NCBI RefSeq assembly: GCF_000317285.1
Contig: NZ_AJLN01000116.1
Span: forward strand, 124,001 to 188,000
Length of the DNA: 64,000 nucleotides
From: Chlorogloeopsis fritschii PCC 6912
Lineage (GTDB): Bacteria; Cyanobacteriota; Cyanobacteriia; Cyanobacteriales; Nostocaceae
Direction: 5' to 3'
Shown piece by piece: positions 1 through 64,000 of the stretch (the stretch's first letter is position 1; every line of letters begins with the position of its first letter). The notes beneath the pieces were generated by a model, which saw nothing but the letters and a program-made list of their open reading frames with translations, was not told the DNA's origin and ran no database searches. The position numbers and the translations under genes were made by a program.

Positions 1-68
1 TTACGTTCCTACCATAAAACAAAATCCACCTACACATATTAGTGTCAGGTGGACTTGATTATTCTTAG

Positions 69-457
69 TGGATCCGAGCAGAGTCGAACTGCTGTCCAAA
101 CTGGGTATTGACCCTCCGCTCATTCACAGGTTTAGCCTTTCTTACCCTCAAGGCGGGGAACGTTCATTATCCCGAACGGTAGGATTCTCTGGTGAAGTCT
201 TTGTCAACAAGCCTACCAGAGGAAACTTGTTAACGCATCCGTTGGGGTTTGCCCCTAGCCCTTAACGGAGTCAGACTAGAAGCGCTCGAACCGTTAGAGG
301 TTTTTAGGCAACTGCTACAGCAGCTTCCTTACGAGCAAATTTTACGATGTTGTTCGCATTTACTTTTTTTTTGAGCCTTGGATTTACGAGAGATGACTCA
401 CTCTCGACCTGAATCACAGAGTAGCTTTCGCCAGCCTGTCGAAACCGGTGCGGACCC
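69..457 (-). ncRNA. ssrA: tmRNA (ssrA), one-piece
   Basis: Rescues stalled ribosomes and tags the nascent protein for proteolysis. On the minus strand the 5' end (GGGTCCG at 457-451) pairs with CGGATCC (76-70) to form a 7-bp tRNA-like acceptor stem. The next base is a discriminator A at 69, and no CCA is encoded. The start GGGTCCGCACCGGTTTCGAC is typical of tmRNA, and the 3' T-arm has TTCGACTC. The tag frame on the minus strand reads ANNIVKFARKEAAVAVA, ending at a TAA at 306-304. The ANNIVKFAR core is typical of cyanobacterial tags. The AVAVA ending differs from the VAA ending I remember for cyanobacteria. The gene lies downstream of the ATP synthase operon, in the same direction. Confidence 0.95.
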
Positions 458-541
458 ATGAGGTTCTTATATTCTTATTATAGTGTGCAGTTTTAAACTT
501 AGACACTATATTGAGAAAATTTCTCGATTTTCAAAGATTGG

Positions 542-569
542 GTAGAGACGCGATTAATCACGTCTCTAC
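542..569. repeat. Dispersed palindrome downstream of the gamma gene
   Basis: GTAGAGACG (542-550) and CGTCTCTAC (561-569) form a 9-bp stem with a 10-nt loop, in the 148 bp between the gamma-subunit stop and the tmRNA gene. There is no T-tract on the minus strand, so it is more likely a dispersed cyanobacterial palindrome or an mRNA 3'-end stabiliser than a classical terminator. Confidence 0.6.
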
Positions 570-605
570 AATTCCTCAACTTGTCCTCTTCCTAGTCCCG
601 TTGTC

Positions 606-1553
606 CTAACTTAACGCCTGAGCACCGCCAACAACCTCAAGAATTTCTTGAGTGATTGAAGCTTGCCGGGCTTTGTTGTAAGACAGGGTAAGGGTGTTAA
701 TTAACTCAGCTGCGTTGTCGCTGGCATTGCTCATGGCTGTCATCCGCGCTGCCAGTTCACTTGCTGCTGATTCTTGCAGCGCTCGCAATAGCTGGTTAGT
801 TAAGTAAAGAGGTAGCAAAGAATCCAGAATTTGTACCGGATCTTGCTCGAAGATCATGTCATTGGGAAGAGACCGAACTTGAGCAGTCACTTTCTGCCTT
901 TCTACTTCAAACTGACCACCGCGAGTTGTCAGACGAAAGATTTCGTCATCTGCGGTTTCTAAACCTTGAGTGTCAAGGGGAAGCAGAGTTTGCACTACCG
1001 GACGAGAGCTAACTAGAGAGACAAACCGAGTGTAAATTAACTCGATTCTGTCTACGCTTTCTGAAAGGAATAAAGAAAGGAGTTCGTTAGCAATGTTGGA
1101 AGCTTCAGCTGCGGTGGGAATTTGCTCTAAGCCGGTATAGACAGCATCAATTGGTTGATCGCGACGTTGGAAGTACTGTGCGGCTTTGCGCCCTACGATC
1201 ACAAATTTGTAATCTATACCTTCGGCTTTGAGTTCCTTGGCACGATTTTCCGCACGCTTGATGACGTTGGTGTTATAACCACCGCACAAACCCCGATCGC
1301 CTGAAATCACCAATAGCCCCACTGACTTAACTTCCCGCTTTCTGAGCAAGGGCAGGTTTGCTTCTTCAAACCGCAGACGCGCTTGCAAACCGTAGAGTAC
1401 TTGGGCGAGGCGATCGGCAAAGGGGCGGGTGGATAGTACCTGTTCTTGGGCACGACGTACCCTCGCTGCCGCCACCAGCCGCATAGCTTCTGTAATTTTT
1501 TTGGTATTTTTAACCGATTGAATGCGATCGCGTATTGCTTTGAGGTTAGCCAT
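606..1553 (-). CDS. atpG: ATP synthase gamma subunit
   Basis: Central rotor stalk of the F1 motor; called atpC in cyanobacterial nomenclature. The 315-residue protein starts [19 protein letters not shown], ends in the conserved C-terminal helix ([21 protein letters not shown]), and has RGLCGGYN near residue 90. At about residues 195-235 it carries the insertion typical of cyanobacterial and chloroplast gamma subunits, without the two cysteines of the plant thiol switch; the only Cys is in GLCGG. It is therefore predicted not to be controlled by a gamma disulfide. It is the last gene of the operon, and the beta and epsilon genes are absent from the window, as is usual in cyanobacteria. Confidence 0.97.
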
Positions 1554-1557
1554 AATC

Positions 1558-1698
1558 TTTGATTAGAGACTAGGGATTAGAGGCTAGGGACTAGAGAGAT
1601 TAAGAATTAGAGGTTAGGGATTGGGAAGATGAGTATTACCAGAATTTAGGGGATTTAATCTACAACCCTAGCCCCTAGTCCCTAACCCCTATCCCCTA
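1558..1698. repeat. Heptamer-type tandem repeats between the alpha and gamma genes
   Basis: Degenerate 7-nt units of the GGGACTA/GGGATTA type run one way at about 1562-1630. The complementary CCCTAGT/CCCTAAC units occur at about 1664-1698. The region could therefore fold into an imperfect long hairpin between the alpha and gamma genes. Similar units recur at 43950, 44030, 46982 and 53801. Confidence 0.6.
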
Positions 1699-1699
1699 A

Positions 1700-3220
1700 T
1701 TATGCTGTTGCCAAGAAGGTCTTCTTGTATTCATTAATTGCTTCCTTCAAGGCAGCTTCTTCGCTATCACCCAGTACTTTCTGTGATTGCACACCTTGAA
1801 CATACTGAGGTTTGCTAGTCTTTAAGTACTCGCGTAAACCCTTAGAGAAAGTCGTAATTTTATCGGCAGGGATGTCATCCAAATAACCGTTAATACCAGC
1901 ATAGAGAAGTGCTACTTGCTCATACACTGCTAGAGGTGAGTTTTGTGGCTGCTTCAAGAGTTCCCGCAAGCGCTGACCCCGTGCTAACTGGTCTTGGGTG
2001 GCTTTATCTAAGTCAGAAGCAAATTGCGCGAAGGCTTGCAGTTCATCAAACTGCGCCAACTCTAACTTCAACTTACCGGCAACTTTTTTCATTGCTTTGG
2101 TTTGAGCGGCAGAACCTACCCGCGATACGGAAATACCGGGGTTAATTGCAGGACGCACACCAGCATTAAATAAGTCAGCAGAAAGGAAGATCTGACCGTC
2201 GGTAATCGAAATCACGTTGGTGGGAATGTAAGCAGATACGTCACCTGCTTGAGTTTCGATGATTGGCAGGGCAGTCATGCTACCTTTACCCAATTCGTCA
2301 CTCAGTTTAGCTGCCCGTTCTAACAAGCGAGAGTGGATGTAGAACACGTCTCCAGGATAAGCTTCCCGTCCGGGAGGACGACGCAGCAGCAAGGACATTT
2401 GTCGATAGGCTGCGGCTTGCTTGGAAAGGTCATCGTAAATAATTAGAGTAGCTTTGCCCTTGTACATGAAGTACTCAGCTAGCGTTGCACCTGTGTAAGG
2501 AGCGAGGTATTGCAGGGTGGCGGGGTCACTAGCATTGGCAGCAACGACAATGGTGTAGTCCATCGCGCCTCTATCTTGCAGTGTTTGCACGACGTTTGCC
2601 ACGGTGGAAGCTTTTTGGCCGATCGCTACGTAGACACAAATTACATCTTCTTCTTTTTGGTTGAGGATGGTGTCAATTGCGATCGCTGTCTTACCAGTTT
2701 GACGGTCACCAATAATCAACTCTCGCTGACCGCGACCAATGGGAATCATCGCGTCAATAGCAGTGATTCCGGTTTGCATGGGTTCGTGTACGGAACGGCG
2801 CGCTACAATACCGGGTGCTGGAGATTCAATCAAACGGCTTTCATTGGTTTTGAGTTCTCCCTTGCCATCAATAGGACGACCCAAAGCATCAACAACGCGT
2901 CCAATTAAGGCTTCTCCTACTGGCACTTGAGCAATTTTGCCAGTAGCGGTAACGGTGCTACCTTCTTGAATTTCATGACCTTCACCCATCAACACCGCAC
3001 CCACGTTGTCTTCTTCTAAGTTGAGGGCTAGACCAATGGTGCCATCTTCAAATTCTAATAGCTCACCCGCCATAGCCTTTTCTAAGCCATAAACGCGGGC
3101 GATACCATCACCTACTTGCAAAACCGTACCAACGTTAGCAACTTTGACTTGTTGGTCGTATTGCTCGATTTGTTGCTGGATAATGCTGCTGATTTCGTCA
3201 GGTCTGATGCTAATTGCCAT
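1700..3220 (-). CDS. atpA: ATP synthase alpha subunit
   Basis: Non-catalytic nucleotide-binding subunit of the F1 hexamer. The full-length 506-residue protein has its P-loop at 171-178 (GDRQTGKT) and the alpha signature [17 protein letters not shown]. The N-terminal [20 protein letters not shown] matches cyanobacterial and chloroplast alpha subunits. It is separated from delta by 259 bp and from gamma by 146 bp, both filled with short repeats, unlike the tighter delta/b junction. Confidence 0.98.
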
Positions 3221-3479
3221 TTGTCTATCTTCTTGCTGTCGAGACGGAAAGATTCAAAAGTTAGGAGTTTAGAGTTAGGAGTTAGGAATTAAATTTTAAG
3301 TAGGTAGACAGAACTAAACGTAAAATGCTTATTGTCAGAAACTAGATAGGAGAAGCTTTTTACCTTCTGCCTACTGCCTCCAGCATAGCTGCCTTCTACT
3401 TAGCAGTTGAGAGTTACAAGTTCAGAATCAAAATCTGTTACTCATAACCCAGAATTCATAACTCATCACTCATAACTTT

Positions 3480-4034
3480 CTAGGCACTGGTTAAGCGCAA
3501 AGAAAGGCGACGCAGTTGACCGCGCAAACTTGCGTCAATTACCTGAGAACCCACTTTTATAATGACACCACCGATGATGTCACGATCGATTTTGGTGTCT
3601 AGTTCTACTTCGCGAGCGTTGGTCATAGCTATGACCTTTTCTTTGACTGCTTGTTGTTGAGCTTCGCTCAGAGGAACAGCAGATATTACTTCTGCTAACA
3701 CTGTTTGTTTGATCTGCCGCAAAAGCGCCAAATACTGCTGACAAATATCTTCCAGCAAGAGAATGCGCCGTCTATCTACCAGTAGCATCAAAAAGTTACG
3801 AAGATAAGTGTTAGCACCTTCACCGAAGATGCGACTGATGACTGCCTTTTTATCCTCTGGTGGAATAAAAGGATTACCAAAAAAGTTCCGCAGTTGCTCG
3901 CTATCGGACAACAAGTTCAGCAAAGAGCGTACATCCTCACCGAACCCTTCTGTCTGGTTTTTTGATTGCGCTATCGACATTAAAGCCTCTGCGTAAGGCT
4001 GGGCTATTTCGGCTGTTGCGATATTAGTTTTCAT
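3480..4034 (-). CDS. atpH: ATP synthase delta subunit
   Basis: Peripheral-stalk subunit linking the b/b' dimer to the top of F1 (atpD in cyanobacterial nomenclature). The 184 residues have an N-terminal helical OSCP/delta domain ([12 protein letters not shown]) and the C-terminal signature [20 protein letters not shown]. The start overlaps the end of the b-subunit gene by 4 bp, implying translational coupling. Downstream, 3221-3479 holds degenerate heptamer-like repeats before alpha. Confidence 0.96.
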
Positions 4035-4588
4035 CCCTTGCCTCCCAGTAGCGCGATACTGCGATCAATTAATGTTTGTTGGGCATTGTCAGCAACCCCG
4101 CTCTTGAGTTCTGACTCAGCTTTTTGCAATGCCATCGCGACTACCTGCTGCCGCAGTTGAGCGATCGCTCGCTCTGTTTCTGCACTTAAATCACGGGCAG
4201 CAGTTTCTTTTAAACGTTGCACATCTTCCGCTGCCTTAGCCAAAATTGCTTCACGAGTTGCCTGAGCGTTTTCTTCAGCAGCTTTGCGAATTTGTTGTGC
4301 CTCTGCTTGTGCCTTGGTCAACTTCTGCTGTGCGTCGGAAAGCTGGCCAGCTGCTTCTTTTAAGCGCTCTTCTGCTTCCCGAATAGCTGTTTCAATATTT
4401 GAGCGGCGATCGCTCAAAGTGTTGCCTACAACTTTACGCCCAAAGTAAAATAATACGCCAATCAGAATCGCTAAGTTAATGATGTTGGTTTCTAAAATGT
4501 CTAGGTTTAGACCGAAACCGCCTTCCGCCGATTCTGCTTCTGCCAATGCTTCTGTGGCTAGTAATAAGACAGTTCCTATGATACCCAT
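4031..4588 (-). CDS. atpF: ATP synthase b subunit
   Basis: Membrane-anchored peripheral stalk of the Fo sector. The 185 residues have a short hydrophilic N-terminus, one membrane helix ([20 protein letters not shown], about residues 34-53) and a long charged Ala/Glu/Gln-rich coiled coil. The extra N-terminal stretch before the helix is typical of the cyanobacterial b subunit, which pairs with b' encoded just upstream. It overlaps the delta gene by 4 bp. Confidence 0.96.
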
Positions 4589-4749
4589 CTACAACTGCGC
4601 TGCTCCCTTGCTAGTAAGTTTAGAACTTTCCCCAAAGGAAAAAAGGGAAAAAAGTGTCAATGCGTGACACTTAATTCAGCGCTTACAGAGACTACGCCCC
4701 GCTGCGCGTCTGCCTTTTTTGGAACCGATATTGCGAGCTTTTAAAAGCT

Positions 4750-5184
4750 CTATTTCCCTACTAAACTTGGTTCCAATAGTTTTTCTAGAATTTGCCTGCT
4801 AAAGGCATCTACCTGTTGTTCTAAAGAACGTAAAGCTTCCTGCTTTTGCTGTTCTATTTCTTGAGCCACCTGTTCTCTTTGAGCTTGAGCTTCTCTTTGC
4901 GCTTGGGCGATTTTCTCAGCAGTGATTCTCTGAGCATCTTCCTGAGCTTGAGTCACAATCACTTGGGCTTGCTTGCGAGCATCCGCAAGCTGCTGCTCAT
5001 ATTCTTTGGTCAATCGCTCAGTTTTAGCCAAGCGCTCGCGAGCTTCCAGGTTATTGTTTCGGATGTAATTATCGCGATCATCCAATGCCTTGGTCAGTGG
5101 CTTGTAGAAAATCACATTCAATACAGCTGCCAACAGCAGGAACTGCAATGCCATCAAGGGCAAGGTAGCATCGAAATCAAACAT
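4750..5184 (-). CDS. atpF2: ATP synthase b' subunit
   Basis: Second, diverged peripheral-stalk subunit (atpG in cyanobacterial nomenclature) that forms a heterodimer with b in photosynthetic organisms. The 144 residues have an N-terminal membrane helix ([20 protein letters not shown]) followed by a Gln/Glu/Ala-rich coiled coil. It sits between c and b in the operon. The 161 bp to b contain a palindromic dispersed-repeat stretch (about 4680-4715). Confidence 0.96.
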
Positions 5185-5288
5185 TTCTCTCCTCTTTGGC
5201 TGGGACAGCAGTTTTCATAGCAATATTGTCAGTCAACCCTTGATTGTGTGACTAGAGACCCAATAAATATAAAGGGTCACTCTAGACA

Positions 5289-5312
5289 ACAGACGTGAAC
5301 AATCACGTCTGT
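5289..5312 (-). promoter_or_regulatory. Stable hairpin just downstream of the c-subunit gene
   Basis: ACAGACGTGA (5289-5298) and TCACGTCTGT (5303-5312) form a perfect 10-bp stem with a 4-nt loop. It lies 25 bp after the c-subunit stop and before b'. There is no adjacent T-run, so a processing or stabilising element is more likely than a terminator. It may help the c message exceed its neighbours, since the c-ring needs more than ten copies per complex; that role is inference. Confidence 0.6.
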
Positions 5313-5336
5313 TAATTACATAAAGAGTTTTAAGTC

Positions 5337-5633
<297 letters not shown>

Positions 5634-5697
5634 TTAGATTTTGAATCGAACTCAAAATTCGAGTTACCAAAATCTAAAATTGCATCAACTGAGGACT

Positions 5698-6453
5698 TTA
5701 ATGTGCCTCATGCTCTTCACCACCATGTCCCTCCATCGCCTCATGGATGTACGCGCCTGCTAATGTGGCAAAAACCAGGGCTTGGATGGCACTGGTAAAT
5801 AACCCCAAAGCCATTACCGGCAGAGGCACGAACAGAGGAACTAAAAGAACCAGCACTGCCACCACTAGTTCATCCGCCAAGATGTTACCAAAAAGTCGGA
5901 AGCTTAGGGACAGAGGCTTGGTGAAATCTTCTAGAATCGCGATCGGTAGCAGGATCGGTGTCGGCTCGATATACTTTTTAAAGTATCCCAGACCGCGCTT
6001 GCTAAAACCGGCGTAAAAGTAAGCCAAAGATGTCAGCAACGCCAGTGCTACTGTCGTATTGATGTCATTGGTCGGAGCAGCTAACTCGCCCGACGGTAGT
6101 TTGATGATCTTCCACGGCACCAAAGCACCCGACCAATTTGAGATGAAAATAAACAAAAACAGTGTGCCAATGAATGGCACCCAAGGACGGTACTCTTTCT
6201 CACCAAGCTGGTTTTTCGTTAGATCGCGAATAAATTCCAAGGCATATTCCATCAAGTTTTGTATGCCACTGGGAATTCTCTGGATGTTCCGAGTCGCGGC
6301 TAGTGAAGCCAGTACTAGAATGGCAATCACAAACCAAGAGGTGAGAAAAACTTGCCCGTGTATTTTCAGATTGCCCAATTGCCAGTAGAAATGTTGACCG
6401 ACTTCTAATTCGGCAAGGGGAACAGAATTGAAGAAGTTCAGAAAATTCAGCAT
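5698..6453 (-). CDS. atpB: ATP synthase a subunit
   Basis: Proton-channel subunit of Fo (atpI in cyanobacterial nomenclature). The 251 residues have five to six membrane helices. The conserved [20 protein letters not shown] contains the essential Arg in LSFRLFGN. The last helix has [14 protein letters not shown], and the C-terminal tail is His/Glu-rich ([11 protein letters not shown]). It is preceded by the small Atp1 gene. Confidence 0.97.
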
Positions 6454-6549
6454 TTCCTTCCCATATCAATTATTTCTCCAATCTTAGCTGGAGAACAGGA
6501 ACAGGAGCCTGGTGTAGATTTTCTTCCCAAAACCTCACATTCAGCCTTT

Positions 6550-7008
6550 TTAAGGTTGTCGAGGATTCGGTAAAGCAGAGAGAAATGACTCCCTGATGAC
6601 GTAGAAGATGAGCGTTGCCTTATAAGTGAGAAATCCCAAGAATATAGGCAATATTTGTAGCTGATTCCACCGAGATGCCACTAGAATTATGATTACTAGT
6701 AAAGCAAACCGATTTTTACTCAGCTGCCGCTTTTCTTGACCCAATCGCTCAACATCTTTTGCCAACATCCTCACATAAACCATGCCAGTAGCTGCCCCAA
6801 GAAGATAATTTAGGGCGATGTTTAGGGAATAAAAAATCCACACAGAGATAAAAATAATCCCCGTCAAGACAAGTGTAATTACCAAAAACTCCTGATAGAG
6901 TTTATAAAACTCCTGCATGGAGTCTACTGGTTCTGTGTCCTCAAAACCAGATTGAGTATCTTGTCGTGTTGTTGGTGTGGGATCAGTTGATTCATCAGAC
7001 AAGCTCAC
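6550..7008 (-). CDS. atp1: ATP synthase accessory protein Atp1 (AtpI/AtpZ-type)
   Basis: A small membrane protein at the head of the ATP synthase operon, thought to assist Fo or c-ring assembly. The 152 residues have a hydrophilic N-terminal 35 residues, then four predicted membrane segments ([20 protein letters not shown], the [17 protein letters not shown] region, [11 protein letters not shown] and [19 protein letters not shown]). The assignment rests mainly on position and membrane layout, because the family is poorly conserved. The operon promoter should lie in 7009-7130. Confidence 0.85.
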
Positions 7009-7481
7009 GGGACTCGAAACCAGTACAGCTAATTATGTTGACTGCACATTCAGCCAGCTAAATCATATCACGATTGAGTAACAATACTTTAGAAAAAAAC
7101 AATTCACTTAACTGTTAACCAATGGAAACGGAGTGTGGAGAGTGCAAGATAGCAAGGCCAAATGGGCGAGGAAGAAAACTATTTCTCCTCTAGTGCCTCT
7201 ACTATGCTATCTCATGCTTGTTTGGACTGTGTGTTTTTCTAAATTAATGGCAGTACCATTTCTAGTTCTCGTTACCAGGTTCAACCTGGAACGAGGGTTT
7301 AGTGGCTCTGCATAGTGGCTGTTGGAAGCAGAGGAACTTCAGGAGCAGAGAAGATGGGGAGAACAACTAACCACTGTACGGGCGGGTTTAAAAGATAAAT
7401 TGTCTTTTTCAACCGAAAGATAGTCAGCAAAACCCGCCCCTACCAATGACTAATGACTAATGACCAATGACTATTGAATAA
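7009..7481. other. Intergenic region with palindromes and heptamer repeats
   Basis: This 473-bp gap upstream of the atp operon contains no credible gene. It holds an imperfect palindrome at 7268-7295 (CTCGTTACCAGG... ...CCTGGAACGAG) that recurs at 53304-53328. A 10-bp inverted repeat lies at 7380-7389 and 7430-7439 (GGGCGGGTTT/AAACCCGCCC). Heptamer-like ATGACTA/ATGACCA units occur at 7446-7472 and recur near 30545-30577. A 60-codon GTG-started frame over 7133-7315 runs into the palindrome and is not credible. Confidence 0.6.
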
Positions 7482-8663
7482 TTAAGCAGGCGTTAATAAA
7501 ATCAGCTGCTGCTTGAGGAATTTTCTGACTTCATCTAAACTAAGCTGCACATTTGCCAAAATCTCAGCCACTGTTGAGTGACTATTACAATTTTGGAGAA
7601 ACTCCAACTCTGCTGGTGACAAGTTGACTATTTGGTAATCGTAATTAAATATACATTGACTGGGAAAGCCATCTATACAGGGATTAAGTTCGGGAATAGC
7701 TGCCAAAAGGATTTTATCCTCTGACCAGTCAGCTTTAGCTAGGGGAGGGCGACCGAGGAAAAATTCGTAATGGGTAACTTCTGGATCGAGTAATTCTATG
7801 AGGCGGTAACGTTGGTGATCGCTTAAATTTTGTGCCCGCTCAATTAACTCTGGTGCTTTGCCTAAAAGTCTCTCCAAATCCCAAAAACTAGGATTAGAGA
7901 AACCAATAAATTCCAATCCCGATGCATCAATTAATTCAAATAAAGTCTCAATGTTGTAGTCTATCTCTTGGGGATGGACGTACATATCGGCAAAGCACTC
8001 ATCGCGCTGATTTTCTAGTGACCAACGTTCTTTTTCTCTCTTGACAATTCGATTTTTTTCTGGTAGAGAAGAAAATATTTTTCGTCCGACTTGAACACCA
8101 TCGCGGTAGTCGCCTCGTTTTTCACCTTGAAGGAGAGCGATCGCTTTTTGCATCAGTTGAATTTCCCAGCGTCCCAACTCTCCATATACAAAGATGTGCA
8201 TTAAGCCGCCAGGGGCTAACTTCTTTGCCAAGGCTTTAATACCACGAATCGGATCGGGTAAGTGGTGCAGTACTCCTACGCAATTAATAAAGTCAAACTC
8301 ACCCGCAAGTTGTTCCACGTCGTACAAGCTGAGGTGATGAAACTCAACGCGGTTGGCTCCAGAACGCTGGCAACGCTCTTTTGCTACTTCTATAGCACCA
8401 GCACTGAGGTCAATGCCTACAACATTAGCTTCAGGATTAAGGTGGACTAAGTACTCTGTTCCTACTCCCGTGCCACAGCCAGCATCTAAAATCTGGATAT
8501 TTTGCTTTTGAGGTTTTCGTCCGGTGCAGAAGTTGTAGGCAGCAAGCCAATGCCAACGCCAGTTATAACCTGGGGGTGGTTCATCTAGTAGCGGTTCTGG
8601 AGGAAAGGGGTAGGTGTTGTATAAATTGGCAACAGCAGCGCTAATGGTTTGTGAGTCGGACAT
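7482..8663 (-). CDS. Class I SAM-dependent methyltransferase with C-terminal extension
   Basis: The 393-residue protein has a Rossmann methyltransferase domain with motif I ILDAGCGTGVGTEYL (about 58-72), the acidic post-I motif VVGIDLSAGAIEVAKERC, motif II/IV FDFINCVGVLHHLPDP and LAPGGLMHIFVYG. An uncharacterised C-terminal part (about 250-393) follows. The sequence before motif I (VANLYNTYPFPPEPLLDEPP) is reminiscent of a group of cyanobacterial methyltransferases that act on unknown substrates. It is monocistronic and divergent from comB. The substrate cannot be inferred. Confidence 0.85.
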   Translation of the reverse strand: MSDSQTISAAVANLYNTYPFPPEPLLDEPPPGYNWRWHWLAAYNFCTGRKPQKQNIQILDAGCGTGVGTEYLVHLNPEANVVGIDLSAGAIEVAKERCQRSGANRVEFHHLSLYDVEQLAGEFDFINCVGVLHHLPDPIRGIKALAKKLAPGGLMHIFVYGELGRWEIQLMQKAIALLQGEKRGDYRDGVQVGRKIFSSLPEKNRIVKREKERWSLENQRDECFADMYVHPQEIDYNIETLFELIDASGLEFIGFSNPSFWDLERLLGKAPELIERAQNLSDHQRYRLIELLDPEVTHYEFFLGRPPLAKADWSEDKILLAAIPELNPCIDGFPSQCIFNYDYQIVNLSPAELEFLQNCNSHSTVAEILANVQLSLDEVRKFLKQQLILLTPA

Positions 8664-8732
8664 ATCTGGAGCTGTAATCGCAGTATTTTTGAGTTTATCG
8701 CTTGTGGTTGCTATTTAGGCGATCGCGTTTGA

Positions 8733-8785
8733 GTAGAAGGCAGAAGGCAGGAGGCAGAAGGCAGAGGGCAGAGGGCAGAAGGAAG
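8733..8785. repeat. Heptamer tandem repeat (GGCAGAA type)
   Basis: About seven degenerate 7-nt units of GGCAGAA/GGCAGAG/GGCAGGA lie immediately upstream of the comB ribosome-binding site. They are typical of the short tandemly repeated repetitive sequences of filamentous cyanobacteria. The repeat lies within the probable 5' leader of comB. Confidence 0.75.
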
Positions 8786-8796
8786 GAGTGAAAAAC

Positions 8797-9525
8797 ATGA
8801 TTTTTAATCAATTAGAATACGATTTGCGTTGTGAGTGGGGTCAACAAGGAATTTTCCAACTTGCTCCCATCAGTGATGTGGTTGTAATCGTTGATGTACT
8901 TTCTTTTTCAACCTGTGTGGAAATTGCCACTAATAATGGCGCGATAATTTTTCCGTATCCAATTAAAGACGAATCAGCAGTAGATTATGCTAAGTCGGTG
9001 CAGGCAGAGTTGGCAAGTCATAGACAGAGTTTGTCTACAAGTGGATACTCTCTTTCTCCAGCATCGCTAACTCAGATTCCAACAGGAACTCGACTAGTTT
9101 TGCCCTCACCTAATGGTTCTACCCTCACCTTGCTTACGGGAACTACACCCACCTTAGCTGGTTGCTTGCGAAACTGTGAAGTTGTGGCTCAGTTTGCCCA
9201 AAGGTATGGCAGTAAAATTGCTGTGATTCCTGCTGGCGAGAAGTGGCAAGAGGATAGTAGCCTGCGATTAGCGTTTGAGGATTTGATTGGTGCAGGGGCA
9301 ATTCTGAGCTATTTACATGGCAGTTTATCGCCAGAAGCAGAAATTGCTGTGGCGGCATTTCATACTTTTCAGAAAGATTTATTGGCATATTTACAAAAAT
9401 GTAGTTCTGGCAAAGAATTAATTGCACGCGGATTTGAGTCCGATGTTGAGTTAGCAGCAGCTTTTAATGTAAGTAATTGTGTACCTTTGTTTACTCAAAA
9501 CGCTTATTTTAAACACGTGGTTTAG
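8797..9525 (+). CDS. comB: 2-phosphosulfolactate phosphatase family protein (ComB)
   Basis: The ComB family dephosphorylates 2-phospho-3-sulfolactate in archaeal coenzyme M synthesis. Cyanobacteria encode homologues whose physiological substrate is not settled. The 242-residue protein has the family's N-terminal VVIVDVLSFSTCVEIATNNG, the central LVLPSPNGSTLTLL and IAVIPAGEKW...SLRLAFEDLIGAGAI. ATG 8797 is chosen over GTG 8788 because AAGGAG (8783-8788) is correctly spaced for the ATG. No other coenzyme M or sulfolactate genes are adjacent. Confidence 0.85.
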   Translation: MIFNQLEYDLRCEWGQQGIFQLAPISDVVVIVDVLSFSTCVEIATNNGAIIFPYPIKDESAVDYAKSVQAELASHRQSLSTSGYSLSPASLTQIPTGTRLVLPSPNGSTLTLLTGTTPTLAGCLRNCEVVAQFAQRYGSKIAVIPAGEKWQEDSSLRLAFEDLIGAGAILSYLHGSLSPEAEIAVAAFHTFQKDLLAYLQKCSSGKELIARGFESDVELAAAFNVSNCVPLFTQNAYFKHVV

Positions 9526-13317
<3,792 letters not shown>

Positions 13318-13720
13318 AGACTTTTCATTTTCTTTGGCTATCTTTTGGTAGTTTTACAGCAGAGGAAACCAGGGGAGTTACACGCTCCCTCGGCTCCTCT
13401 AGCTTGTTCTGGCTCTTGTTGCAACTTTTCGTAACATTGCTTTCACAATAGTGGTGCGACCTTAAACATGAAAAGGAATGTTACAAACTGTTAAAAGCAG
13501 TCATATATGCTCAACATAATGCCCGAAAATAATTCCGGAAGGTAGCTGAATTTAAAAGCTTGTTCACTCCTAATTACTCAAGCAAGATCGGAATGTAATA
13601 TTTCCAGCATCTTTAATAACTGCTGAGTCTAAGAAAAGAGAAGACAAGCTAAATCAGCCACTTAAAAGTCGCACCAGTTTAATCAAATTCTGGTTTTATT
13701 CGTATTGGAGGAATCCATTA
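13318..13720 (+). promoter_or_regulatory. apcE-apcA intergenic region with hairpin and probable apcA promoter
   Basis: The 403-bp spacer starts with an interrupted hairpin (13361-13400: AGAGGA and TCCTCT as outer arms, GGGAG and CTCCC as inner arms). The rest is AT-rich, ending in a strong ribosome-binding site, GGAGGA (13709-13714), before apcA. The long spacer and hairpin fit separate, stronger transcription of apcAB relative to apcE. No T-run follows the hairpin, so complete termination is not assured. Confidence 0.55.
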
Positions 13721-14206
13721 ATGAGTATCGTCACGAAGTCCATCGTGAATGCAGATGCAGAAGCCCGCTATCTCAGCCCTGGCGAACTGGATCGGATTAA
13801 GAGCTTTGTTTCTGGTGGTGAAAAGCGCCTACGGATTGCTCAAGTGTTGACAGACAACCGTGAGCGGATTGTTAAGCAAGCTGGCGATCAGCTCTTCCAA
13901 AAGCGCCCTGATGTTGTTTCTCCTGGTGGCAACGCTTACGGTCAAGAAATGACCGCTACCTGCTTGCGCGACCTAGATTACTACCTCCGCCTTGTTACCT
14001 ACGGTGTTGTAGCTGGTGATGTCACCCCAATCGAAGAAATTGGTATTGTGGGTGTTCGTGAAATGTACAAGTCTCTTGGTACTCCCATCGATGCCGTTGC
14101 TGCTGGTGTAAGCGCAATGAAGAATGTTGCTGCTTCCCTGTTGTCTGCTGATGATGCTTCTGAAGCAGGCGCTTACTTCGATTACGTCGCTGGTGCTTTG
14201 GCGTAG
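13721..14206 (+). CDS. apcA: Allophycocyanin alpha chain
   Basis: Core phycobiliprotein. The 161 residues match the family length exactly. The phycocyanobilin attachment site is in [19 protein letters not shown] (Cys near residue 81). It has the typical start [20 protein letters not shown] and end [13 protein letters not shown]. Codon use is strongly biased, as expected for a very abundant protein. apcB follows after 63 bp. Confidence 0.99.
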
Positions 14207-14269
14207 GTAAAGCTGTTTCTGTGCTAAACAGAAGTATTGCAATCAAGTTGGAAATAAGGAAATAACAAC

Positions 14270-14755
14270 ATGCAAGACGCAATTACCGCTGTTATTAATT
14301 CTTCAGACGTTCAAGGTAAGTACTTGGACACTGCTGCTCTAGAGAAGCTCAAGGGCTACTTCTCAACTGGAGAACTACGTGTACGTGCTGCTACCACCAT
14401 CGCTGCTAATGCTGCTGCGATCGTGAAAGAAGCTGTGGCTAAGTCCCTCCTGTACTCTGATATCACCCGTCCCGGCGGTAACATGTATACCACTCGCCGT
14501 TATGCTGCTTGCATCCGCGACTTGGATTACTACCTCCGCTATGCTACCTATGCTATGTTGGCTGGTGACCCCTCCATTTTGGACGAGCGCGTACTCAATG
14601 GCTTGAAGGAAACCTACAACTCTCTGGGTGTACCCATCGGCGCTACCGTACAAGCTATCCAAGCAATGAAGGAAGTAACCGCTAGCTTGGTAGGCCCCGA
14701 CGCTGGTAAAGAAATGGGTGTTTACTTCGACTATATCAGCTCTGGCTTGAGCTAG
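14270..14755 (+). CDS. apcB: Allophycocyanin beta chain
   Basis: Partner of ApcA in the allophycocyanin trimer. The 161 residues carry the chromophore Cys in [20 protein letters not shown] (Cys near residue 81). The start [20 protein letters not shown] is characteristic. The Asn of the family's N-methylasparagine site is probably the one in GGNMYTTRR. It is separated from apcC by 224 bp containing a long inverted repeat. Confidence 0.99.
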
Positions 14756-14801
14756 GAGATAGTTTGCGCTTAAGAATTTAGGTGCGACTTTAATTTAAGG
14801 T

Positions 14802-14900
14802 CTGGAAATCAGTCGTGAGTGCTAGGGCGTTATGTCGCTTATCAAGCTAAATAAATAAATGATGAGTGATAACTGTCTAGTATTGACGCTTGATTTCCAG
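14802..14900 (+). promoter_or_regulatory. Long inverted repeat between apcB and apcC
   Basis: CTGGAAATCA (14802-14811) and TGATTTCCAG (14891-14900) form a perfect 10-bp stem enclosing about 79 nt. In other cyanobacteria abundant apcAB and rarer apcABC transcripts are known, so this structure is a plausible attenuation or processing site that sets the linker-to-allophycocyanin ratio. The role is inferred. Confidence 0.55.
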
Positions 14901-14979
14901 CCTTGGAATGAATAAAGACAAGAAAGACAAGATTTTGAAATAAAAAAGTTTTCACTTTCGCTACAGGAGATTTACGAAA

Positions 14980-15186
14980 ATGTCGCGCTTATTTAAAATT
15001 ACTGCTTGTGTTCCCAGCCAAACTAGAATTCGCACTCAGCGGGAATTGCAAAATACTTACTTCACTAAGTTAGTTCCTTATGAAAACTGGTTCCGCGAAC
15101 AGCAACGTATTCAAAAAATGGGTGGCAAAATCGTTAAAGTAGAATTAGCTACTGGTAAGCAAGGAACAAATACTGGTTTAGCTTAA
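14980..15186 (+). CDS. apcC: Phycobilisome core small linker ApcC (Lc7.8)
   Basis: Small linker that caps and stabilises allophycocyanin trimers in the core cylinders. The 68 residues start MSRLFKITACVPSQTRIRTQ, with the CpcD-like fold signature TRIRTQRELQNTYFTKLVPY. The ribosome-binding site AGGAGA lies 10 nt upstream of ATG. It is the last gene of the operon and is followed by a good terminator hairpin. Confidence 0.98.
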   Translation: MSRLFKITACVPSQTRIRTQRELQNTYFTKLVPYENWFREQQRIQKMGGKIVKVELATGKQGTNTGLA

Positions 15187-15223
15187 TATAATTGCTATAG
15201 ACCAAATTATTGTAGGGAGTTGC

Positions 15224-15247
15224 AAGAGGTCTGTTTGACCTCTTTTT
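15224..15247 (+). terminator. Rho-independent terminator of the apc operon
   Basis: AAGAGGTC (15224-15231), loop TGTTT, then GACCTCTT (15237-15244) and a T-run. It lies 38 bp after the apcC stop. Confidence 0.85.
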
Positions 15248-15515
15248 CGTATTATTATCTCTGTGTAAGCTCTGCGACTTCTCCAAGAATTTGCAGAGCT
15301 GTGTTTTTAGTTTATTTATGTTAACTAACTAAATTTTATAGTGTTCTATAGAACTTATGCAGCAGTAACAAAAAATAAACCACATAGACGCGGAGCGGCT
15401 TCCCGCAGGGTAGGGCACAAAGAACACAAAGAAATAAGAGTTTGAGAGAGTTTTTACATAAGTCCTGTTCTTGTAAAAATCGGCTTGTTTGAAAATAGAA
15501 TTAAGTGCAAGAGGT
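15248..15515. other. Intergenic stretch with dispersed-repeat debris
   Basis: The region between the apc terminator and the dioxygenase stop holds no credible gene. A patch around 15385-15430 (GCGGAGCGGCTTCCCGCAGG, then GGCACAAAGAACACAAAGAA) resembles widespread cyanobacterial intergenic repeats. The motif ATAGAATTAAGTGCAAGAGG (15497-15516) resembles the 3' flanks of the palindromes at 40631 and 57366. Confidence 0.5.
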
Positions 15516-16505
15516 TCAATCAAACATTTTCAGAAGACGATATCCACGCGTATATAGCGGAACTGGGCACCCTGCTTTGTGCCTTATCTCTTCAATACTT
15601 TCATCGAATACAATTAGCGTTTCCTTACCCACTTTCAACCACTCTTGGTAGGGTACGCTCATATCTTCTTCCACACCACCAATACTCGGTGGTACCATTG
15701 CCCGGTATGCTTCGTTGAATTTTCTGCGAAATCTAAAATCTACTGAAATTCTTAATCCTTCTGCTTTTCGTCTGACTGTTTGGTGCAATCCGCGAGCATC
15801 GTTGAAGTACATAGTGCCGTGTTGTAATTGTGCTTCTGGGTAAGAGACAACCATTGGAATATCTCTACCTTCATCAAAATCGGACATTACCCGCATTGCT
15901 TGTAGTTCCATTTCGCAGGGCATTTCACCAGCTTCAATAGTTATATTTTCTATGTCCCCAAACAACGGCAAAATTACAACTGTTGCATCTGCCGGAACTC
16001 CTGCCCAAACATCGCTATGACATTTTGAGCTAGCAAAGGGTAAACGAGATTTTTCTGGATCGGTTTTGCCATATACCATGCGCAGATTTACTGGCAAATC
16101 TACTGCATCGATTAAGTCGTTTGCTCCCAATTGATAAAAAGCTTCAGCAACGCTTTTTTGAAAAAGGTTAAAAGCCAGAGTGTGTTCGCGCTTTGGCATT
16201 AAAAGTCCAGTTCCGGTATAGTTGGGTAAAGTATTTCTTGCTTTCAGAAGTTTTTGGAGCATTTCCGCTTCTGAAAGAATGATGGGGCTATTTAAACAAG
16301 CTGAAATGTAAGTTGCCGCTGCAATTTTGATTTGCTGGAACAGTTCAGGCTTTAATTTGTGCTCAAACAATAGTCTGTACTGCCGCTTGGTAGAAATGCG
16401 ATCGCTAAGTTCATCAAATAGCCGATCGCCTAGTTGAGAGAATGCGATCGCGCGTTCATATTCTGACTGATTGTTAAGTTCTGCTCTGGCTAATAATCCT
16501 TCCAT
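15516..16505 (-). CDS. Putative Fe(II)/2-oxoglutarate-dependent dioxygenase
   Basis: The 329-residue soluble protein has no product I recognise by name. The C-terminal half looks like a double-stranded beta-helix oxygenase, with an HxD pair H163/D165 (KCHSDVWAGVPAD), distal His H241 (GLHQTVRRK) and a 2-oxoglutarate-anchoring Arg candidate at R252 or R258 (GLRISVDFRFRR). Spacing and order fit the Fe(II)/2OG facial triad. The first 130 residues are helical and match nothing I know. It is transcribed away from a methyltransferase/diiron-oxidase pair across a long AT-rich gap, so a shared role in modifying a small molecule is possible. The substrate is unknown. Confidence 0.6.
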   Translation of the reverse strand: MEGLLARAELNNQSEYERAIAFSQLGDRLFDELSDRISTKRQYRLLFEHKLKPELFQQIKIAAATYISACLNSPIILSEAEMLQKLLKARNTLPNYTGTGLLMPKREHTLAFNLFQKSVAEAFYQLGANDLIDAVDLPVNLRMVYGKTDPEKSRLPFASSKCHSDVWAGVPADATVVILPLFGDIENITIEAGEMPCEMELQAMRVMSDFDEGRDIPMVVSYPEAQLQHGTMYFNDARGLHQTVRRKAEGLRISVDFRFRRKFNEAYRAMVPPSIGGVEEDMSVPYQEWLKVGKETLIVFDESIEEIRHKAGCPVPLYTRGYRLLKMFD

Positions 16506-17215
16506 AATTATCCTTTCTTAATTTTTGCAATTGAATAAGTTGGGCTTAGAAATAGAGAAATATGATTTCTGACTAATAAACTCTACTGGTTTTCTAGATT
16601 CTTAATAGAAGATTCTTACAGAGTGCTAACTAATTAAATCTAATGAAAACCAATAATTTTATCTTGAAGGAATATAAATGGAGTTAAAAGAGTGATACTC
16701 CGGATAAATTTTATAAATTAGAAATAAAGATTATGGGAGAAATATTTCATATTTTTAAAGCAGATTAGATTATGAAGCTTAGTCTAAAAAACATAAAATT
16801 TACTTAAGATATTGTATAGCTTTCTATAAATTTACTAGTAAATCAATATAAAGTGTTTGAAACAGCTAGTTATAGCTTGATTCACAGCCTCATCTCTAGA
16901 GAAGTTATAAAAATCAGTAAAATCAACATTATCAACAAAATATACAATTGCTAAAACTATAGTGTAGCTGGTGAAAATCTAATTTGAATTGAAGAAGAGC
17001 AGATTAATTGACCAGTAATTAAGTATAAGCCTGGTTAACATTTTTGAAAGAGTGCCGAGCAAAATTGTTTGTTGTGCATATTCTTTCTATTGGTCAGATT
17101 TTAGCTTCTTAAATATGCTCTTTTGAGAAGGATTGAAAAATTAATGTTAATCATTTGCTTAAACATCAGGGGCTTAACTCAATCGATTTAATTGGAAGAA
17201 ATAAAGAACTGCAAA
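16506..17215. other. Long AT-rich divergent intergenic region
   Basis: About 710 bp, visibly richer in A and T than the surroundings, between the divergent dioxygenase and methyltransferase genes. I see no gene, RNA or clear operator, apart from a small palindrome at about 16842 (TTTACTAGTAAA). It should contain the promoters for both directions. Confidence 0.5.
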
Positions 17216-17986
17216 ATGACAAGCCCAAATAATAAAAATTCCACTAAAAACCTTTATGACAGTACAGCATCACAGTGGATTAGAGGAGAACCTTCTTCAC
17301 TATCTGACTTTACAGCACGCCCGTTTGTGTTAGAACTTTGTGAGCCTGTTAAGGGTTTGCGGGTTTTGGATCTTGGTTGTGGTGAAGGTTATTGCAGCCG
17401 AGAGTTACGCAAAAGAGGTGCAGCACAAGTATGTGGTGTTGATATTTCTGAAGGCATGATTGCCGCAGCAAAGTTGCAGGAAGCGGAAGATTCCTTAGGT
17501 ATTCACTATGAAGTAGGATGTGCTACCGAACTCAAGCAATTTGGCGATCGCACATTTGACTTGGTAGTTGCTGTTTTTCTTTTTAACTACTTAACAACTG
17601 CTCAAACCCAGCAATGCATCGCAGAAATTGCACGTGTACTTTGCCCTGGGGGTAAATTTGTTTTCAGTGTTCCCCATCCATCCTTTCCTTATATGCGAGA
17701 AGCAGCCTATCCCTTCTATTTTGAAGTTGAAGGTAGAGGCTACTTCAGTAAACGAGATTGGCAATTTCCAGGGCGGATATGGAAAAGAGACGGTTCTTGG
17801 CTAAATGTGCAATTAGTTCATAAAACCTTTGAAGACTATTTTGATGCCCTCAAAAAAGCTGGCTTCAATACAATGCCCGTGCTCAGAGAATTACGAGTTA
17901 CCCCAGAACACATCGCACTCGATGAATTATTCTTCCGCCCTTTGATTGATTTACCACTTCATCTTGCTATACAGGTATCACGATGA
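17216..17986 (+). CDS. Class I SAM-dependent methyltransferase
   Basis: A small-molecule-type methyltransferase of about 256 residues. Motif I is VLDLGCGEGYCSREL, post-I is VCGVDISEGMIAAAKLQE, motif II is FDLVVAVFLFNYL and motif III is LCPGGKFVFSVPHPSF. The C-terminal part is Trp/Tyr-rich (YFSKRDWQFPGRIWKRDGSW), as in methyltransferases that close over an organic substrate. The open frame extends upstream to a TTG at 17192, but ATG 17216 is the more likely start. Its last codons overlap the next gene by 4 bp (ATGA), so the two are translationally coupled. Confidence 0.85.
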   Translation: MTSPNNKNSTKNLYDSTASQWIRGEPSSLSDFTARPFVLELCEPVKGLRVLDLGCGEGYCSRELRKRGAAQVCGVDISEGMIAAAKLQEAEDSLGIHYEVGCATELKQFGDRTFDLVVAVFLFNYLTTAQTQQCIAEIARVLCPGGKFVFSVPHPSFPYMREAAYPFYFEVEGRGYFSKRDWQFPGRIWKRDGSWLNVQLVHKTFEDYFDALKKAGFNTMPVLRELRVTPEHIALDELFFRPLIDLPLHLAIQVSR

Positions 17987-18717
17987 AAAACTTGTCTTCT
18001 TTTGCCAATATTCAGGAATCTTTACGTGGAATTACTGCTAATCATTCTCTTTGGAATCATGAGTTTTTAAACCGTTGTCGTACTAGACAATTGTCTCTGC
18101 AAGAGGTACAAGTACTAGCTGTGCAAATGTATAAATTCTCTAAAGAATTTAATCGTATCCTGGCTAGAATCTTATCTTGCTGTAAAGATGAAAGTGCTCA
18201 GTTAGTAATCCTAGAAAATCTATTTGACGAAATGGGGCAAGGAGATTTAAATCAGTCTCATCCAGAGTTATTTCGCCGCTTCACAAGGGCACTTGGTATT
18301 GACGACGAAATTCTTGCCATCCAAGCTCCAACTCTTGAAACTCAAGCCTTAGTTAATACCTACCTACAGATACCGCATCAGTATGGTTTTTTAGGTGCAC
18401 TTGGTGCAGTATGTTACGCTTCAGAAGGTATTGTAAGTACGCTGTATACCCAACTATATCAAGGCATCATTGGTGCTGCACCTTTACCAAAAGAATCTCT
18501 AAAATTTTTTGAAGTCCATATTGATGTGGATGATAGCCATGCAGCAAAGCTAGCAGCACTGATTGAACCTCGGCTAACCACGCATGAAGAATTAGAAAAG
18601 ATAAAACTTGCCATTCTAGAAGCAATGAATGCTCGCGTGCAATTTTTTAATGGAGTTCAGCGTCAAATAAATGAGTCTAGCTTGATTGCTAATTCATTGA
18701 TGCTTATGAACGTATAG
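17983..18717 (+). CDS. Haem-oxygenase-like diiron oxidase (HDO/PqqC-like superfamily)
   Basis: The 244-residue all-helical protein resembles the 'iron-containing redox enzyme' family, whose members include UndA, BesC, CADD and the SznF central domain. Candidate diiron ligands are the Glu/His set in ENLFDEMGQGDLNQSHPELF, the Glu in CYASEGIVSTLY and the HxxxDxxH motif HIDVDDSH. These enzymes use O2 to cleave C-C or C-N bonds, desaturate or N-oxygenate amines and amino acids. The substrate here is unknown. The gene is coupled by a 4-bp overlap to the methyltransferase and lies 214 bp upstream of an NO sensor. Confidence 0.75.
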   Translation: MKNLSSFANIQESLRGITANHSLWNHEFLNRCRTRQLSLQEVQVLAVQMYKFSKEFNRILARILSCCKDESAQLVILENLFDEMGQGDLNQSHPELFRRFTRALGIDDEILAIQAPTLETQALVNTYLQIPHQYGFLGALGAVCYASEGIVSTLYTQLYQGIIGAAPLPKESLKFFEVHIDVDDSHAAKLAALIEPRLTTHEELEKIKLAILEAMNARVQFFNGVQRQINESSLIANSLMLMNV

Positions 18718-18748
18718 CAAGGAAAGGTGAACATACTGTTGTAAGTAT

Positions 18749-18790
18749 GCTGGATTTAGCGACTAAAATAGCATCCAGCCTACTTTATTT
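18749..18790 (+). terminator. Possible weak terminator after the diiron oxidase gene
   Basis: GCTGGAT (18749-18755) and ATCCAGC (18773-18779) pair, with extra TTAG/CTAA pairing inside. The hairpin is followed by a broken T-rich tract (TACTTTATTTTTC). It may only partly separate the enzyme genes from the H-NOX genes. Confidence 0.45.
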
Positions 18791-18931
18791 TTCTATTTTC
18801 TCCAACTATAGAGTTAAAGCAAAACCAAAGTTTGGCTACGATAAAAAATTTCAAAACAGGTGTATAAAGTTTATTTTTGAATTGAACTTCAAGCAAACAA
18901 TTGAAATTAGATACACAAATCAGGAGGCTGA

Positions 18932-19483
18932 ATGTACGGGTTAGTCAATAAAGCAATTCAAGATATGGTATGTAGTCGGTTTGACGAAAAGACTTGGGAA
19001 GAAATTAAGCAGAAAGCAGAAATAGAAGTCGATGTTTTTATCAGAATGGAAGCTTATCCTGATGACATCACTCATAGGCTAGTAAAAGCTGCTAGTGCTG
19101 TACTGAATCTAACACCTCAAGAAATCATGCAAGCTTTTGGAGAATATTGGGTGCAGTATACAGCACAGGAGGGTTATGGTGAACTGATGGATATGAGTGG
19201 AGATAATCTGGTTGAATTTTTAGAAAATCTCGATAACCTTCATGCTCGCGTAGGAATTAGTTTTCCTAAGCTTCAACCTCCATCTTTTGAGTGTGCAGAT
19301 ACAGAAGAAGAATCTTTAAGCTTACATTATCGTTCAACTAGAGAAGGACTAGCTCCAATGGTAATTGGTTTAGTCAAGGGATTGGGAAAAAGATTTGATA
19401 CAGAAGTTGATATTGCCCAAACCCAAAGTCGGGAAGAAGGAGCTGAACACGATGAATTTTTGGTGAAATACAAACCACAATGA
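18932..19483 (+). CDS. H-NOX haem-based nitric oxide sensor
   Basis: The 183-residue stand-alone H-NOX (HNOB) domain binds haem and senses NO. The proximal haem ligand is H104 in [20 protein letters not shown], the haem-propionate-binding YxSxR motif is Y133-S135-R137, and a distal-pocket Trp lies at W73. Position 140 is Leu in STREGLAPM, where O2-binding members have Tyr, so this protein should bind NO and CO but not O2. It closely resembles the Nostoc H-NOX of known structure. A strong AGGAGG precedes the ATG. The kinase gene follows after 7 bp. Confidence 0.95.
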
Positions 19484-19490
19484 GAACAAC

Positions 19491-20951
19491 ATGATTCTTA
19501 CTCAGTTGAGTCTTTCGTTTGATTCATTTGCAAAAGCATTTCCATTTCATTTTGTAATTAACCGCGACTTGGAAATTGTACAAATTGGTACGGTTCTACA
19601 GCGTATTTGTCCCGAAGAAATTATAGGCAAATCTCTTGAGCAGTATTTTCAAATCAATCGCCCAAATATTCCAATTGATTTTGATGTTTTTATCAAACAG
19701 TCTCGCGCTCTTTTTATTGTGGAGTTTCTCCACAATGGAATGCAGCTGAAGGGGCAAATGGTATATCAAGTAGAACAGGATGTAGTATTTTTTCTTGGTT
19801 CCCCCTGGATAACTGATACTAATAGTCTTGCCCCTTTTGGCCTTAAACTCAAGGATTTTGCAATTCACGATCCAATCGTTGATTTTATCTTTTTACTACA
19901 AGCTAAGAATACAGCTTTAGCTGATACTGAAAAGTTAACAGCAGAACTAACCCAGCAACAAGTGGAATTAAAGAGTGCTCTGCAAATCAAAGAAAATTTA
20001 GCTAAAATTGCTAAATCGCAGGCTGAAAGATTACAAAAATCTTTAATGGAATTGCAAGATGCCCAAGCTCAATTAGTTCAAGCGGAAAAAATGTCTAGTC
20101 TTGGACAAATGGTGGCAGGAATAGCTCATGAAATTAATAACCCCATTAATTTTATTTATGGCAATATAAATTATGTTGAAGAATACGCACAAGACTTATT
20201 AAACTTAGTTAAGCTTTATCAAAAATATAATTACAATCAAATAACAGAAATTCAGGATTACATTAAAAACATTGATTTAGAATACCTAACTGATGATTTA
20301 CCACAAATCATCAATTCTATAAAAATAGGTGCAGAACGCATTACAGAGATAGTTTTATCTCTTCGTAACTTTTCCCGCTTAGATGAAGCTGAGATGAAAA
20401 GGGTTAATATTCATGAAGGAATAGATAGTACTTTACTACTTTTGCAACATCGGCTTAAAGCTCAATCAAATCGTTCTAGCATAGAAATTGTGAAAACATA
20501 TGGAAATTTGCCTTTAGTAGAATGCTATCCTGGTCAACTTAATCAAGTATTCATGAATATTATTAGTAATGCAATTGATGCGCTGGATAGTCATAACAGT
20601 CAAAAATCTACGGAAGAAAGTCAGGCTAATCAACGTAAAATTAGTATTGCTACAGAATTATTGGAAAGCAACTTTGTTTTAATCAGAATTGCCGATAATG
20701 GTTCAGGTATACCTGAGTCTATTAAATCACAAATTTTTGATCCATTTTTCACAACTAAACCTGTTGGAAAAGGTACAGGGTTGGGTTTGTCAATCAGTTA
20801 TAAAATAGTAGTGGGAAAACACAAAGGACAACTTAGTTGTGTTTCACAGCCAGATCAAGGAACCGAGTTCTGGATCAAGATTCCTTTATCAGTTGATAGC
20901 CAAACAGGGAATAATCTTGAATCACTGACTTATGTAATGCAAGAAAGTTAA
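19491..20951 (+). CDS. H-NOX-associated sensor histidine kinase
   Basis: Partner kinase for the preceding H-NOX. In the 486 residues, the N-terminal part (about 1-135) is an HNOB-associated domain. A coiled coil (about 140-200) follows, then a HisKA H-box with H213 ([18 protein letters not shown]). The ATPase part has the N-box [16 protein letters not shown]1 [10 protein letters not shown]-box [14 protein letters not shown] and G2 GLGLSISY. There is no transmembrane segment, so it is cytoplasmic. In characterised systems NO-bound H-NOX inhibits the kinase. No response regulator is encoded nearby. Confidence 0.93.
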
Positions 20952-21003
20952 TATTACTGAGCATACTTAAATGTTGTTTATGTTTTATCTTACCCTTCTC
21001 TTT

Positions 21004-21034
21004 AGGAAGCAGTATAAAAAGCTGCTTCCTTTTT
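21004..21034 (+). terminator. Rho-independent terminator of the H-NOX/kinase genes
   Basis: AGGAAGCAG (21004-21012), loop TATAAAAAG, CTGCTTCCT (21022-21030), then TTTT. It lies 53 bp after the kinase stop. Confidence 0.88.
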
Positions 21035-21483
21035 GCTTTTATGAAATTTTTTTATCAATCGCAGAAAGATTTGTGCCAGACTTAGGGGATTTAGCCAGTA
21101 GTACAGTGTGACTGGTTATGATACTCATATCTTTTACCAGTTGCTTGATGGCAATTTTTTTAAGGCTGGCACTGCCTAACTTTCCTCAAACCCTTATTTT
21201 TGCGTTGGGCATAGTACCCACCCTACTTAAAGAAGCGCGATCGCTAACTCTAATACTTAAATATATTTATTGACGCTGTATTTTTAGTTTGTTATACTTG
21301 CGGCTGCGATATTTTAATTGATAATTATCATTTTTAATAATTAATTAAATTTTATATTTATAAATAAAAATCACAACAGAATGACGACGTTAATTTTTGA
21401 AAGAGGAAATTGACGATGCGTTAAAATTACCTTATTTTTCTAAATTAATATTTTGAAAGTCTTTATCAATTCTTAAATTGAGC

Positions 21484-21497
21484 AAATGACGTCATTT
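21484..21497 (+). promoter_or_regulatory. Perfect 14-bp palindrome, candidate operator
   Basis: AAATGACGTCATTT lies about 31 bp upstream of the lipoprotein start. A related half (ATGACGACGTTAAT) occurs at about 21381. The position suggests a dimeric regulator site, but I cannot assign the regulator. Confidence 0.4.
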
Positions 21498-21528
21498 AAG
21501 TCAATCAATACTTAAAGAATTAATAATT

Positions 21529-22203
21529 ATGCAAAAAGTCATACTTACTTTTATCTCGGTTCTTTTAATCAGTTATAATTTTGGCTGTACTAAGGTTGCC
21601 AACTCATCTTCAGGTATGTTTGCTCCACAAAAAACACCTCTTAAACAGCAAGCTTCTACTCCTGATTTCGCTGATGATACAGAAAAATTTCAGTTTAAAA
21701 AAGAAGATAATTCAGATTTATTTGTGCTTAAGAAAAAAGCAAGTGATGCAAATTTATTTGATGCTAATCACAAAAATATAGCAATAATTAAAACTGAAGT
21801 TGATGGCAAATTTAAACTTAAGAATTCTTCGGATAAAACCTTAGGATATGTAGTTTTTGAAAAAGAACATTGGAAGCTTGAAAATTCTGACAATAAAGAG
21901 TTATATACTTTCCGAAAGCAAGGTAAGAAAGATTATAAGTTAGAGGACTGGACAAATAGAGAAATTTATCGAATTAAAAAGCGTGATTATGGGTTCGATA
22001 TTCTTAAAGCAAATAAAAAGCTACTGTACAAGGTAGAAGTCAAAGAGGGTAAAACCTCTTTGAGAGATACAGATGATAAAACTATTTTCTCTACACAGTC
22101 GGAGTTATCACCAATTGCATTTGCTTGCTTTGGCTTAGATGCCCTAACTCGCGAACAACAGGCGGCTTTGGCTTATGCTGTAAAGTTGACAGAGGGAAAA
22201 TAA
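21529..22203 (+). CDS. Repeat-containing lipoprotein, function unknown
   Basis: The 224-residue protein starts with a lipoprotein signal (MQKVILTFISVLLISYNFGC), giving a lipidated Cys at residue 20. After a Ser/Pro/Gln linker, residues about 52-195 consist of roughly seven degenerate 20-22-residue units of the form (F/Y)KL(K/E)xxDNKxLYxxRK. Examples are KFKLKNSSDKTLGYVVFEKE and DYKLEDWTNREIYRIKKRDY. The alternating pattern predicts stacked beta-hairpins. The end (FACFGLDALTREQQAALAYA) is probably a helix. It is likely anchored in the envelope facing the periplasm. I do not recognise the family. Confidence 0.75.
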   Translation: MQKVILTFISVLLISYNFGCTKVANSSSGMFAPQKTPLKQQASTPDFADDTEKFQFKKEDNSDLFVLKKKASDANLFDANHKNIAIIKTEVDGKFKLKNSSDKTLGYVVFEKEHWKLENSDNKELYTFRKQGKKDYKLEDWTNREIYRIKKRDYGFDILKANKKLLYKVEVKEGKTSLRDTDDKTIFSTQSELSPIAFACFGLDALTREQQAALAYAVKLTEGK

Positions 22204-22716
22204 ACTTTGCATACTTTGAGCTATAGTTAATTGGCAATTGCTTTGAGTTACCAATATAGAAAAATAGCGCGATCGCACTAAAATTTTAGCTGCTAGTTGC
22301 CCTCTAGAGTGCGCAAGATTTATGTATATCTTACCATCCGGTAATTGAATGTTAAGCTGCGGCAGACGTGGTAGTGGGAGGTGGTGGTTACAACACGGTT
22401 TACGAATGTGCAGCAGTAGGTGTACCTTTGGTAGCATTCGCTTTTAAACGATTGCACGATCGCCAGCATAATAAGGTTTCTGTGGTATGCCCTGCAGGGA
22501 GTATCACAGATGCTGTTGAGACACTCAGAAAGATTTGAAACAGGATAAATACCAAGATTATTCTGTCTGTACCTGATTATATTAAAGGCGTTGTACAAGC
22601 AATGTGGTTAATTGAGGGAGTTCTGAATGTCAATCGAGTTTGAGGAGCGCGATCGCTCTAGAGCGTACTATCATTAAACGTCAATTGGGAACATTACACT
22701 TAAATCCGTACAGATC
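22204..22716. other. Intergenic region with a degraded glycosyltransferase gene
   Basis: The 513 bp between the lipoprotein gene and ftsW contain one recognisable piece of coding history (22356-22538, listed separately). The rest has stops in all frames. A HIP1 octamer lies near 22270. Confidence 0.5.
22356..22538 (+). pseudogene. C-terminal remnant of a GT28/MurG-like glycosyltransferase
   Basis: An open stretch of 60 codons without a start, entered directly from a TAA, reads like the nucleotide-sugar-binding end of a GT28-type glycosyltransferase. It contains ADVVVGGGGYNTVYECAAVG followed by VPLVAFAFKRLHDRQ, and it ends at a TGA. The Gly-rich loop and the E...G(V/I)P motif are diagnostic of GT-B enzymes. 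No N-terminal half is present upstream, so this looks like a decaying fragment. Confidence 0.6.
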
Positions 22717-23916
22717 GTGAATCTACGCCGCCTGATTCCATTATTTGATAATACTGTGTCCAGCTGGGCATTAGAGGCACGCCTATTACGCTGGTTAACA
22801 TTAGTTTGGTTATTCTTTGGCTTAGTAATACTATTTTCGGCATCCTATCCTGTTGCTGATGCTCGTCATGATGATGGGCTGTATTACTTTAAGCGCCAAT
22901 TAATTTGGGTTTTCGTCGCCTTAATCTTATTCAACATCACGGTTAACTTACCCCTGCGCAAAATTTTGGGTGTATCCCATTGGTTTGTCTTTTTGCTATT
23001 GGGGTTTATTTTTCTCACCCTCGTGCCAGGGCTAGGAAAAAAAGCTTTTGACGCCTCTCGTTGGATTGCTCTTGGGCCAATTCCAATTCAGCCTTCTGAA
23101 TTGATTAAACCATTTTTAGTGCTACAAAGTGCGAGACTTTTTGGTCAATGGGATAAACTAAGTTGGCGTGTTCGCTTCACTTGGTTGGGTATTTTTTGTC
23201 TTGTCATTTTGGGGATTTTGGCACAGCCTAACTTGAGTACAACTGCACTTTGCGGCATGACTATTTGGCTAATTGCCTTAGCAGCTGGGTTACCGTACAA
23301 ATACTTGGGAGGAACAGCAATTGGGGGAGTAGCCTTAGCAGTACTCAGTATCAGCATCAAAGAGTATCAGCGCAAACGGGTGATGTCATTCCTCAATCCT
23401 TGGGCTGATGCTACCGGAGATGGCTATCAATTAGTGCAAAGCTTGCTAGCAGTAGCTTCTGGTGGCACTTGGGGTGCTGGATTTGGGCTTTCTCAGCAAA
23501 AGCTATTTTACTTACCAATTCAAGACACCGATTTTATTTTTGCGGTGTTTGCAGAAGAATTTGGTTTTGTTGGCAGTATGGTGTTGTTGTTTATTTTAGC
23601 GATGTTTGCCACCTTAGGACTAATTGTTGCTCTCAAAACAACTCATCCCATCAACCGACTTGTGGCGATCGGTGTGACAATTTTGATTGTAGGACAATCA
23701 TTACTCCACATTGGTGTTGCTACAGGTGCCTTACCGACTACTGGTTTGCCATTACCGATGTTTAGTTATGGTGGTAATTCTATGATGGCTAGTCTAGTGG
23801 CAGCTGGGTTATTGATTCGGGTAGCACGGGAGAGTAGTGAAGCTGAGGTATTACCCTTACGAGGATTACCCAAGAATAGACCACAACGCCGACAATATAG
23901 TAAAACAAAACTCTGA
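22717..23916 (+). CDS. ftsW: Cell-division peptidoglycan glycosyltransferase FtsW
   Basis: SEDS-family polytopic membrane enzyme that polymerises septal peptidoglycan with its partner PBP. The 399 residues have about ten membrane helices. Family motifs are WIALGPIPIQPSELIKPFLV, the RKRVMSFLNPWAD loop, DTDFIFAVFAEEFGFVGSM and the terminal TTGLPLPMFSYGGNSMMASL. It starts at GTG 22717; the N-terminus MNLRRLIPLFDNTVSSWALE matches cyanobacterial FtsW. It is not next to a mur/dcw cluster, as is common in cyanobacteria. Confidence 0.93.
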   Translation: MNLRRLIPLFDNTVSSWALEARLLRWLTLVWLFFGLVILFSASYPVADARHDDGLYYFKRQLIWVFVALILFNITVNLPLRKILGVSHWFVFLLLGFIFLTLVPGLGKKAFDASRWIALGPIPIQPSELIKPFLVLQSARLFGQWDKLSWRVRFTWLGIFCLVILGILAQPNLSTTALCGMTIWLIALAAGLPYKYLGGTAIGGVALAVLSISIKEYQRKRVMSFLNPWADATGDGYQLVQSLLAVASGGTWGAGFGLSQQKLFYLPIQDTDFIFAVFAEEFGFVGSMVLLFILAMFATLGLIVALKTTHPINRLVAIGVTILIVGQSLLHIGVATGALPTTGLPLPMFSYGGNSMMASLVAAGLLIRVARESSEAEVLPLRGLPKNRPQRRQYSKTKL

Positions 23917-23952
23917 TTACATATTTTGCAAGTTATTGGACACAATCAATGC

Positions 23953-23990
23953 TAACCTCCTTGAGCTAAGACTAAGGAGGTTATTCATTT
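23953..23990 (+). terminator. Probable terminator of ftsW
   Basis: TAACCTCCTT (23953-23962) and AAGGAGGTTA (23974-23983) form a perfect 10-bp stem with an 11-nt loop, followed by TTCATTTC. It lies 37 bp after the ftsW stop. Confidence 0.7.
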
Positions 23991-24035
23991 CATCCGTATA
24001 CTAAAATGAGCGTGCGATCGCAAAAGCAGAAAAAA

Positions 24036-25061
24036 TCAAACTTCATTTCTGGGATGCCATCCATCCAGAAACATGGCAGTACCAAATACTGCAAATGCTG
24101 TGAATGCTAAAGCACTCCACTTTAGGTAGGGATTCATATCCAACCAATCCAGGAAAGTTGGAATTGCAAGATTACTAAAATCTCCTTCAACTCTGTCATA
24201 GCCTGAGATGGGAGCAAAAACATTGTCTGGTGCATCCTCTGACTTTGGTTCAGTTGTGCGCTGCCCGGCAAAGCCCACAAGTAGCAACAGTGAATCTACT
24301 AAAGAAGGCGAAACTTTTTGTAGCAGATCTAAAATTTTACCCACATCCCCAACAATAAAATCACGTGTGGGATGTTCGGCGGCATAAAGAATGGCGTCAA
24401 CAACAATATCAGGCTGATAGTATGGAGGAATTCCTGTAGGTTTTACCCCTAGTTTGGTACGAACTTTATTGTAGTAAGGTGTATTGATTACTGAGGGCAG
24501 TATAGAAGTAACGCTGATGGGTAATTGTTCATGTTGCAACTCGACGCGTAAGGCTTCTAAGAAACCTTCCAAACCATGCTTGGCGGTAGAGTAGGGGCTT
24601 TGCAGTGGCAGACTCCGCCTACCTTCCACTGAGGATATATGAATTAATGCCCCACGTCCTTCACGCTTCAAATGAGGTAACGCAACCATTGCGCCGTATA
24701 CTTGTCCCATTAAGGTAACATCAACAACTCGTGCAAATTCCTGTGGCGTAATCTTCTCAAAAGGTGCTAATATACCTGTCGCTGCGGTATGCACCCAAGT
24801 ATCTAGCCGTCCGTATTCTGCCACAGTTTTCTCGGCAACTGCCTTAACTTGCTCGAACTCACTTACATCTGCAACTACAGATATCGCCTCACCACCAGCG
24901 CTTCTAATCTCCTCTACTAAGGACTTTAATCCAGGTTCGCTGCGAGCCGCAACCACCACTTTTGCTCCGCGCTGGGCAAACTTTAAGGCTGCCAAACGCC
25001 CAATTCCACTAGAAGCCCCGATGATCGCCACTACCTGTTGACTAATTGGCTTTAATTGCAT
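24036..25061 (-). CDS. SDR-family oxidoreductase with C-terminal membrane anchor
   Basis: Short-chain dehydrogenase with 341 residues. The Rossmann motif is VAIIGASSGIGRLAALKFAQ (about 10-29), the catalytic Ser is in ALIHISSVEGR, and the YxxxK motif is in SPYSTAKHGLEGF. The Lys/Arg-containing VVVAARSEPGL suggests NADP(H). Residues about 240-341 extend beyond the core and end in a hydrophobic segment (WSALAFTAFAVFGTAMFLDG), so the enzyme is probably membrane-tethered. The substrate is unknown. It is monocistronic and convergent with ftsW. Confidence 0.85.
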   Translation of the reverse strand: MQLKPISQQVVAIIGASSGIGRLAALKFAQRGAKVVVAARSEPGLKSLVEEIRSAGGEAISVVADVSEFEQVKAVAEKTVAEYGRLDTWVHTAATGILAPFEKITPQEFARVVDVTLMGQVYGAMVALPHLKREGRGALIHISSVEGRRSLPLQSPYSTAKHGLEGFLEALRVELQHEQLPISVTSILPSVINTPYYNKVRTKLGVKPTGIPPYYQPDIVVDAILYAAEHPTRDFIVGDVGKILDLLQKVSPSLVDSLLLLVGFAGQRTTEPKSEDAPDNVFAPISGYDRVEGDFSNLAIPTFLDWLDMNPYLKWSALAFTAFAVFGTAMFLDGWHPRNEV

Positions 25062-25536
25062 TGTTTATCATTTCCACTCTTCCTTTCTATGTATTAATTT
25101 TTATTAAGAATAAATCCATCTTTCATAAGACTGGCAAATGTCAAATCCCATCTACCTGTAGCTTCATACTCAAAATAGATGATTTAATACCATTTCACGT
25201 TAATCAGCTGACTACTAGCTTTAAAGGCAGAGGGCAGTGGTTCGGTTCCGCTCACCAACCGGGCAGTAGGCATAAGGGATAGATTCACTTTCATTTCTTG
25301 CTTGGAACTGTGCTCATTAATGTCTTGCACCACTCTCCATAACCGTAAGGTGGGCACTGTCCATAAAGTAAAATCAGGATTTGAGGAAATTTAAGCAGTG
25401 CCCACCCTACAAAAATTGCTCACCACATGAAGGTTGCGACTGATTTAAATAATCTTAAATTGTAAAAAAGATGACTTGTGTGATTGCGAGGTTAAACGTA
25501 TTAAATAATCAAATACGAGCATGAAGCGGTAAATCA
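25062..25536. other. Intergenic region with palindromic repeats
   Basis: The 475-bp gap has no credible gene. GGTGGGCACTG (25349-25359) and CAGTGCCCACC (25396-25406) form an 11-bp inverted repeat of a dispersed cyanobacterial type. Around 25238-25262 lies a GGTTCGGTTCCGCTCACCAA stretch, apparently inserted in a heptamer-like GGCAGAGGGCAG context. Confidence 0.55.
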
Positions 25537-25797
25537 ATGTCACAGTTGAATCAGGAAAATAAACACGGCTTTCTCTATCCTCGCAGTCGCTACTACGGTA
25601 AAGCTCAACCTGAAAACGTAGCTTTTAATGCCAAACTCCAAGAATTCGCTCACCAAGTTGGCTATCTTACCAATTTTGCAACATCGGGTAAACTCACGCC
25701 TGAAGAAGCTTACACTCAAATGAAAACTCTGTGGAAAGATTTAAAACTAAGCAAAAAAAATCTGGGAATTGGAACACAGTCGATAGAAAAATCCTAA
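25537..25797 (+). CDS. Small conserved protein (DUF7219-like)
   Basis: The 86-residue soluble protein begins MSQLNQENKHGFLYPRSRYY, followed by GKAQPENVAFNAKLQEFAHQ and then LTPEEAYTQMKTLWKDLK. This pattern (FLYPRSRYYG, a helix, then TPEEAY) recurs in a small cyanobacterial family that I associate with DUF7219; function unknown. Its stop overlaps the stop of the convergent 71-residue gene within CTAA (25794-25797). Confidence 0.7.
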   Translation: MSQLNQENKHGFLYPRSRYYGKAQPENVAFNAKLQEFAHQVGYLTNFATSGKLTPEEAYTQMKTLWKDLKLSKKNLGIGTQSIEKS

Positions 25798-26009
25798 AGA
25801 TCCTTTTCCCACTGAGGTAGCACCTGGAAATCATTTCGGGTAAGCGACACCACAATATTTTCGGAATCAACTTGGATCAGCCAGCGATCGCTTGGTAGAT
25901 TATCTGAGAGTACTTCTCGCCCACAAACTACTCCAATTCTTCCAGCAACATAAGCCGGACTTAAAATCAATACCTTAGCTCCGATTTGAATTTCTTCTGG
26001 GGTGTGCAA
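25794..26009 (-). CDS. Small SH3/KOW-like protein, function unknown
   Basis: The 71-residue protein begins with MHTPEEIQIGAKVLILSPAY followed by VAGRIGVVCGRE. It looks like a small beta-barrel; the pattern V-x-GxIGxVxGRE is SH3/KOW-like. It continues with RWLIQVDSENIVVSLTRNDF and ends QVLPQWEKDL. No charged DNA- or RNA-binding patch is obvious. It is probably a real gene because of its compact domain logic and its convergent overlap with the neighbour. Confidence 0.6.
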   Translation of the reverse strand: MHTPEEIQIGAKVLILSPAYVAGRIGVVCGREVLSDNLPSDRWLIQVDSENIVVSLTRNDFQVLPQWEKDL

Positions 26010-26369
26010 TCGCCCTCTTCAAACATTAGTAGAAGTAAAACCTCTAATTTAGCATAACCTGATATTAACCTTAAGTTAACCTAAAATTAAAGATTATTTT
26101 CAAGCTAGAAGGGAAGAAAGTTTTAGAAATCGACCACAGATGGACACAGATGGACACAGATAATTTATCCGTGTGCATCTGTGTTTATCTGTGGTCGCGA
26201 TCATCATAAAATTGGATTTTCCAATCAATCTATGATTTGGTGCGACTTAATTTTTAATTTTTCTTGAATAAGCTGAAAAACATCTAGTTTGCTATTGAAA
26301 TGAGGCTAAACTCTTGTGGGGTGGACATCTTGTCCGCCCATGTTATGTAAGTTAAATGTGGAACAGCTT
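26010..26369. other. Intergenic region with a dispersed palindrome
   Basis: The 360-bp gap contains the palindromic repeat at 26131-26197 (listed separately). It also has the short inverted repeat GGGTGGACATCTTGTCCGCC near 26318-26338, just before the creatininase-family gene, a motif common in cyanobacterial spacers. Confidence 0.5.
26131..26197. repeat. Dispersed palindrome, copy A (CGACCACAGA type)
   Basis: Begins CGACCACAGATGGACACAGA and ends in the complementary GTGTTTATCTGTGGTCG, so it folds into a long imperfect hairpin. This copy has an extra GGACACAGAT unit. It is related to copies B (40631-40685) and C (57366-57420). Confidence 0.8.
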
Positions 26370-27176
26370 ATGCACAGCTTTATTCCTCCAGAGCGCTTTT
26401 TCCCCTACTTAAGTTGGATTGATATTCAGGCAATGCCAAACAAGGAAAATGTGGTATTAATTCAACCAGTAGGGGCAATAGAGCAACATGGGCCTCATTT
26501 ACCGTTGATAGTAGATGCTGCCATTGGTGTGGCTGTACTGGGAAAAGCTTTAGAAAAACTTGATGTAAGAATTCCTGCCTATGCCTTACCAACTCTTTAT
26601 TACGGCAAATCTAACGAGCATTGGCACTTTCCCGGTACGATTACCTTGAGTGCTGAAACTCTTTTGGCAACAATCGTGGAAATAGGAGAAAGTGTTTACC
26701 GGGCTGGGTTCAGAAAACTGGTGTTAATGAACTCCCACGGAGGGCAACCACAGGTAATGGAAATTGCCGCTAGAGACTTGCACATTAACTACAGCGACTT
26801 TTTGGTATTTCCGCTGTTTACTTGGCGAGTTCCACACATTACTTGGGAATTACTCTCGCCTCAAGAAAAACGATTGGGGATTCATGCCGGAGATGCCGAA
26901 ACTAGCATCATGCTGTCGATTTTGCCAAACCAAGTCAAGATGGAAAAAGCTGTAGCTGAGTATCCTCCACAGCAGCCAGAAGATAGTTTGTTGAGTGTAG
27001 AAGGTAAATTAAGCTTTGCTTGGGCAACACGGGATTTAAGTAAAAGCGGAGTTGTCGGCGATCCGACGACTGCAACAAAGGAAAAAGGCGATCGCATCCT
27101 CGAATCTGTATCTGATGGTTGGGTGCAAGTTATCAAAGATATCTATGCGTTTAAACAACCCCAAGCAAATGGGTAG
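26370..27176 (+). CDS. Creatininase-family amidohydrolase
   Basis: Metal-dependent amidohydrolase fold of 268 residues. Metal-ligand motifs are PVGAIEQHGPHLPLIVDAAI (Glu/His/Asp), LMNSHGGQPQVM (His) and HAGDAETSIML (Glu). The family includes creatininase, FAPy deformylases and MftE-type peptidases, so the reaction here cannot be specified. The frame is open from 26316, but that part lies over a repeat and ATG 26370 begins the conserved sequence MHSFIPPERFFPYLSW. Confidence 0.85.
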   Translation: MHSFIPPERFFPYLSWIDIQAMPNKENVVLIQPVGAIEQHGPHLPLIVDAAIGVAVLGKALEKLDVRIPAYALPTLYYGKSNEHWHFPGTITLSAETLLATIVEIGESVYRAGFRKLVLMNSHGGQPQVMEIAARDLHINYSDFLVFPLFTWRVPHITWELLSPQEKRLGIHAGDAETSIMLSILPNQVKMEKAVAEYPPQQPEDSLLSVEGKLSFAWATRDLSKSGVVGDPTTATKEKGDRILESVSDGWVQVIKDIYAFKQPQANG

Positions 27177-27221
27177 AAGGCAGATGGCAGAAGGGAAGAC
27201 TTGGAGAAGGAGAAAGGGAGA

Positions 27222-28091
27222 TTAAAAATTGCTGGGTATGGTTTTAAACTTCTCAGCAGAACCTAACGAATAATCCTTTAATTTAAAATCAGCAAAAGGT
27301 TTTTTCTTCAGTCTATTTCTTAGTGCTTCATCTAAGATTACACCCTCTGATTTTTTCCGCACGCCGATAATAATAATACTTCTTTGATATGCTGTTAAAT
27401 CACGTTTTGATTGACAATCTTGACGGTGAAATTGACCGAGATTTAAGAGCCGATAATCTTTGACACTAGATACATGAAAAAATAATTTTTTGACTAGAAC
27501 TTGAGTTTGTTTCGCACGTTCAAAAGCTTTACGTTCATCAATCTCTGGTGTTCCTTCACAAACCGCTGTACCCACTGAAATAATTTCAGTTGGGTTTTCC
27601 ATAATAGTTTGTATTCCCTCTTGTTCGAGATTTGCTCTTAAGTCGTCAATATTTATAATTTTATTCTTATGTTTTATTTGTTCTTCACTGCCCAAGAGCC
27701 ATTTATATTTTGACAAAATAGCTATATTAAATTCCGCTGTTCTGTCCTTACTATCCTTTCCTTCTTGATAGGGAAAATAAGCAACTTTACCTTTCTTTTG
27801 GGGAATTTGTCCGTAATCTGGAGGATAGGCAGCAAATTGAGGCGATCGCGCTGCTAATGCTGCGACACTAATTAACCCCAGTGAGACTAACAGCGCGGTA
27901 ACTAATGCCGATAGTGGTACTTTTTTTCGCGGCATTTGTTGTGGTGGTAAAGTTGTAGTATTTGGCGGTGCTAAATTTTCTCTATTCCCATTCTCCGCCA
28001 ACTCCAACGAAGAACCGCAACTTTGACAACAGTTTTTATCGTGATCTGGATGATTTGGTTGAGGGCAGTTGGGATTCTTACAAAAGCTCAT
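27222..28091 (-). CDS. Zinc-ribbon, single-pass membrane protein, function unknown
   Basis: The 289-residue protein starts MSFCKNPNCPQPNHPDHDKN and continues CCQSCGSSLELAE. This four-Cys zinc ribbon has the form often found at the N-terminus of cyanobacterial Ser/Thr kinases. A Pro-rich linker, one membrane helix (LSALVTALLVSLGLISVAAL, about 84-103) and an external domain follow. The external part has TEIISVGTAVCEGTPEIDER followed by KAFERAKQTQVLVKKLF, reminiscent of an OmpA-like fold but without a clear peptidoglycan-binding Asp/Arg pair. A further in-frame ATG at 28112 is less likely. Function unknown. Confidence 0.7.
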   Translation of the reverse strand: MSFCKNPNCPQPNHPDHDKNCCQSCGSSLELAENGNRENLAPPNTTTLPPQQMPRKKVPLSALVTALLVSLGLISVAALAARSPQFAAYPPDYGQIPQKKGKVAYFPYQEGKDSKDRTAEFNIAILSKYKWLLGSEEQIKHKNKIINIDDLRANLEQEGIQTIMENPTEIISVGTAVCEGTPEIDERKAFERAKQTQVLVKKLFFHVSSVKDYRLLNLGQFHRQDCQSKRDLTAYQRSIIIIGVRKKSEGVILDEALRNRLKKKPFADFKLKDYSLGSAEKFKTIPSNF

Positions 28092-28168
28092 AACCGATCC
28101 AGAATAGTACAAGTGAGTAGTTTGCTAATACCTCTTTAGACAGATGTTAAAAGGTAAAAGTTGCGCAT

Positions 28169-29008
28169 CTATCTATTTTTTTTCAAAAAACTTTCCACTG
28201 TTTGGTTAAATACTTCTGGTTGTGTCAAAAACGGCCAATGATTTCCGGGAACCTGACACAATTGTAGATTTCTCAAGTATGTTTTGTAAGGTTTCAATTG
28301 CCAATCTTGGCGGTTCACACCTTTTTCTGGCTGTACGAAGAGAGTAGGGATGTGAATAGGAACTGTTAAGCCAGGAACCCGCATAACTTCATCAAAGATT
28401 CCATCACGGGCGGCAATGGTAAATTTACTACCCCAGCTACCATCAGATTTTTGTTCTATACCAGCTTGGAAGACTTGCTGCTGTAAAAGACTCCATCCTT
28501 GATATTGGTTTAATAGACGGGCTTGCTGTTGTGCTGCTTCATAATTATGAAATGGCCCCATTGCTTTTAGAAACGGCAAAACGCGGTACAACAGCGGAAA
28601 TGTTACCTTCAGGAAGCTGGGCATTTTCCAGATGAAAATTGGATCGACTAAAACCATGCTCCGCAGCCTCTGTGGATATTGCCTTGCCCAGATACAAACT
28701 AGTTTACCAGACCATGAGTGAGCAACAACATGAGTGCTTGCCCATCCTAAGCGATCCATCAGTGCTTCCAAATCAGCGATCGCACTCTCAAAACTATAGT
28801 CTTGCTCAGGTTTACTGCTTTCCCCATGACCGCGCATATCTGGCGCAACTATATGATATTCTGCTGCCAAATAATCTCCCAAACTAGACCACACCAAAGC
28901 ATGATCGGCTAAACCATGCAGTAATAATAAAGGTTCTTGACCTTGATTCCACTCTAAATAAGAAAGTTGAATATCAGGCTTTGATAAGGTTTGGCGTACA
29001 GGCATCAT
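28169..29008 (-). CDS. Alpha/beta-hydrolase fold protein
   Basis: The 279-residue hydrolase has an oxyanion-hole stretch LLLHGLADHALVW, a nucleophile elbow AHSWSGKLVC, the acid candidate in VLVDPIF or near LFVQPEKG, and the catalytic His in VPGNHWPFL. The motif VVAPDMRGHGESSKPEQDYS is typical of epoxide hydrolase/haloperoxidase-like members. The substrate is unknown. An upstream ATG at 29059 is possible, but the repeat-poor start at MMPVRQTLSKPDIQLSYLEW is preferred; the exact start is uncertain. Confidence 0.82.
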   Translation of the reverse strand: MMPVRQTLSKPDIQLSYLEWNQGQEPLLLLHGLADHALVWSSLGDYLAAEYHIVAPDMRGHGESSKPEQDYSFESAIADLEALMDRLGWASTHVVAHSWSGKLVCIWARQYPQRLRSMVLVDPIFIWKMPSFLKVTFPLLYRVLPFLKAMGPFHNYEAAQQQARLLNQYQGWSLLQQQVFQAGIEQKSDGSWGSKFTIAARDGIFDEVMRVPGLTVPIHIPTLFVQPEKGVNRQDWQLKPYKTYLRNLQLCQVPGNHWPFLTQPEVFNQTVESFLKKNR

Positions 29009-29314
29009 TAGTATTGTGGAGAGAAAGCTTTCCGCTTCAATGGTACAGGAATGATGCATCTGTGGGTTGCGATCGCTTTTGCAGTCTTAGTGATGGAATT
29101 AGCGATCGTTATTTAACCTAACTCCTACTAACTACAAACACGATCACATTCATCTTTCAACCACAGAACTAACGCCAAATACCTCTCTAACTCTTCTTCC
29201 TCCGTGCCCTTTGCGCCTGGAGCGGTTTTATTCTTCAGTAACTCGTGCGTAAGTTTAATCCACTACAAGCCTTATTTCGTATACTCCCAGATTTTCACTT
29301 TGCGAATAATTTTC

Positions 29315-30520
29315 CTACAAAAACTCCGCAATTCTTTGCACCGCAGTTTCCAAAATATCTGGTTCATGCACCAAAGCAAAGCGAACATAACCTTCGCCAA
29401 ATTTACCAAAGCCCGCACCAGGCGAAACTGCTACTCCTGTACTTTCGACTAGCTGAGTACAAAATCTTATCGAATCTTGACTCCAAGGCTCTGGTAACTT
29501 TGCCCAAACATACATTGTTGCTTTGGGAGTGGGAACTTGCCAAGCAATTCTGTGTAGCGCATTCACGAAGACATCCCGACGTTGACGGAAGGTAGCAACA
29601 GTTTTTTTCACTCCTTCTTGGCTACCAGTCAGAGCAGCGATCGCGCCATTCAAAATCCCGCGATACTGATTAAAATCAACTGCTGCTTTGACTTGCCGCA
29701 AAGCCCGAATTAACTCGACATTGCCAATACCAAAACCAATCCGGAAACCACCCATATTATAGGACTTGGACAAAGTGAAAAATTCGATCGAGACACTTTT
29801 TTCTGGATCGGCTTGAAGAATAGAGGGAGCTAGAGAAGAGTTCTCCCTGTCCCCTGTCCCCTGTCCCCTGTCCCCTACCTCCTCAAATACTAAATCGACG
29901 TAGGGGAAATCATGAACTAAAACGAGATTGTGTTGCTGACAAAAGGCAACGGCTTCTTGGAAGAAGGATAACGGTGCGATCGCGCTGGTTGGATTGTGTG
30001 GATAGCTTAATACCATCATCCGTGCCTGTGCCAGAACGGGTGTGGGAATATCAGCAAATACTGGTAAAAATCCGTTTTCTGCCCGTAGTGGCATGGGGTA
30101 AATTTGACCGCTGGCTAAGTAGACTCCACCTGCATGGGAAGGATAGCCCGGATCGAGCAACAAAGCAAAGTCCCCAGGATTGAGTACAGCCAGTGGTAAA
30201 TGAGCTGTTCCTTCCTGGGAGCCAATGAGCGGTATGACTTCGGTTTCTGGATTGACGGGAATGCCAAATCTTTGCTCGTACCAAACAGCAGCAGCCTGAC
30301 GAAATGCCTGCGTACCGTGAAACAGTAAGTAGCCGTGGGTACTTGGATCGTAGAGAGATTGGGCGATCGCCTCAATTGCGTGTGCCTCAGCTGGCAGATC
30401 CGAAGATCCTAATGACAAATCTATCAATTGCCGTCCCGCAGCCAAAGCTTTTGCCTTGGCTCTATCCATGTCGGCAAATACATTCGATTGGAGGAATTGT
30501 AAACGTTGTGCAAACAGCAT
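29315..30520 (-). CDS. Class I/II PLP aminotransferase with an in-frame repeat insertion
   Basis: Fold-type I aminotransferase of about 401 residues, nearest to the LL-diaminopimelate/aspartate aminotransferase group; the substrate is not assigned. It has MVLSYPHNPTSAIAPL (Asn contacting PLP), LVHDFPYVDLVF, the PLP Lys in FTLSKSYNMGGFRIGFG and the C-terminal carboxylate-binding Arg in GYVRFALV. Between LVFEE and SVSIEFF sits an unusual stretch of about 27 residues beginning VGDRGQGTGDREN. It is encoded by a heptamer tandem repeat (29844-29877). ATG 30520 has AAGGA upstream and is preferred to 30541. Confidence 0.85.
   Translation of the reverse strand: MLFAQRLQFLQSNVFADMDRAKAKALAAGRQLIDLSLGSSDLPAEAHAIEAIAQSLYDPSTHGYLLFHGTQAFRQAAAVWYEQRFGIPVNPETEVIPLIGSQEGTAHLPLAVLNPGDFALLLDPGYPSHAGGVYLASGQIYPMPLRAENGFLPVFADIPTPVLAQARMMVLSYPHNPTSAIAPLSFFQEAVAFCQQHNLVLVHDFPYVDLVFEEVGDRGQGTGDRENSSLAPSILQADPEKSVSIEFFTLSKSYNMGGFRIGFGIGNVELIRALRQVKAAVDFNQYRGILNGAIAALTGSQEGVKKTVATFRQRRDVFVNALHRIAWQVPTPKATMYVWAKLPEPWSQDSIRFCTQLVESTGVAVSPGAGFGKFGEGYVRFALVHEPDILETAVQRIAEFL
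29844..29877. repeat. Heptamer repeat CCCTGTC inside a coding region
   Basis: Four to five near-perfect 7-nt units (CCCTGTC on plus, GGGGACA-type on minus) lie within the aminotransferase gene. The same GGGGACAGG type occurs between genes at 53801-53832. The frame is preserved across it. Confidence 0.85.
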
Positions 30521-30578
30521 ATGTTGTTTGTCCTTCGTCATTAGCCATTGTTAATGACCAATGACCAATGACTAATGA

Positions 30579-30920
30579 TTAATTTAAATGAGTATCTAAC
30601 AGGTCGAGTAATTTGTCTTTGGCAATGACACCCTCTGTCGATGCTAGGAGTTGTTCTCCTTGAATGAGCCTTAAAGCGGGTACTCCCTCTACTTGGTATT
30701 GCTTAACGGTGGCTGGATTGGGATCGACTTCCATTTTCACCACTTTTAAGCGATCGCTGTAGGTATCAGCAGCTAAGTTTATCAATGGTGACATCAATCG
30801 ACAAGGGCCGCACCAGGAAGCCCAAAAGTAAATTAATACCGGGCTTCCGGCTTGCATGACTTCGTTTTCAAACTCAGCATCAGTTATGGCTTTTACACCC
30901 TTATTCATTCCAGTTTCCAT
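30579..30920 (-). CDS. Thioredoxin family protein
   Basis: Small cytosolic disulfide reductase of about 113 residues. It has the active site FWASWCGPCRLMSPLI, the cis-Pro in EGVPALRLIQGEQ, and the buried Asp region KVVKMEVDPNPATVKQY. Its moderate divergence from canonical TrxA (YFWASWCGPC after SPVLIY) suggests one of the secondary cyanobacterial thioredoxins. The start is uncertain among in-frame ATGs at 30956, 30920 and 30908. Heptamer-type ATGACCA repeats lie just downstream (30545-30577). Confidence 0.85.
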   Translation of the reverse strand: METGMNKGVKAITDAEFENEVMQAGSPVLIYFWASWCGPCRLMSPLINLAADTYSDRLKVVKMEVDPNPATVKQYQVEGVPALRLIQGEQLLASTEGVIAKDKLLDLLDTHLN

Positions 30921-31056
30921 CAGGTGATATCGTTTTATCGTTATAAATTGACACACAAATTACTCTATCCCAAAGTCGCCAATCATCCATAGTTAAGAGT
31001 CAATAGTGATTTTTACGATCAACTATTAACTTTTATGATGGTCGTCGCTTGGGGAC

Positions 31057-31085
31057 ATAAAATCCCACTACCAATAGGTGTGGGA
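31057..31085 (-). terminator. Terminator downstream of vipp1
   Basis: On the minus strand TCCCAC (31085-31080) pairs with GTGGGA (31068-31063) across an 11-nt loop and is followed by TTTTAT. The hairpin lies 27 bp after the vipp1 stop. Confidence 0.6.
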
Positions 31086-31111
31086 CTGACTTGAATAAGG
31101 AACTATATATT

Positions 31112-31891
31112 TTACATTTGATCCAGTTGCTTGCGTAGCGATTCCAACTCGGCATCAACCACTTCAGATTGTTGATTAGATTTGGGCGCAGAGGTTTCTG
31201 GTGGTAATTGCTGTTGGTTAGGTGTAGCACCTGGTAGGGAAATCTGAGCTTTCAAAGCTGCCAATTCATCATCTACGTCGCTACTAGCTTCCAGACGAGC
31301 AAATTGCTGTTCTAAGTCTGCTCCAGCTAACTCAGCCGCCGATTGGGCGCGAGCTTCTTGCATGAGAACTTTTTCTTCCATACGCTCGAATGCTGCCATT
31401 GCACTGCTGGTATTCATGCCACGTACCATGCCTTCGAGTTGTTCTTGGGCTTTGGCAGCGGTGATCCGAGCTTTGAGCATTTCCTTTTTGGTTTTGGCTT
31501 CAGAAATTTTGCTTTCGAGCTGGATTAAGTTGCGCTTGAGGGTTTCTACCTGAACAGTTTGCTGCTCTAGACTAGCTTTGAGAGCAGTTCCTGATTCCGT
31601 AAAAGTCTTTTTGCGCTCTAGTGCTTGTCTGGCTAGATTTTCGTCACCTTTTTGCAGAGCTAGTTGGGCATTGCGTTGCCACTTATTAATCTCATTTTGA
31701 GCATCATTGTACTGTTTTTCAGTACGTTTTTGAGCAGCGATCGCCTGAGCCACTCCCTGACGCAGTTGTACCAAGTCTTCCTGCATTTCTATGATGGCTT
31801 GTTCCAACATCTTTTCAGGGTCTTCGGCTTTAGAGACCATGTCGTTGAGGTTGGCGCTGACTACTCGTCTAATACGATCGAATAATCCCAT
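31112..31891 (-). CDS. vipp1: Vipp1/IM30 membrane-remodelling protein
   Basis: ESCRT-III-like protein of the PspA/IM30 family needed for thylakoid biogenesis and membrane repair. The 259 residues start with an amphipathic helix (MGLFDRIRRVVSANLNDMVS), followed by a long coiled-coil hairpin (KRTEKQYNDAQNEINKWQRN and onward). A linker rich in Gln/Pro/Ser follows, then a C-terminal helix (VVDAELESLRKQLDQM). That C-terminal extension separates Vipp1 from PspA. Its paralogue lies directly upstream. Confidence 0.92.
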   Translation of the reverse strand: MGLFDRIRRVVSANLNDMVSKAEDPEKMLEQAIIEMQEDLVQLRQGVAQAIAAQKRTEKQYNDAQNEINKWQRNAQLALQKGDENLARQALERKKTFTESGTALKASLEQQTVQVETLKRNLIQLESKISEAKTKKEMLKARITAAKAQEQLEGMVRGMNTSSAMAAFERMEEKVLMQEARAQSAAELAGADLEQQFARLEASSDVDDELAALKAQISLPGATPNQQQLPPETSAPKSNQQSEVVDAELESLRKQLDQM

Positions 31892-32047
31892 AACTTTGTT
31901 TTTCCTTTTGAGATTTACGCGCTACTTTTTTACTATTTAATGCCTACTTATTTAAATTTAATCTTTCTAGACAGGTTCAGTCCTCCCCCATATTAGTTTT
32001 ATTGATTAAGATATGCTTTTAAATTCGTCATTGCCCAATTTTCTCTA

Positions 32048-32725
32048 TCATGAGGATTGGGTATTTTCCCTACTACTAGGAAGTTGTGCCTTCATCTGTG
32101 CCAAATCGTTATCAACACTAGATTCTAGGACTGCAAATTTTTTTTCTAGTTCATCTGTACCCGCAACGGCAATAGCATCTTTTTGAGCTTCGAGTTGTAA
32201 AACTTTGTCTTCCATGCGCTCAAAGGCATTCAAGCTTGTTGTACCTGAAACTCCATCGAGCATTTCTCGCAGCCGTACAGAAGCTTCAGCAGAACGAGCA
32301 CGGGCAATGTAAATATCTTTTTTAGTTCTCAACTCAGAAATTTTGAGTTCGAGTTCCCGCATATCTTTTTTTAATCTAGCCACAACGCTGGTTTGCTCTT
32401 CGATCTGGTTTGAGAGATCTATGGCAGTTTTTTGATAAGCTTGACGTTTGGTAAGAGCTTCCCGTGCTAGAGGTTCGTTGCCTTGTTGTAGTGCTAGTTG
32501 GGCGCGACGATACCATTCCTCAGCCGCAGACTGAGCTTGAGCCGCCTGCCGTTCGGTGCGTTTTTGGCTGGCGATCGCCGCTGCTACTGCTTGTCGTAAC
32601 TGCACCAAATTGTCCTGCATCTCGATTACAGCTTGTTCCAAGACCTTTTCTGGATCTTCTGCAGTACCAATTAGACTATTGATGTTAGCACGAATTACCC
32701 GCCCGATACGGTCTATCAGTCCCAT
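32048..32725 (-). CDS. pspA: PspA-type phage-shock protein
   Basis: Paralogue of Vipp1 in 225 residues. The N-terminal amphipathic helix is MGLIDRIGRVIRANINSLIG, and the coiled-coil core ends near residue 215 without the Vipp1 C-terminal helix. PspA proteins polymerise on stressed membranes. It is in tandem with vipp1, 156 bp apart, so the pair probably arose by duplication and could be co-regulated. No other phage-shock genes (pspB, pspC, pspF) are present. Confidence 0.87.
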   Translation of the reverse strand: MGLIDRIGRVIRANINSLIGTAEDPEKVLEQAVIEMQDNLVQLRQAVAAAIASQKRTERQAAQAQSAAEEWYRRAQLALQQGNEPLAREALTKRQAYQKTAIDLSNQIEEQTSVVARLKKDMRELELKISELRTKKDIYIARARSAEASVRLREMLDGVSGTTSLNAFERMEDKVLQLEAQKDAIAVAGTDELEKKFAVLESSVDNDLAQMKAQLPSSRENTQSS

Positions 32726-32808
32726 GTCGGCCCTCCATTGATATTTTGCCAGTCAGCAGCAAAGCTCTGAGTAGATATTTACCTCATGGTATCTTATCGT
32801 CTGACTTG

Positions 32809-34113
32809 TTATGGCTGCTGTACCCTAGCTTTAATTCCTTTTGTCTCTAACATTTGCAAATGTTGTTTGACTTGCTCTTTTGTCTTAAAGGCTCCTAGAT
32901 AAATAAATTTTTTTTCCGGTGACAAATAGGCATCAGGAACTGCTAGCCGGGCTTTGGCTAAACTATTTTCACCTTGATTATCTACGACCACATGATAGAA
33001 ACCATCCGCCAACGGTTTAATTTCTGCATCATCCAGCTTTTGTGGGGTGGGAGTTGGTTGGGCAGAGGGTGAGGTTGTGGCAGTCGGCTGTTGTACTTGG
33101 GCAGCAGTTGTGGGAGTAATCTCTGGGCTGGGTGTTGCGATCGGCAATTGCGGTGGCTGGGCAGCAGTTGTGGGGGAAACTGCAGAGTTTGGAGTCACAA
33201 CTGGGTTGGGTGTTGATATTAAAATTGGTGTGGCTGTAGGTGCTAAACCAACTACATCATCTGGGGTTTTCACCTCTGTGAATTCATTGGTAGCTAAATT
33301 AGGATACTTTGGGATGGGGGTGAGCGGTGCTTGCGTCTGTATTTTAGTATTGCTGCTGACGTTTTCAGTTTTTACCTCTGAGTTGGAGGCATTTCGTTGA
33401 AACAAATTGTTGAAACTAAACCGGGGCAAATTTTTCGGATTAAACATTACATAACCAAGGGTAAGACTCGATAGTAACAACAACAGCATCGAGCCGATAC
33501 CTATGGGTGATAGCAGACTGTCGCCGGAAGTGCGAGTTTTAGTTGTTTGGGGTGGTTCTTGTGCCAAACTCCGCAGTAGTGCTTCTGATGATTCTAAATA
33601 GTCCTCTGGTGGTTTGGGAGTAGCTTGTGGTTTGACAATATCTTCACTCTTGTTTTCCGCGATCGCTGCAGGAACGATATTGGCAGAATTTAGTGTTGGC
33701 AAAGCTGGTTTTTCATCTGTGGCAGATGTAGAGGAGATTTGCAGAGTGTGCTGTCTTGGCAAGTTTTCTTTTACAGGCTTTGGCAATTCCTCATGGATGT
33801 CTGCTACGGGTGTTGACTGTATGATTGATGAAACCTGGGGCGAGGAAATTTCGTTAACACTTTCAGCAATTGGTGATGGCTGGGTTGTTACCACTGTTGC
33901 CGCAGCAGCTAGCTTCTGAGCTTGATTGCTCATCGAAGCACGCATCCTAGGCTGATTGAGTGTTCTATATGCAGCCAACCGCGTTCGCCGATATCGGGTT
34001 AACTCTTGATCTAGTTGTACTTCTAAACTTGCCAGTGCTGCTGCTAGAACTGGCTTCAAGCCAGGTGTTTTAGACGACTGTACACCCGAATCTTCCAGGT
34101 GATTTTGACTCAT
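32809..34113 (-). CDS. Single-pass membrane protein with SPOR-like C-terminal domain
   Basis: The 434-residue protein has a charged cytoplasmic N-terminus (LEVQLDQELTRYRRTRLAAY). A low-complexity Ser/Pro/Thr region, one membrane helix (IGIGSMLLLLLSSLTLGYVM, about 208-227) and a second Pro/Thr-rich spacer follow. The end of about 65 residues has YHVVVDNQGENSLAKARLAV then FIYLGAFKTKEQVKQHLQML, i.e. the beta-alpha-beta-alpha pattern of SPOR domains that bind denuded peptidoglycan at septa. A role in cell envelope or division is inferred. Confidence 0.7.
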   Translation of the reverse strand: MSQNHLEDSGVQSSKTPGLKPVLAAALASLEVQLDQELTRYRRTRLAAYRTLNQPRMRASMSNQAQKLAAAATVVTTQPSPIAESVNEISSPQVSSIIQSTPVADIHEELPKPVKENLPRQHTLQISSTSATDEKPALPTLNSANIVPAAIAENKSEDIVKPQATPKPPEDYLESSEALLRSLAQEPPQTTKTRTSGDSLLSPIGIGSMLLLLLSSLTLGYVMFNPKNLPRFSFNNLFQRNASNSEVKTENVSSNTKIQTQAPLTPIPKYPNLATNEFTEVKTPDDVVGLAPTATPILISTPNPVVTPNSAVSPTTAAQPPQLPIATPSPEITPTTAAQVQQPTATTSPSAQPTPTPQKLDDAEIKPLADGFYHVVVDNQGENSLAKARLAVPDAYLSPEKKFIYLGAFKTKEQVKQHLQMLETKGIKARVQQP

Positions 34114-34303
34114 TATCTATCTGCCTCAAATTTAGACTGCCGAAATTAGGAATAATAGTAAAGTTAAAAACGGCTAGCTAAAAACTGTTAGCTAATCGCT
34201 AAAAATTTAATTTAAATTTCAATATACACTTGTACTAATGTTAGCGAAATTAGCATAAGGTTATCTCATTATCTAGATGCTATTTTGACACGCCTATACC
34301 AGG

Positions 34304-34864
34304 ATGTCTTTGAACTCAGTTAATAATATTTTAGGTAGTTTAGAAATACAGACGAAATTACAACAGCAGCCATTTCAACGTTTGCTTGGCTGTTGGGCTG
34401 AAATTGTTGGAGTTGCGATCGCTGCCCATACTCGCCCACTCTCTATACAACGTGATATTTTGTACGTGGCTGTTTCTAGTGCTGCTTGGGCACAAAACTT
34501 GACTTTTGAGCGTCAACGTCTGCTTGTCAAGATAAATACATTACTGCCTGCTCCTTTGTTAGATATTCGTTTTTCGACAGCTTATTGGCACTCTCAAAAA
34601 GAAATTGCCAGTAAACAAACACTCCTGCCGCATCATCATCCGAGCTACTTGGATGAGGAAATGAACTTACCTCCTGAGGTTCCATTAACTGCCAAAAATG
34701 CAAATACAGCCTTTGCTGACTGGGCAAAAACTGTACAAGCGCGATCGCACCATTTACCCTTGTGTCCCCAATGTCAGTGCCCCACTCCCCCTGGTGAACT
34801 TCAGCGCTGGCAAGTCTGTTCTCTGTGTGCTGCTAAAAAGTTCTCCAATTCTTTTGACTCTTAA
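34304..34864 (+). CDS. DUF721/DciA-like protein with C-terminal zinc ribbon
   Basis: The 186-residue protein has an N-terminal DUF721 domain (about 1-85) with LGCWAEIVGVAIAAHTRPLS and DILYVAVSSAAWAQNLTFER. This domain defines DciA, the ancestral loader of the DnaB replicative helicase. The C-terminal extension has a CPQCQC...CSLC cluster, predicted to bind zinc. A function in replication initiation is inferred from the domain. It is divergent from the SPOR-like gene. Confidence 0.8.
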   Translation: MSLNSVNNILGSLEIQTKLQQQPFQRLLGCWAEIVGVAIAAHTRPLSIQRDILYVAVSSAAWAQNLTFERQRLLVKINTLLPAPLLDIRFSTAYWHSQKEIASKQTLLPHHHPSYLDEEMNLPPEVPLTAKNANTAFADWAKTVQARSHHLPLCPQCQCPTPPGELQRWQVCSLCAAKKFSNSFDS

Positions 34865-35518
34865 CTGTAATTTTTGTTACAACTATAATTGTTGATTTTC
34901 TGGATTTAAATTTAATTAGGTTAAACCTGGTGCCACCAAGGCAACTTGAATAGTGCTGAGTACTAAAGTTATTCACATCTAGAGTAACAACACTAGCTTG
35001 ATCGCAAGTTTGTTCGTCAAGATATTTCTCTACTAGCAGGAGGTTTTTAGATTACTCCTTTATTGCGATCGTGGCTTCATACTTGAACAAAACTTTGTTA
35101 GTTAATTTATTCTCCAACATATTCTTCTACCATAGGATAGAACTTTTAACCTCTTCAAACGTTACACAGGCTACCTTTTTGCAATGATAAATATGGCAAA
35201 ATATACAACTGGCCTAATGCTCTGATGTGTATATTTTGCTAGAATTTAAAGTTTAAAAGAATTGAGAGCTTACTTTTTAGCCTTGATCCCTAACAATTTT
35301 CAGTCAAAAGCAAGTAAAAACAAACTTTTAACGTAAATGTATCGTAATGTTAACTAAAATAATTGAAATATATAACACAAAGCTAAAAAGATTCTAAAGC
35401 AAATTATTTCTTAGGGATCGCTATAACCTAGATAAAAATATGCTTTTTGGCTGTTATTCAGTATTTATATCTAGATGCAAAATTAGATATGTAAATGAGC
35501 CGTAAAAGGCACTATATT
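34865..35518. other. Long AT-rich intergenic region with a 12-bp inverted repeat
   Basis: The 654-bp gap has no credible protein gene. GCAAAATATACA (35196-35207) and TGTATATTTTGC (35228-35239) form a perfect 12-bp inverted repeat with a 20-nt loop. The rest is AT-rich leader sequence for the four-Cys protein. A small RNA is possible but not supported by any signature. Confidence 0.5.
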
Positions 35519-35815
35519 ATGAAAACTATTAAAGACTTAACTTCTGCCTGTAGATATTGTCGTTACTATCAGCCAGAGGGTCGTCGTGGTGGTGTGTGCC
35601 AGCAGTTAGGAGCGCCAGTGCAAGCTAATTGGAAGGCTTGTTCTTTATCCCTTCCACCCTTTGCTCCCTCATGGGAAAGTTTGGAAGACGTTTGGAATTT
35701 GCCAGATGCAACACCAGCGATCCCCTCAGAGATCAAGAAAGTAGCTATCGCTTCAATTGAAGGAACAGTTAGCAACACTACTGAACAGCCGAAAGCAAAA
35801 GTAGTAATGAGTTAG
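35519..35815 (+). CDS. Four-cysteine small protein, function unknown
   Basis: The 98-residue protein carries C11, C14, C27 and C41 (CRYCRYYQPEGRRGGVCQQL, then WKACSLSLPPFAPSWE). The CxxC-x12-C-x13-C arrangement suggests a zinc or iron-sulfur site. The remainder is Pro/Thr-rich and probably disordered. I recognise the N-terminal pattern as conserved in cyanobacteria but know no function. An upstream in-frame ATG at 35495 exists; ATG 35519 begins the conserved part. It has a strong terminator about 280 bp downstream. Confidence 0.7.
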   Translation: MKTIKDLTSACRYCRYYQPEGRRGGVCQQLGAPVQANWKACSLSLPPFAPSWESLEDVWNLPDATPAIPSEIKKVAIASIEGTVSNTTEQPKAKVVMS

Positions 35816-36136
35816 CTGTGTGGTATCAAACTAAAGGCAGTTAAGTTACGAAAGTAAAATTTGTATAGTGTCTAAATGCATTCGTCAGGGTGAATTTCAT
35901 CTAACCAAAAATATGAAACATACACTTTTTGAGAGACAACTTTTTACATTTGATATTTGCAAAGCGAAGCAAGAACGAGAGTTAATAGTCATTAAAGAAT
36001 TGCTTTGCAGGCAGTCTAAGATAAAATTTGCTTGTAACTTTTATTAAAATAAGTGTGAACACTCCCTCTCAAGAGGTCTATAAACCTTGATATCTAAAAA
36101 AATCGCTCCTTAGTATTTAGGAGCGATTTTTTAGCT
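35816..36136. other. Convergent intergenic region
   Basis: The 321 bp between the four-Cys gene and menB hold nothing recognisable except the bidirectional terminator at 36096-36132. A short frame near 35913 does not look coding. Confidence 0.5.
36096..36132. terminator. Bidirectional terminator
   Basis: A-run plus ATCGCTCCT (36096-36110), loop TAGTATTT, AGGAGCGAT plus a T-run (36119-36132). It can terminate both the four-Cys gene from the left and menB from the right, whose stop is 5 bp away. Confidence 0.9.
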
Positions 36137-36970
36137 TTAAGGTAACCAAGGATATTGGCGAAAATTAGGTGGGCGTTTTTCCAAAAATGCTTGTTTGCCC
36201 TCGACTCCTTCTTCTGTCATGTAATAAAGTAAAGTGGCATTACCAGCAAGTTCTTGTAAACCAGCTTGTCCATCACAGTCAGCATTAAATGCTGCTTTCA
36301 AACAGCGAATCGCAATTGGGCTTTTTTCTAAAATCTCTTGTCCCCACTGGATACCTTCTGCTTCTAATTGTTCTACTGGCACAACGCAGTTTACTAAGCC
36401 CATTTCCAGTGCCTGTTTGGCGTCATACTGACGACAAAGAAACCAAATTTCTCGTGCCTTTTTTTGTCCAACTATGCGAGCGAGATAACTTGCTCCAAAA
36501 CCACCATCAAAACTGCCCACCTTAGGGCCAGTTTGTCCGAAAATGGCATTGTCAGCAGCAATGGTGAGATCGCAAACTAAGTGGAGAACGTGTCCACCAC
36601 CGATCGCATAGCCAGCGACTAAAGCAATCACTACTTTCGGCATTGATCGAATCAGGCGTTGTAAATCCAGCACATTTAAGCGGGGAATGCCGTCGTCATC
36701 TATATAACCTGCCTTTCCGCGTATACTTTGGTCTCCTCCTGAGCAAAAAGCATATTTACCGTCAGTGTGGGGGCCAGCACCCGTAAGTAAAACTACACCT
36801 ATAGTAGTATCTTCACGGGCATCACAAAGGGCGTCGTAAAGTTCAAAAACGGTTTTAGGACGAAAGGCATTGCGTTTGTGCGGACGATTGATGGTAATTT
36901 TAGCAATGCCATCGGCTTTGTGATAGAGAATGTCTTCGTAGGTTTTGGCAGTTTGCCAGTCAATTTGCAT
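36137..36970 (-). CDS. menB: 1,4-dihydroxy-2-naphthoyl-CoA synthase
   Basis: Crotonase-fold enzyme closing the second ring in phylloquinone (photosystem I quinone) synthesis. The 277 residues contain the crotonase oxyanion motif [53 protein letters not shown] and the C-terminal [13 protein letters not shown] typical of MenB. Start ATG 36970 gives the family length; the longer frame to 37042 would add an unconserved leader overlapping the promoter of the KAP gene. Confidence 0.95.
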
Positions 36971-37071
36971 AACTGTGGAATGCTCTTGAAGTTGAAAATT
37001 GTATCTTAGGATAGGGAATACACCACCTATTAACTGTGCCACGATTGCGTTACGAGTAGGAGAAGTTTCTC

Positions 37072-38694
37072 ATGGCACAGACAGAAATAAATTCTCAATC
37101 TGCCGACAATCCTCTGATTACACCCGAACAAGACAAGCTAGGATATGCACCCTTTGCTCAGTATCTTGCAGATACTATCTGTAAAATGAAATTTTCGGGA
37201 GGATTTGCGATCGCCGTGTATGGTGGTTGGAATTCTGGTAAATCTACGTTACTGCATTTTGTCATCAAATATCTCCAACAAAAGCCAGAAAACGAGCAAC
37301 CAATCATAGTCCGCTTTAATCCTTGGTTATTTTCTGGAAATGAAAACATTACAAGACAATTTTTTGACCAATTACAAGATGTTTTAAGCCAAGTCACAAG
37401 TGTGCCCAAAGGCTTGAAAGAGAGAATAGCAGATATTGCTAATGTTATTTCAGAAATCCCGCTTCCTTATACTCAAGCTACCAAGGCAGTAGCAAAATTA
37501 TTTGATGAGGAAGAGAAAGAAGCTTCTGAAATCAAAGAAGAAGTTGAAGAGACAGTTGCCCAGCAACCACGACGAATAGTTATCGCCATCGACGATATTG
37601 ATAGACTTAGTGCTGATGATATTAGAACACTCTTTCGTATTTTCAAAGCAATTCCCCATTTTACGAATGTTGTCTATCTTTTATTTTTCAATCAAGAGGT
37701 AGTTGTCAAAGCACTTGCAGAAACTGGAGAATCATTAGAAAAAATCATCCAATTTGCTTTTGAAATTCCTACTCCAGATAAAACCTCGCTACGTAGATTA
37801 CTGTTTGAAAAACTGAATGGCATCATAGCTGATACCCCTGAGGAACTATTTGAACCAAATCGCTGGGGTGTTATTTACTTACAAGGTATAGACCACTTTA
37901 TTACTAAAATTAGTGATATTGTTAGCTTGACTAATACGCTAACAGTAACTTATCCAGTAGTTAAAGGAGAGGTGAATGCAGTTGATTTTATTGCTATAGA
38001 AGCGCTTCGGCTTTTTTGCCCTCTAATTTATGAAGCAATCTACAATAATTTTCCTGCTTTTATAGAGGACGATAATTATTCAAACGAGAAAATTAAAAGT
38101 TTAGTAAATACTTGGATAGCTCAACTCAGCGAACGAGATAAACAACCTGTTCAATATTTGCTCGTGCAGCTTTTTCCCAAATTAGAAGATGTTTGGGGTA
38201 ATATTAAGCATGACGATAGACAACAACAATTAGAATGCTGTAACCAACGTCGTATATGTTGTCCAGAAATATTTCCTATCTATTTTCGGCTGAATTTAAC
38301 AACAGGTGAATTAAGCGATCGCCAGTTTCAATCCATTCTTGCTTTAGCTGATGATGCCAAAACATTTAGCAACAAACTTCTAGAACTGGCTCATCAAAAA
38401 CGACCCGACGGTATTACACAACTCAGAGTATTTCTGGAACAGCTTGAAAATTACCCTGAAAATGAAATCCCTCAAGACAAGATATCTATAATAGTACAAG
38501 CTTTATGTAATGTATGTGATGAAATTTCCTGTCTAGAAGAGAAACCTAAAGCAAGGTTTGATTTAGGAAATGAAATCATAATCATTAGCATTGTTTCTAA
38601 ATTGTTACATAGAATTGATGAAACTACACGCTCTAATATGTCTAAATCGTTATTATCAAAAACAAAATTAATATCAAGAAATGTGAAAAAATAG
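37072..38694 (+). CDS. KAP-family P-loop NTPase
   Basis: The 540-residue protein has Walker A GGWNSGKST (about 52-60), the KAP signature VRFNPWLFSGNENITRQFFD, and Walker B IVIAIDDIDRLSADDIRTLF followed by FRIFKAIPHFTNVVYLLFFN. Many KAP ATPases have membrane helices between Walker A and B; here that stretch is charged (EEEKEASEIKEEVEE) and soluble. KAP proteins often lie on mobile or defence-associated DNA, but no partner gene is present and the surroundings are housekeeping genes. The C-terminal half (about 290-540) is helical and unassigned. Confidence 0.85.
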   Translation: MAQTEINSQSADNPLITPEQDKLGYAPFAQYLADTICKMKFSGGFAIAVYGGWNSGKSTLLHFVIKYLQQKPENEQPIIVRFNPWLFSGNENITRQFFDQLQDVLSQVTSVPKGLKERIADIANVISEIPLPYTQATKAVAKLFDEEEKEASEIKEEVEETVAQQPRRIVIAIDDIDRLSADDIRTLFRIFKAIPHFTNVVYLLFFNQEVVVKALAETGESLEKIIQFAFEIPTPDKTSLRRLLFEKLNGIIADTPEELFEPNRWGVIYLQGIDHFITKISDIVSLTNTLTVTYPVVKGEVNAVDFIAIEALRLFCPLIYEAIYNNFPAFIEDDNYSNEKIKSLVNTWIAQLSERDKQPVQYLLVQLFPKLEDVWGNIKHDDRQQQLECCNQRRICCPEIFPIYFRLNLTTGELSDRQFQSILALADDAKTFSNKLLELAHQKRPDGITQLRVFLEQLENYPENEIPQDKISIIVQALCNVCDEISCLEEKPKARFDLGNEIIIISIVSKLLHRIDETTRSNMSKSLLSKTKLISRNVKK

Positions 38695-39181
38695 AAGATT
38701 AAGTTTAAAAATAATGTAAGTAAGAATTAACCTAAGATAACTTACTCACCAAAGTCAGAGATAGTTAGCGTCAGACACATTCAATAACTAAAATCAATCC
38801 TGTCTCAAGGCAGGAAGAGAAAAACGGCTATTTGCTTTTCACATCAATCCTTGGCTCACAAAATATGAAGTTGCTAGTACATAAATCTCCTAAAAATAAA
38901 GTTCCTTTCTCTGGGCTATAGAGCTTATAGATAAAATTTGACATCTAAATCTAGTAAAGTTTTTCCCAGAAGAAAGACTGGGTAAAAAGCTGCGTGTAAA
39001 GAATATCAAAAATAAATTTTCTATCTGATTGATATTCAATAAGTTTCTTTCACTACTCGATCCAGTCTTCAAAGTTTTTACTGCCAAAGTTGCACTTATT
39101 CACATCCAAGAATTAATGATGTGAACTGTGGTGTTAAATCTTTGGCAACAGTTCCTGATATTGAATAAAATCATTGAAGCC
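38695..39181. other. Intergenic region
   Basis: The 487-bp AT-rich gap has one small hairpin (CCTGTCTCAAGGCAGG at about 38799-38814) that could be a terminator remnant for the KAP gene. No gene is seen. The in-frame extension from 39128 is not favoured as coding. Confidence 0.45.
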
Positions 39182-40501
39182 ATGTTCAAGTTGAAAAATT
39201 GGTCAATTTTTAGTGGAGCGCTGCTAGTTTTGGTAGTTTTGGGATGGAATGGGCAGGCGATCGCCAAGGAGAATTTTGAAGTTTGGTTGGTGGATCAATC
39301 CAATTCCCCTGGAGTTTCCTACGGAGGCAAGATTTATATTTATGACGGTTCCGACTTAATGGGCAAGAATCTTTCATCTGTGAAACCCACTAGCGTGATT
39401 GACTTGGCAGGAAAAACTGCACAGATCTGTTCAAGCAATACTGGCGCGAACCCAGTTCGACCACATATGCTTTTATTTAATTCCAGCAATAGCCATGCTA
39501 TTGTTTCCTTTGTGGCGAGCGGGCATGTGGTAATTTATAATGCCAAAAAGCGAGAGCCAATTGCCTGCATCAGAACTAGTAAAGGAGCAGGTGGTGTACA
39601 ACAAGCGCACGCAGCCTTTCCTTCACCAGATAACAGCTACATTTTAGTAGCGAATCAGAATGGCAAATTATTAGAACGAATTGACACGGATTATCAAACT
39701 AACACTTACACGCTTAATCCCAATGCAACAATAGACCTAGCCAATTGTACAACTCCGAATGGGGTAGCTTGCGAGTCGGCAGGTGTAAGACCAGACAATG
39801 CACCCATCTGTCCTATTCTCGATTTATCAAGTCGTCTGGGGTTTGTTACCTTGCGTGGAGGTGGAATGTTTGTTGTAGATCCAAAGTCAAGCCCAATGAA
39901 AATATTGGCTGAGTATGACATGAAGACAGTGCATGGCAACGGATGTGGTGGTGTTGAAGCTAGAAGCAATATGTATATGAACTCTGGAGGTGGAACTGCT
40001 AGCAATCTTTCGGAGTTTGATGTGTATAAGTTTCCACTTTTTGGTTACAGCCCATTAAACCCGCCCAACGCACCTGCACCAAAAGTCATCTTTTCTGACG
40101 ACACCACTCCCGATCGCGATTCTCACGGCATGGTGGTTACAAAGAATCAGCGTTTTGTGTGGGTAGGCGATCGCGCTGCAAACAAGATAGAAGTTATTTC
40201 TGTAAACTCGAACACACGCATCAATACGATTGACTTGGTAGGAGCATACAGTAACGATCCGACTCCCGATCTGATGGATATTGCTCCATCAGGTAATCTA
40301 GTTTTTCTCTCTCTGCGAGGCCCTAATCCTTTGAGCGGCGATCCACACGTTTCGACTGGTAGTACTCCTGGCTTGGGTATCGTACAAGTTACCGAAGGTG
40401 GTAAAAGTGGTATGGTGAGGCGTATTGTACCCATCAGTAATATTGACTCTAACAACGTAGAACGCGCTGATGCACATGGAATCAGAGTACGGATGAAATA
40501 A
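39182..40501 (+). CDS. Secreted beta-propeller (YncE-like) protein
   Basis: The 439-residue protein has a Sec signal peptide (KNWSIFSGALLVLVVLGWNG then QAIAKE, likely cleavage after AIA). The mature part consists of repeated beta-blades with NAKKREPIACIRTSKGAGG, FPSPDNSYILVANQNGKLLE, SHGMVVTKNQRFVWVGDRAA and NKIEVISVNSNTRINTIDL. This is the propeller pattern of surface or periplasmic YncE-like proteins. Two His-containing motifs (QQAHAAF, DAHGIRV) might bind metal. Function unknown. ATG 39182 is chosen because it starts the signal peptide. Confidence 0.75.
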   Translation: MFKLKNWSIFSGALLVLVVLGWNGQAIAKENFEVWLVDQSNSPGVSYGGKIYIYDGSDLMGKNLSSVKPTSVIDLAGKTAQICSSNTGANPVRPHMLLFNSSNSHAIVSFVASGHVVIYNAKKREPIACIRTSKGAGGVQQAHAAFPSPDNSYILVANQNGKLLERIDTDYQTNTYTLNPNATIDLANCTTPNGVACESAGVRPDNAPICPILDLSSRLGFVTLRGGGMFVVDPKSSPMKILAEYDMKTVHGNGCGGVEARSNMYMNSGGGTASNLSEFDVYKFPLFGYSPLNPPNAPAPKVIFSDDTTPDRDSHGMVVTKNQRFVWVGDRAANKIEVISVNSNTRINTIDLVGAYSNDPTPDLMDIAPSGNLVFLSLRGPNPLSGDPHVSTGSTPGLGIVQVTEGGKSGMVRRIVPISNIDSNNVERADAHGIRVRMK

Positions 40502-40822
40502 TTATGGTTCTTGAGCAGTTCGTTTTACATCCTTTGCTGCCTCCGCAAAGCGCTGCTGACGCTCTTTTATTCTCCCTCTCCATTCTTCACGGGATGTAAC
40601 GAACAAAAAACTGCTGGGCCGACTGGTTTACAACCACAGATGGACACAGATAAACACAGATTTTCTCGGTGTTTATCTGTGGTCGTTTTTTTGAAAGAAA
40701 ATAGAATGAGTGCAAAAGACATCATAAACAGAATTCACAACAAAGGATGAAAATTTCTTTCCCTGTACCCTATTACCTATCACCTGTTCCCTGTTGAGAG
40801 TTCCCTTACCTCCACCCATAAC
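40502..40822. other. Intergenic region with dispersed palindrome copy B
   Basis: The 321-bp gap contains the palindrome at 40631-40685 and a stretch CTGCCTCCGCAAAGCGCTGC (about 40540-40559) of dispersed-repeat type. A 79-codon frame over 40511-40750 is built from these repeats and is not credible. Confidence 0.5.
40631..40685. repeat. Dispersed palindrome, copy B
   Basis: Begins CAACCACAGATGGACACAGA and ends GGTGTTTATCTGTGGTCG, a 55-bp imperfect hairpin. Its 3' flank (ATAGAATGAGTGCAA, 40701-40715) is shared with copy C. Confidence 0.85.
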
Positions 40823-41650
40823 TCAATTTTTCATTCCCGTTGTAGCAATACCTCGAATCAACTGACGTTGACCGATAAGAAATAACAATAATACTGGTAT
40901 CGTGGCTATAGTTACTGCTGCCATCAGTAAGGGCCAATTATTAGTAAATTGCTCCTGAAATTCTGCTAATGCTAGCTGCACAGTTCTTAATTCTGGTCGT
41001 GTGGTAAATACTAATGGTTTAAATAAGTCATTCCATTCACCGATAAAGGTAAACAAAAACAAAGTTACCAAGGCTGGACGTGCTAAAGGTAACATAATTC
41101 GCCATAAGATTTGCAGTCGATTTGCACCATCAATTGCGGCTGCTTCCTCTAACTCTACCGGGATAGTTAGGAAATACTGCCGCAGCAAGAAAATACCGAA
41201 ACCATTAGCAGCAGTTGGAAAAATTAATGCCCAGTAAGTGTTGATTAAGTGTCCCCACTTTAAAACTAAAAATATTGGAATTACTAACAATTGAAAGGGA
41301 ATTACCAACGTTGCCAGTACAATGAGTAATAGTGCTTGCCGCCCACGAAATTTTAGCCTGGCTAAGGCATAGCCTGCCAATGCCGAAGTCACAATCTGAA
41401 AGCCTGTAACAGCTAAGGCTACCAAGGTAGAATTAGCAAACGCCAGCAAAAACTTACCTCGTTGCCATGCTTCGCGGTAATTCGCAAAAGACCAACTATT
41501 TTTGGAGAAAAGTGTAGGAGTTGCCCCAGATGGTGCAAAAGATGTCAGGAAAACCACACATAGGGGTAGCAGGACAACAATGGCCCCTAGCAATAATACT
41601 CCCAGACTCCAAATGAGAGGATATTTGAGATTTGAGCTTGGTTTTGACAT
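40823..41650 (-). CDS. Carbohydrate ABC transporter permease (MalG/UgpE type)
   Basis: Inner-membrane permease subunit of a sugar importer. The 275 residues have six membrane helices. The EAA loop that contacts the ATPase is VELEEAAAIDGANRLQILWR followed by IMLPLARPAL. No second permease, binding protein or ATPase is encoded nearby, so the partners must lie elsewhere or the gene stands alone. The substrate cannot be told from the sequence. Confidence 0.88.
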   Translation of the reverse strand: MSKPSSNLKYPLIWSLGVLLLGAIVVLLPLCVVFLTSFAPSGATPTLFSKNSWSFANYREAWQRGKFLLAFANSTLVALAVTGFQIVTSALAGYALARLKFRGRQALLLIVLATLVIPFQLLVIPIFLVLKWGHLINTYWALIFPTAANGFGIFLLRQYFLTIPVELEEAAAIDGANRLQILWRIMLPLARPALVTLFLFTFIGEWNDLFKPLVFTTRPELRTVQLALAEFQEQFTNNWPLLMAAVTIATIPVLLLFLIGQRQLIRGIATTGMKN

Positions 41651-42046
41651 GAATGATAAACAGATCCAAGCATTTTTTGATGGAACTAACGCAAACCTCC
41701 TTCCGGAGGAGCTACGCTAACGCTGCCAGCAACAGATAATCTATAACATAGTACTTGTTAAGTTAAATTAAACCACAGTGAGTAAATTTAAGGATGAAGG
41801 CAGACGTAAGAATTTAGAGGGTGGAAAGGTAAGTGTTACTTGATGACTTCATGCTACCCTACCCTGCAAAAACGCATCCGGCGTAAGGCAAATCGATAGC
41901 AGTCCACTTAAGTTGGGGAACTTGCTCGCGAGCCTTTCCTACTGGTATCTACATACCTCAACCCAGGGATGATTATTGCCCTGCATAGATCGGGTTAAAT
42001 ACAAATTTGGGGTCTAATACTCTATATATTCAGGAGTGAAGATAAA
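41651..42046. other. Intergenic region upstream of ado
   Basis: The 396-bp gap includes a dispersed-repeat patch (CCTCCTTCCGGAGGAGCTAC at 41697-41716), the 10-bp palindrome GCTCGCGAGC (about 41931-41940) and a small hairpin (CAGGG/CCCTG near 41963). It should contain the ado promoter; CAGGAG lies just upstream of the ATG. Confidence 0.45.
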
Positions 42047-42742
42047 ATGCAGCAGCTAGCAGATCAATTTCAAATTGATTTCCACAGCGAAACTTACAAA
42101 GATGCCTATAGCCGTATTAATGCAATTGTGATTGAAGGGGAGCAAGAAGCCCATGAAAATTATCTTCGCCTCGCTGAACTGCTGCCAGAACATCAGGATG
42201 AACTAATTCGCCTTTCCAAAATGGAAAGCCGTCATAAGAAGGGTTTTGAAGCTTGCGGGCGCAATCTCCAGGTGACACCAGATATGGAATTTGCCAAGCA
42301 GTTTTTTGCTGAACTGCACCAAAATTTCCGAGATGCAGCCGCAGAAGGCAAGATTGTCACTTGCTTGCTCATTCAGTCTTTAATTATTGAATGTTTTGCG
42401 ATCGCCGCATACAACATTTATATTCCTGTTGCTGATCCATTTGCCCGCAAAATTACTGAAGGTGTGGTTAAAGATGAGTATACTCATCTGAATTTCGGTG
42501 AAGTTTGGCTACAAGAACACTTCCAAGAATCCAAGGCTGAGTTAGAAGAAGCAAATCGTCAAAACTTACCTGTAGTCTGGAAAATGCTCAATCAAGTTCA
42601 AGAAGATGCTGAGACTCTAGCAATGGAGAAAGAGGCTTTGGTAGAAGACTTTATGATTCAGTACGGAGAAGCTTTGAGTAACATCGGTTTCAACACCCGT
42701 GACATCATGCGCCTGTCAGCTTACGGACTCAGAACCGTCTAA
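42047..42742 (+). CDS. ado: Aldehyde-deformylating oxygenase (alkane synthase)
   Basis: Ferritin-like diiron enzyme that converts fatty aldehydes to alkanes plus formate. The 231 residues carry all six expected iron ligands: E32, E60, H63, E115, E144 and H147 ([32 protein letters not shown]). It is immediately upstream of its substrate supplier, acyl-ACP reductase, the standard cyanobacterial arrangement. The product is expected to be a C15-C17 alkane. Confidence 0.98.
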
Positions 42743-42931
42743 TTACTGCAGCAGGTAGAGCTTGCAGAGCGAAGGTAAAAGGCAGACTTTTTACCTTTTA
42801 CCTTAACTTCGTATCAGCAGCTACTTTAAGTCTGGATAATCTTACGCTTTGTGTAGTATTTTTAAGGGTTAGTTAACATCTTTCCCATTCCACCACGCTT
42901 TTGGCGAAGCTCACGCCTAATAGAATAGTTC

Positions 42932-43951
42932 ATGTTTGGTCTCATCGGACATCTTACTAGTTTAGAACACGCGCAGGCGGTAGCCAGAGAATTAGGCTAC
43001 CCAGAATATGCCGATCAAGGTTTAGATTTTTGGTGCAGTGCTCCGCCCCAAATCGTCGATCACATTACCGTTACCAGCGTCACTGGGCAAAAAATAGAAG
43101 GTAAGTATGTAGAATCTTGCTTTCTACCAGAAATGCTGGCAAATCGCCGGATTAAAACAGCGACGCGTAAAATCCTCAACGCCATGGCTCATGCTCAAAA
43201 GCACGGAATAGATATCACGGCTTTGGGCGGGTTTTCTTCGATTATTTTTGAAAATTTTAAGTTAGAGCAGTTCCCGCAAGTCCGCAACATCAAACTAGAA
43301 TTTGAACGCTTCACAACGGGGAACACCCACACTGCTTACATTATCTGCAAGCAGGTTGAGCAAGCCTCAAAACAATTAGGAATTGATTTGTCGCAAGCAA
43401 CAGTTGCTGTTTGTGGTGCAACCGGAGATATTGGCAGTGCTGTCTGTCGTTGGTTGGATGCGAGAACCGATGTTAAAGATCTATTATTGATCGCTCGTAA
43501 CGAGGAACGACTCATAAACTTGCAAGCAGAACTTGGGCGTGGGAAAATCCTGGCTTTGGAAGAAGCTCTACCCCTAGCTGATATTGTAGTTTGGGTTGCT
43601 AGTATGCCTAAAGGCGTAGAAATTGACCCCAAATCATTAAAGCAACCTTGTTTGCTCATCGATGGAGGCTATCCGAAAAACCTGGGTACTAAAATTCAGC
43701 ATCCTGGTGTTTACGTCCTTAATGGCGGTATTGTTGAACATTCTTTGGATATTGATTGGAAAATCATGCAAATCGTTAACATGGATGTTCCAGCCCGTCA
43801 GTTATTTGCTTGTTTTGCAGAATCAATGCTATTGGAGTTTGAGAAGTTGTATACGAACTTCTCTTGGGGACGCAATCAGATTACTGTAGAGAAGATGGAT
43901 CATATTGGTCAGGTGTCGGTAAAACACGGCTTTAGACCGCTGCTAGTTTAG
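42932..43951 (+). CDS. aar: Long-chain acyl-ACP reductase
   Basis: Reduces acyl-ACP to fatty aldehyde for Ado. The 339 residues start [20 protein letters not shown]. The NADPH-binding motif is [20 protein letters not shown], and the catalytic Cys falls exactly at C294 ([10 protein letters not shown]), which forms the acyl-thioester. It is separated from ado by 189 bp. Confidence 0.97.
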
Positions 43952-44149
43952 GTACTGGGGATAGGGAACAGGGGATAGGGAACAGGGAACAGGAAATAAA
44001 AAATTTTGAATTTTGAATTTTGAATTGATTAGCCCCTAGCCTCTAGCACGCCAGTCGCCTTAACGGAGCGGAGCCTCCGCACGGCGCTGGCTCCCCTAGT
44101 CCCTAGTCCCAATATCTAATCTCTAATACCTCATCCCTAATCTCTAACT
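43952..44149. repeat. Heptamer repeats with an embedded palindromic repeat
   Basis: GGGATAG/GGGAACA-type heptamers at about 43956-43998 are followed by CCCCTAG/CCCTAAT-type units (44031-44140). The latter are interrupted by a GC-rich palindrome at 44050-44091 (GCCAG-T-CGCC and GGCGCTGGC as outer arms). This looks like a mobile palindromic unit inserted inside a heptamer array. Confidence 0.7.
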
Positions 44150-45130
44150 ATGGCAACTACTGAGCGTAAACCACTACTATTGGATTTTGAAAAGCCGCTG
44201 GCAGAACTTGCAAGCCGGATTGAACAAATTCGCAAACTTGCAGAAGAAAATGGCGTCGATGTTTCTAATCAAATTCGTCAATTGGAAGCACGTGCCATGC
44301 AACTGCGTGAAGAAATTTTTACTAGTCTATCTCCGTCTCAACGACTGCAAGTCGCTCGCCATCCCCGCCGCCCAAGTACTTTAGATTACATTCAGACTAT
44401 CACTGATGAATGGTTCGAGTTGCATGGCGATCGCAGTGGTTCTGACGATCCGGCTTTGATTGGTGGTGTGGCTCGCTTGGCAGGACAACCTGTAGTAATG
44501 TTGGGGCATCAAAAGGGGCGCGACACAAAAGATAATATTGCCCGTAACTTCGGTATGGCAACTCCTGGTGGTTATCGTAAGGCAATGCGGTTAATGGAAC
44601 ACGCTAACAAATTCGGGATGCCTGTTTTGACTTTTATTGACACACCCGGAGCTTTACCCACAGTAGTCGCTGAACGACAAGGTGCAGGAGAAGCGATCGC
44701 CTACAATTTGCGCGAGATGTTCTGCTTGGATGTACCAATTATTTGCACGGTGATTGGTGAAGGCGGATCGGGAGGAGCCTTGGGCATTGGAGTCGGCGAT
44801 CGCATCTTGATGTTTGAACACTCTGTTTATACCGTGATCACGCCCGAAGCTTGTGCAGCTATTTTGTGGAAGGATGCTAGCAAAGCTCCACAAGCGGCTG
44901 CTGTCTTGAAAATGACTTCCTATGATTTGAAAAACTTAGGCATTATCGATCAGATATTGTCTGAGCCTATAGGTGGCGCTCATTCCGAACCACTCAAAGC
45001 TGCTCAAGCTCTCAAAAGTGCTTTGTTGGATAACTTGGAAGAATTGGGGCGCTTAACTCCTGCCGAACGTCGCCAACTCCGGTACGATAAATTCCGCAAA
45101 ATGGGTGTTTTTACCGAAGTTGCTCACTGA
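44150..45130 (+). CDS. accA: Acetyl-CoA carboxylase carboxyltransferase alpha subunit
   Basis: Alpha half of the carboxyltransferase that makes malonyl-CoA for fatty-acid synthesis. The 326 residues contain the crotonase-like core with [40 protein letters not shown] and [17 protein letters not shown]. Its position after ado-aar links precursor supply and alkane output; this linkage is common in cyanobacteria. Confidence 0.97.
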
Positions 45131-45504
45131 TAACACTGAAAATTATTGATTAGCATATTAGCAATGCTATAATTGCCTGTGGCACTGTAAAGATTTTTAA
45201 CAATCTTTAAGAGTCATAGGCGTTAGCATTTTTGCAAATCAACTCAGATTGGAGATTGGTTTGTAATTTATATATGAGAAAACCAAGAGTGCAACCTTGC
45301 TGCCAAGGCGAACATCCCGATATTTGTCTTGGAGAAGCTTGATTAATTGCACTTTATAGTATTCCCACCTTGGCTATGGAGTTTAGCACTTGTCCAAGCA
45401 AATTCATTTAATTTTTAGGTTTGCTTAATTAATGGCAGCAAATCGAAAAGTTTGAATCAAGCTATGGAAATGCGGTTTCGTCCGCCCAAAAACTGGAAAA
45501 GAGC
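45131..45504. other. Intergenic region between accA and the SDR gene
   Basis: The 374-bp gap contains TAAAGATT (45188-45195) and AATCTTTA (45202-45209), an 8-bp AT-rich stem with no T-run, possibly a weak terminator. Nothing else is recognised. Confidence 0.4.
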
Positions 45505-46230
45505 ATGAGTTTTGAGCAAAAACAACGCGCCCTAATTACAGGGGCAAGTAGTGGGATTGGCAAAGCAACTGCTTTGGCTTTTGCTAAAGCAGGAGTGGAT
45601 GTAGCTCTAATTGGTCGTTCTGTTGACAAGTTAGAGGCAACAGCACAAGCAGCTAGACACGCAGGGGTGAAAGCGAAAGCTTATTCTTTGGATCTAGCTT
45701 GTGTATCCCAAGTACAAGAAAAGATACAAGATATTAACCATGACTTTGGGGACATAGATATTTTGGTAAACAATGCTGGTATAGGTTATACAGCAAGCTT
45801 GAGTGAAACTTCTCTATCTGATTGGCAGCGGGTTATGGATTTAAATCTTACCAGCGTGTTTCAGTGCATTATGGGAGTTTTGCCGGGAATGCGCGATCGC
45901 AACCGAGGTACGATTATTAACGTTGCGTCGATAGCAGGCAAACAAGCTTTTCCCAATTGGGGAGCCTACTGTGTCAGCAAAGCTGGTTTAATTGCTCTTT
46001 CCCAAACTTTGGCACAAGAAGAACGTCCCTATGGCATTCGCGTTACAACTGTTTGTCCCGGTGCTGTCAATACCGAACTCTGGGAGCAAGAAACTGTCAA
46101 CGTCAACTTTGACCGCTCAAAAATGCTAACTCCAGAAATTGTTGCTCAATCAATTGTCCACGCTGCATTATTACCACAGCAGGCAGTAATTGATGAGTTA
46201 ACTGTAATGCCCAGTGCCGGCACCCTTTAA
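45505..46230 (+). CDS. SDR-family oxidoreductase (3-oxoacyl-reductase-like)
   Basis: The 241-residue classical SDR has LITGASSGIGKATALAFAKA, NNAGIGY, the catalytic Ser in IINVASIAGKQAF and YCVSK (Tyr-x-x-x-Lys in AYCVSKAGLIALSQTLAQEE). VALIGRSVDKL favours NADP(H). The order ado-aar-accA-SDR-folE appears in other cyanobacteria, and a role in lipid or aldehyde reduction is tempting but unproven. Confidence 0.88.
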   Translation: MSFEQKQRALITGASSGIGKATALAFAKAGVDVALIGRSVDKLEATAQAARHAGVKAKAYSLDLACVSQVQEKIQDINHDFGDIDILVNNAGIGYTASLSETSLSDWQRVMDLNLTSVFQCIMGVLPGMRDRNRGTIINVASIAGKQAFPNWGAYCVSKAGLIALSQTLAQEERPYGIRVTTVCPGAVNTELWEQETVNVNFDRSKMLTPEIVAQSIVHAALLPQQAVIDELTVMPSAGTL

Positions 46231-46272
46231 ACGCCCAGTTATTGACTTTAAAACCTATTCAAGAATCATACC

Positions 46273-46980
46273 ATGACTATAGCTCGTTCCAACGGTTCCA
46301 ATCGCTTTCAATCTCCTTTGATACCCGATTTAACCGATGCCATAACTACCAGACCAGATCGCAACACTCACGACGGGCATCCAGCAGAATTGCATCCCTC
46401 CCAAGAGGAACCAATCGAGGAGATGATAGATGCCGTCAGGAAGCTCCTGGTAGGTGTAGGAGAAGATCCGGAACGCGAGGGACTGCTAAAAACGCCAAAG
46501 CGAGTAGCAGAGGCACTGCGCTTTCTAACCAGTGGCTACAATCAGTCTTTGGAAGAAATAGTCAACGGAGCTATTTTTGACGAAGGACACAGCGAGATGG
46601 TGCTCGTTCGAGATATCAATGTTTTTAGCTTGTGCGAACACCATATGTTACCGTTTATGGGCAAAGCTCATGTTGCCTATATTCCCAACCAGAAAGTTGT
46701 CGGATTGAGTAAGCTGGCTCGCATTGTGGAAATGTATTCTCGCCGCTTACAAGTGCAAGAGAGATTAACTCGGCAAATTGCCGAAGCTATTCAGGAAATT
46801 TTGGAACCACAAGGCGTTGCAGTGGTGATGGAAGCCACCCATATGTGCATGGTAATGCGCGGTGTACAAAAACCTGGCTCCTGGACTGTTACCAGCGCTA
46901 TGGTGGGTGTTTTCCAAGAAGAGCAAAAAACCCGCGAAGAATTTTTTAACTTAATTCGTCACCAAGCAGCAATATTTTAG
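46273..46980 (+). CDS. folE: GTP cyclohydrolase I
   Basis: First step of folate and pterin synthesis (GTP to 7,8-dihydroneopterin triphosphate). The 235 residues have an N-terminal extension of about 55, then [20 protein letters not shown], the zinc-binding [18 protein letters not shown], and a further zinc Cys in [23 protein letters not shown] is near the end. The start overlaps no neighbour; 42 bp separate it from the SDR gene. Confidence 0.97.
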
Positions 46981-46981
46981 A

Positions 46982-47023
46982 GACTAGGGACTAGGGACTA
47001 GGGACTAGGGACTAGGGACTAGG
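46982..47023. repeat. Six perfect GACTAGG heptamers
   Basis: GACTAGG is repeated six times without error immediately after the folE stop, in the 82-bp convergent gap to trpF. This is the cleanest short tandem repeat array in the window, and the complementary CCTCTAGC-type units follow at about 47057-47083. Confidence 0.95.
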
Positions 47024-47062
47024 AATCAAGTATTTAGTCAAAGTTGTATATTATTCTAGCCT

Positions 47063-47701
47063 CTAGCCTCTAGCCCCTAGCCCCAACCTCTCAAACAACC
47101 TAGCCACCTTATCTAAATCTTTATCCCCAGGGGCACGTTCTACACCACTCGATAAATCGATGCCACTGGGCTGAACTTGATTGAGGGCTTCTAAGATGTT
47201 ATCCGGCGTCAGTCCCCCAGCTAAAAACCAAGGACAGCTGGGGTTAAATTGCTGTAATATTTGCCAATCTAAAGTTTTACCTGTTCCACCTAGTTGCTGG
47301 GGATGATAGGCATCAAGTAGTAGCGTATCTACACAAGTACTATAGGCAATTGCTTTGTCAAAATCTGCGGCATTACGTATCCTTAAAGCTTTAATAATTT
47401 CTACGTCGGGCAAATTTACACGTAACTTTTGACAAAATTCTGGTGATTCGTCTGCGTGCAATTGAACGCCAGTTAGTCCAGAGTCAGTAGCTATCTGCGT
47501 AATTTCCTCAACGCTAGTATTTGCAAATACACCAATTGTATCAATATTGTTAGGTAAAAGTGCCACCACTGCTCGAATTTGCTCTACGTATACGTAGCGG
47601 GGTGAGGTAGAAACACAAATAAATCCTAAAGCTGTTGCGCCAAAAGAAGCGATTGCTTTACCTTGTTCTGGTTTTGTAATGCCGCAAATCTTAACCCGCA
47701 T
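47063..47701 (-). CDS. trpF: Phosphoribosylanthranilate isomerase
   Basis: TIM-barrel enzyme of tryptophan synthesis. The 212 residues carry [59 protein letters not shown] and [14 protein letters not shown] with [16 protein letters not shown] for phosphate binding. No other trp gene is nearby; scattered trp genes are usual in cyanobacteria. Confidence 0.97.
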
Positions 47702-47787
47702 AAAATAAAAATTTCAGAGTTTCTGTGTCGCTGGCAATTCTATAATCTTTGTGGTCTATGTCAATATTTTTTTGAGGAGATACAAGT

Positions 47788-48042
47788 TTGATTTCTTCAA
47801 TTTTACTAGCAGCCCAACCCACCGTTCCTGCTACACCAGCGTGGAGTCCTACAGTGGGAATCATTATCAGTGTTAGCTGTATAGTAGCAGTTTTACTGAC
47901 TACCAGAATTGAGCGCCCTCAAGTTGGCCCGAAATTACCTGGGCTACCTTTGAGCGTTCCTGCATTCATTGCGGCAATGGCTTTCGGTCATTTGCTTGGC
48001 GTTGGTATTGTTTTAGGGCTGACTAATATCGGTAGTATTTAG
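47788..48042 (+). CDS. psaK: Photosystem I subunit PsaK (copy 1)
   Basis: Peripheral antenna subunit of photosystem I with two membrane helices. The 84 residues are [20 protein letters not shown]... with SPTVGIIISVSCIVAVLLTT and PAFIAAMAFGHLLGVGIVLG. The start is a TTG at 47788, supported by GAGGAGA (47774-47780) and by exact alignment with the ATG of copy 2: the first 14 residues of both are identical. Confidence 0.92.
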   Translation: MISSILLAAQPTVPATPAWSPTVGIIISVSCIVAVLLTTRIERPQVGPKLPGLPLSVPAFIAAMAFGHLLGVGIVLGLTNIGSI

Positions 48043-48076
48043 TTTTTGATCTAAAGCTCTGATTCAAATTTCTCTC

Positions 48077-48132
48077 CTGCATCCTCCTAACTACGGGAAG
48101 AGTTTTAACCTACCTGTAGAGGGAGGATGCAG
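48077..48132 (+). promoter_or_regulatory. 11-bp inverted repeat between the psaK copies
   Basis: CTGCATCCTCC (48077-48087) and GGAGGATGCAG (48122-48132) form a perfect stem with a 34-nt loop, 35 bp after copy 1. It may end copy-1 transcripts or regulate copy 2. No T-run follows. Confidence 0.55.
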
Positions 48133-48227
48133 ATGCTAAATCAGGTAGAGCATAGACGTGACCATAAAAAGGCGATCACGTCGCATTTTTAAAGCTAAAT
48201 CCATTGATTTATGCAGGAGAAGTAAAC

Positions 48228-48512
48228 ATGATTTCATCAATCTTATTAGCAGCTCAACCTACTGTTCCTTACAGTGGCGCGGGATGGAGCTTGGCACAGC
48301 CAGTCATTATCATTGGTGCTTGCCTATTATGTCTTTTGATCATTCCCCGTGTCGTTTGGTATCCTCATGTCGGGCCGAAAATGCCTTTACCTTTCCCTTC
48401 AGTGTTCAATAATCCCAGCGTTGGTACATTCCTGGCTGCAATGGCTGCCGGTCATTTGATTGGTGTTGGTGCCTACTTAGGATTAACCAATATTCGCTAT
48501 CTAGCAAGTTAA
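48228..48512 (+). CDS. psaK: Photosystem I subunit PsaK (copy 2)
   Basis: Second PsaK, 94 residues, with [20 protein letters not shown], helix 1 [20 protein letters not shown], a longer stromal loop ([20 protein letters not shown]) and helix 2 [20 protein letters not shown]. An upstream in-frame ATG at 48204 exists, but ATG 48228 aligns with copy 1. In Synechocystis one PsaK is constitutive and one is high-light induced; I cannot tell which type each copy is here. Confidence 0.94.
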
Positions 48513-48545
48513 CAATCAGCATATAATTTAAATTCCAAAGGCACA

Positions 48546-50657
48546 TCATGATTCTGGTGTGCCCGATCGCTCCGGAAAGTGCACGATTGTAATAGACGTT
48601 TCTGGGTTGGCACGGGCGATCGCTTCCGGTTCTCTTCCCAATGCTGGTTGACCGAAACGATGAGTGCTTTCAAGCAAAACCAATAAATCATTGGCTTTGA
48701 GTAATTCTGAGATTTTTCTGACTGAATTTCCTCGGATTTTTTGGATGGGAATTTCAGTATCGCCTACCATTGATTCTAGATTGGGTATATATTGTACTGG
48801 TTCGGACAATACTTGTAACACTTGCAGGGGAGCCTTGAGCGCTTCTGAAAGGATTTTCGCCAAGCTGAGAGTTTGGCGGAGCGTAGCAGCAGAAACTCTG
48901 TAGTCAGTTATAGCTAACAATACTCTTTGGGTATTCTCTATTGGCTGGGCAAAACGAGTAATCAACACAGGTGCTGTTGAACGCCGCACAATGTTATCAA
49001 TTACACCACCGAAGAAGTTTTCCCGATATGTAGAGTAACCTTTCCAACCACAAATTACCAAACTGGCATCTCTTTCTTGGGCTGCTCGCAAAATACCTAA
49101 ATCAATGGAATCATCAATCCTACCGATAGGTTCAACACGAGTTACAGCAGCGTGGGCAAGAGTTTCAGCAGTATCCAACAGCCGTTTTTGTTGCGTCTTT
49201 GCTGTTACACCCACAGATCCATGTTTATCTGAAATGATGACGTGTAGTGGTAATAAAGTGCCGTTGCCTTCTTTAGTGAGGATAATAGCCAAATTGAGCA
49301 AGTTATCCTCTGTACTGGGGTTAGCAACCGGAACTAAAACACGATTTGCTAAATTACTTAACGTTGCCGAATGTTCCAAGTCTTCTGTTTTAGAGTTAGC
49401 AGCATGGGCAGTCTCTTGCTGAATTTTTCCTCCCCACCGCTCCACAATCCAGGGGGAAGCAATACAGCTTACCAATATCATCGCGATAATTCCATTGACA
49501 GTTAATTCATCAACTAGCTTGATGTTAAACGCAACTGTAATAGCTGCTAGTGTAGAAGCGGCTTGGGCGACTGAAAGCCCAAACATCACCATCGTACTGG
49601 GCATTTTCCACTTAAATACCTTAGCTGTTCCCCAAGCTGCTAAAAATTTGCTGGCGAATTCTGCCCCAATCATCACAACAGCAACTAAGATACCACGGGC
49701 ATCTTTGACGAGGATAAGAGGGTTTACCAACATTCCCACAGAAATGAGGAAAAAAGGCACAAACAGCGTGTTGCCAATAAACTGAATACGATTCATCAAC
49801 GGACTCATCTGGGGAATGAGTTGAGTAATAGCCACTCCTGCTAAGAATGCTCCAACAATTGGCTCAATTTCAATTAATTTGGCAAGATAAGAAACAATAA
49901 ATAGAGCCGCCAATACAAATAAAAATTCTGCCCCTTCATCATGTCCGAAGCGACGAAAAAACCAACGACCTAGATTTGGTACTCCCCAAAGGGTAGCAAA
50001 AGTATAGATTGCCAGGGATGGAATCAAAAACAGCCAAAAGCCAAGTGTAAGATTACCTTGGTTGGCTTTGACAACAATCGCTAGCACCAACAGCGCTAGC
50101 ACATTTGTAATCAGTGTCCCTCCTAAAGTGGCAGTGACAACCTGATTCCGCATAATCCCAAGTTTGGAAAGAACAGGTAAAGCCAACAGCGTGTGAGAAG
50201 CAAAACAAGAGGCTACCAATACCGAGGCTAAAAAGCTATATCCTAAGGGCAACATTGCTGCTGTGCCTAGAACCATGGGAATCACAAACGTTGCTAATCC
50301 AAAGGTCAAAGCTTTATTCGCGTTGCGTTTGAGATCGTCTAAACTGGTTTCGAGTCCACCAAGAAACATCAAAAACAGCAACCCTACCGTACCGAGCAAC
50401 TCTATTGTTTTGTCTCGTTCTAGCAAACCCAAACCATAAGGCCCGACAATTATCCCTGCTAAAATCAAGCCAATAATTCCTGGCAACTTGAAACGCTCAA
50501 ATAATAGAGGCGTAACAAGCATGATTGCCAGAATAATTAGGAAGATGGCAACCGGATCGGTAATTGGTTGAAATATCTGTGCAAAGACAGGTGCAAAAAC
50601 TAACTGCTGAGTTAGGTTGATTTCACGCAAATTCAAAAGCTGTAGTTCAATGTTCAC
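48546..50657 (-). CDS. CPA2-type cation:proton antiporter with universal-stress domain
   Basis: The 703-residue protein has an N-terminal Na+/H+ exchanger domain (about 12 helices, residues 30-410). It contains RFKLPGIIGLILAGIIVGPY, LFLMFLGGLETSLDDLKRNA and IEPIVGAFLAGVAITQLIPQ. A cytoplasmic part (about 440-700) follows, with two USP-like folds including RAAQERDASLVICGWKGYST and STAPVLITRFAQPI. It is the architecture of cyanobacterial NhaS-like antiporters. The transported cation (Na+ or K+) cannot be read from the sequence. It is convergent with psaK. Confidence 0.9.
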   Translation of the reverse strand: MNIELQLLNLREINLTQQLVFAPVFAQIFQPITDPVAIFLIILAIMLVTPLLFERFKLPGIIGLILAGIIVGPYGLGLLERDKTIELLGTVGLLFLMFLGGLETSLDDLKRNANKALTFGLATFVIPMVLGTAAMLPLGYSFLASVLVASCFASHTLLALPVLSKLGIMRNQVVTATLGGTLITNVLALLVLAIVVKANQGNLTLGFWLFLIPSLAIYTFATLWGVPNLGRWFFRRFGHDEGAEFLFVLAALFIVSYLAKLIEIEPIVGAFLAGVAITQLIPQMSPLMNRIQFIGNTLFVPFFLISVGMLVNPLILVKDARGILVAVVMIGAEFASKFLAAWGTAKVFKWKMPSTMVMFGLSVAQAASTLAAITVAFNIKLVDELTVNGIIAMILVSCIASPWIVERWGGKIQQETAHAANSKTEDLEHSATLSNLANRVLVPVANPSTEDNLLNLAIILTKEGNGTLLPLHVIISDKHGSVGVTAKTQQKRLLDTAETLAHAAVTRVEPIGRIDDSIDLGILRAAQERDASLVICGWKGYSTYRENFFGGVIDNIVRRSTAPVLITRFAQPIENTQRVLLAITDYRVSAATLRQTLSLAKILSEALKAPLQVLQVLSEPVQYIPNLESMVGDTEIPIQKIRGNSVRKISELLKANDLLVLLESTHRFGQPALGREPEAIARANPETSITIVHFPERSGTPES

Positions 50658-50689
50658 AATGGCTACTTTTGAGAAGACTGCTAACTGCC

Positions 50690-53047
50690 TTAATTGAGTA
50701 AACCCTTCTCCTTCAGCGCTTCCAAAACTGCCTGAGCATCAGGTGAACCCTGACGGTAGAATACAGGCGGCTGACCTAAAGGAGCATCTATCTGCTGATA
50801 CATGCCTTGGGCTACATTACCGTAAGTATTGCCACTCCACAGGTGAACCCATTTACCAATGGGCAAATAAACATTAACACTAGTCGCGCCCGGCTTTAAA
50901 ACTGGTGCAATTAAAAACTCACTTCCCAGTAAAAACTCATCTTCGATTTTGTAAGTATTGGGGTCATCGGGATAGTGTAAAAATAGATGGCGAACGAGCG
51001 GATATCCTGTTGTTGCTGCTTCTGCCATTAATTTTTTCCTATATCCAGCAAACGCCGCATAAATTTTTGCCCAGTAACTGAAAGTGGCTAATGTTTCATC
51101 GTTAGTATTAAACTGGACGTTGGCATCGGGCTGGTTACCTTCGTGGGTGCGGAATATTGGGCTAAAGGCATTCATTTCCATCCACCGAAAGAGGAGTTCT
51201 TTAGAACGCTTGAAGCCAATACCCAAAGCGAGCAAAATTGGGTAGGCAATACTCGTGTAGCCACCAATATCACTGTGGTTAATGCTAAACCCAGATATTC
51301 CACCGCTAATTAATCCTTTCAGGGCGCTGGGCATACCGTCGTTTTCTTTCCAGGTGACGTTTTGATCGCCCAACCACATAGCTGTACTAAAAAGAGGAGT
51401 TTTGAGGTATCCGGCGCGATTGAAAAACCATACTTCACCTTCTTTACCAACTTCTGCGATCGCCTCCCGATTTACTTGTGCCCAGTCAACTGCATACTGA
51501 TTGTGATAGCTGAGTCCTGATTCTTGGGAATAAAACTTACCATCAAACTGTGCTGCTTCTGCGAAGTCTGCCATCCAAAATTTTGCACCGTTGCCTAGTA
51601 TCTCTTCTTTAATTAGGCTTTTAAACCATTCACGGGCATTCGGGTTACTTAAATCAACAAGAGCGGCAGCAAAATCAGTATTATCCACAAGATAAATCTC
51701 TCCTGCTTCGTCCTTGACCAAAAAATCTTGTTCTTCTGCTTCTTGGTAAAGGTTTCGTCTACCTTGAATTTGTTCTGAAGGAGGATTGACTAAAAAAGGG
51801 TTGATATACACACCAACACTAATTCCTTCCTGAGCTAAATCGGCTACTAATTCTTTCCAGTTAGGATAAGTATTTTCATCTAACTGCCAATTCCACCACA
51901 ATTGTTTGCCGATCGCAGTTTTGCGTTGCCCTACCCAGTCTTGTAACCAAAAACCAGCAATGGGAGTGTTGAAAGCGCGTAGCTTTTCCCAGACAGATTG
52001 TACTAACCGAGTGCCACCCTGCATCCCAACAATGGCACCATAGTTCACCCACTCCGGAAGAGGTGCCATCCGCCCCGTGTGGGCGGTATACAGTTCTATC
52101 AACTCCAATGGAGTCTCACCAGCAAGAATTCGCCCCTGCATCCGGTTAGAAAAAATTCTCACGCTGGCTGTTTCTTTTTCTCGCAGATCGAATACAGAAG
52201 GTTCGGTATTCATCAAAAACAGCGATCGCATTTTGCTGGTAATAAAATGAGGTGCTGGAGCATAGCTGGAGAACATTGTACCTGCTACCCCTAGCAAATT
52301 CAGGGTTTTGGGGCCGGGATCTCCACGCCCGATTCCACCTTCTTCGGTTACAATTCGCACTTCATAACCTTTGCAATCAATTCGAGAAAACTGCTCGCCG
52401 AAGCCGTAAAAGTGTTCGTCAGCCGATGTAGCAAATCGTAATTGAGCTAGATTGATGTCGTCACCAATGATATGCAAGTAAAAATCGAGTTGTTTCGAGC
52501 CAGAAGTACGGAAGTATAGTGCGTATTGGGCGCTTTCGCCTTGAGATCGTGATTCCTGGAGACGTCCAAAAATCACTAAGAAATCTCCTGCTTCCTCAAT
52601 CCGATCTACCGTTTGATTGGGAAATTGGGACTTCCTATTTTCATCAATCTCTACCGAACCGCGTTCCTCAATAATTTCCAGGTGTACTTTCGCACCAGCA
52701 ATAAAATTCTGACCAGCAGGTGTGTGCCATATTATCTTGGATGGATTGTCTGCATGATTGATGTACAGATAGGGCTTCTGTGTATCAGCACCCTGCCAAT
52801 TGATTGTAAATTCCCCTAACTGATAAGTTTGGCTAGGAACAACTGTAGCGATCGCACCAAAATCGATAACTTTTGGACGAAAAATGATCCGGAAAGGTTT
52901 AGTCAGCACTCGCAGGAGCCGCCTTACTACCCAACCAGAAGCACGCACTCTGGACTTTGGTCGTTTTACCTGTTTTTGGAGTTGCTGTAGCTGTTTAAAA
53001 GTTAACGCTTCTGGGGTGTTTTCCTGGTAGTCCTGGGGAGAAGGCAT
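50690..53047 (-). CDS. GH31 alpha-glycosidase, YihQ (sulfoquinovosidase)-like
   Basis: The 785-residue GH31 enzyme has an N-terminal beta domain and a catalytic barrel with nucleophile D494 (KFWMADFAEAAQ) and acid/base D561 (MWLGDQNVTW). The barrel resembles E. coli YihQ, which hydrolyses sulfoquinovosides. Aligned by spacing to the YihQ pocket residues I recall, Q343, Q369, W385 and Y597 are kept, but the Arg that binds the sulfonate is Gln382 here (IGKQLWWNW). It is therefore a YihQ relative whose substrate may not be sulfonated. It is predicted cytoplasmic: the basic N-terminal stretch contains no signal peptide. Confidence 0.85.
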   Translation of the reverse strand: MPSPQDYQENTPEALTFKQLQQLQKQVKRPKSRVRASGWVVRRLLRVLTKPFRIIFRPKVIDFGAIATVVPSQTYQLGEFTINWQGADTQKPYLYINHADNPSKIIWHTPAGQNFIAGAKVHLEIIEERGSVEIDENRKSQFPNQTVDRIEEAGDFLVIFGRLQESRSQGESAQYALYFRTSGSKQLDFYLHIIGDDINLAQLRFATSADEHFYGFGEQFSRIDCKGYEVRIVTEEGGIGRGDPGPKTLNLLGVAGTMFSSYAPAPHFITSKMRSLFLMNTEPSVFDLREKETASVRIFSNRMQGRILAGETPLELIELYTAHTGRMAPLPEWVNYGAIVGMQGGTRLVQSVWEKLRAFNTPIAGFWLQDWVGQRKTAIGKQLWWNWQLDENTYPNWKELVADLAQEGISVGVYINPFLVNPPSEQIQGRRNLYQEAEEQDFLVKDEAGEIYLVDNTDFAAALVDLSNPNAREWFKSLIKEEILGNGAKFWMADFAEAAQFDGKFYSQESGLSYHNQYAVDWAQVNREAIAEVGKEGEVWFFNRAGYLKTPLFSTAMWLGDQNVTWKENDGMPSALKGLISGGISGFSINHSDIGGYTSIAYPILLALGIGFKRSKELLFRWMEMNAFSPIFRTHEGNQPDANVQFNTNDETLATFSYWAKIYAAFAGYRKKLMAEAATTGYPLVRHLFLHYPDDPNTYKIEDEFLLGSEFLIAPVLKPGATSVNVYLPIGKWVHLWSGNTYGNVAQGMYQQIDAPLGQPPVFYRQGSPDAQAVLEALKEKGLLN

Positions 53048-53364
53048 ATTCTTACTTCCTATACTGATGAAATTACTTACAATACTATTAGTTATATGTA
53101 TTTAAATTAACTTTATCTATCGTCTCAAGAAAATTTATAGTTTTTGTCACACATCGAAAAGATTTTTCATCAGTGTGACAAAAAAATTCAGTACGTTAGG
53201 ATAATCCGTAACGCACGCTAGTACATATAGGTAATTTCAACCAAGAAAGGAGTAATTCCCGACTGACTTGGAAATAACGGCTAGGAACTAGAGAAAAGAG
53301 ATTCGTTACCAGGTTGAACCTGGTAACGAGAAACGAGAACTAGAGCCTCTGGCTCTCAATCATC
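53048..53364. other. Intergenic region with palindrome
   Basis: The 317-bp gap contains a perfect 12+1+12 palindrome at 53304-53328 (CGTTACCAGGTT, G, AACCTGGTAACG), related to 7268-7295. A stretch GAACTAGAGCCTCTGGCTCT (about 53337-53356) follows. No gene is seen. Confidence 0.6.
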
Positions 53365-53793
53365 CTAGCCTTGCAGCTGTTCGCTCAGACGTTGCTCTAA
53401 CATTTCTAATAAGCTATCAACATCCTTGCCAACTTGTTCAAAACAAACTGGCGGTGCTGGTTGTGATTCAAAATGAATTAACTTAATTTGGTCTTTTCCA
53501 ATAGCAATCATCACGACTTCCATTTCAGGTTGATAATGCGCCACAATTCCCAAAATTTCCTGAAGTCTGTTCTCAACTTTCAGATTTAAGTTCTCTACTG
53601 CTTCTTGGGGACAGTACACAAAATGCGGCTTTGGTTGCAAGTCAATACCGATAGTACCTTTGCTGTCACCATTTTCTAACCACAAGCCCCAAGCTAGTGC
53701 CGCCAGTTCTTGCTGATGGGTTTTGATAAATTGATCGAGTTGGCGACGCCACTTATTCTCTGGTGATTCCGGTTGGGTAGTACCAAATATCAT
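53365..53793 (-). CDS. Conserved cyanobacterial protein, possibly CcmS-like carboxysome chaperone
   Basis: The 142-residue soluble acidic protein contains WRRQLDQFIKTHQQELAALA then WGLWLENGDSKGTIGIDLQP. Next come PHFVYCPQEAVENLN and IKLIHFESQPAPPVCFEQVG. This matches my recollection of the cyanobacterial family described as beta-carboxysome assembly chaperone CcmS, which acts on CcmK shell proteins. No ccm gene is adjacent, so the name is given with caution. The family is conserved in cyanobacteria in any case. Confidence 0.6.
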   Translation of the reverse strand: MIFGTTQPESPENKWRRQLDQFIKTHQQELAALAWGLWLENGDSKGTIGIDLQPKPHFVYCPQEAVENLNLKVENRLQEILGIVAHYQPEMEVVMIAIGKDQIKLIHFESQPAPPVCFEQVGKDVDSLLEMLEQRLSEQLQG

Positions 53794-53800
53794 ATTTAAC

Positions 53801-53918
53801 TAGGGGACAGGGGATAGAGGATAGGGGACAGGTTAGTTCTACTTTCTATATGAAGATGCATATTATTAGCCTGCGGAGGCAGGCTTGGTCTGTGTAGCCT
53901 CAGGCTTCTAGCCTGAGG
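53801..53918. repeat. Heptamers and two palindromes upstream of the 142-residue gene
   Basis: GGGGACA/GGGATAG-type heptamers lie at about 53802-53832. A GCCTGC...GCAGGC palindrome follows at 53869-53884, then a perfect 9-bp stem CCTCAGGCT/AGCCTGAGG with a 3-nt loop at 53898-53918. All are dispersed-repeat types. Confidence 0.7.
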
Positions 53919-53979
53919 GTGTTAATGTGCAGCCTCTTAATAGAAAATCATCTCACGCCAAGAGGCAATGTTGACATAC

Positions 53980-55788
53980 TTACCTTAAACCAGACTGGAC
54001 GCGCCATAAACTAGCATAAACTCCGTTTTGCTCTAGCAGTTGCTCATGAGTTCCAGACTCGACAAATTTTCCGTGTTCCATGACATAGATACGATCGCTA
54101 TTACGAATAGTAGAAAGACGGTGAGCGATCGCGATCGTTGTTCGATTGACAGTGATGCGTTCTAGCGATCGCTGAATTGCTGCTTCTGTTTCGTTATCTA
54201 CGGCTGAGGTGGCTTCATCTAAAATCAGAATTGGCGGATTTTTGAGTACGGCGCGGGCGATCGCTATTCGTTGGCGTTGCCCGCCCGATAGCTTTTGCCC
54301 TCGTTCGCCCACTATTGTTTCATATCCTTGGGGCAAACTGGTAATAAATTCATGCGCCTCTGCGATTTTAGCTGCCATAATAATTTCTCGCTCGCTAGCA
54401 TCAAAGCTTCCGTAGGCAATATTCTCTGCCACAGTACCATGAAATAAAAATACATCCTGACTCACCAAACCAATACAGCGACGTAAATCTTGCAATCTTA
54501 GCTTTTGGATATCAAAACCATCTAGAGTGATTTCTCCTGACTGCACTTCGTAAAACCGCAATAAAAGTTTAACTAAAGTGCTTTTCCCAGAACCAGTAGA
54601 ACCAACAATAGCGATCGTTTTCCCCGCCGGAATCATTAATGACAAATTCTTGATTACTGGTTGCCTGCCTTGATAAGCAAAAGTAATATGCTTAAATTCC
54701 ACTTCCCCACGCACTTCTTTTAAAGGTAGCGGCACATCTCCCGGATGCATCGCAATAGGAGTATCCAACAAATTCATGACTCGATTGGTGGAAGCCATTG
54801 CTCGTTGATATTGATCAAAAGTCTCGCCTAATCTAGTTAAAGGCCACAGCAAGCGCTGAATTAAAAAAACTAAAACGCTATATGCGCCTACAGAAATTGT
54901 GCCTCGAACCGCTGCCAACCCACCATAGAATAACAATGCTGTGAATCCCACTAAAATCAGCATCCTAATTAAAGGAATGTAGGCAGCAGAAAGTCTAATT
55001 GCTTTGGCATTACTACGGCGATATGCTTCACTTTCTACTGCTAAACGCGAGATTTCGTAATCTTCGGCAGTGAAACTTTTAATAGTAGTAATTCCACTGA
55101 GATTGTTCGCTAGGCGAGAATTAAGTAAACCTACCTTTTCTCGAACATCGGCGTAGCGAGGCGCAAGCACATCCTGATAAGCAAATGTTCCCCAAATAAT
55201 AAAAGGTATAGGTAACATTGCCATCCAAGCCACACTAGGAGCCACAATAAAGAAAGCGCCACCAATAATGATTACAGTTGTTGCAACTTGGATAATGTCA
55301 TTTGCTCCTGTATCCAAAAAACGCTCCAGTTGGTTGATATCATCACTGAGGATAGACATCAAACCACCTGTGCTGCGTTCTTCAAAGTATGCCAGTTCCA
55401 AATCTTGTAAATGTTTGTAAGCATCCAGACGTAAATCATGCTGGATGGTTTGTGCCAAGTTACGCCATAGTCTGGCATAGGCATATTCAAAAATAGATTC
55501 TAAAATCCAAATAATGGCAGTCAAAAAAGCAAGAATTAAAAATTGTCCAAAAATATCTTTGATTCCCAACTGTGCAATGATAGAATCTTGCTGCTTTACT
55601 ACCACATCAACCGCGATGCCAATTAACCCTGGTGGTGCTAAGTCCATCAGCTTGTTAATAATGGAACAAGCACTAGCTTGCCAAAATTCTTTGCGATACT
55701 GCTGTCCATAGTTCAGCAGACGTTTGAGAGGATGGGTTGAATCTTTATCTTTTTTTACCACCTGACGAGAGTTGAATACCGTAGTCAC
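53980..55788 (-). CDS. ABC exporter, fused permease and ATPase
   Basis: Half-transporter of 602 residues: about six membrane helices (30-330), then an ATPase with Walker [11 protein letters not shown]-loop SQDVFLFHG, signature [14 protein letters not shown], Walker [13 protein letters not shown] and H-loop AIAHRLSTI. It resembles lipid or multidrug exporters of the MsbA/LmrA class and should work as a homodimer. The substrate is unknown. It is divergent from the prohibitin gene. Confidence 0.92.
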
Positions 55789-55892
55789 TGCCGTTTGCGA
55801 TTAAGTCAAAGAACTGATACTACCATGTTTGCCATTAATGAAGCGTCACCATATAGCTAGAAATACTTAACAATAATCAAAGGAGATAGGAT

Positions 55893-56735
55893 TTGAAAAA
55901 TCAGCAATTTGGTAGTTGGCAAAGCATAGTAGCAGGTGTTGCAATAGCAATACTTGTGATATTTGCTCTCAATTCCTTTATCATTATTAATCCAGGCGAA
56001 GCGGGGGTGTTAAGTATTTTGGGTAAAGCAAGAGATGGAGCTTTACTAGAGGGTATTCATATCAAACCACCATTTATCTCTAGAGTAGATGTATATGATG
56101 TAACGGTGCAAAAATACGAAATACCTGCTCAAAGTGCTACCAAAGATTTGCAAGAACTAACAGCTAAATTTGCTATCAATTTCCGCATCGATCCTCAACA
56201 AGTAGTTGAAATTAGAAGAAAACAGGGAAGTTTAGAGAATATTGTCTCTAAAATAATCGCTCCTCAAACTCAAGAATCTTTTAAAATTGCAGCGGCAAGG
56301 AGGACAGTAGAAGAGGCAATTACCAAAAGAAATGAACTAAAGGAAGATTTTGATACAGCTTTGGGACAACGCTTAGATAAATATGGGATAATTGTTTTAG
56401 ATACTAGTGTGATTGACTTAACATTCTCTCCAGAATTTGCAAAAGCAGTTGAAGATAAACAAATTGCGGAACAAAGAGCGCAAAGAGCTGTCTACATAGC
56501 ACAGGAAGCTGAACAAGAAGCACAAGCAGATATTAATCGTGCCAAGGGAAAAGCTGAGGCTCAAAGACTTTTAGCAGAAACACTAAAAGCCCAAGGAGGG
56601 CAGTTAGTTCTACAAAAGGAAGCAATTGAAGCGTGGAAAAACGGTGGTGCTCAAATGCCAAAAGTTCTTGTCATTGGTAAAGACTCTCAAAGCAGTGTAC
56701 CCTTCCTTTTTAATGTAAGTAATATGCAGGAATAA
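55893..56735 (+). CDS. Prohibitin/SPFH-domain membrane protein
   Basis: The 280-residue band-7 protein has an N-terminal membrane anchor (SIVAGVAIAILVIFALNSFI), an SPFH domain (VNPGEAG-like IINPGEAGVLSILGKARDGA to RLDKYGIIVLDTSVIDLTFS) and an Ala/Glu/Gln-rich coiled coil. It ends near QMPKVLVIGKDSQSSVPFLF. Prohibitins form ring scaffolds that organise membranes and proteases. The start is a TTG at 55893 with AAGGAG at 55879-55884; no in-frame ATG precedes the anchor. Confidence 0.9.
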   Translation: MKNQQFGSWQSIVAGVAIAILVIFALNSFIIINPGEAGVLSILGKARDGALLEGIHIKPPFISRVDVYDVTVQKYEIPAQSATKDLQELTAKFAINFRIDPQQVVEIRRKQGSLENIVSKIIAPQTQESFKIAAARRTVEEAITKRNELKEDFDTALGQRLDKYGIIVLDTSVIDLTFSPEFAKAVEDKQIAEQRAQRAVYIAQEAEQEAQADINRAKGKAEAQRLLAETLKAQGGQLVLQKEAIEAWKNGGAQMPKVLVIGKDSQSSVPFLFNVSNMQE

Positions 56736-56812
56736 ACCTAAGTTTCAACTGAAACGTAGATCTAGCCCTCATCAGCAACAGAGTACACACCTAGTAGATA
56801 ATAAACAGATTT

Positions 56813-57229
56813 ATGTCAAGCAAAAATCAGACTAACTTCACGATCGCAGACGCCAAAAAAGTTCTGAATAAGTTCAATTGTGTAGATATTGCACCAAAAA
56901 TTAAGCCGTCAGAAAAAACTTTAATTCGTGAAGCTTTACTTTTGATTGCCAAACTTTCTGATTACCAAATTTTAGGTATTTGTGCTGATACAGAAGCAGA
57001 AGGGATGTTAGCGATGAAAACATATTCCTTGGCTTTGGGTTATGAACCACCAAGTAATTTACCTGCAATTGAAGGGCCTGTTTATATTAAATTAAATGGC
57101 AAAAATGGTGTGTGCCATATCGATTCTTATTTTGGGCATCATCGCGGTGTGTTGGTATCATGTCAGTCTTTTTCTCCTAATGGTATTAACGAAATGTACG
57201 GTCATTTACCCCTAGACTTATTTGTATAA
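56813..57229 (+). CDS. DUF1824-family protein
   Basis: The 138-residue soluble protein has EKTLIREALLLIAKLSDYQI then LGICADTEAEGMLAMKTYSL, GPVYIKLNGKNGVCHIDSYF and GHHRGVLVSCQSF. It matches the pattern I know as DUF1824, a cyanobacterial family of unknown function. It lies 77 bp downstream of the prohibitin gene in the same direction and is possibly co-transcribed. Confidence 0.75.
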   Translation: MSSKNQTNFTIADAKKVLNKFNCVDIAPKIKPSEKTLIREALLLIAKLSDYQILGICADTEAEGMLAMKTYSLALGYEPPSNLPAIEGPVYIKLNGKNGVCHIDSYFGHHRGVLVSCQSFSPNGINEMYGHLPLDLFV

Positions 57230-57365
57230 TAGGGTGAATAATGGTAAGTTAATGTACCATTTACAATAATGATGCGATAGAAAAGGCTCGTAGTAGCACG
57301 ATCTGAGCAAAAGTTGACTACCAAAACCATAGACTTCTTGCAACAATCACTATCTAGATTAATTA

Positions 57366-57420
57366 CAACCACAGATAGACACCGATAAACACAGATTTTA
57401 TTTGTGTCCATCTGTGGTCG
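57366..57420. repeat. Dispersed palindrome, copy C
   Basis: Begins CAACCACAGATAGACACCGA and ends TTTGTGTCCATCTGTGGTCG. Same size as copy B, and its 3' flank (ATAGAATGAGTGCAAGAGG, 57433-57451) is shared. It lies about 50 bp upstream of the ABC-F gene, so it may be in that gene's leader. Confidence 0.85.
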
Positions 57421-57469
57421 AATTGTTTAACAATAGAATGAGTGCAAGAGGTTTAAATTTGAAATTATT

Positions 57470-59401
57470 ATGAGTCTGATTACACTGCAATCAGTTAAAA
57501 AAGATTTTGGCATTAAAGAAATTCTTAAAGATGCAAGCTTTAGTTTAGATGCAACTGATAAAGTCGGTTTAATTGGTACTAATGGTTCTGGCAAATCAAC
57601 ATTATTAAAAATGATTGCTGGATTAGAACCAATTGATGGCGGGCAAATTTTTGTTAATTCTGGTGCGAAAATTATATACTTGCCCCAACAGCCAGATTTA
57701 GATGAGAATCATACAGTTTTAGAGCAAGTTTTTGCTGATAGTGGTGAAGAAATGGCTTTGGTACGTGAGTATGAAGAAATTTCCGAACAATTAGCTCACG
57801 AGCCAGACAATAGTCAGTTGATGTCTCGCCTTTCTGCGGTAATGCAGCGTATGGATGCAAATGGTGCTTGGGAATTAGAAACCAACGCTAAAATCATCCT
57901 CTCCAAATTAGGAATTACAGATTTTAATGCTCGCATCGAAACTTTGTCTGGAGGTTATCGCAAGCGTATCGCTTTAGCCACAGCTTTGCTATCAGAGCCA
58001 GATTTATTATTGATGGATGAGCCAACAAACCATTTAGATGCAAATTCTGTCGAGTGGCTGCAAAGTTATTTAAATCGCTATCGTGGTGCGCTGTTGCTGA
58101 TTACTCACGATCGCTATTTTTTAGATCGCGTCACCAACCGCATTATAGAAATCGATCGAGGCGACATCTATACCTACTCTGGGAATTATTCATACTATCT
58201 AGAAAAGAAAGCCGAAGCAGAAGAATCCGCTCTGAGCAGTCAGCGTAAATTTCAGGGAGTATTGCGGCGCGAATTGGAATGGTTGAAAAGAGGGCCAAAA
58301 GCCAGAAGTACTAAACAAAAAGCTAGAATAGATCGGATTAGTGATATGCAAGCAACTGAGTTTAAACAAGCTCAGGGAAAAGTTGATATTTCTACAGCCA
58401 GTCGTCGGATCGGCAAAAAAGTTATCGAACTGGAAAATATTTCCAAAGCTTACAATGGGCGTACCTTAATTAAAAATTTTACCTACGAATTTAACCCAGA
58501 AGACCGGATTGGCATTATTGGTGGTAATGGTGCGGGTAAGTCTACATTGATGGATATTATTACCGGGCGCGTGCAGCCGGATGCGGGTAATGTGGACATT
58601 GGTACTACCATTCACATTGGCTATTTTGACCAACATTCTGAAGAATTATTGACAGCGTTGAACGAAAATCAGCGCGTGATTGAATACATTAAAGAAGAAG
58701 GGGAATACGTTCAAATTTCTGACGGTACTAAAATTACTGCTTCCCAAATGCTAGAGCGATTTTTATTTCCTGGGAATCAGCAATATGCTCCCATTCATAA
58801 ACTTTCTGGAGGAGAAAAACGACGCTTATTTTTATTGCGCGTTTTGATGGGTGCCCCGAATGTTTTGATATTAGATGAACCGACGAATGATTTGGATGTA
58901 CAAACGTTAGCAATTCTGGAAGAATATTTAGAAGATTTTAACGGCTGTGTGATTGTTGTCTCCCACGATCGCTATTTTCTCGATCGGACAGTAGATACTA
59001 TCTTTGCCCTCGAAGAAGGAGGAAATATTCGACAGTATCCTGGTAATTACTCAGTTTATCTAGATTACAAAAAAGCTGAAGAAGAAAAGCAGCAAGCAAC
59101 TAATAATACTAAGGAAAAGCCGAAAAATTTAGAGGCAGAGAAAGTAAATTCTCAACCCCCACAACCAGAACAGAAAAAACGGCGCAGACTCTCAACTTGG
59201 GAAAGGCGGGAATTTGAAGAACTCGAAGGTAAAATTGCTCAATTAGAAGCTGAGAAAACAGAAACAGAAAAAGCGCTCTCCAAAGTGCCGCCAGGCAATT
59301 ACACCCAAGTACAAAAACTCTACGAAGAGGTGGAAACACTAAAGCAAGCCATAGATGTGGCAACAGAGCGCTGGTTAGAATTAGCTGAAATGGAGTCTTA
59401 G
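57470..59401 (+). CDS. ABC-F family ATPase (Uup/EttA class)
   Basis: Cytosolic tandem-ATPase of 643 residues without membrane helices. Site 1 has GTNGSGKSTLLKMIAG, LSGGYRKRIALATALL and LLLMDEPTNHLD. Site 2 has GGNGAGKSTLMDI, LSGGEKRRLFLLRVLM and LILDEPTNDLD. The linker between them is the P-site-tRNA-interaction-motif-like charged helix pair (about 235-310). A Glu/Lys-rich C-terminal coiled coil (about 535-640) points to the Uup type. Such proteins act on the ribosome or on nucleic acid. Confidence 0.92.
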   Translation: MSLITLQSVKKDFGIKEILKDASFSLDATDKVGLIGTNGSGKSTLLKMIAGLEPIDGGQIFVNSGAKIIYLPQQPDLDENHTVLEQVFADSGEEMALVREYEEISEQLAHEPDNSQLMSRLSAVMQRMDANGAWELETNAKIILSKLGITDFNARIETLSGGYRKRIALATALLSEPDLLLMDEPTNHLDANSVEWLQSYLNRYRGALLLITHDRYFLDRVTNRIIEIDRGDIYTYSGNYSYYLEKKAEAEESALSSQRKFQGVLRRELEWLKRGPKARSTKQKARIDRISDMQATEFKQAQGKVDISTASRRIGKKVIELENISKAYNGRTLIKNFTYEFNPEDRIGIIGGNGAGKSTLMDIITGRVQPDAGNVDIGTTIHIGYFDQHSEELLTALNENQRVIEYIKEEGEYVQISDGTKITASQMLERFLFPGNQQYAPIHKLSGGEKRRLFLLRVLMGAPNVLILDEPTNDLDVQTLAILEEYLEDFNGCVIVVSHDRYFLDRTVDTIFALEEGGNIRQYPGNYSVYLDYKKAEEEKQQATNNTKEKPKNLEAEKVNSQPPQPEQKKRRRLSTWERREFEELEGKIAQLEAEKTETEKALSKVPPGNYTQVQKLYEEVETLKQAIDVATERWLELAEMES

Positions 59402-59420
59402 AGAATATCAACAGTATCAA

Positions 59421-60773
59421 TTATACCCAAATATCAGAGGTGCAATCGCCACCTGGATAACGCATTTCGTGCGCACGAGCGGGGCCAGCTGGTTCTTTAC
59501 TAAAATCAACGTAGAAATCATGGTTAATTTTCATACCGCCATTTTCAGTATCGCAGTCAATCTGCAACAAATAGGAACCTGTCTTGGATAAATTCGGGTA
59601 AAACTGATTATCCCAACTACTAAATAGAGAATTTGTGACATAAAGCCGCTTACCATCCAAACTTAGTTGTAGCATCTGCGGGCCACCAGCCAATTTATGA
59701 GCTTGAACTTCGCTGCCATTACCAAGCAAACCACCGCACCAAACCTGTCCCGTGAGTTGGGGTTGGGAAGGGTTGCTGATGTCATACTGACGAATATCGC
59801 CGTGCAACCAGTTGGAGAAGTAAACAAAGCGATCGTCCATTGAAATCAGGATATCGGTAATTAAAGATGGTACGGGAATTGGCCAGCCTTCTACTTCCAC
59901 CGAGGCTACATCAATAACTTTTTCTATTTGCCAATGTCCGTTGGATTTGTACCAGTGCCAAACATTACTGCTGAGTGCAGCACCAACAAATCCATGCGTA
60001 CTCTCAGGGTTATGGTGAAAACGCACTTCTAAGGGGATGGTTCCTTCTTCACCTAAATCAAAACTTTCAATAATTTCGTGTTTTGACCAATCCCAGAAAT
60101 GCAAATGATGCCCGTATTTTCCGGCTGCTACGTCATTCAACTCAAAACCAGGATAAAAAGTTTTCGGTGCGCCCCATTCGCTACTCACCATGACATTATG
60201 TCGCGGTTGATACCAGAAATCGTAATTAAACCGCATGGCGTCGGCTTGACGTTCCCAGCGCCCGACAATATCAAAATTCTTGTCCAGCAACAAAAAGCCG
60301 CCGGGGCCATTGCCTTCACCATCACCTAACATAGAAATCATTACGTGGCTATCGGCTAGGCAGTGGACTGTGTGAGGGGCTGTTAAATTGGTTTTTGCTT
60401 TGATTTCTTCTGGTTCAATGATTTTATAAAGTTTGGGAGTACGGGCATCTGCCGTATCAACAATATAAACTCGGCTAGAACGCAGTCCAGGAATAACTAA
60501 AAAGCGCCGAGATTTACTGCTATCACTATGACACGAGCTGCAAGCATTCCAGCCAAAATGATGTAATTCATCGCCAAGATAGGGCATAGGCAGACGATGA
60601 ATGACTTGAGAGTAAGTCGGGGAATTGGGATCGACATCTACAGTGGCAAGATAATCTGGTGCTTCGATACCTGTACCTGTATAGAGGGCGATCGCATAAA
60701 GAATCTTTTCGCGTTCTGCTTTAATTGCCGCTTCTGGAGAAGCGTAGCCAGGGCCGCAACAAGCATGAGTCAT
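59421..60773 (-). CDS. Selenium-binding protein SBP56 family (methanethiol-oxidase-like)
   Basis: The 450-residue beta-propeller starts [20 protein letters not shown]. It has the family motifs [20 protein letters not shown] (metal-binding His/Cys), [20 protein letters not shown] and [14 protein letters not shown], with [18 protein letters not shown] at the end. Bacterial and human members oxidise methanethiol to H2O2, formaldehyde and H2S using copper; the cyanobacterial role is not settled. It is convergent with the ABC-F gene with only 19 bp between the stops. Confidence 0.92.
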
Positions 60774-60889
60774 ATTTTACACCTCCGATGAATTCTTAGA
60801 AATCATATGCAGACTATTCCTATTTTCTCGGATGCATACACTGGAAGTATAATCAAAACTTTGTCTTAAAGATTTTCTAGATATATCTT

Positions 60890-62014
60890 TTAATCTTCAT
60901 CTTGCATCCAATAAATGACTTTATCTATTTCTTCCCCATCATTGTATATGTGAGGGGAAAAACGCAAACCAAAGTTGGGTCTAATATCTATGAAAATATT
61001 TTCCTTTTTGAATTTTTCATAAGCTTTTTGAGGATTATTAAATTGAATAACAACCGTTCCTCCACGCTCTGAAGCTTCAGTAGGTGTAAGCACACTTAAC
61101 CTTTTGGTTCGAGCAGCCTGAATTAGACGTTCTGTTAATACTAAATTGTGAGAGCGAATTTTATCTACACCAATGCTGTTAATTTCATCAATACCTACCT
61201 TAGCAATAACAAAAGGGAGAACAGAGGGAGTTCCTCCCCAAAAACGTTTAGCGTTCTTCGCATATTGAAAATTATGAATGTTAAATTCCCAGGGATTTTC
61301 ATGAGAAAACCAACCCACATCAACTGGAGCAAAACTTAAAATACTTTCCGAATTCGCCCAAAGAAATGCTGCACCTGGGCCTCCACATAACCATTTAATA
61401 GACGAACCTATTACAAAATCAGCATTCCATACAGTAACATCAATCGGTATCACACCAACAGATTGGGCAATATCAACTACTGTAAAGATGCCTTGTTCTC
61501 TGGCAGATTGAATGATTTCTTTGACCGGATTTAAGAAGCTATTACCATAATTAACATGAGTAATAAACGCAAGTTGAGTATCTTTTGTAAGATGCTGTTT
61601 CCAGCTATCTAAAAATAACTGATTATCCTTGGCAGGTAGGAATTGAATTTGGTAGCCGCTCCTCTCCATTTGAGATAAAGCAAATCCCATCGATGGAAAA
61701 TCAACTTCTGAAAGTATAATTTTGCTTCTGCCTTGACGTGGTGGAAGCGAATGTAGAATTTTACAAATTGCGGAAGACACATTAGTTTGAGGACAAATCT
61801 CCTCAGAATTACTATGAATTAAAGTAGAGAGAGATTTGCAGAATTCATCGATTAATTTCAGCCATTCCTCCCAAGCATTACCACCCTGTAATTTCCATAA
61901 ATCAAAGAAATACTCTTTTTCTAAAGCTGTTTTTTGGGGAAGACATCCTACGGAGTGGTTTAGTAAATAAATACCTTCAGGAATAAAAAAGCGCTGTTTA
62001 TATTGATTCACCAT
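60890..62014 (-). CDS. Kynureninase-like PLP enzyme
   Basis: Fold-type I PLP enzyme of 374 residues. The PLP Lys motif is VIGSSIKWLCGGPGAAFLWA, the same form as kynureninase CSYKYLNxGPG. The cofactor-pyridine Asp is in TVVDIAQSVGVIPIDVTVW. The following gene upstream in the same direction is tryptophan 2,3-dioxygenase, so hydrolysis of (formyl)kynurenine to anthranilate is the natural guess. It is shorter and more diverged than classical KynU, so an isopenicillin-epimerase-like or cysteine-desulfurase-like activity is an alternative. The SIKW motif supports a PLP role in either case. Confidence 0.75.
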   Translation of the reverse strand: MVNQYKQRFFIPEGIYLLNHSVGCLPQKTALEKEYFFDLWKLQGGNAWEEWLKLIDEFCKSLSTLIHSNSEEICPQTNVSSAICKILHSLPPRQGRSKIILSEVDFPSMGFALSQMERSGYQIQFLPAKDNQLFLDSWKQHLTKDTQLAFITHVNYGNSFLNPVKEIIQSAREQGIFTVVDIAQSVGVIPIDVTVWNADFVIGSSIKWLCGGPGAAFLWANSESILSFAPVDVGWFSHENPWEFNIHNFQYAKNAKRFWGGTPSVLPFVIAKVGIDEINSIGVDKIRSHNLVLTERLIQAARTKRLSVLTPTEASERGGTVVIQFNNPQKAYEKFKKENIFIDIRPNFGLRFSPHIYNDGEEIDKVIYWMQDED

Positions 62015-62149
62015 TACTAATCCGATAACATTGAATTAGTCATTTATAAACTTGATTGTTTTTACGACAAATACTAATATTTTGTTGATTTATATCTCAC
62101 AATAAAATTGAACATAAAAACACCTATAGCTACATAAATTAAGTCGAAA

Positions 62150-62905
62150 TTAGATAGCAATAGACTTTTCCTTATTAGCAATAGATTCTCTAACTTTACC
62201 GTATTGTAATCCCCAAGCATCGGTCATTTTATTTCTGACTTCCCAAAGTTCTGGAAAAAATTTCATACGCATTCCACTTTCTAGCAATTCTACAGGACGT
62301 CCTTTCAAAGATTGAGAACCCATTCCTATAGTTCTATGAATCAGTTGAATGTGATGATAACGGAATTTTTGGAACAGTTCATCATACTCTGCTAAAGCTT
62401 CTGCAATCATGTAAGCATTGCAATGAGAATACTCAGTATCATAAATTTTTTCTAAAGTCAGTCCATGTTTATCCAAATAAAAAGTTTTAAAAGACTTCCA
62501 CAAAGGTTGATACATTTTCATAATAGTGCGAAAACCAGGAGATTCTTGTCCACTACCATTTCCTAAGTGTATGCGTATCTCCTGATATTCTTTTGGTGAC
62601 ATGGTTTCCAAAAGGCTCAATTGTTGGATCATGATTTTTTGGATTCCATGAACTCGGTTAAAAAGCGTAATAACTCTGTTAGTATTTTCTTTTTGAATAT
62701 AGTCATCAATATCTAAAAGTGTATAAGCAATAAGCTTCATCCAAAGTTCTTCTGACTGATGAACAATTTGAAACTGAAGTTCATCTTGGTTGCACAATTC
62801 CTGATAGTCTTTCTGGCAGGAAAGTAAAGCGTGAGTATTTAAATAAATCTCATAATCCAATGTTCCCTGTCCATTCATAATCGAATAAAAATACTCGCGT
62901 TCCAT
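62150..62905 (-). CDS. kynA: Tryptophan 2,3-dioxygenase
   Basis: Haem dioxygenase opening the indole ring of tryptophan to N-formylkynurenine. The 251 residues have the family's substrate-binding motif DELQFQIVHQSEELWMKLIA (residue H that contacts the indole NH lies in QFQIVHQSEELW). GNGSGQESPGFR follows, then YHHIQLIHRTIGMGSQSLKG near the proximal haem His. At 251 residues it is a short bacterial form. It pairs with the kynureninase-like gene 135 bp downstream. No kynurenine formamidase or anthranilate-using gene is adjacent. Confidence 0.92.
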   Translation of the reverse strand: MEREYFYSIMNGQGTLDYEIYLNTHALLSCQKDYQELCNQDELQFQIVHQSEELWMKLIAYTLLDIDDYIQKENTNRVITLFNRVHGIQKIMIQQLSLLETMSPKEYQEIRIHLGNGSGQESPGFRTIMKMYQPLWKSFKTFYLDKHGLTLEKIYDTEYSHCNAYMIAEALAEYDELFQKFRYHHIQLIHRTIGMGSQSLKGRPVELLESGMRMKFFPELWEVRNKMTDAWGLQYGKVRESIANKEKSIAI

Positions 62906-63492
62906 TGAAACCTCCTAACCCTTGGTTGAGAGTCTGTCATCTTCAGGTTAATAATTGGGAATTGGTTCCAAATTTTTGAACTAATGTTCTCAGCTAATTT
63001 ATTTATTTTCTTTTGCACTGGCTTTGACGTTTTCAACCAGTTTCATCTAAACAATATTAAATTCTATGTAGGCAAAATTTTGAATACTATTTTGTTTTGA
63101 ACCAAATTGATACAAACAGAACTATGTTGTTTGATGGTGGTTGTCAGTAAAACCAAACTGGATGCGATCGCCTGTTTATTACACCCGTATGGAACCAAAA
63201 ATTCACTACACCCGTTGAATGGCTCAATTTATATTTTAGTTTGTGGTGTTTGAGGTTGGGGTCTATCTAGGGAGTTGTTATTAGAGTGGCACCCTATTTT
63301 TCTCTCAGAGTGACAAAAGCGTCTGAGGAAAGCGATCGCCTACAATACATCACGCTTCCAAACGCTTTCCCAAACAAAAATGTGAGGATTGTGGCACTAT
63401 ATTTCCTGGCAATATTCGCTTTAATACTTTTCGCTAACTTGGATAGTACCAATCTTCTGAATGTTATAGTTCTAAGCAAGTAATTTTGGTGC
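62906..63492. other. Intergenic region upstream of the tryptophan dioxygenase gene
   Basis: The 587-bp gap has no recognisable RNA, terminator or repeat. A 65-codon GTG-started frame (63286-63483) encodes one hydrophobic segment but lacks a ribosome-binding site. The promoter for the tryptophan-catabolism pair should lie at about 62910-63100. Confidence 0.45.
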
Positions 63493-63993
63493 TTAAGCCG
63501 ATCGCCGGACTTGTTGCAGTTGATGGTTCTGTTGCAATTGGTACATATGATTAAATAAATTCCAGCAATATTCTTCTGGTAATCCACAGGTGACTGCACC
63601 GCGCAAGACTACATTAAAGTACCAGTCATTAGGTGCAAATTCTTTTGATAATTTATTAACTACTACGTAAGTACGAACACGATTGTAAACTTGCCCTTGG
63701 CAGTGAATATCTATATATTCGTGGCGATAACCGCCGTGTGGCACATCTTCTCGTTCATCCAAGCGATCGCTCACCCGCATCGGTAGCTGGTAGAGTACAC
63801 CGTGTACTGTACTGGCTGAATCTTTGACTATATCCAATACCCCACATTTACGAAATGGGGAATAGCGATAAAAACCCAGTCGATAGCCTTTGAGTATTCC
63901 AGAGCCAATTACATAACAGTGGGTATTTTCGCCAAGCGATCGCTTCAAATCTACCGGACACATACACGAACCATAGGCAAAATAGTAAAACAT
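63493..63993 (-). CDS. Gamma-glutamylcyclotransferase family protein
   Basis: The 166-residue protein begins with the signature MFYYFAYGSCMCPVDLKRSL (YGS(N/C)M motif that binds the gamma-glutamyl chain). It contains GYRLGFYRYSPFRKCGVLDI, ASTVHGVLYQLPMRVSDRLD with the catalytic-type Glu in REDVP, and a Tyr-rich centre. Family members release 5-oxoproline from gamma-glutamyl amino acids or peptides. The ATG is 8 bp from the window edge, so the start could lie outside. Confidence 0.8.
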   Translation of the reverse strand: MFYYFAYGSCMCPVDLKRSLGENTHCYVIGSGILKGYRLGFYRYSPFRKCGVLDIVKDSASTVHGVLYQLPMRVSDRLDEREDVPHGGYRHEYIDIHCQGQVYNRVRTYVVVNKLSKEFAPNDWYFNVVLRGAVTCGLPEEYCWNLFNHMYQLQQNHQLQQVRRSA

Positions 63994-64000
63994 TGGCTCT

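Follow-up and report, generated by a model that had tools for sequence, protein, structure and literature searches.

We conclude that the five genes considered here constitute one functional locus, which is the best-supported statement to emerge from this analysis. The genes encode three enzymes (OG2, MT and DIO below), an H-NOX haem sensor and a partner kinase, and their arrangement in the window (the 64,000-nucleotide stretch of Chlorogloeopsis fritschii PCC 6912 DNA that was analysed) is no local accident. We consider it reasonably probable that the locus couples a small-molecule enzyme block to a haem-based NO/redox sensor and kinase, with the kinase setting the expression of the block.

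Layout and conservation of the locus

The host genome (7.75 Mb) is of the Nostocaceae type, and apcEABC lies upstream of the cassette. The five open reading frames were found where an earlier note on this DNA had placed them, and every detail of them that could be checked was correct. The features of the region are as follows.

15224..15244, + strand: terminator-like hairpin after apcC, the upstream border of the cassette
15516..16505, - strand: OG2, Fe(II)/2-oxoglutarate dioxygenase-like protein of 329 aa (open reading frame, motif, predicted fold)
16909..16957, + strand: conserved promoter/operator-like element of ~50 bp upstream of MT (spacer alignment, consensus AAAAATCGGTAAAATCAACATTAGCAACAAAATAAGTAAATGTTAAAAC)
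17192..17986, + strand: MT, class I SAM-dependent methyltransferase (conserved start, ATG 17216)
17983..18717, + strand: DIO, haem-oxygenase-like dimetal oxidase, CADD/BesC-like, 244 aa (Pfam, ligands, fold)
18932..19483, + strand: H-NOX haem NO sensor (HNOB match, sensor residues)
19491..20951, + strand: HNOBA-domain histidine kinase, the H-NOX partner (HNOBA, HisKA and HATPase; H213 in HEINNP)
21004..21030, + strand: terminator-like hairpin after the kinase, the likely downstream border

The spacings reported earlier were also confirmed: MT and DIO overlap by 4 bp (bases ATGA), DIO and H-NOX are separated by 214 bp, and the AT-rich spacer of about 700 bases from which OG2 and MT diverge measures 686 bp, or 710 bp when taken to ATG 17216, the start kept in relatives. 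The A+T content of this spacer is 73%, compared with 58% for the whole window. No Rfam families were found within 15000-21500. A terminator scan of the DIO-H-NOX interval in relatives carries no information, since it fails to pick up the terminators after the kinase as well.

A scan for OG2 over 84,980 species genomes yielded 38 loci, all of them cyanobacterial, of which 36 were assessable; one that starts at a contig edge (L049) and one in which the OG2 locus is decayed (L060) were left out. The order OG2-MT-DIO-H-NOX was kept in 36/36 of these, with the kinase next wherever the contig reached. Nine loci (L055, L057 and L061-L067) lie away from the apc genes and have unrelated neighbours, and there are at least six unrelated genomic settings. 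In the three loci of Leptolyngbyaceae type (L064, L065 and L067) all genes are co-directional, OG2 being located 66-130 bp before MT; in two of the three (L064 and L065), a gene with HNOBA-GAF-PAS-GGDEF-EAL domains sits between DIO and H-NOX, which places an H-NOX output gene inside the block. H-NOX invariably follows DIO or the HNOBA output gene immediately and in the same direction.

Among 145 Nostocaceae genomes, intact OG2 was present in 25 and H-NOX in 55. In all 25 genomes with intact OG2, DIO lay 2.1-2.7 kb and H-NOX 2.8-3.5 kb away from it, and intact OG2 never occurred without H-NOX; the association of the two gave a Fisher p of 4e-13, a value that ignores relatedness and is indicative only. 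The earlier note had called for such a search for co-occurrence and gene order, and its interpretation is partly supported, in that the enzymes and the H-NOX/kinase pair behave as a single evolving locus that recurs in at least six unrelated settings. It had also held that enzyme orthologues regularly lying away from H-NOX would speak against its proposal. Since the order was kept in every assessable locus and in 25/25 genomes, this is not the case for OG2; MT-DIO does lie away from H-NOX in the five genomes described below, which qualifies the result.

The cassette-bearing rows of Nostocales belong to a single 42-row clade of the H-NOX tree, inside which five cassette-less rows are nested. 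Two genomes (G472 and G546) have kept H-NOX and an OG2 remnant while MT-DIO is gone, one (G316) has OG2 remnants only, and in another (G169) H-NOX and the kinase follow apcC, all three enzyme genes being missing from the interval. These states, together with the decay at L060, argue that the enzymes are lost together and that the sensor can outlive them. The H-NOX/kinase pair is retained without the enzymes in G169, G470, G472 and G546, and the sensor is therefore independent of them.

MT-DIO without OG2 and away from H-NOX was found in five genomes from two genera (G515, G560, G599, G608 and G614), in the order coxBAC-DHDPS-MT-DIO, followed in one case by NDH-2. The DHDPS-family aldolase gene was present in exactly these five of the 145 genomes, and in the MT-DIO tree the DHDPS version forms one clade nested within the OG2 type. 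On this evidence MT-DIO forms the constant core, to which either OG2 or the DHDPS-family aldolase is added as a replaceable third enzyme. All five genomes carry H-NOX elsewhere, which is weak evidence because four of them belong to one genus.

Alignment of the OG2-MT spacers revealed one conserved block, at 16909-16963 of the window, the rest being poorly alignable. The consensus of this element, AATCRGTAWAATYAACATT-N18-TGNTAAAA, has a single match in the whole genome at <=3 mismatches. A matrix built from 33 OG2-type sites gave scores of 15-27.5 for sites ahead of the DHDPS gene at L114-L118, against a background maximum of 6.7 (449,214 positions). Its presence before both operon versions argues for a dedicated promoter/operator, for which the element is the candidate. 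No copy turned up next to H-NOX in the cassette-less loci tested, nor in the Leptolyngbyaceae, so the element alone does not connect expression with H-NOX.

Properties of the encoded proteins

The earlier description of OG2 as a putative Fe(II)/2-oxoglutarate dioxygenase with H163, D165 and H241 is upheld by the predicted fold and by invariant residues. The OG2 sequence had no match in Pfam, NCBIfam or the PDB, even with a 22-row profile. Its predicted double-stranded beta-helix fold is a coarse model, the pLDDT being only 62; the structural matches listed were 2-oxoglutarate oxygenases, with EvdO1, PhyH and PtlH at Z ~10 and EvdO1 the best of those listed (Z 10.2). H163, D165, H241, R252 and S254 are invariant in 43/43 orthologue sequences, and the motif HxD...H-x10-RxS includes both the HxD...H triad and the 2-oxoglutarate-binding RxS. 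Judged by its sequence, OG2 is an intact 2-oxoglutarate oxygenase for which turnover is predicted. In metal triads of this type, an Asp indicates a hydroxylase-type rather than a halogenase-type site; OG2 keeps Asp165 and is therefore assigned to the former. Its nearest relative is from the cyanobacterium PCC 7702, which is of the same genus as the host of the window. OG2 was not found on plasmids.

MT matches the Pfam families Methyltransf_25/11 and has a standard class I SAM core; ToxA, its nearest solved relative, corresponds to it in the Rossmann core only. By their sequence MT and DIO are translationally coupled, and among close relatives the two were never seen apart. DIO matches Haem_oxygenas_2 (PF14518, 5e-30), and its model (pLDDT 89) has a seven-helix haem-oxygenase-like fold that is nearest to CADD (CT610; Z 25.7 over 213 residues, rmsd 1.9), followed in order by HrmI, FlcD and BesC. 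The ligands E83, H93, E148, H179, D183 and H186, which are invariant in 45/45 sequences and aligned to those of CADD, make up the HDO set of 3 His and 3 carboxylates, and binding of a dimetal cofactor with O2 activation is predicted. In the aggregate, OG2, MT and DIO are probably small-molecule enzymes. Since most characterized HDOs have amino or fatty acids as their substrates (PMC13108848), our best guess is a metabolite derived from an amino acid.

Several known systems resemble parts of the cassette. The 4-aminobenzoate synthases CADD and NePabS are closest to DIO in fold and sequence (about 25% identity), with the same ligand positions; they possess a sacrificial Tyr and Lys, whereas all DIO orthologues are without these residues and DIO is paired with MT and OG2. 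BesC, an HDO that cleaves 4-chloro-lysine, is of similar length (about 23% identity to DIO) and works beside the 2-oxoglutarate-Fe enzyme BesD. However, DIO scores far below the BesC equivalog cut-off (NF042919, 52.6 bits against 500), the cassette is without a besA/B/E context, and OG2 is of the hydroxylase type, unlike the BesC system. Distant DIO relatives on plasmids (a Pantoea HDO-aminotransferase fusion, Burkholderia, Scytonema NRPS) had no shared partner, and no relation was detectable between the Burkholderia aldolase and the DHDPS protein.

H-NOX gave an HNOB match of 3e-57, and its closest solved relative is Alr2278, a standard model for the structure of the sGC haem domain. The proximal His (H104) and YxSxR are present in 45/45 sequences. 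In the protein from the window, the pocket contains W73 and M143 and the distal-helix stretch is without Tyr; H-NOX proteins that lack a distal Tyr do not bind O2 stably and control kinases in response to NO (PMC12329717). The signalling partner is adjacent, in that the HNOBA-domain kinase begins 7 bp downstream, and an effect of NO on this kinase is predicted. No dedicated response regulator was recognized among the recurrent neighbours; a distant one is possible. The host genome contains an NO synthase gene (G000:C15:123664-124740). In a chosen set of genomes, NO synthase was found in 9/25 cassette carriers (two of them partial matches) and 5/25 others, and thus does not clearly track the cassette; its presence in only 9/25 carriers indicates that endogenous NO from NO synthase is no requirement.

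Proposed function and alternatives

In the mechanism that we propose, OG2 would oxidize a small substrate, probably derived from an amino acid, and MT would methylate the oxidized product; DIO may then carry out an O2-dependent C-C or C-N cleavage, a desaturation or an N-oxygenation. H-NOX, on binding NO or on being oxidized, would switch the HNOBA kinase and, in the Leptolyngbyaceae, may switch the HNOBA-GGDEF-EAL enzyme as well. The kinase would act through a putative response regulator on expression of the enzyme block, and the metabolite would be the output of NO/redox sensing. We favour control of the enzymes by H-NOX over an action of the product on the sensor because sensor-kinase pairs commonly control the genes next to them.

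The stand-alone H-NOX beside a kinase is shared with the H-NOX/HnoK circuits of Shewanella and Vibrio and with H-NOX/DGC-PDE pairs, which also resemble the cassette in the HNOBA-GGDEF-EAL partner at L064 and L065. The known outputs of these systems are c-di-GMP, biofilm or quorum sensing, whereas the conserved companion of the cassette is a three-enzyme metabolic block. In the open-licence literature on H-NOX in Nostoc, cyanobacteria and biosynthetic clusters, and on cyanobacterial HDO-methyltransferase systems, we found no description of the cassette and no explanation of the physiological output of cyanobacterial H-NOX. A conserved enzyme block within an H-NOX locus is a concrete and testable candidate for such an output. 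Also, for an uncharacterized HDO subfamily there are now a defined operon partner (MT), a choice of two third enzymes and a conserved promoter-like element, so that a search for the product becomes practical. A likely NO-linked pathway, inherited as one block in many filamentous cyanobacteria, is thereby open to laboratory testing.

It is possible, though somewhat unlikely, that the enzymes form a self-contained small-molecule pathway without NO regulation, which travels with the H-NOX/kinase pair as a conserved neighbourhood or joint mobile unit. The presence of MT-DIO at the cox locus with another partner and with H-NOX elsewhere, and the survival of the sensor pair after loss of the enzymes, are both as such a pathway would have it. 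Yet the genes stayed linked when the block was relocated, six times or more, and when OG2 was turned around, intact OG2 does not occur without H-NOX, and H-NOX keeps its co-directional place directly downstream of DIO or the HNOBA output gene. The cox setting also bears on a quite unlikely alternative, in which the MT-DIO product, a metallophore or haem ligand, supports haem-copper respiration or has haem centres as its target, so uniting the H-NOX and coxBAC settings. The coxBAC-DHDPS-MT-DIO order in five genomes, NDH-2 in one of them, and the occurrence among the fold relatives of FlcD, which takes part in making the copper-binding fluopsin C (PMC11363339), are consistent with this. However, the cox setting is derived, is confined to one clade and may represent promoter capture; no transporter or metal gene was seen, and such a role would be pure inference. 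We also regard as unlikely, if less so, a new NO circuit in which the methylated, oxidized metabolite of the cassette itself carries a signal, either as the output of NO sensing or as a ligand of a haem centre (H-NOX, terminal oxidase), the MT-HDO core being portable between sensor and respiratory-oxidase loci by exchange of the third enzyme.

Two further alternatives concern DIO. The earlier note had pointed to SznF, and by that analogy the cassette would produce an N-nitroso, NO-releasing compound. In the streptozotocin genes a methyltransferase (SznE) likewise adjoins an HDO, the HDO-cupin protein SznF, and the position of MT beside DIO recalls this arrangement. However, DIO is a single 244-aa domain with no Pfam match to the cupin N-nitrosation domain, SznF matches it only at E ~0.1, its nearest relatives are instead CADD, HrmI, FlcD and BesC, and the cassette has OG2 instead. 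The analogy was not borne out, and we reject such a pathway on domain architecture as very improbable; without the cupin of SznF and the sacrificial residues of the pABA synthases, an NO-releasing product is unsupported. Least credible of all is that DIO is a self-sacrificing 4-aminobenzoate synthase for folate, as its nearest structure might suggest. The sacrificial residues of CADD are Tyr27 and Lys152 (PMC13108848, PMC11965152), and the DIO counterparts are Leu (L29) in 45/45 sequences and Leu/Ile158 in 45/45 (L158 in the window). DIO also scores 93.3 bits against TIGR04305, below the cut-off of 200, and this assignment is rejected because it fails on sequence.

The H-NOX gene and its neighbours

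In two Leptolyngbyaceae-type loci, a gene lies between H-NOX and the gene for the haem-oxygenase-like dimetal oxidase (DIO), and its product would be a second output of H-NOX within the block.

L064:12661-15462, HNOBA-GAF-PAS-GGDEF-EAL protein gene, with DIO on one side and H-NOX on the other
L065:12683-15469, HNOBA-GAF-PAS-GGDEF-EAL protein gene, flanked likewise

The recurrent neighbours differ at other cyanobacterial H-NOX/kinase pairs: a MIF-family tautomerase and a tetrapyrrole methylase adjoin those at loci L126 (7818-9225), L127 and L128. At 18722-18790 of the window, between DIO and H-NOX, two inverted repeats, both short, precede a T-rich run; together they may be an incomplete terminator or a processing site. 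The genome of the window also has a gene for an NO synthase oxygenase domain of the bacterial type (G000:C15:123664-124740), a possible internal source of NO.

The oxidase in other settings

At loci L114-L118 (genomes G515, G599, G614, G560 and G608), the operon order is coxBAC, a DHDPS-family gene, the methyltransferase gene and DIO; this DHDPS-family gene occurred only in these 5 of the 145 Nostocaceae genomes sampled. DIO of G608 (L118:9024-10821) is interrupted by an inserted ORF of 526 aa, which looks like a transposase. Outside the cyanobacteria, a Pantoea agglomerans plasmid encodes a class III aminotransferase fused with a haem-oxygenase-like dimetal oxidase domain (L147:6905-8905), annotated plainly as ectB.
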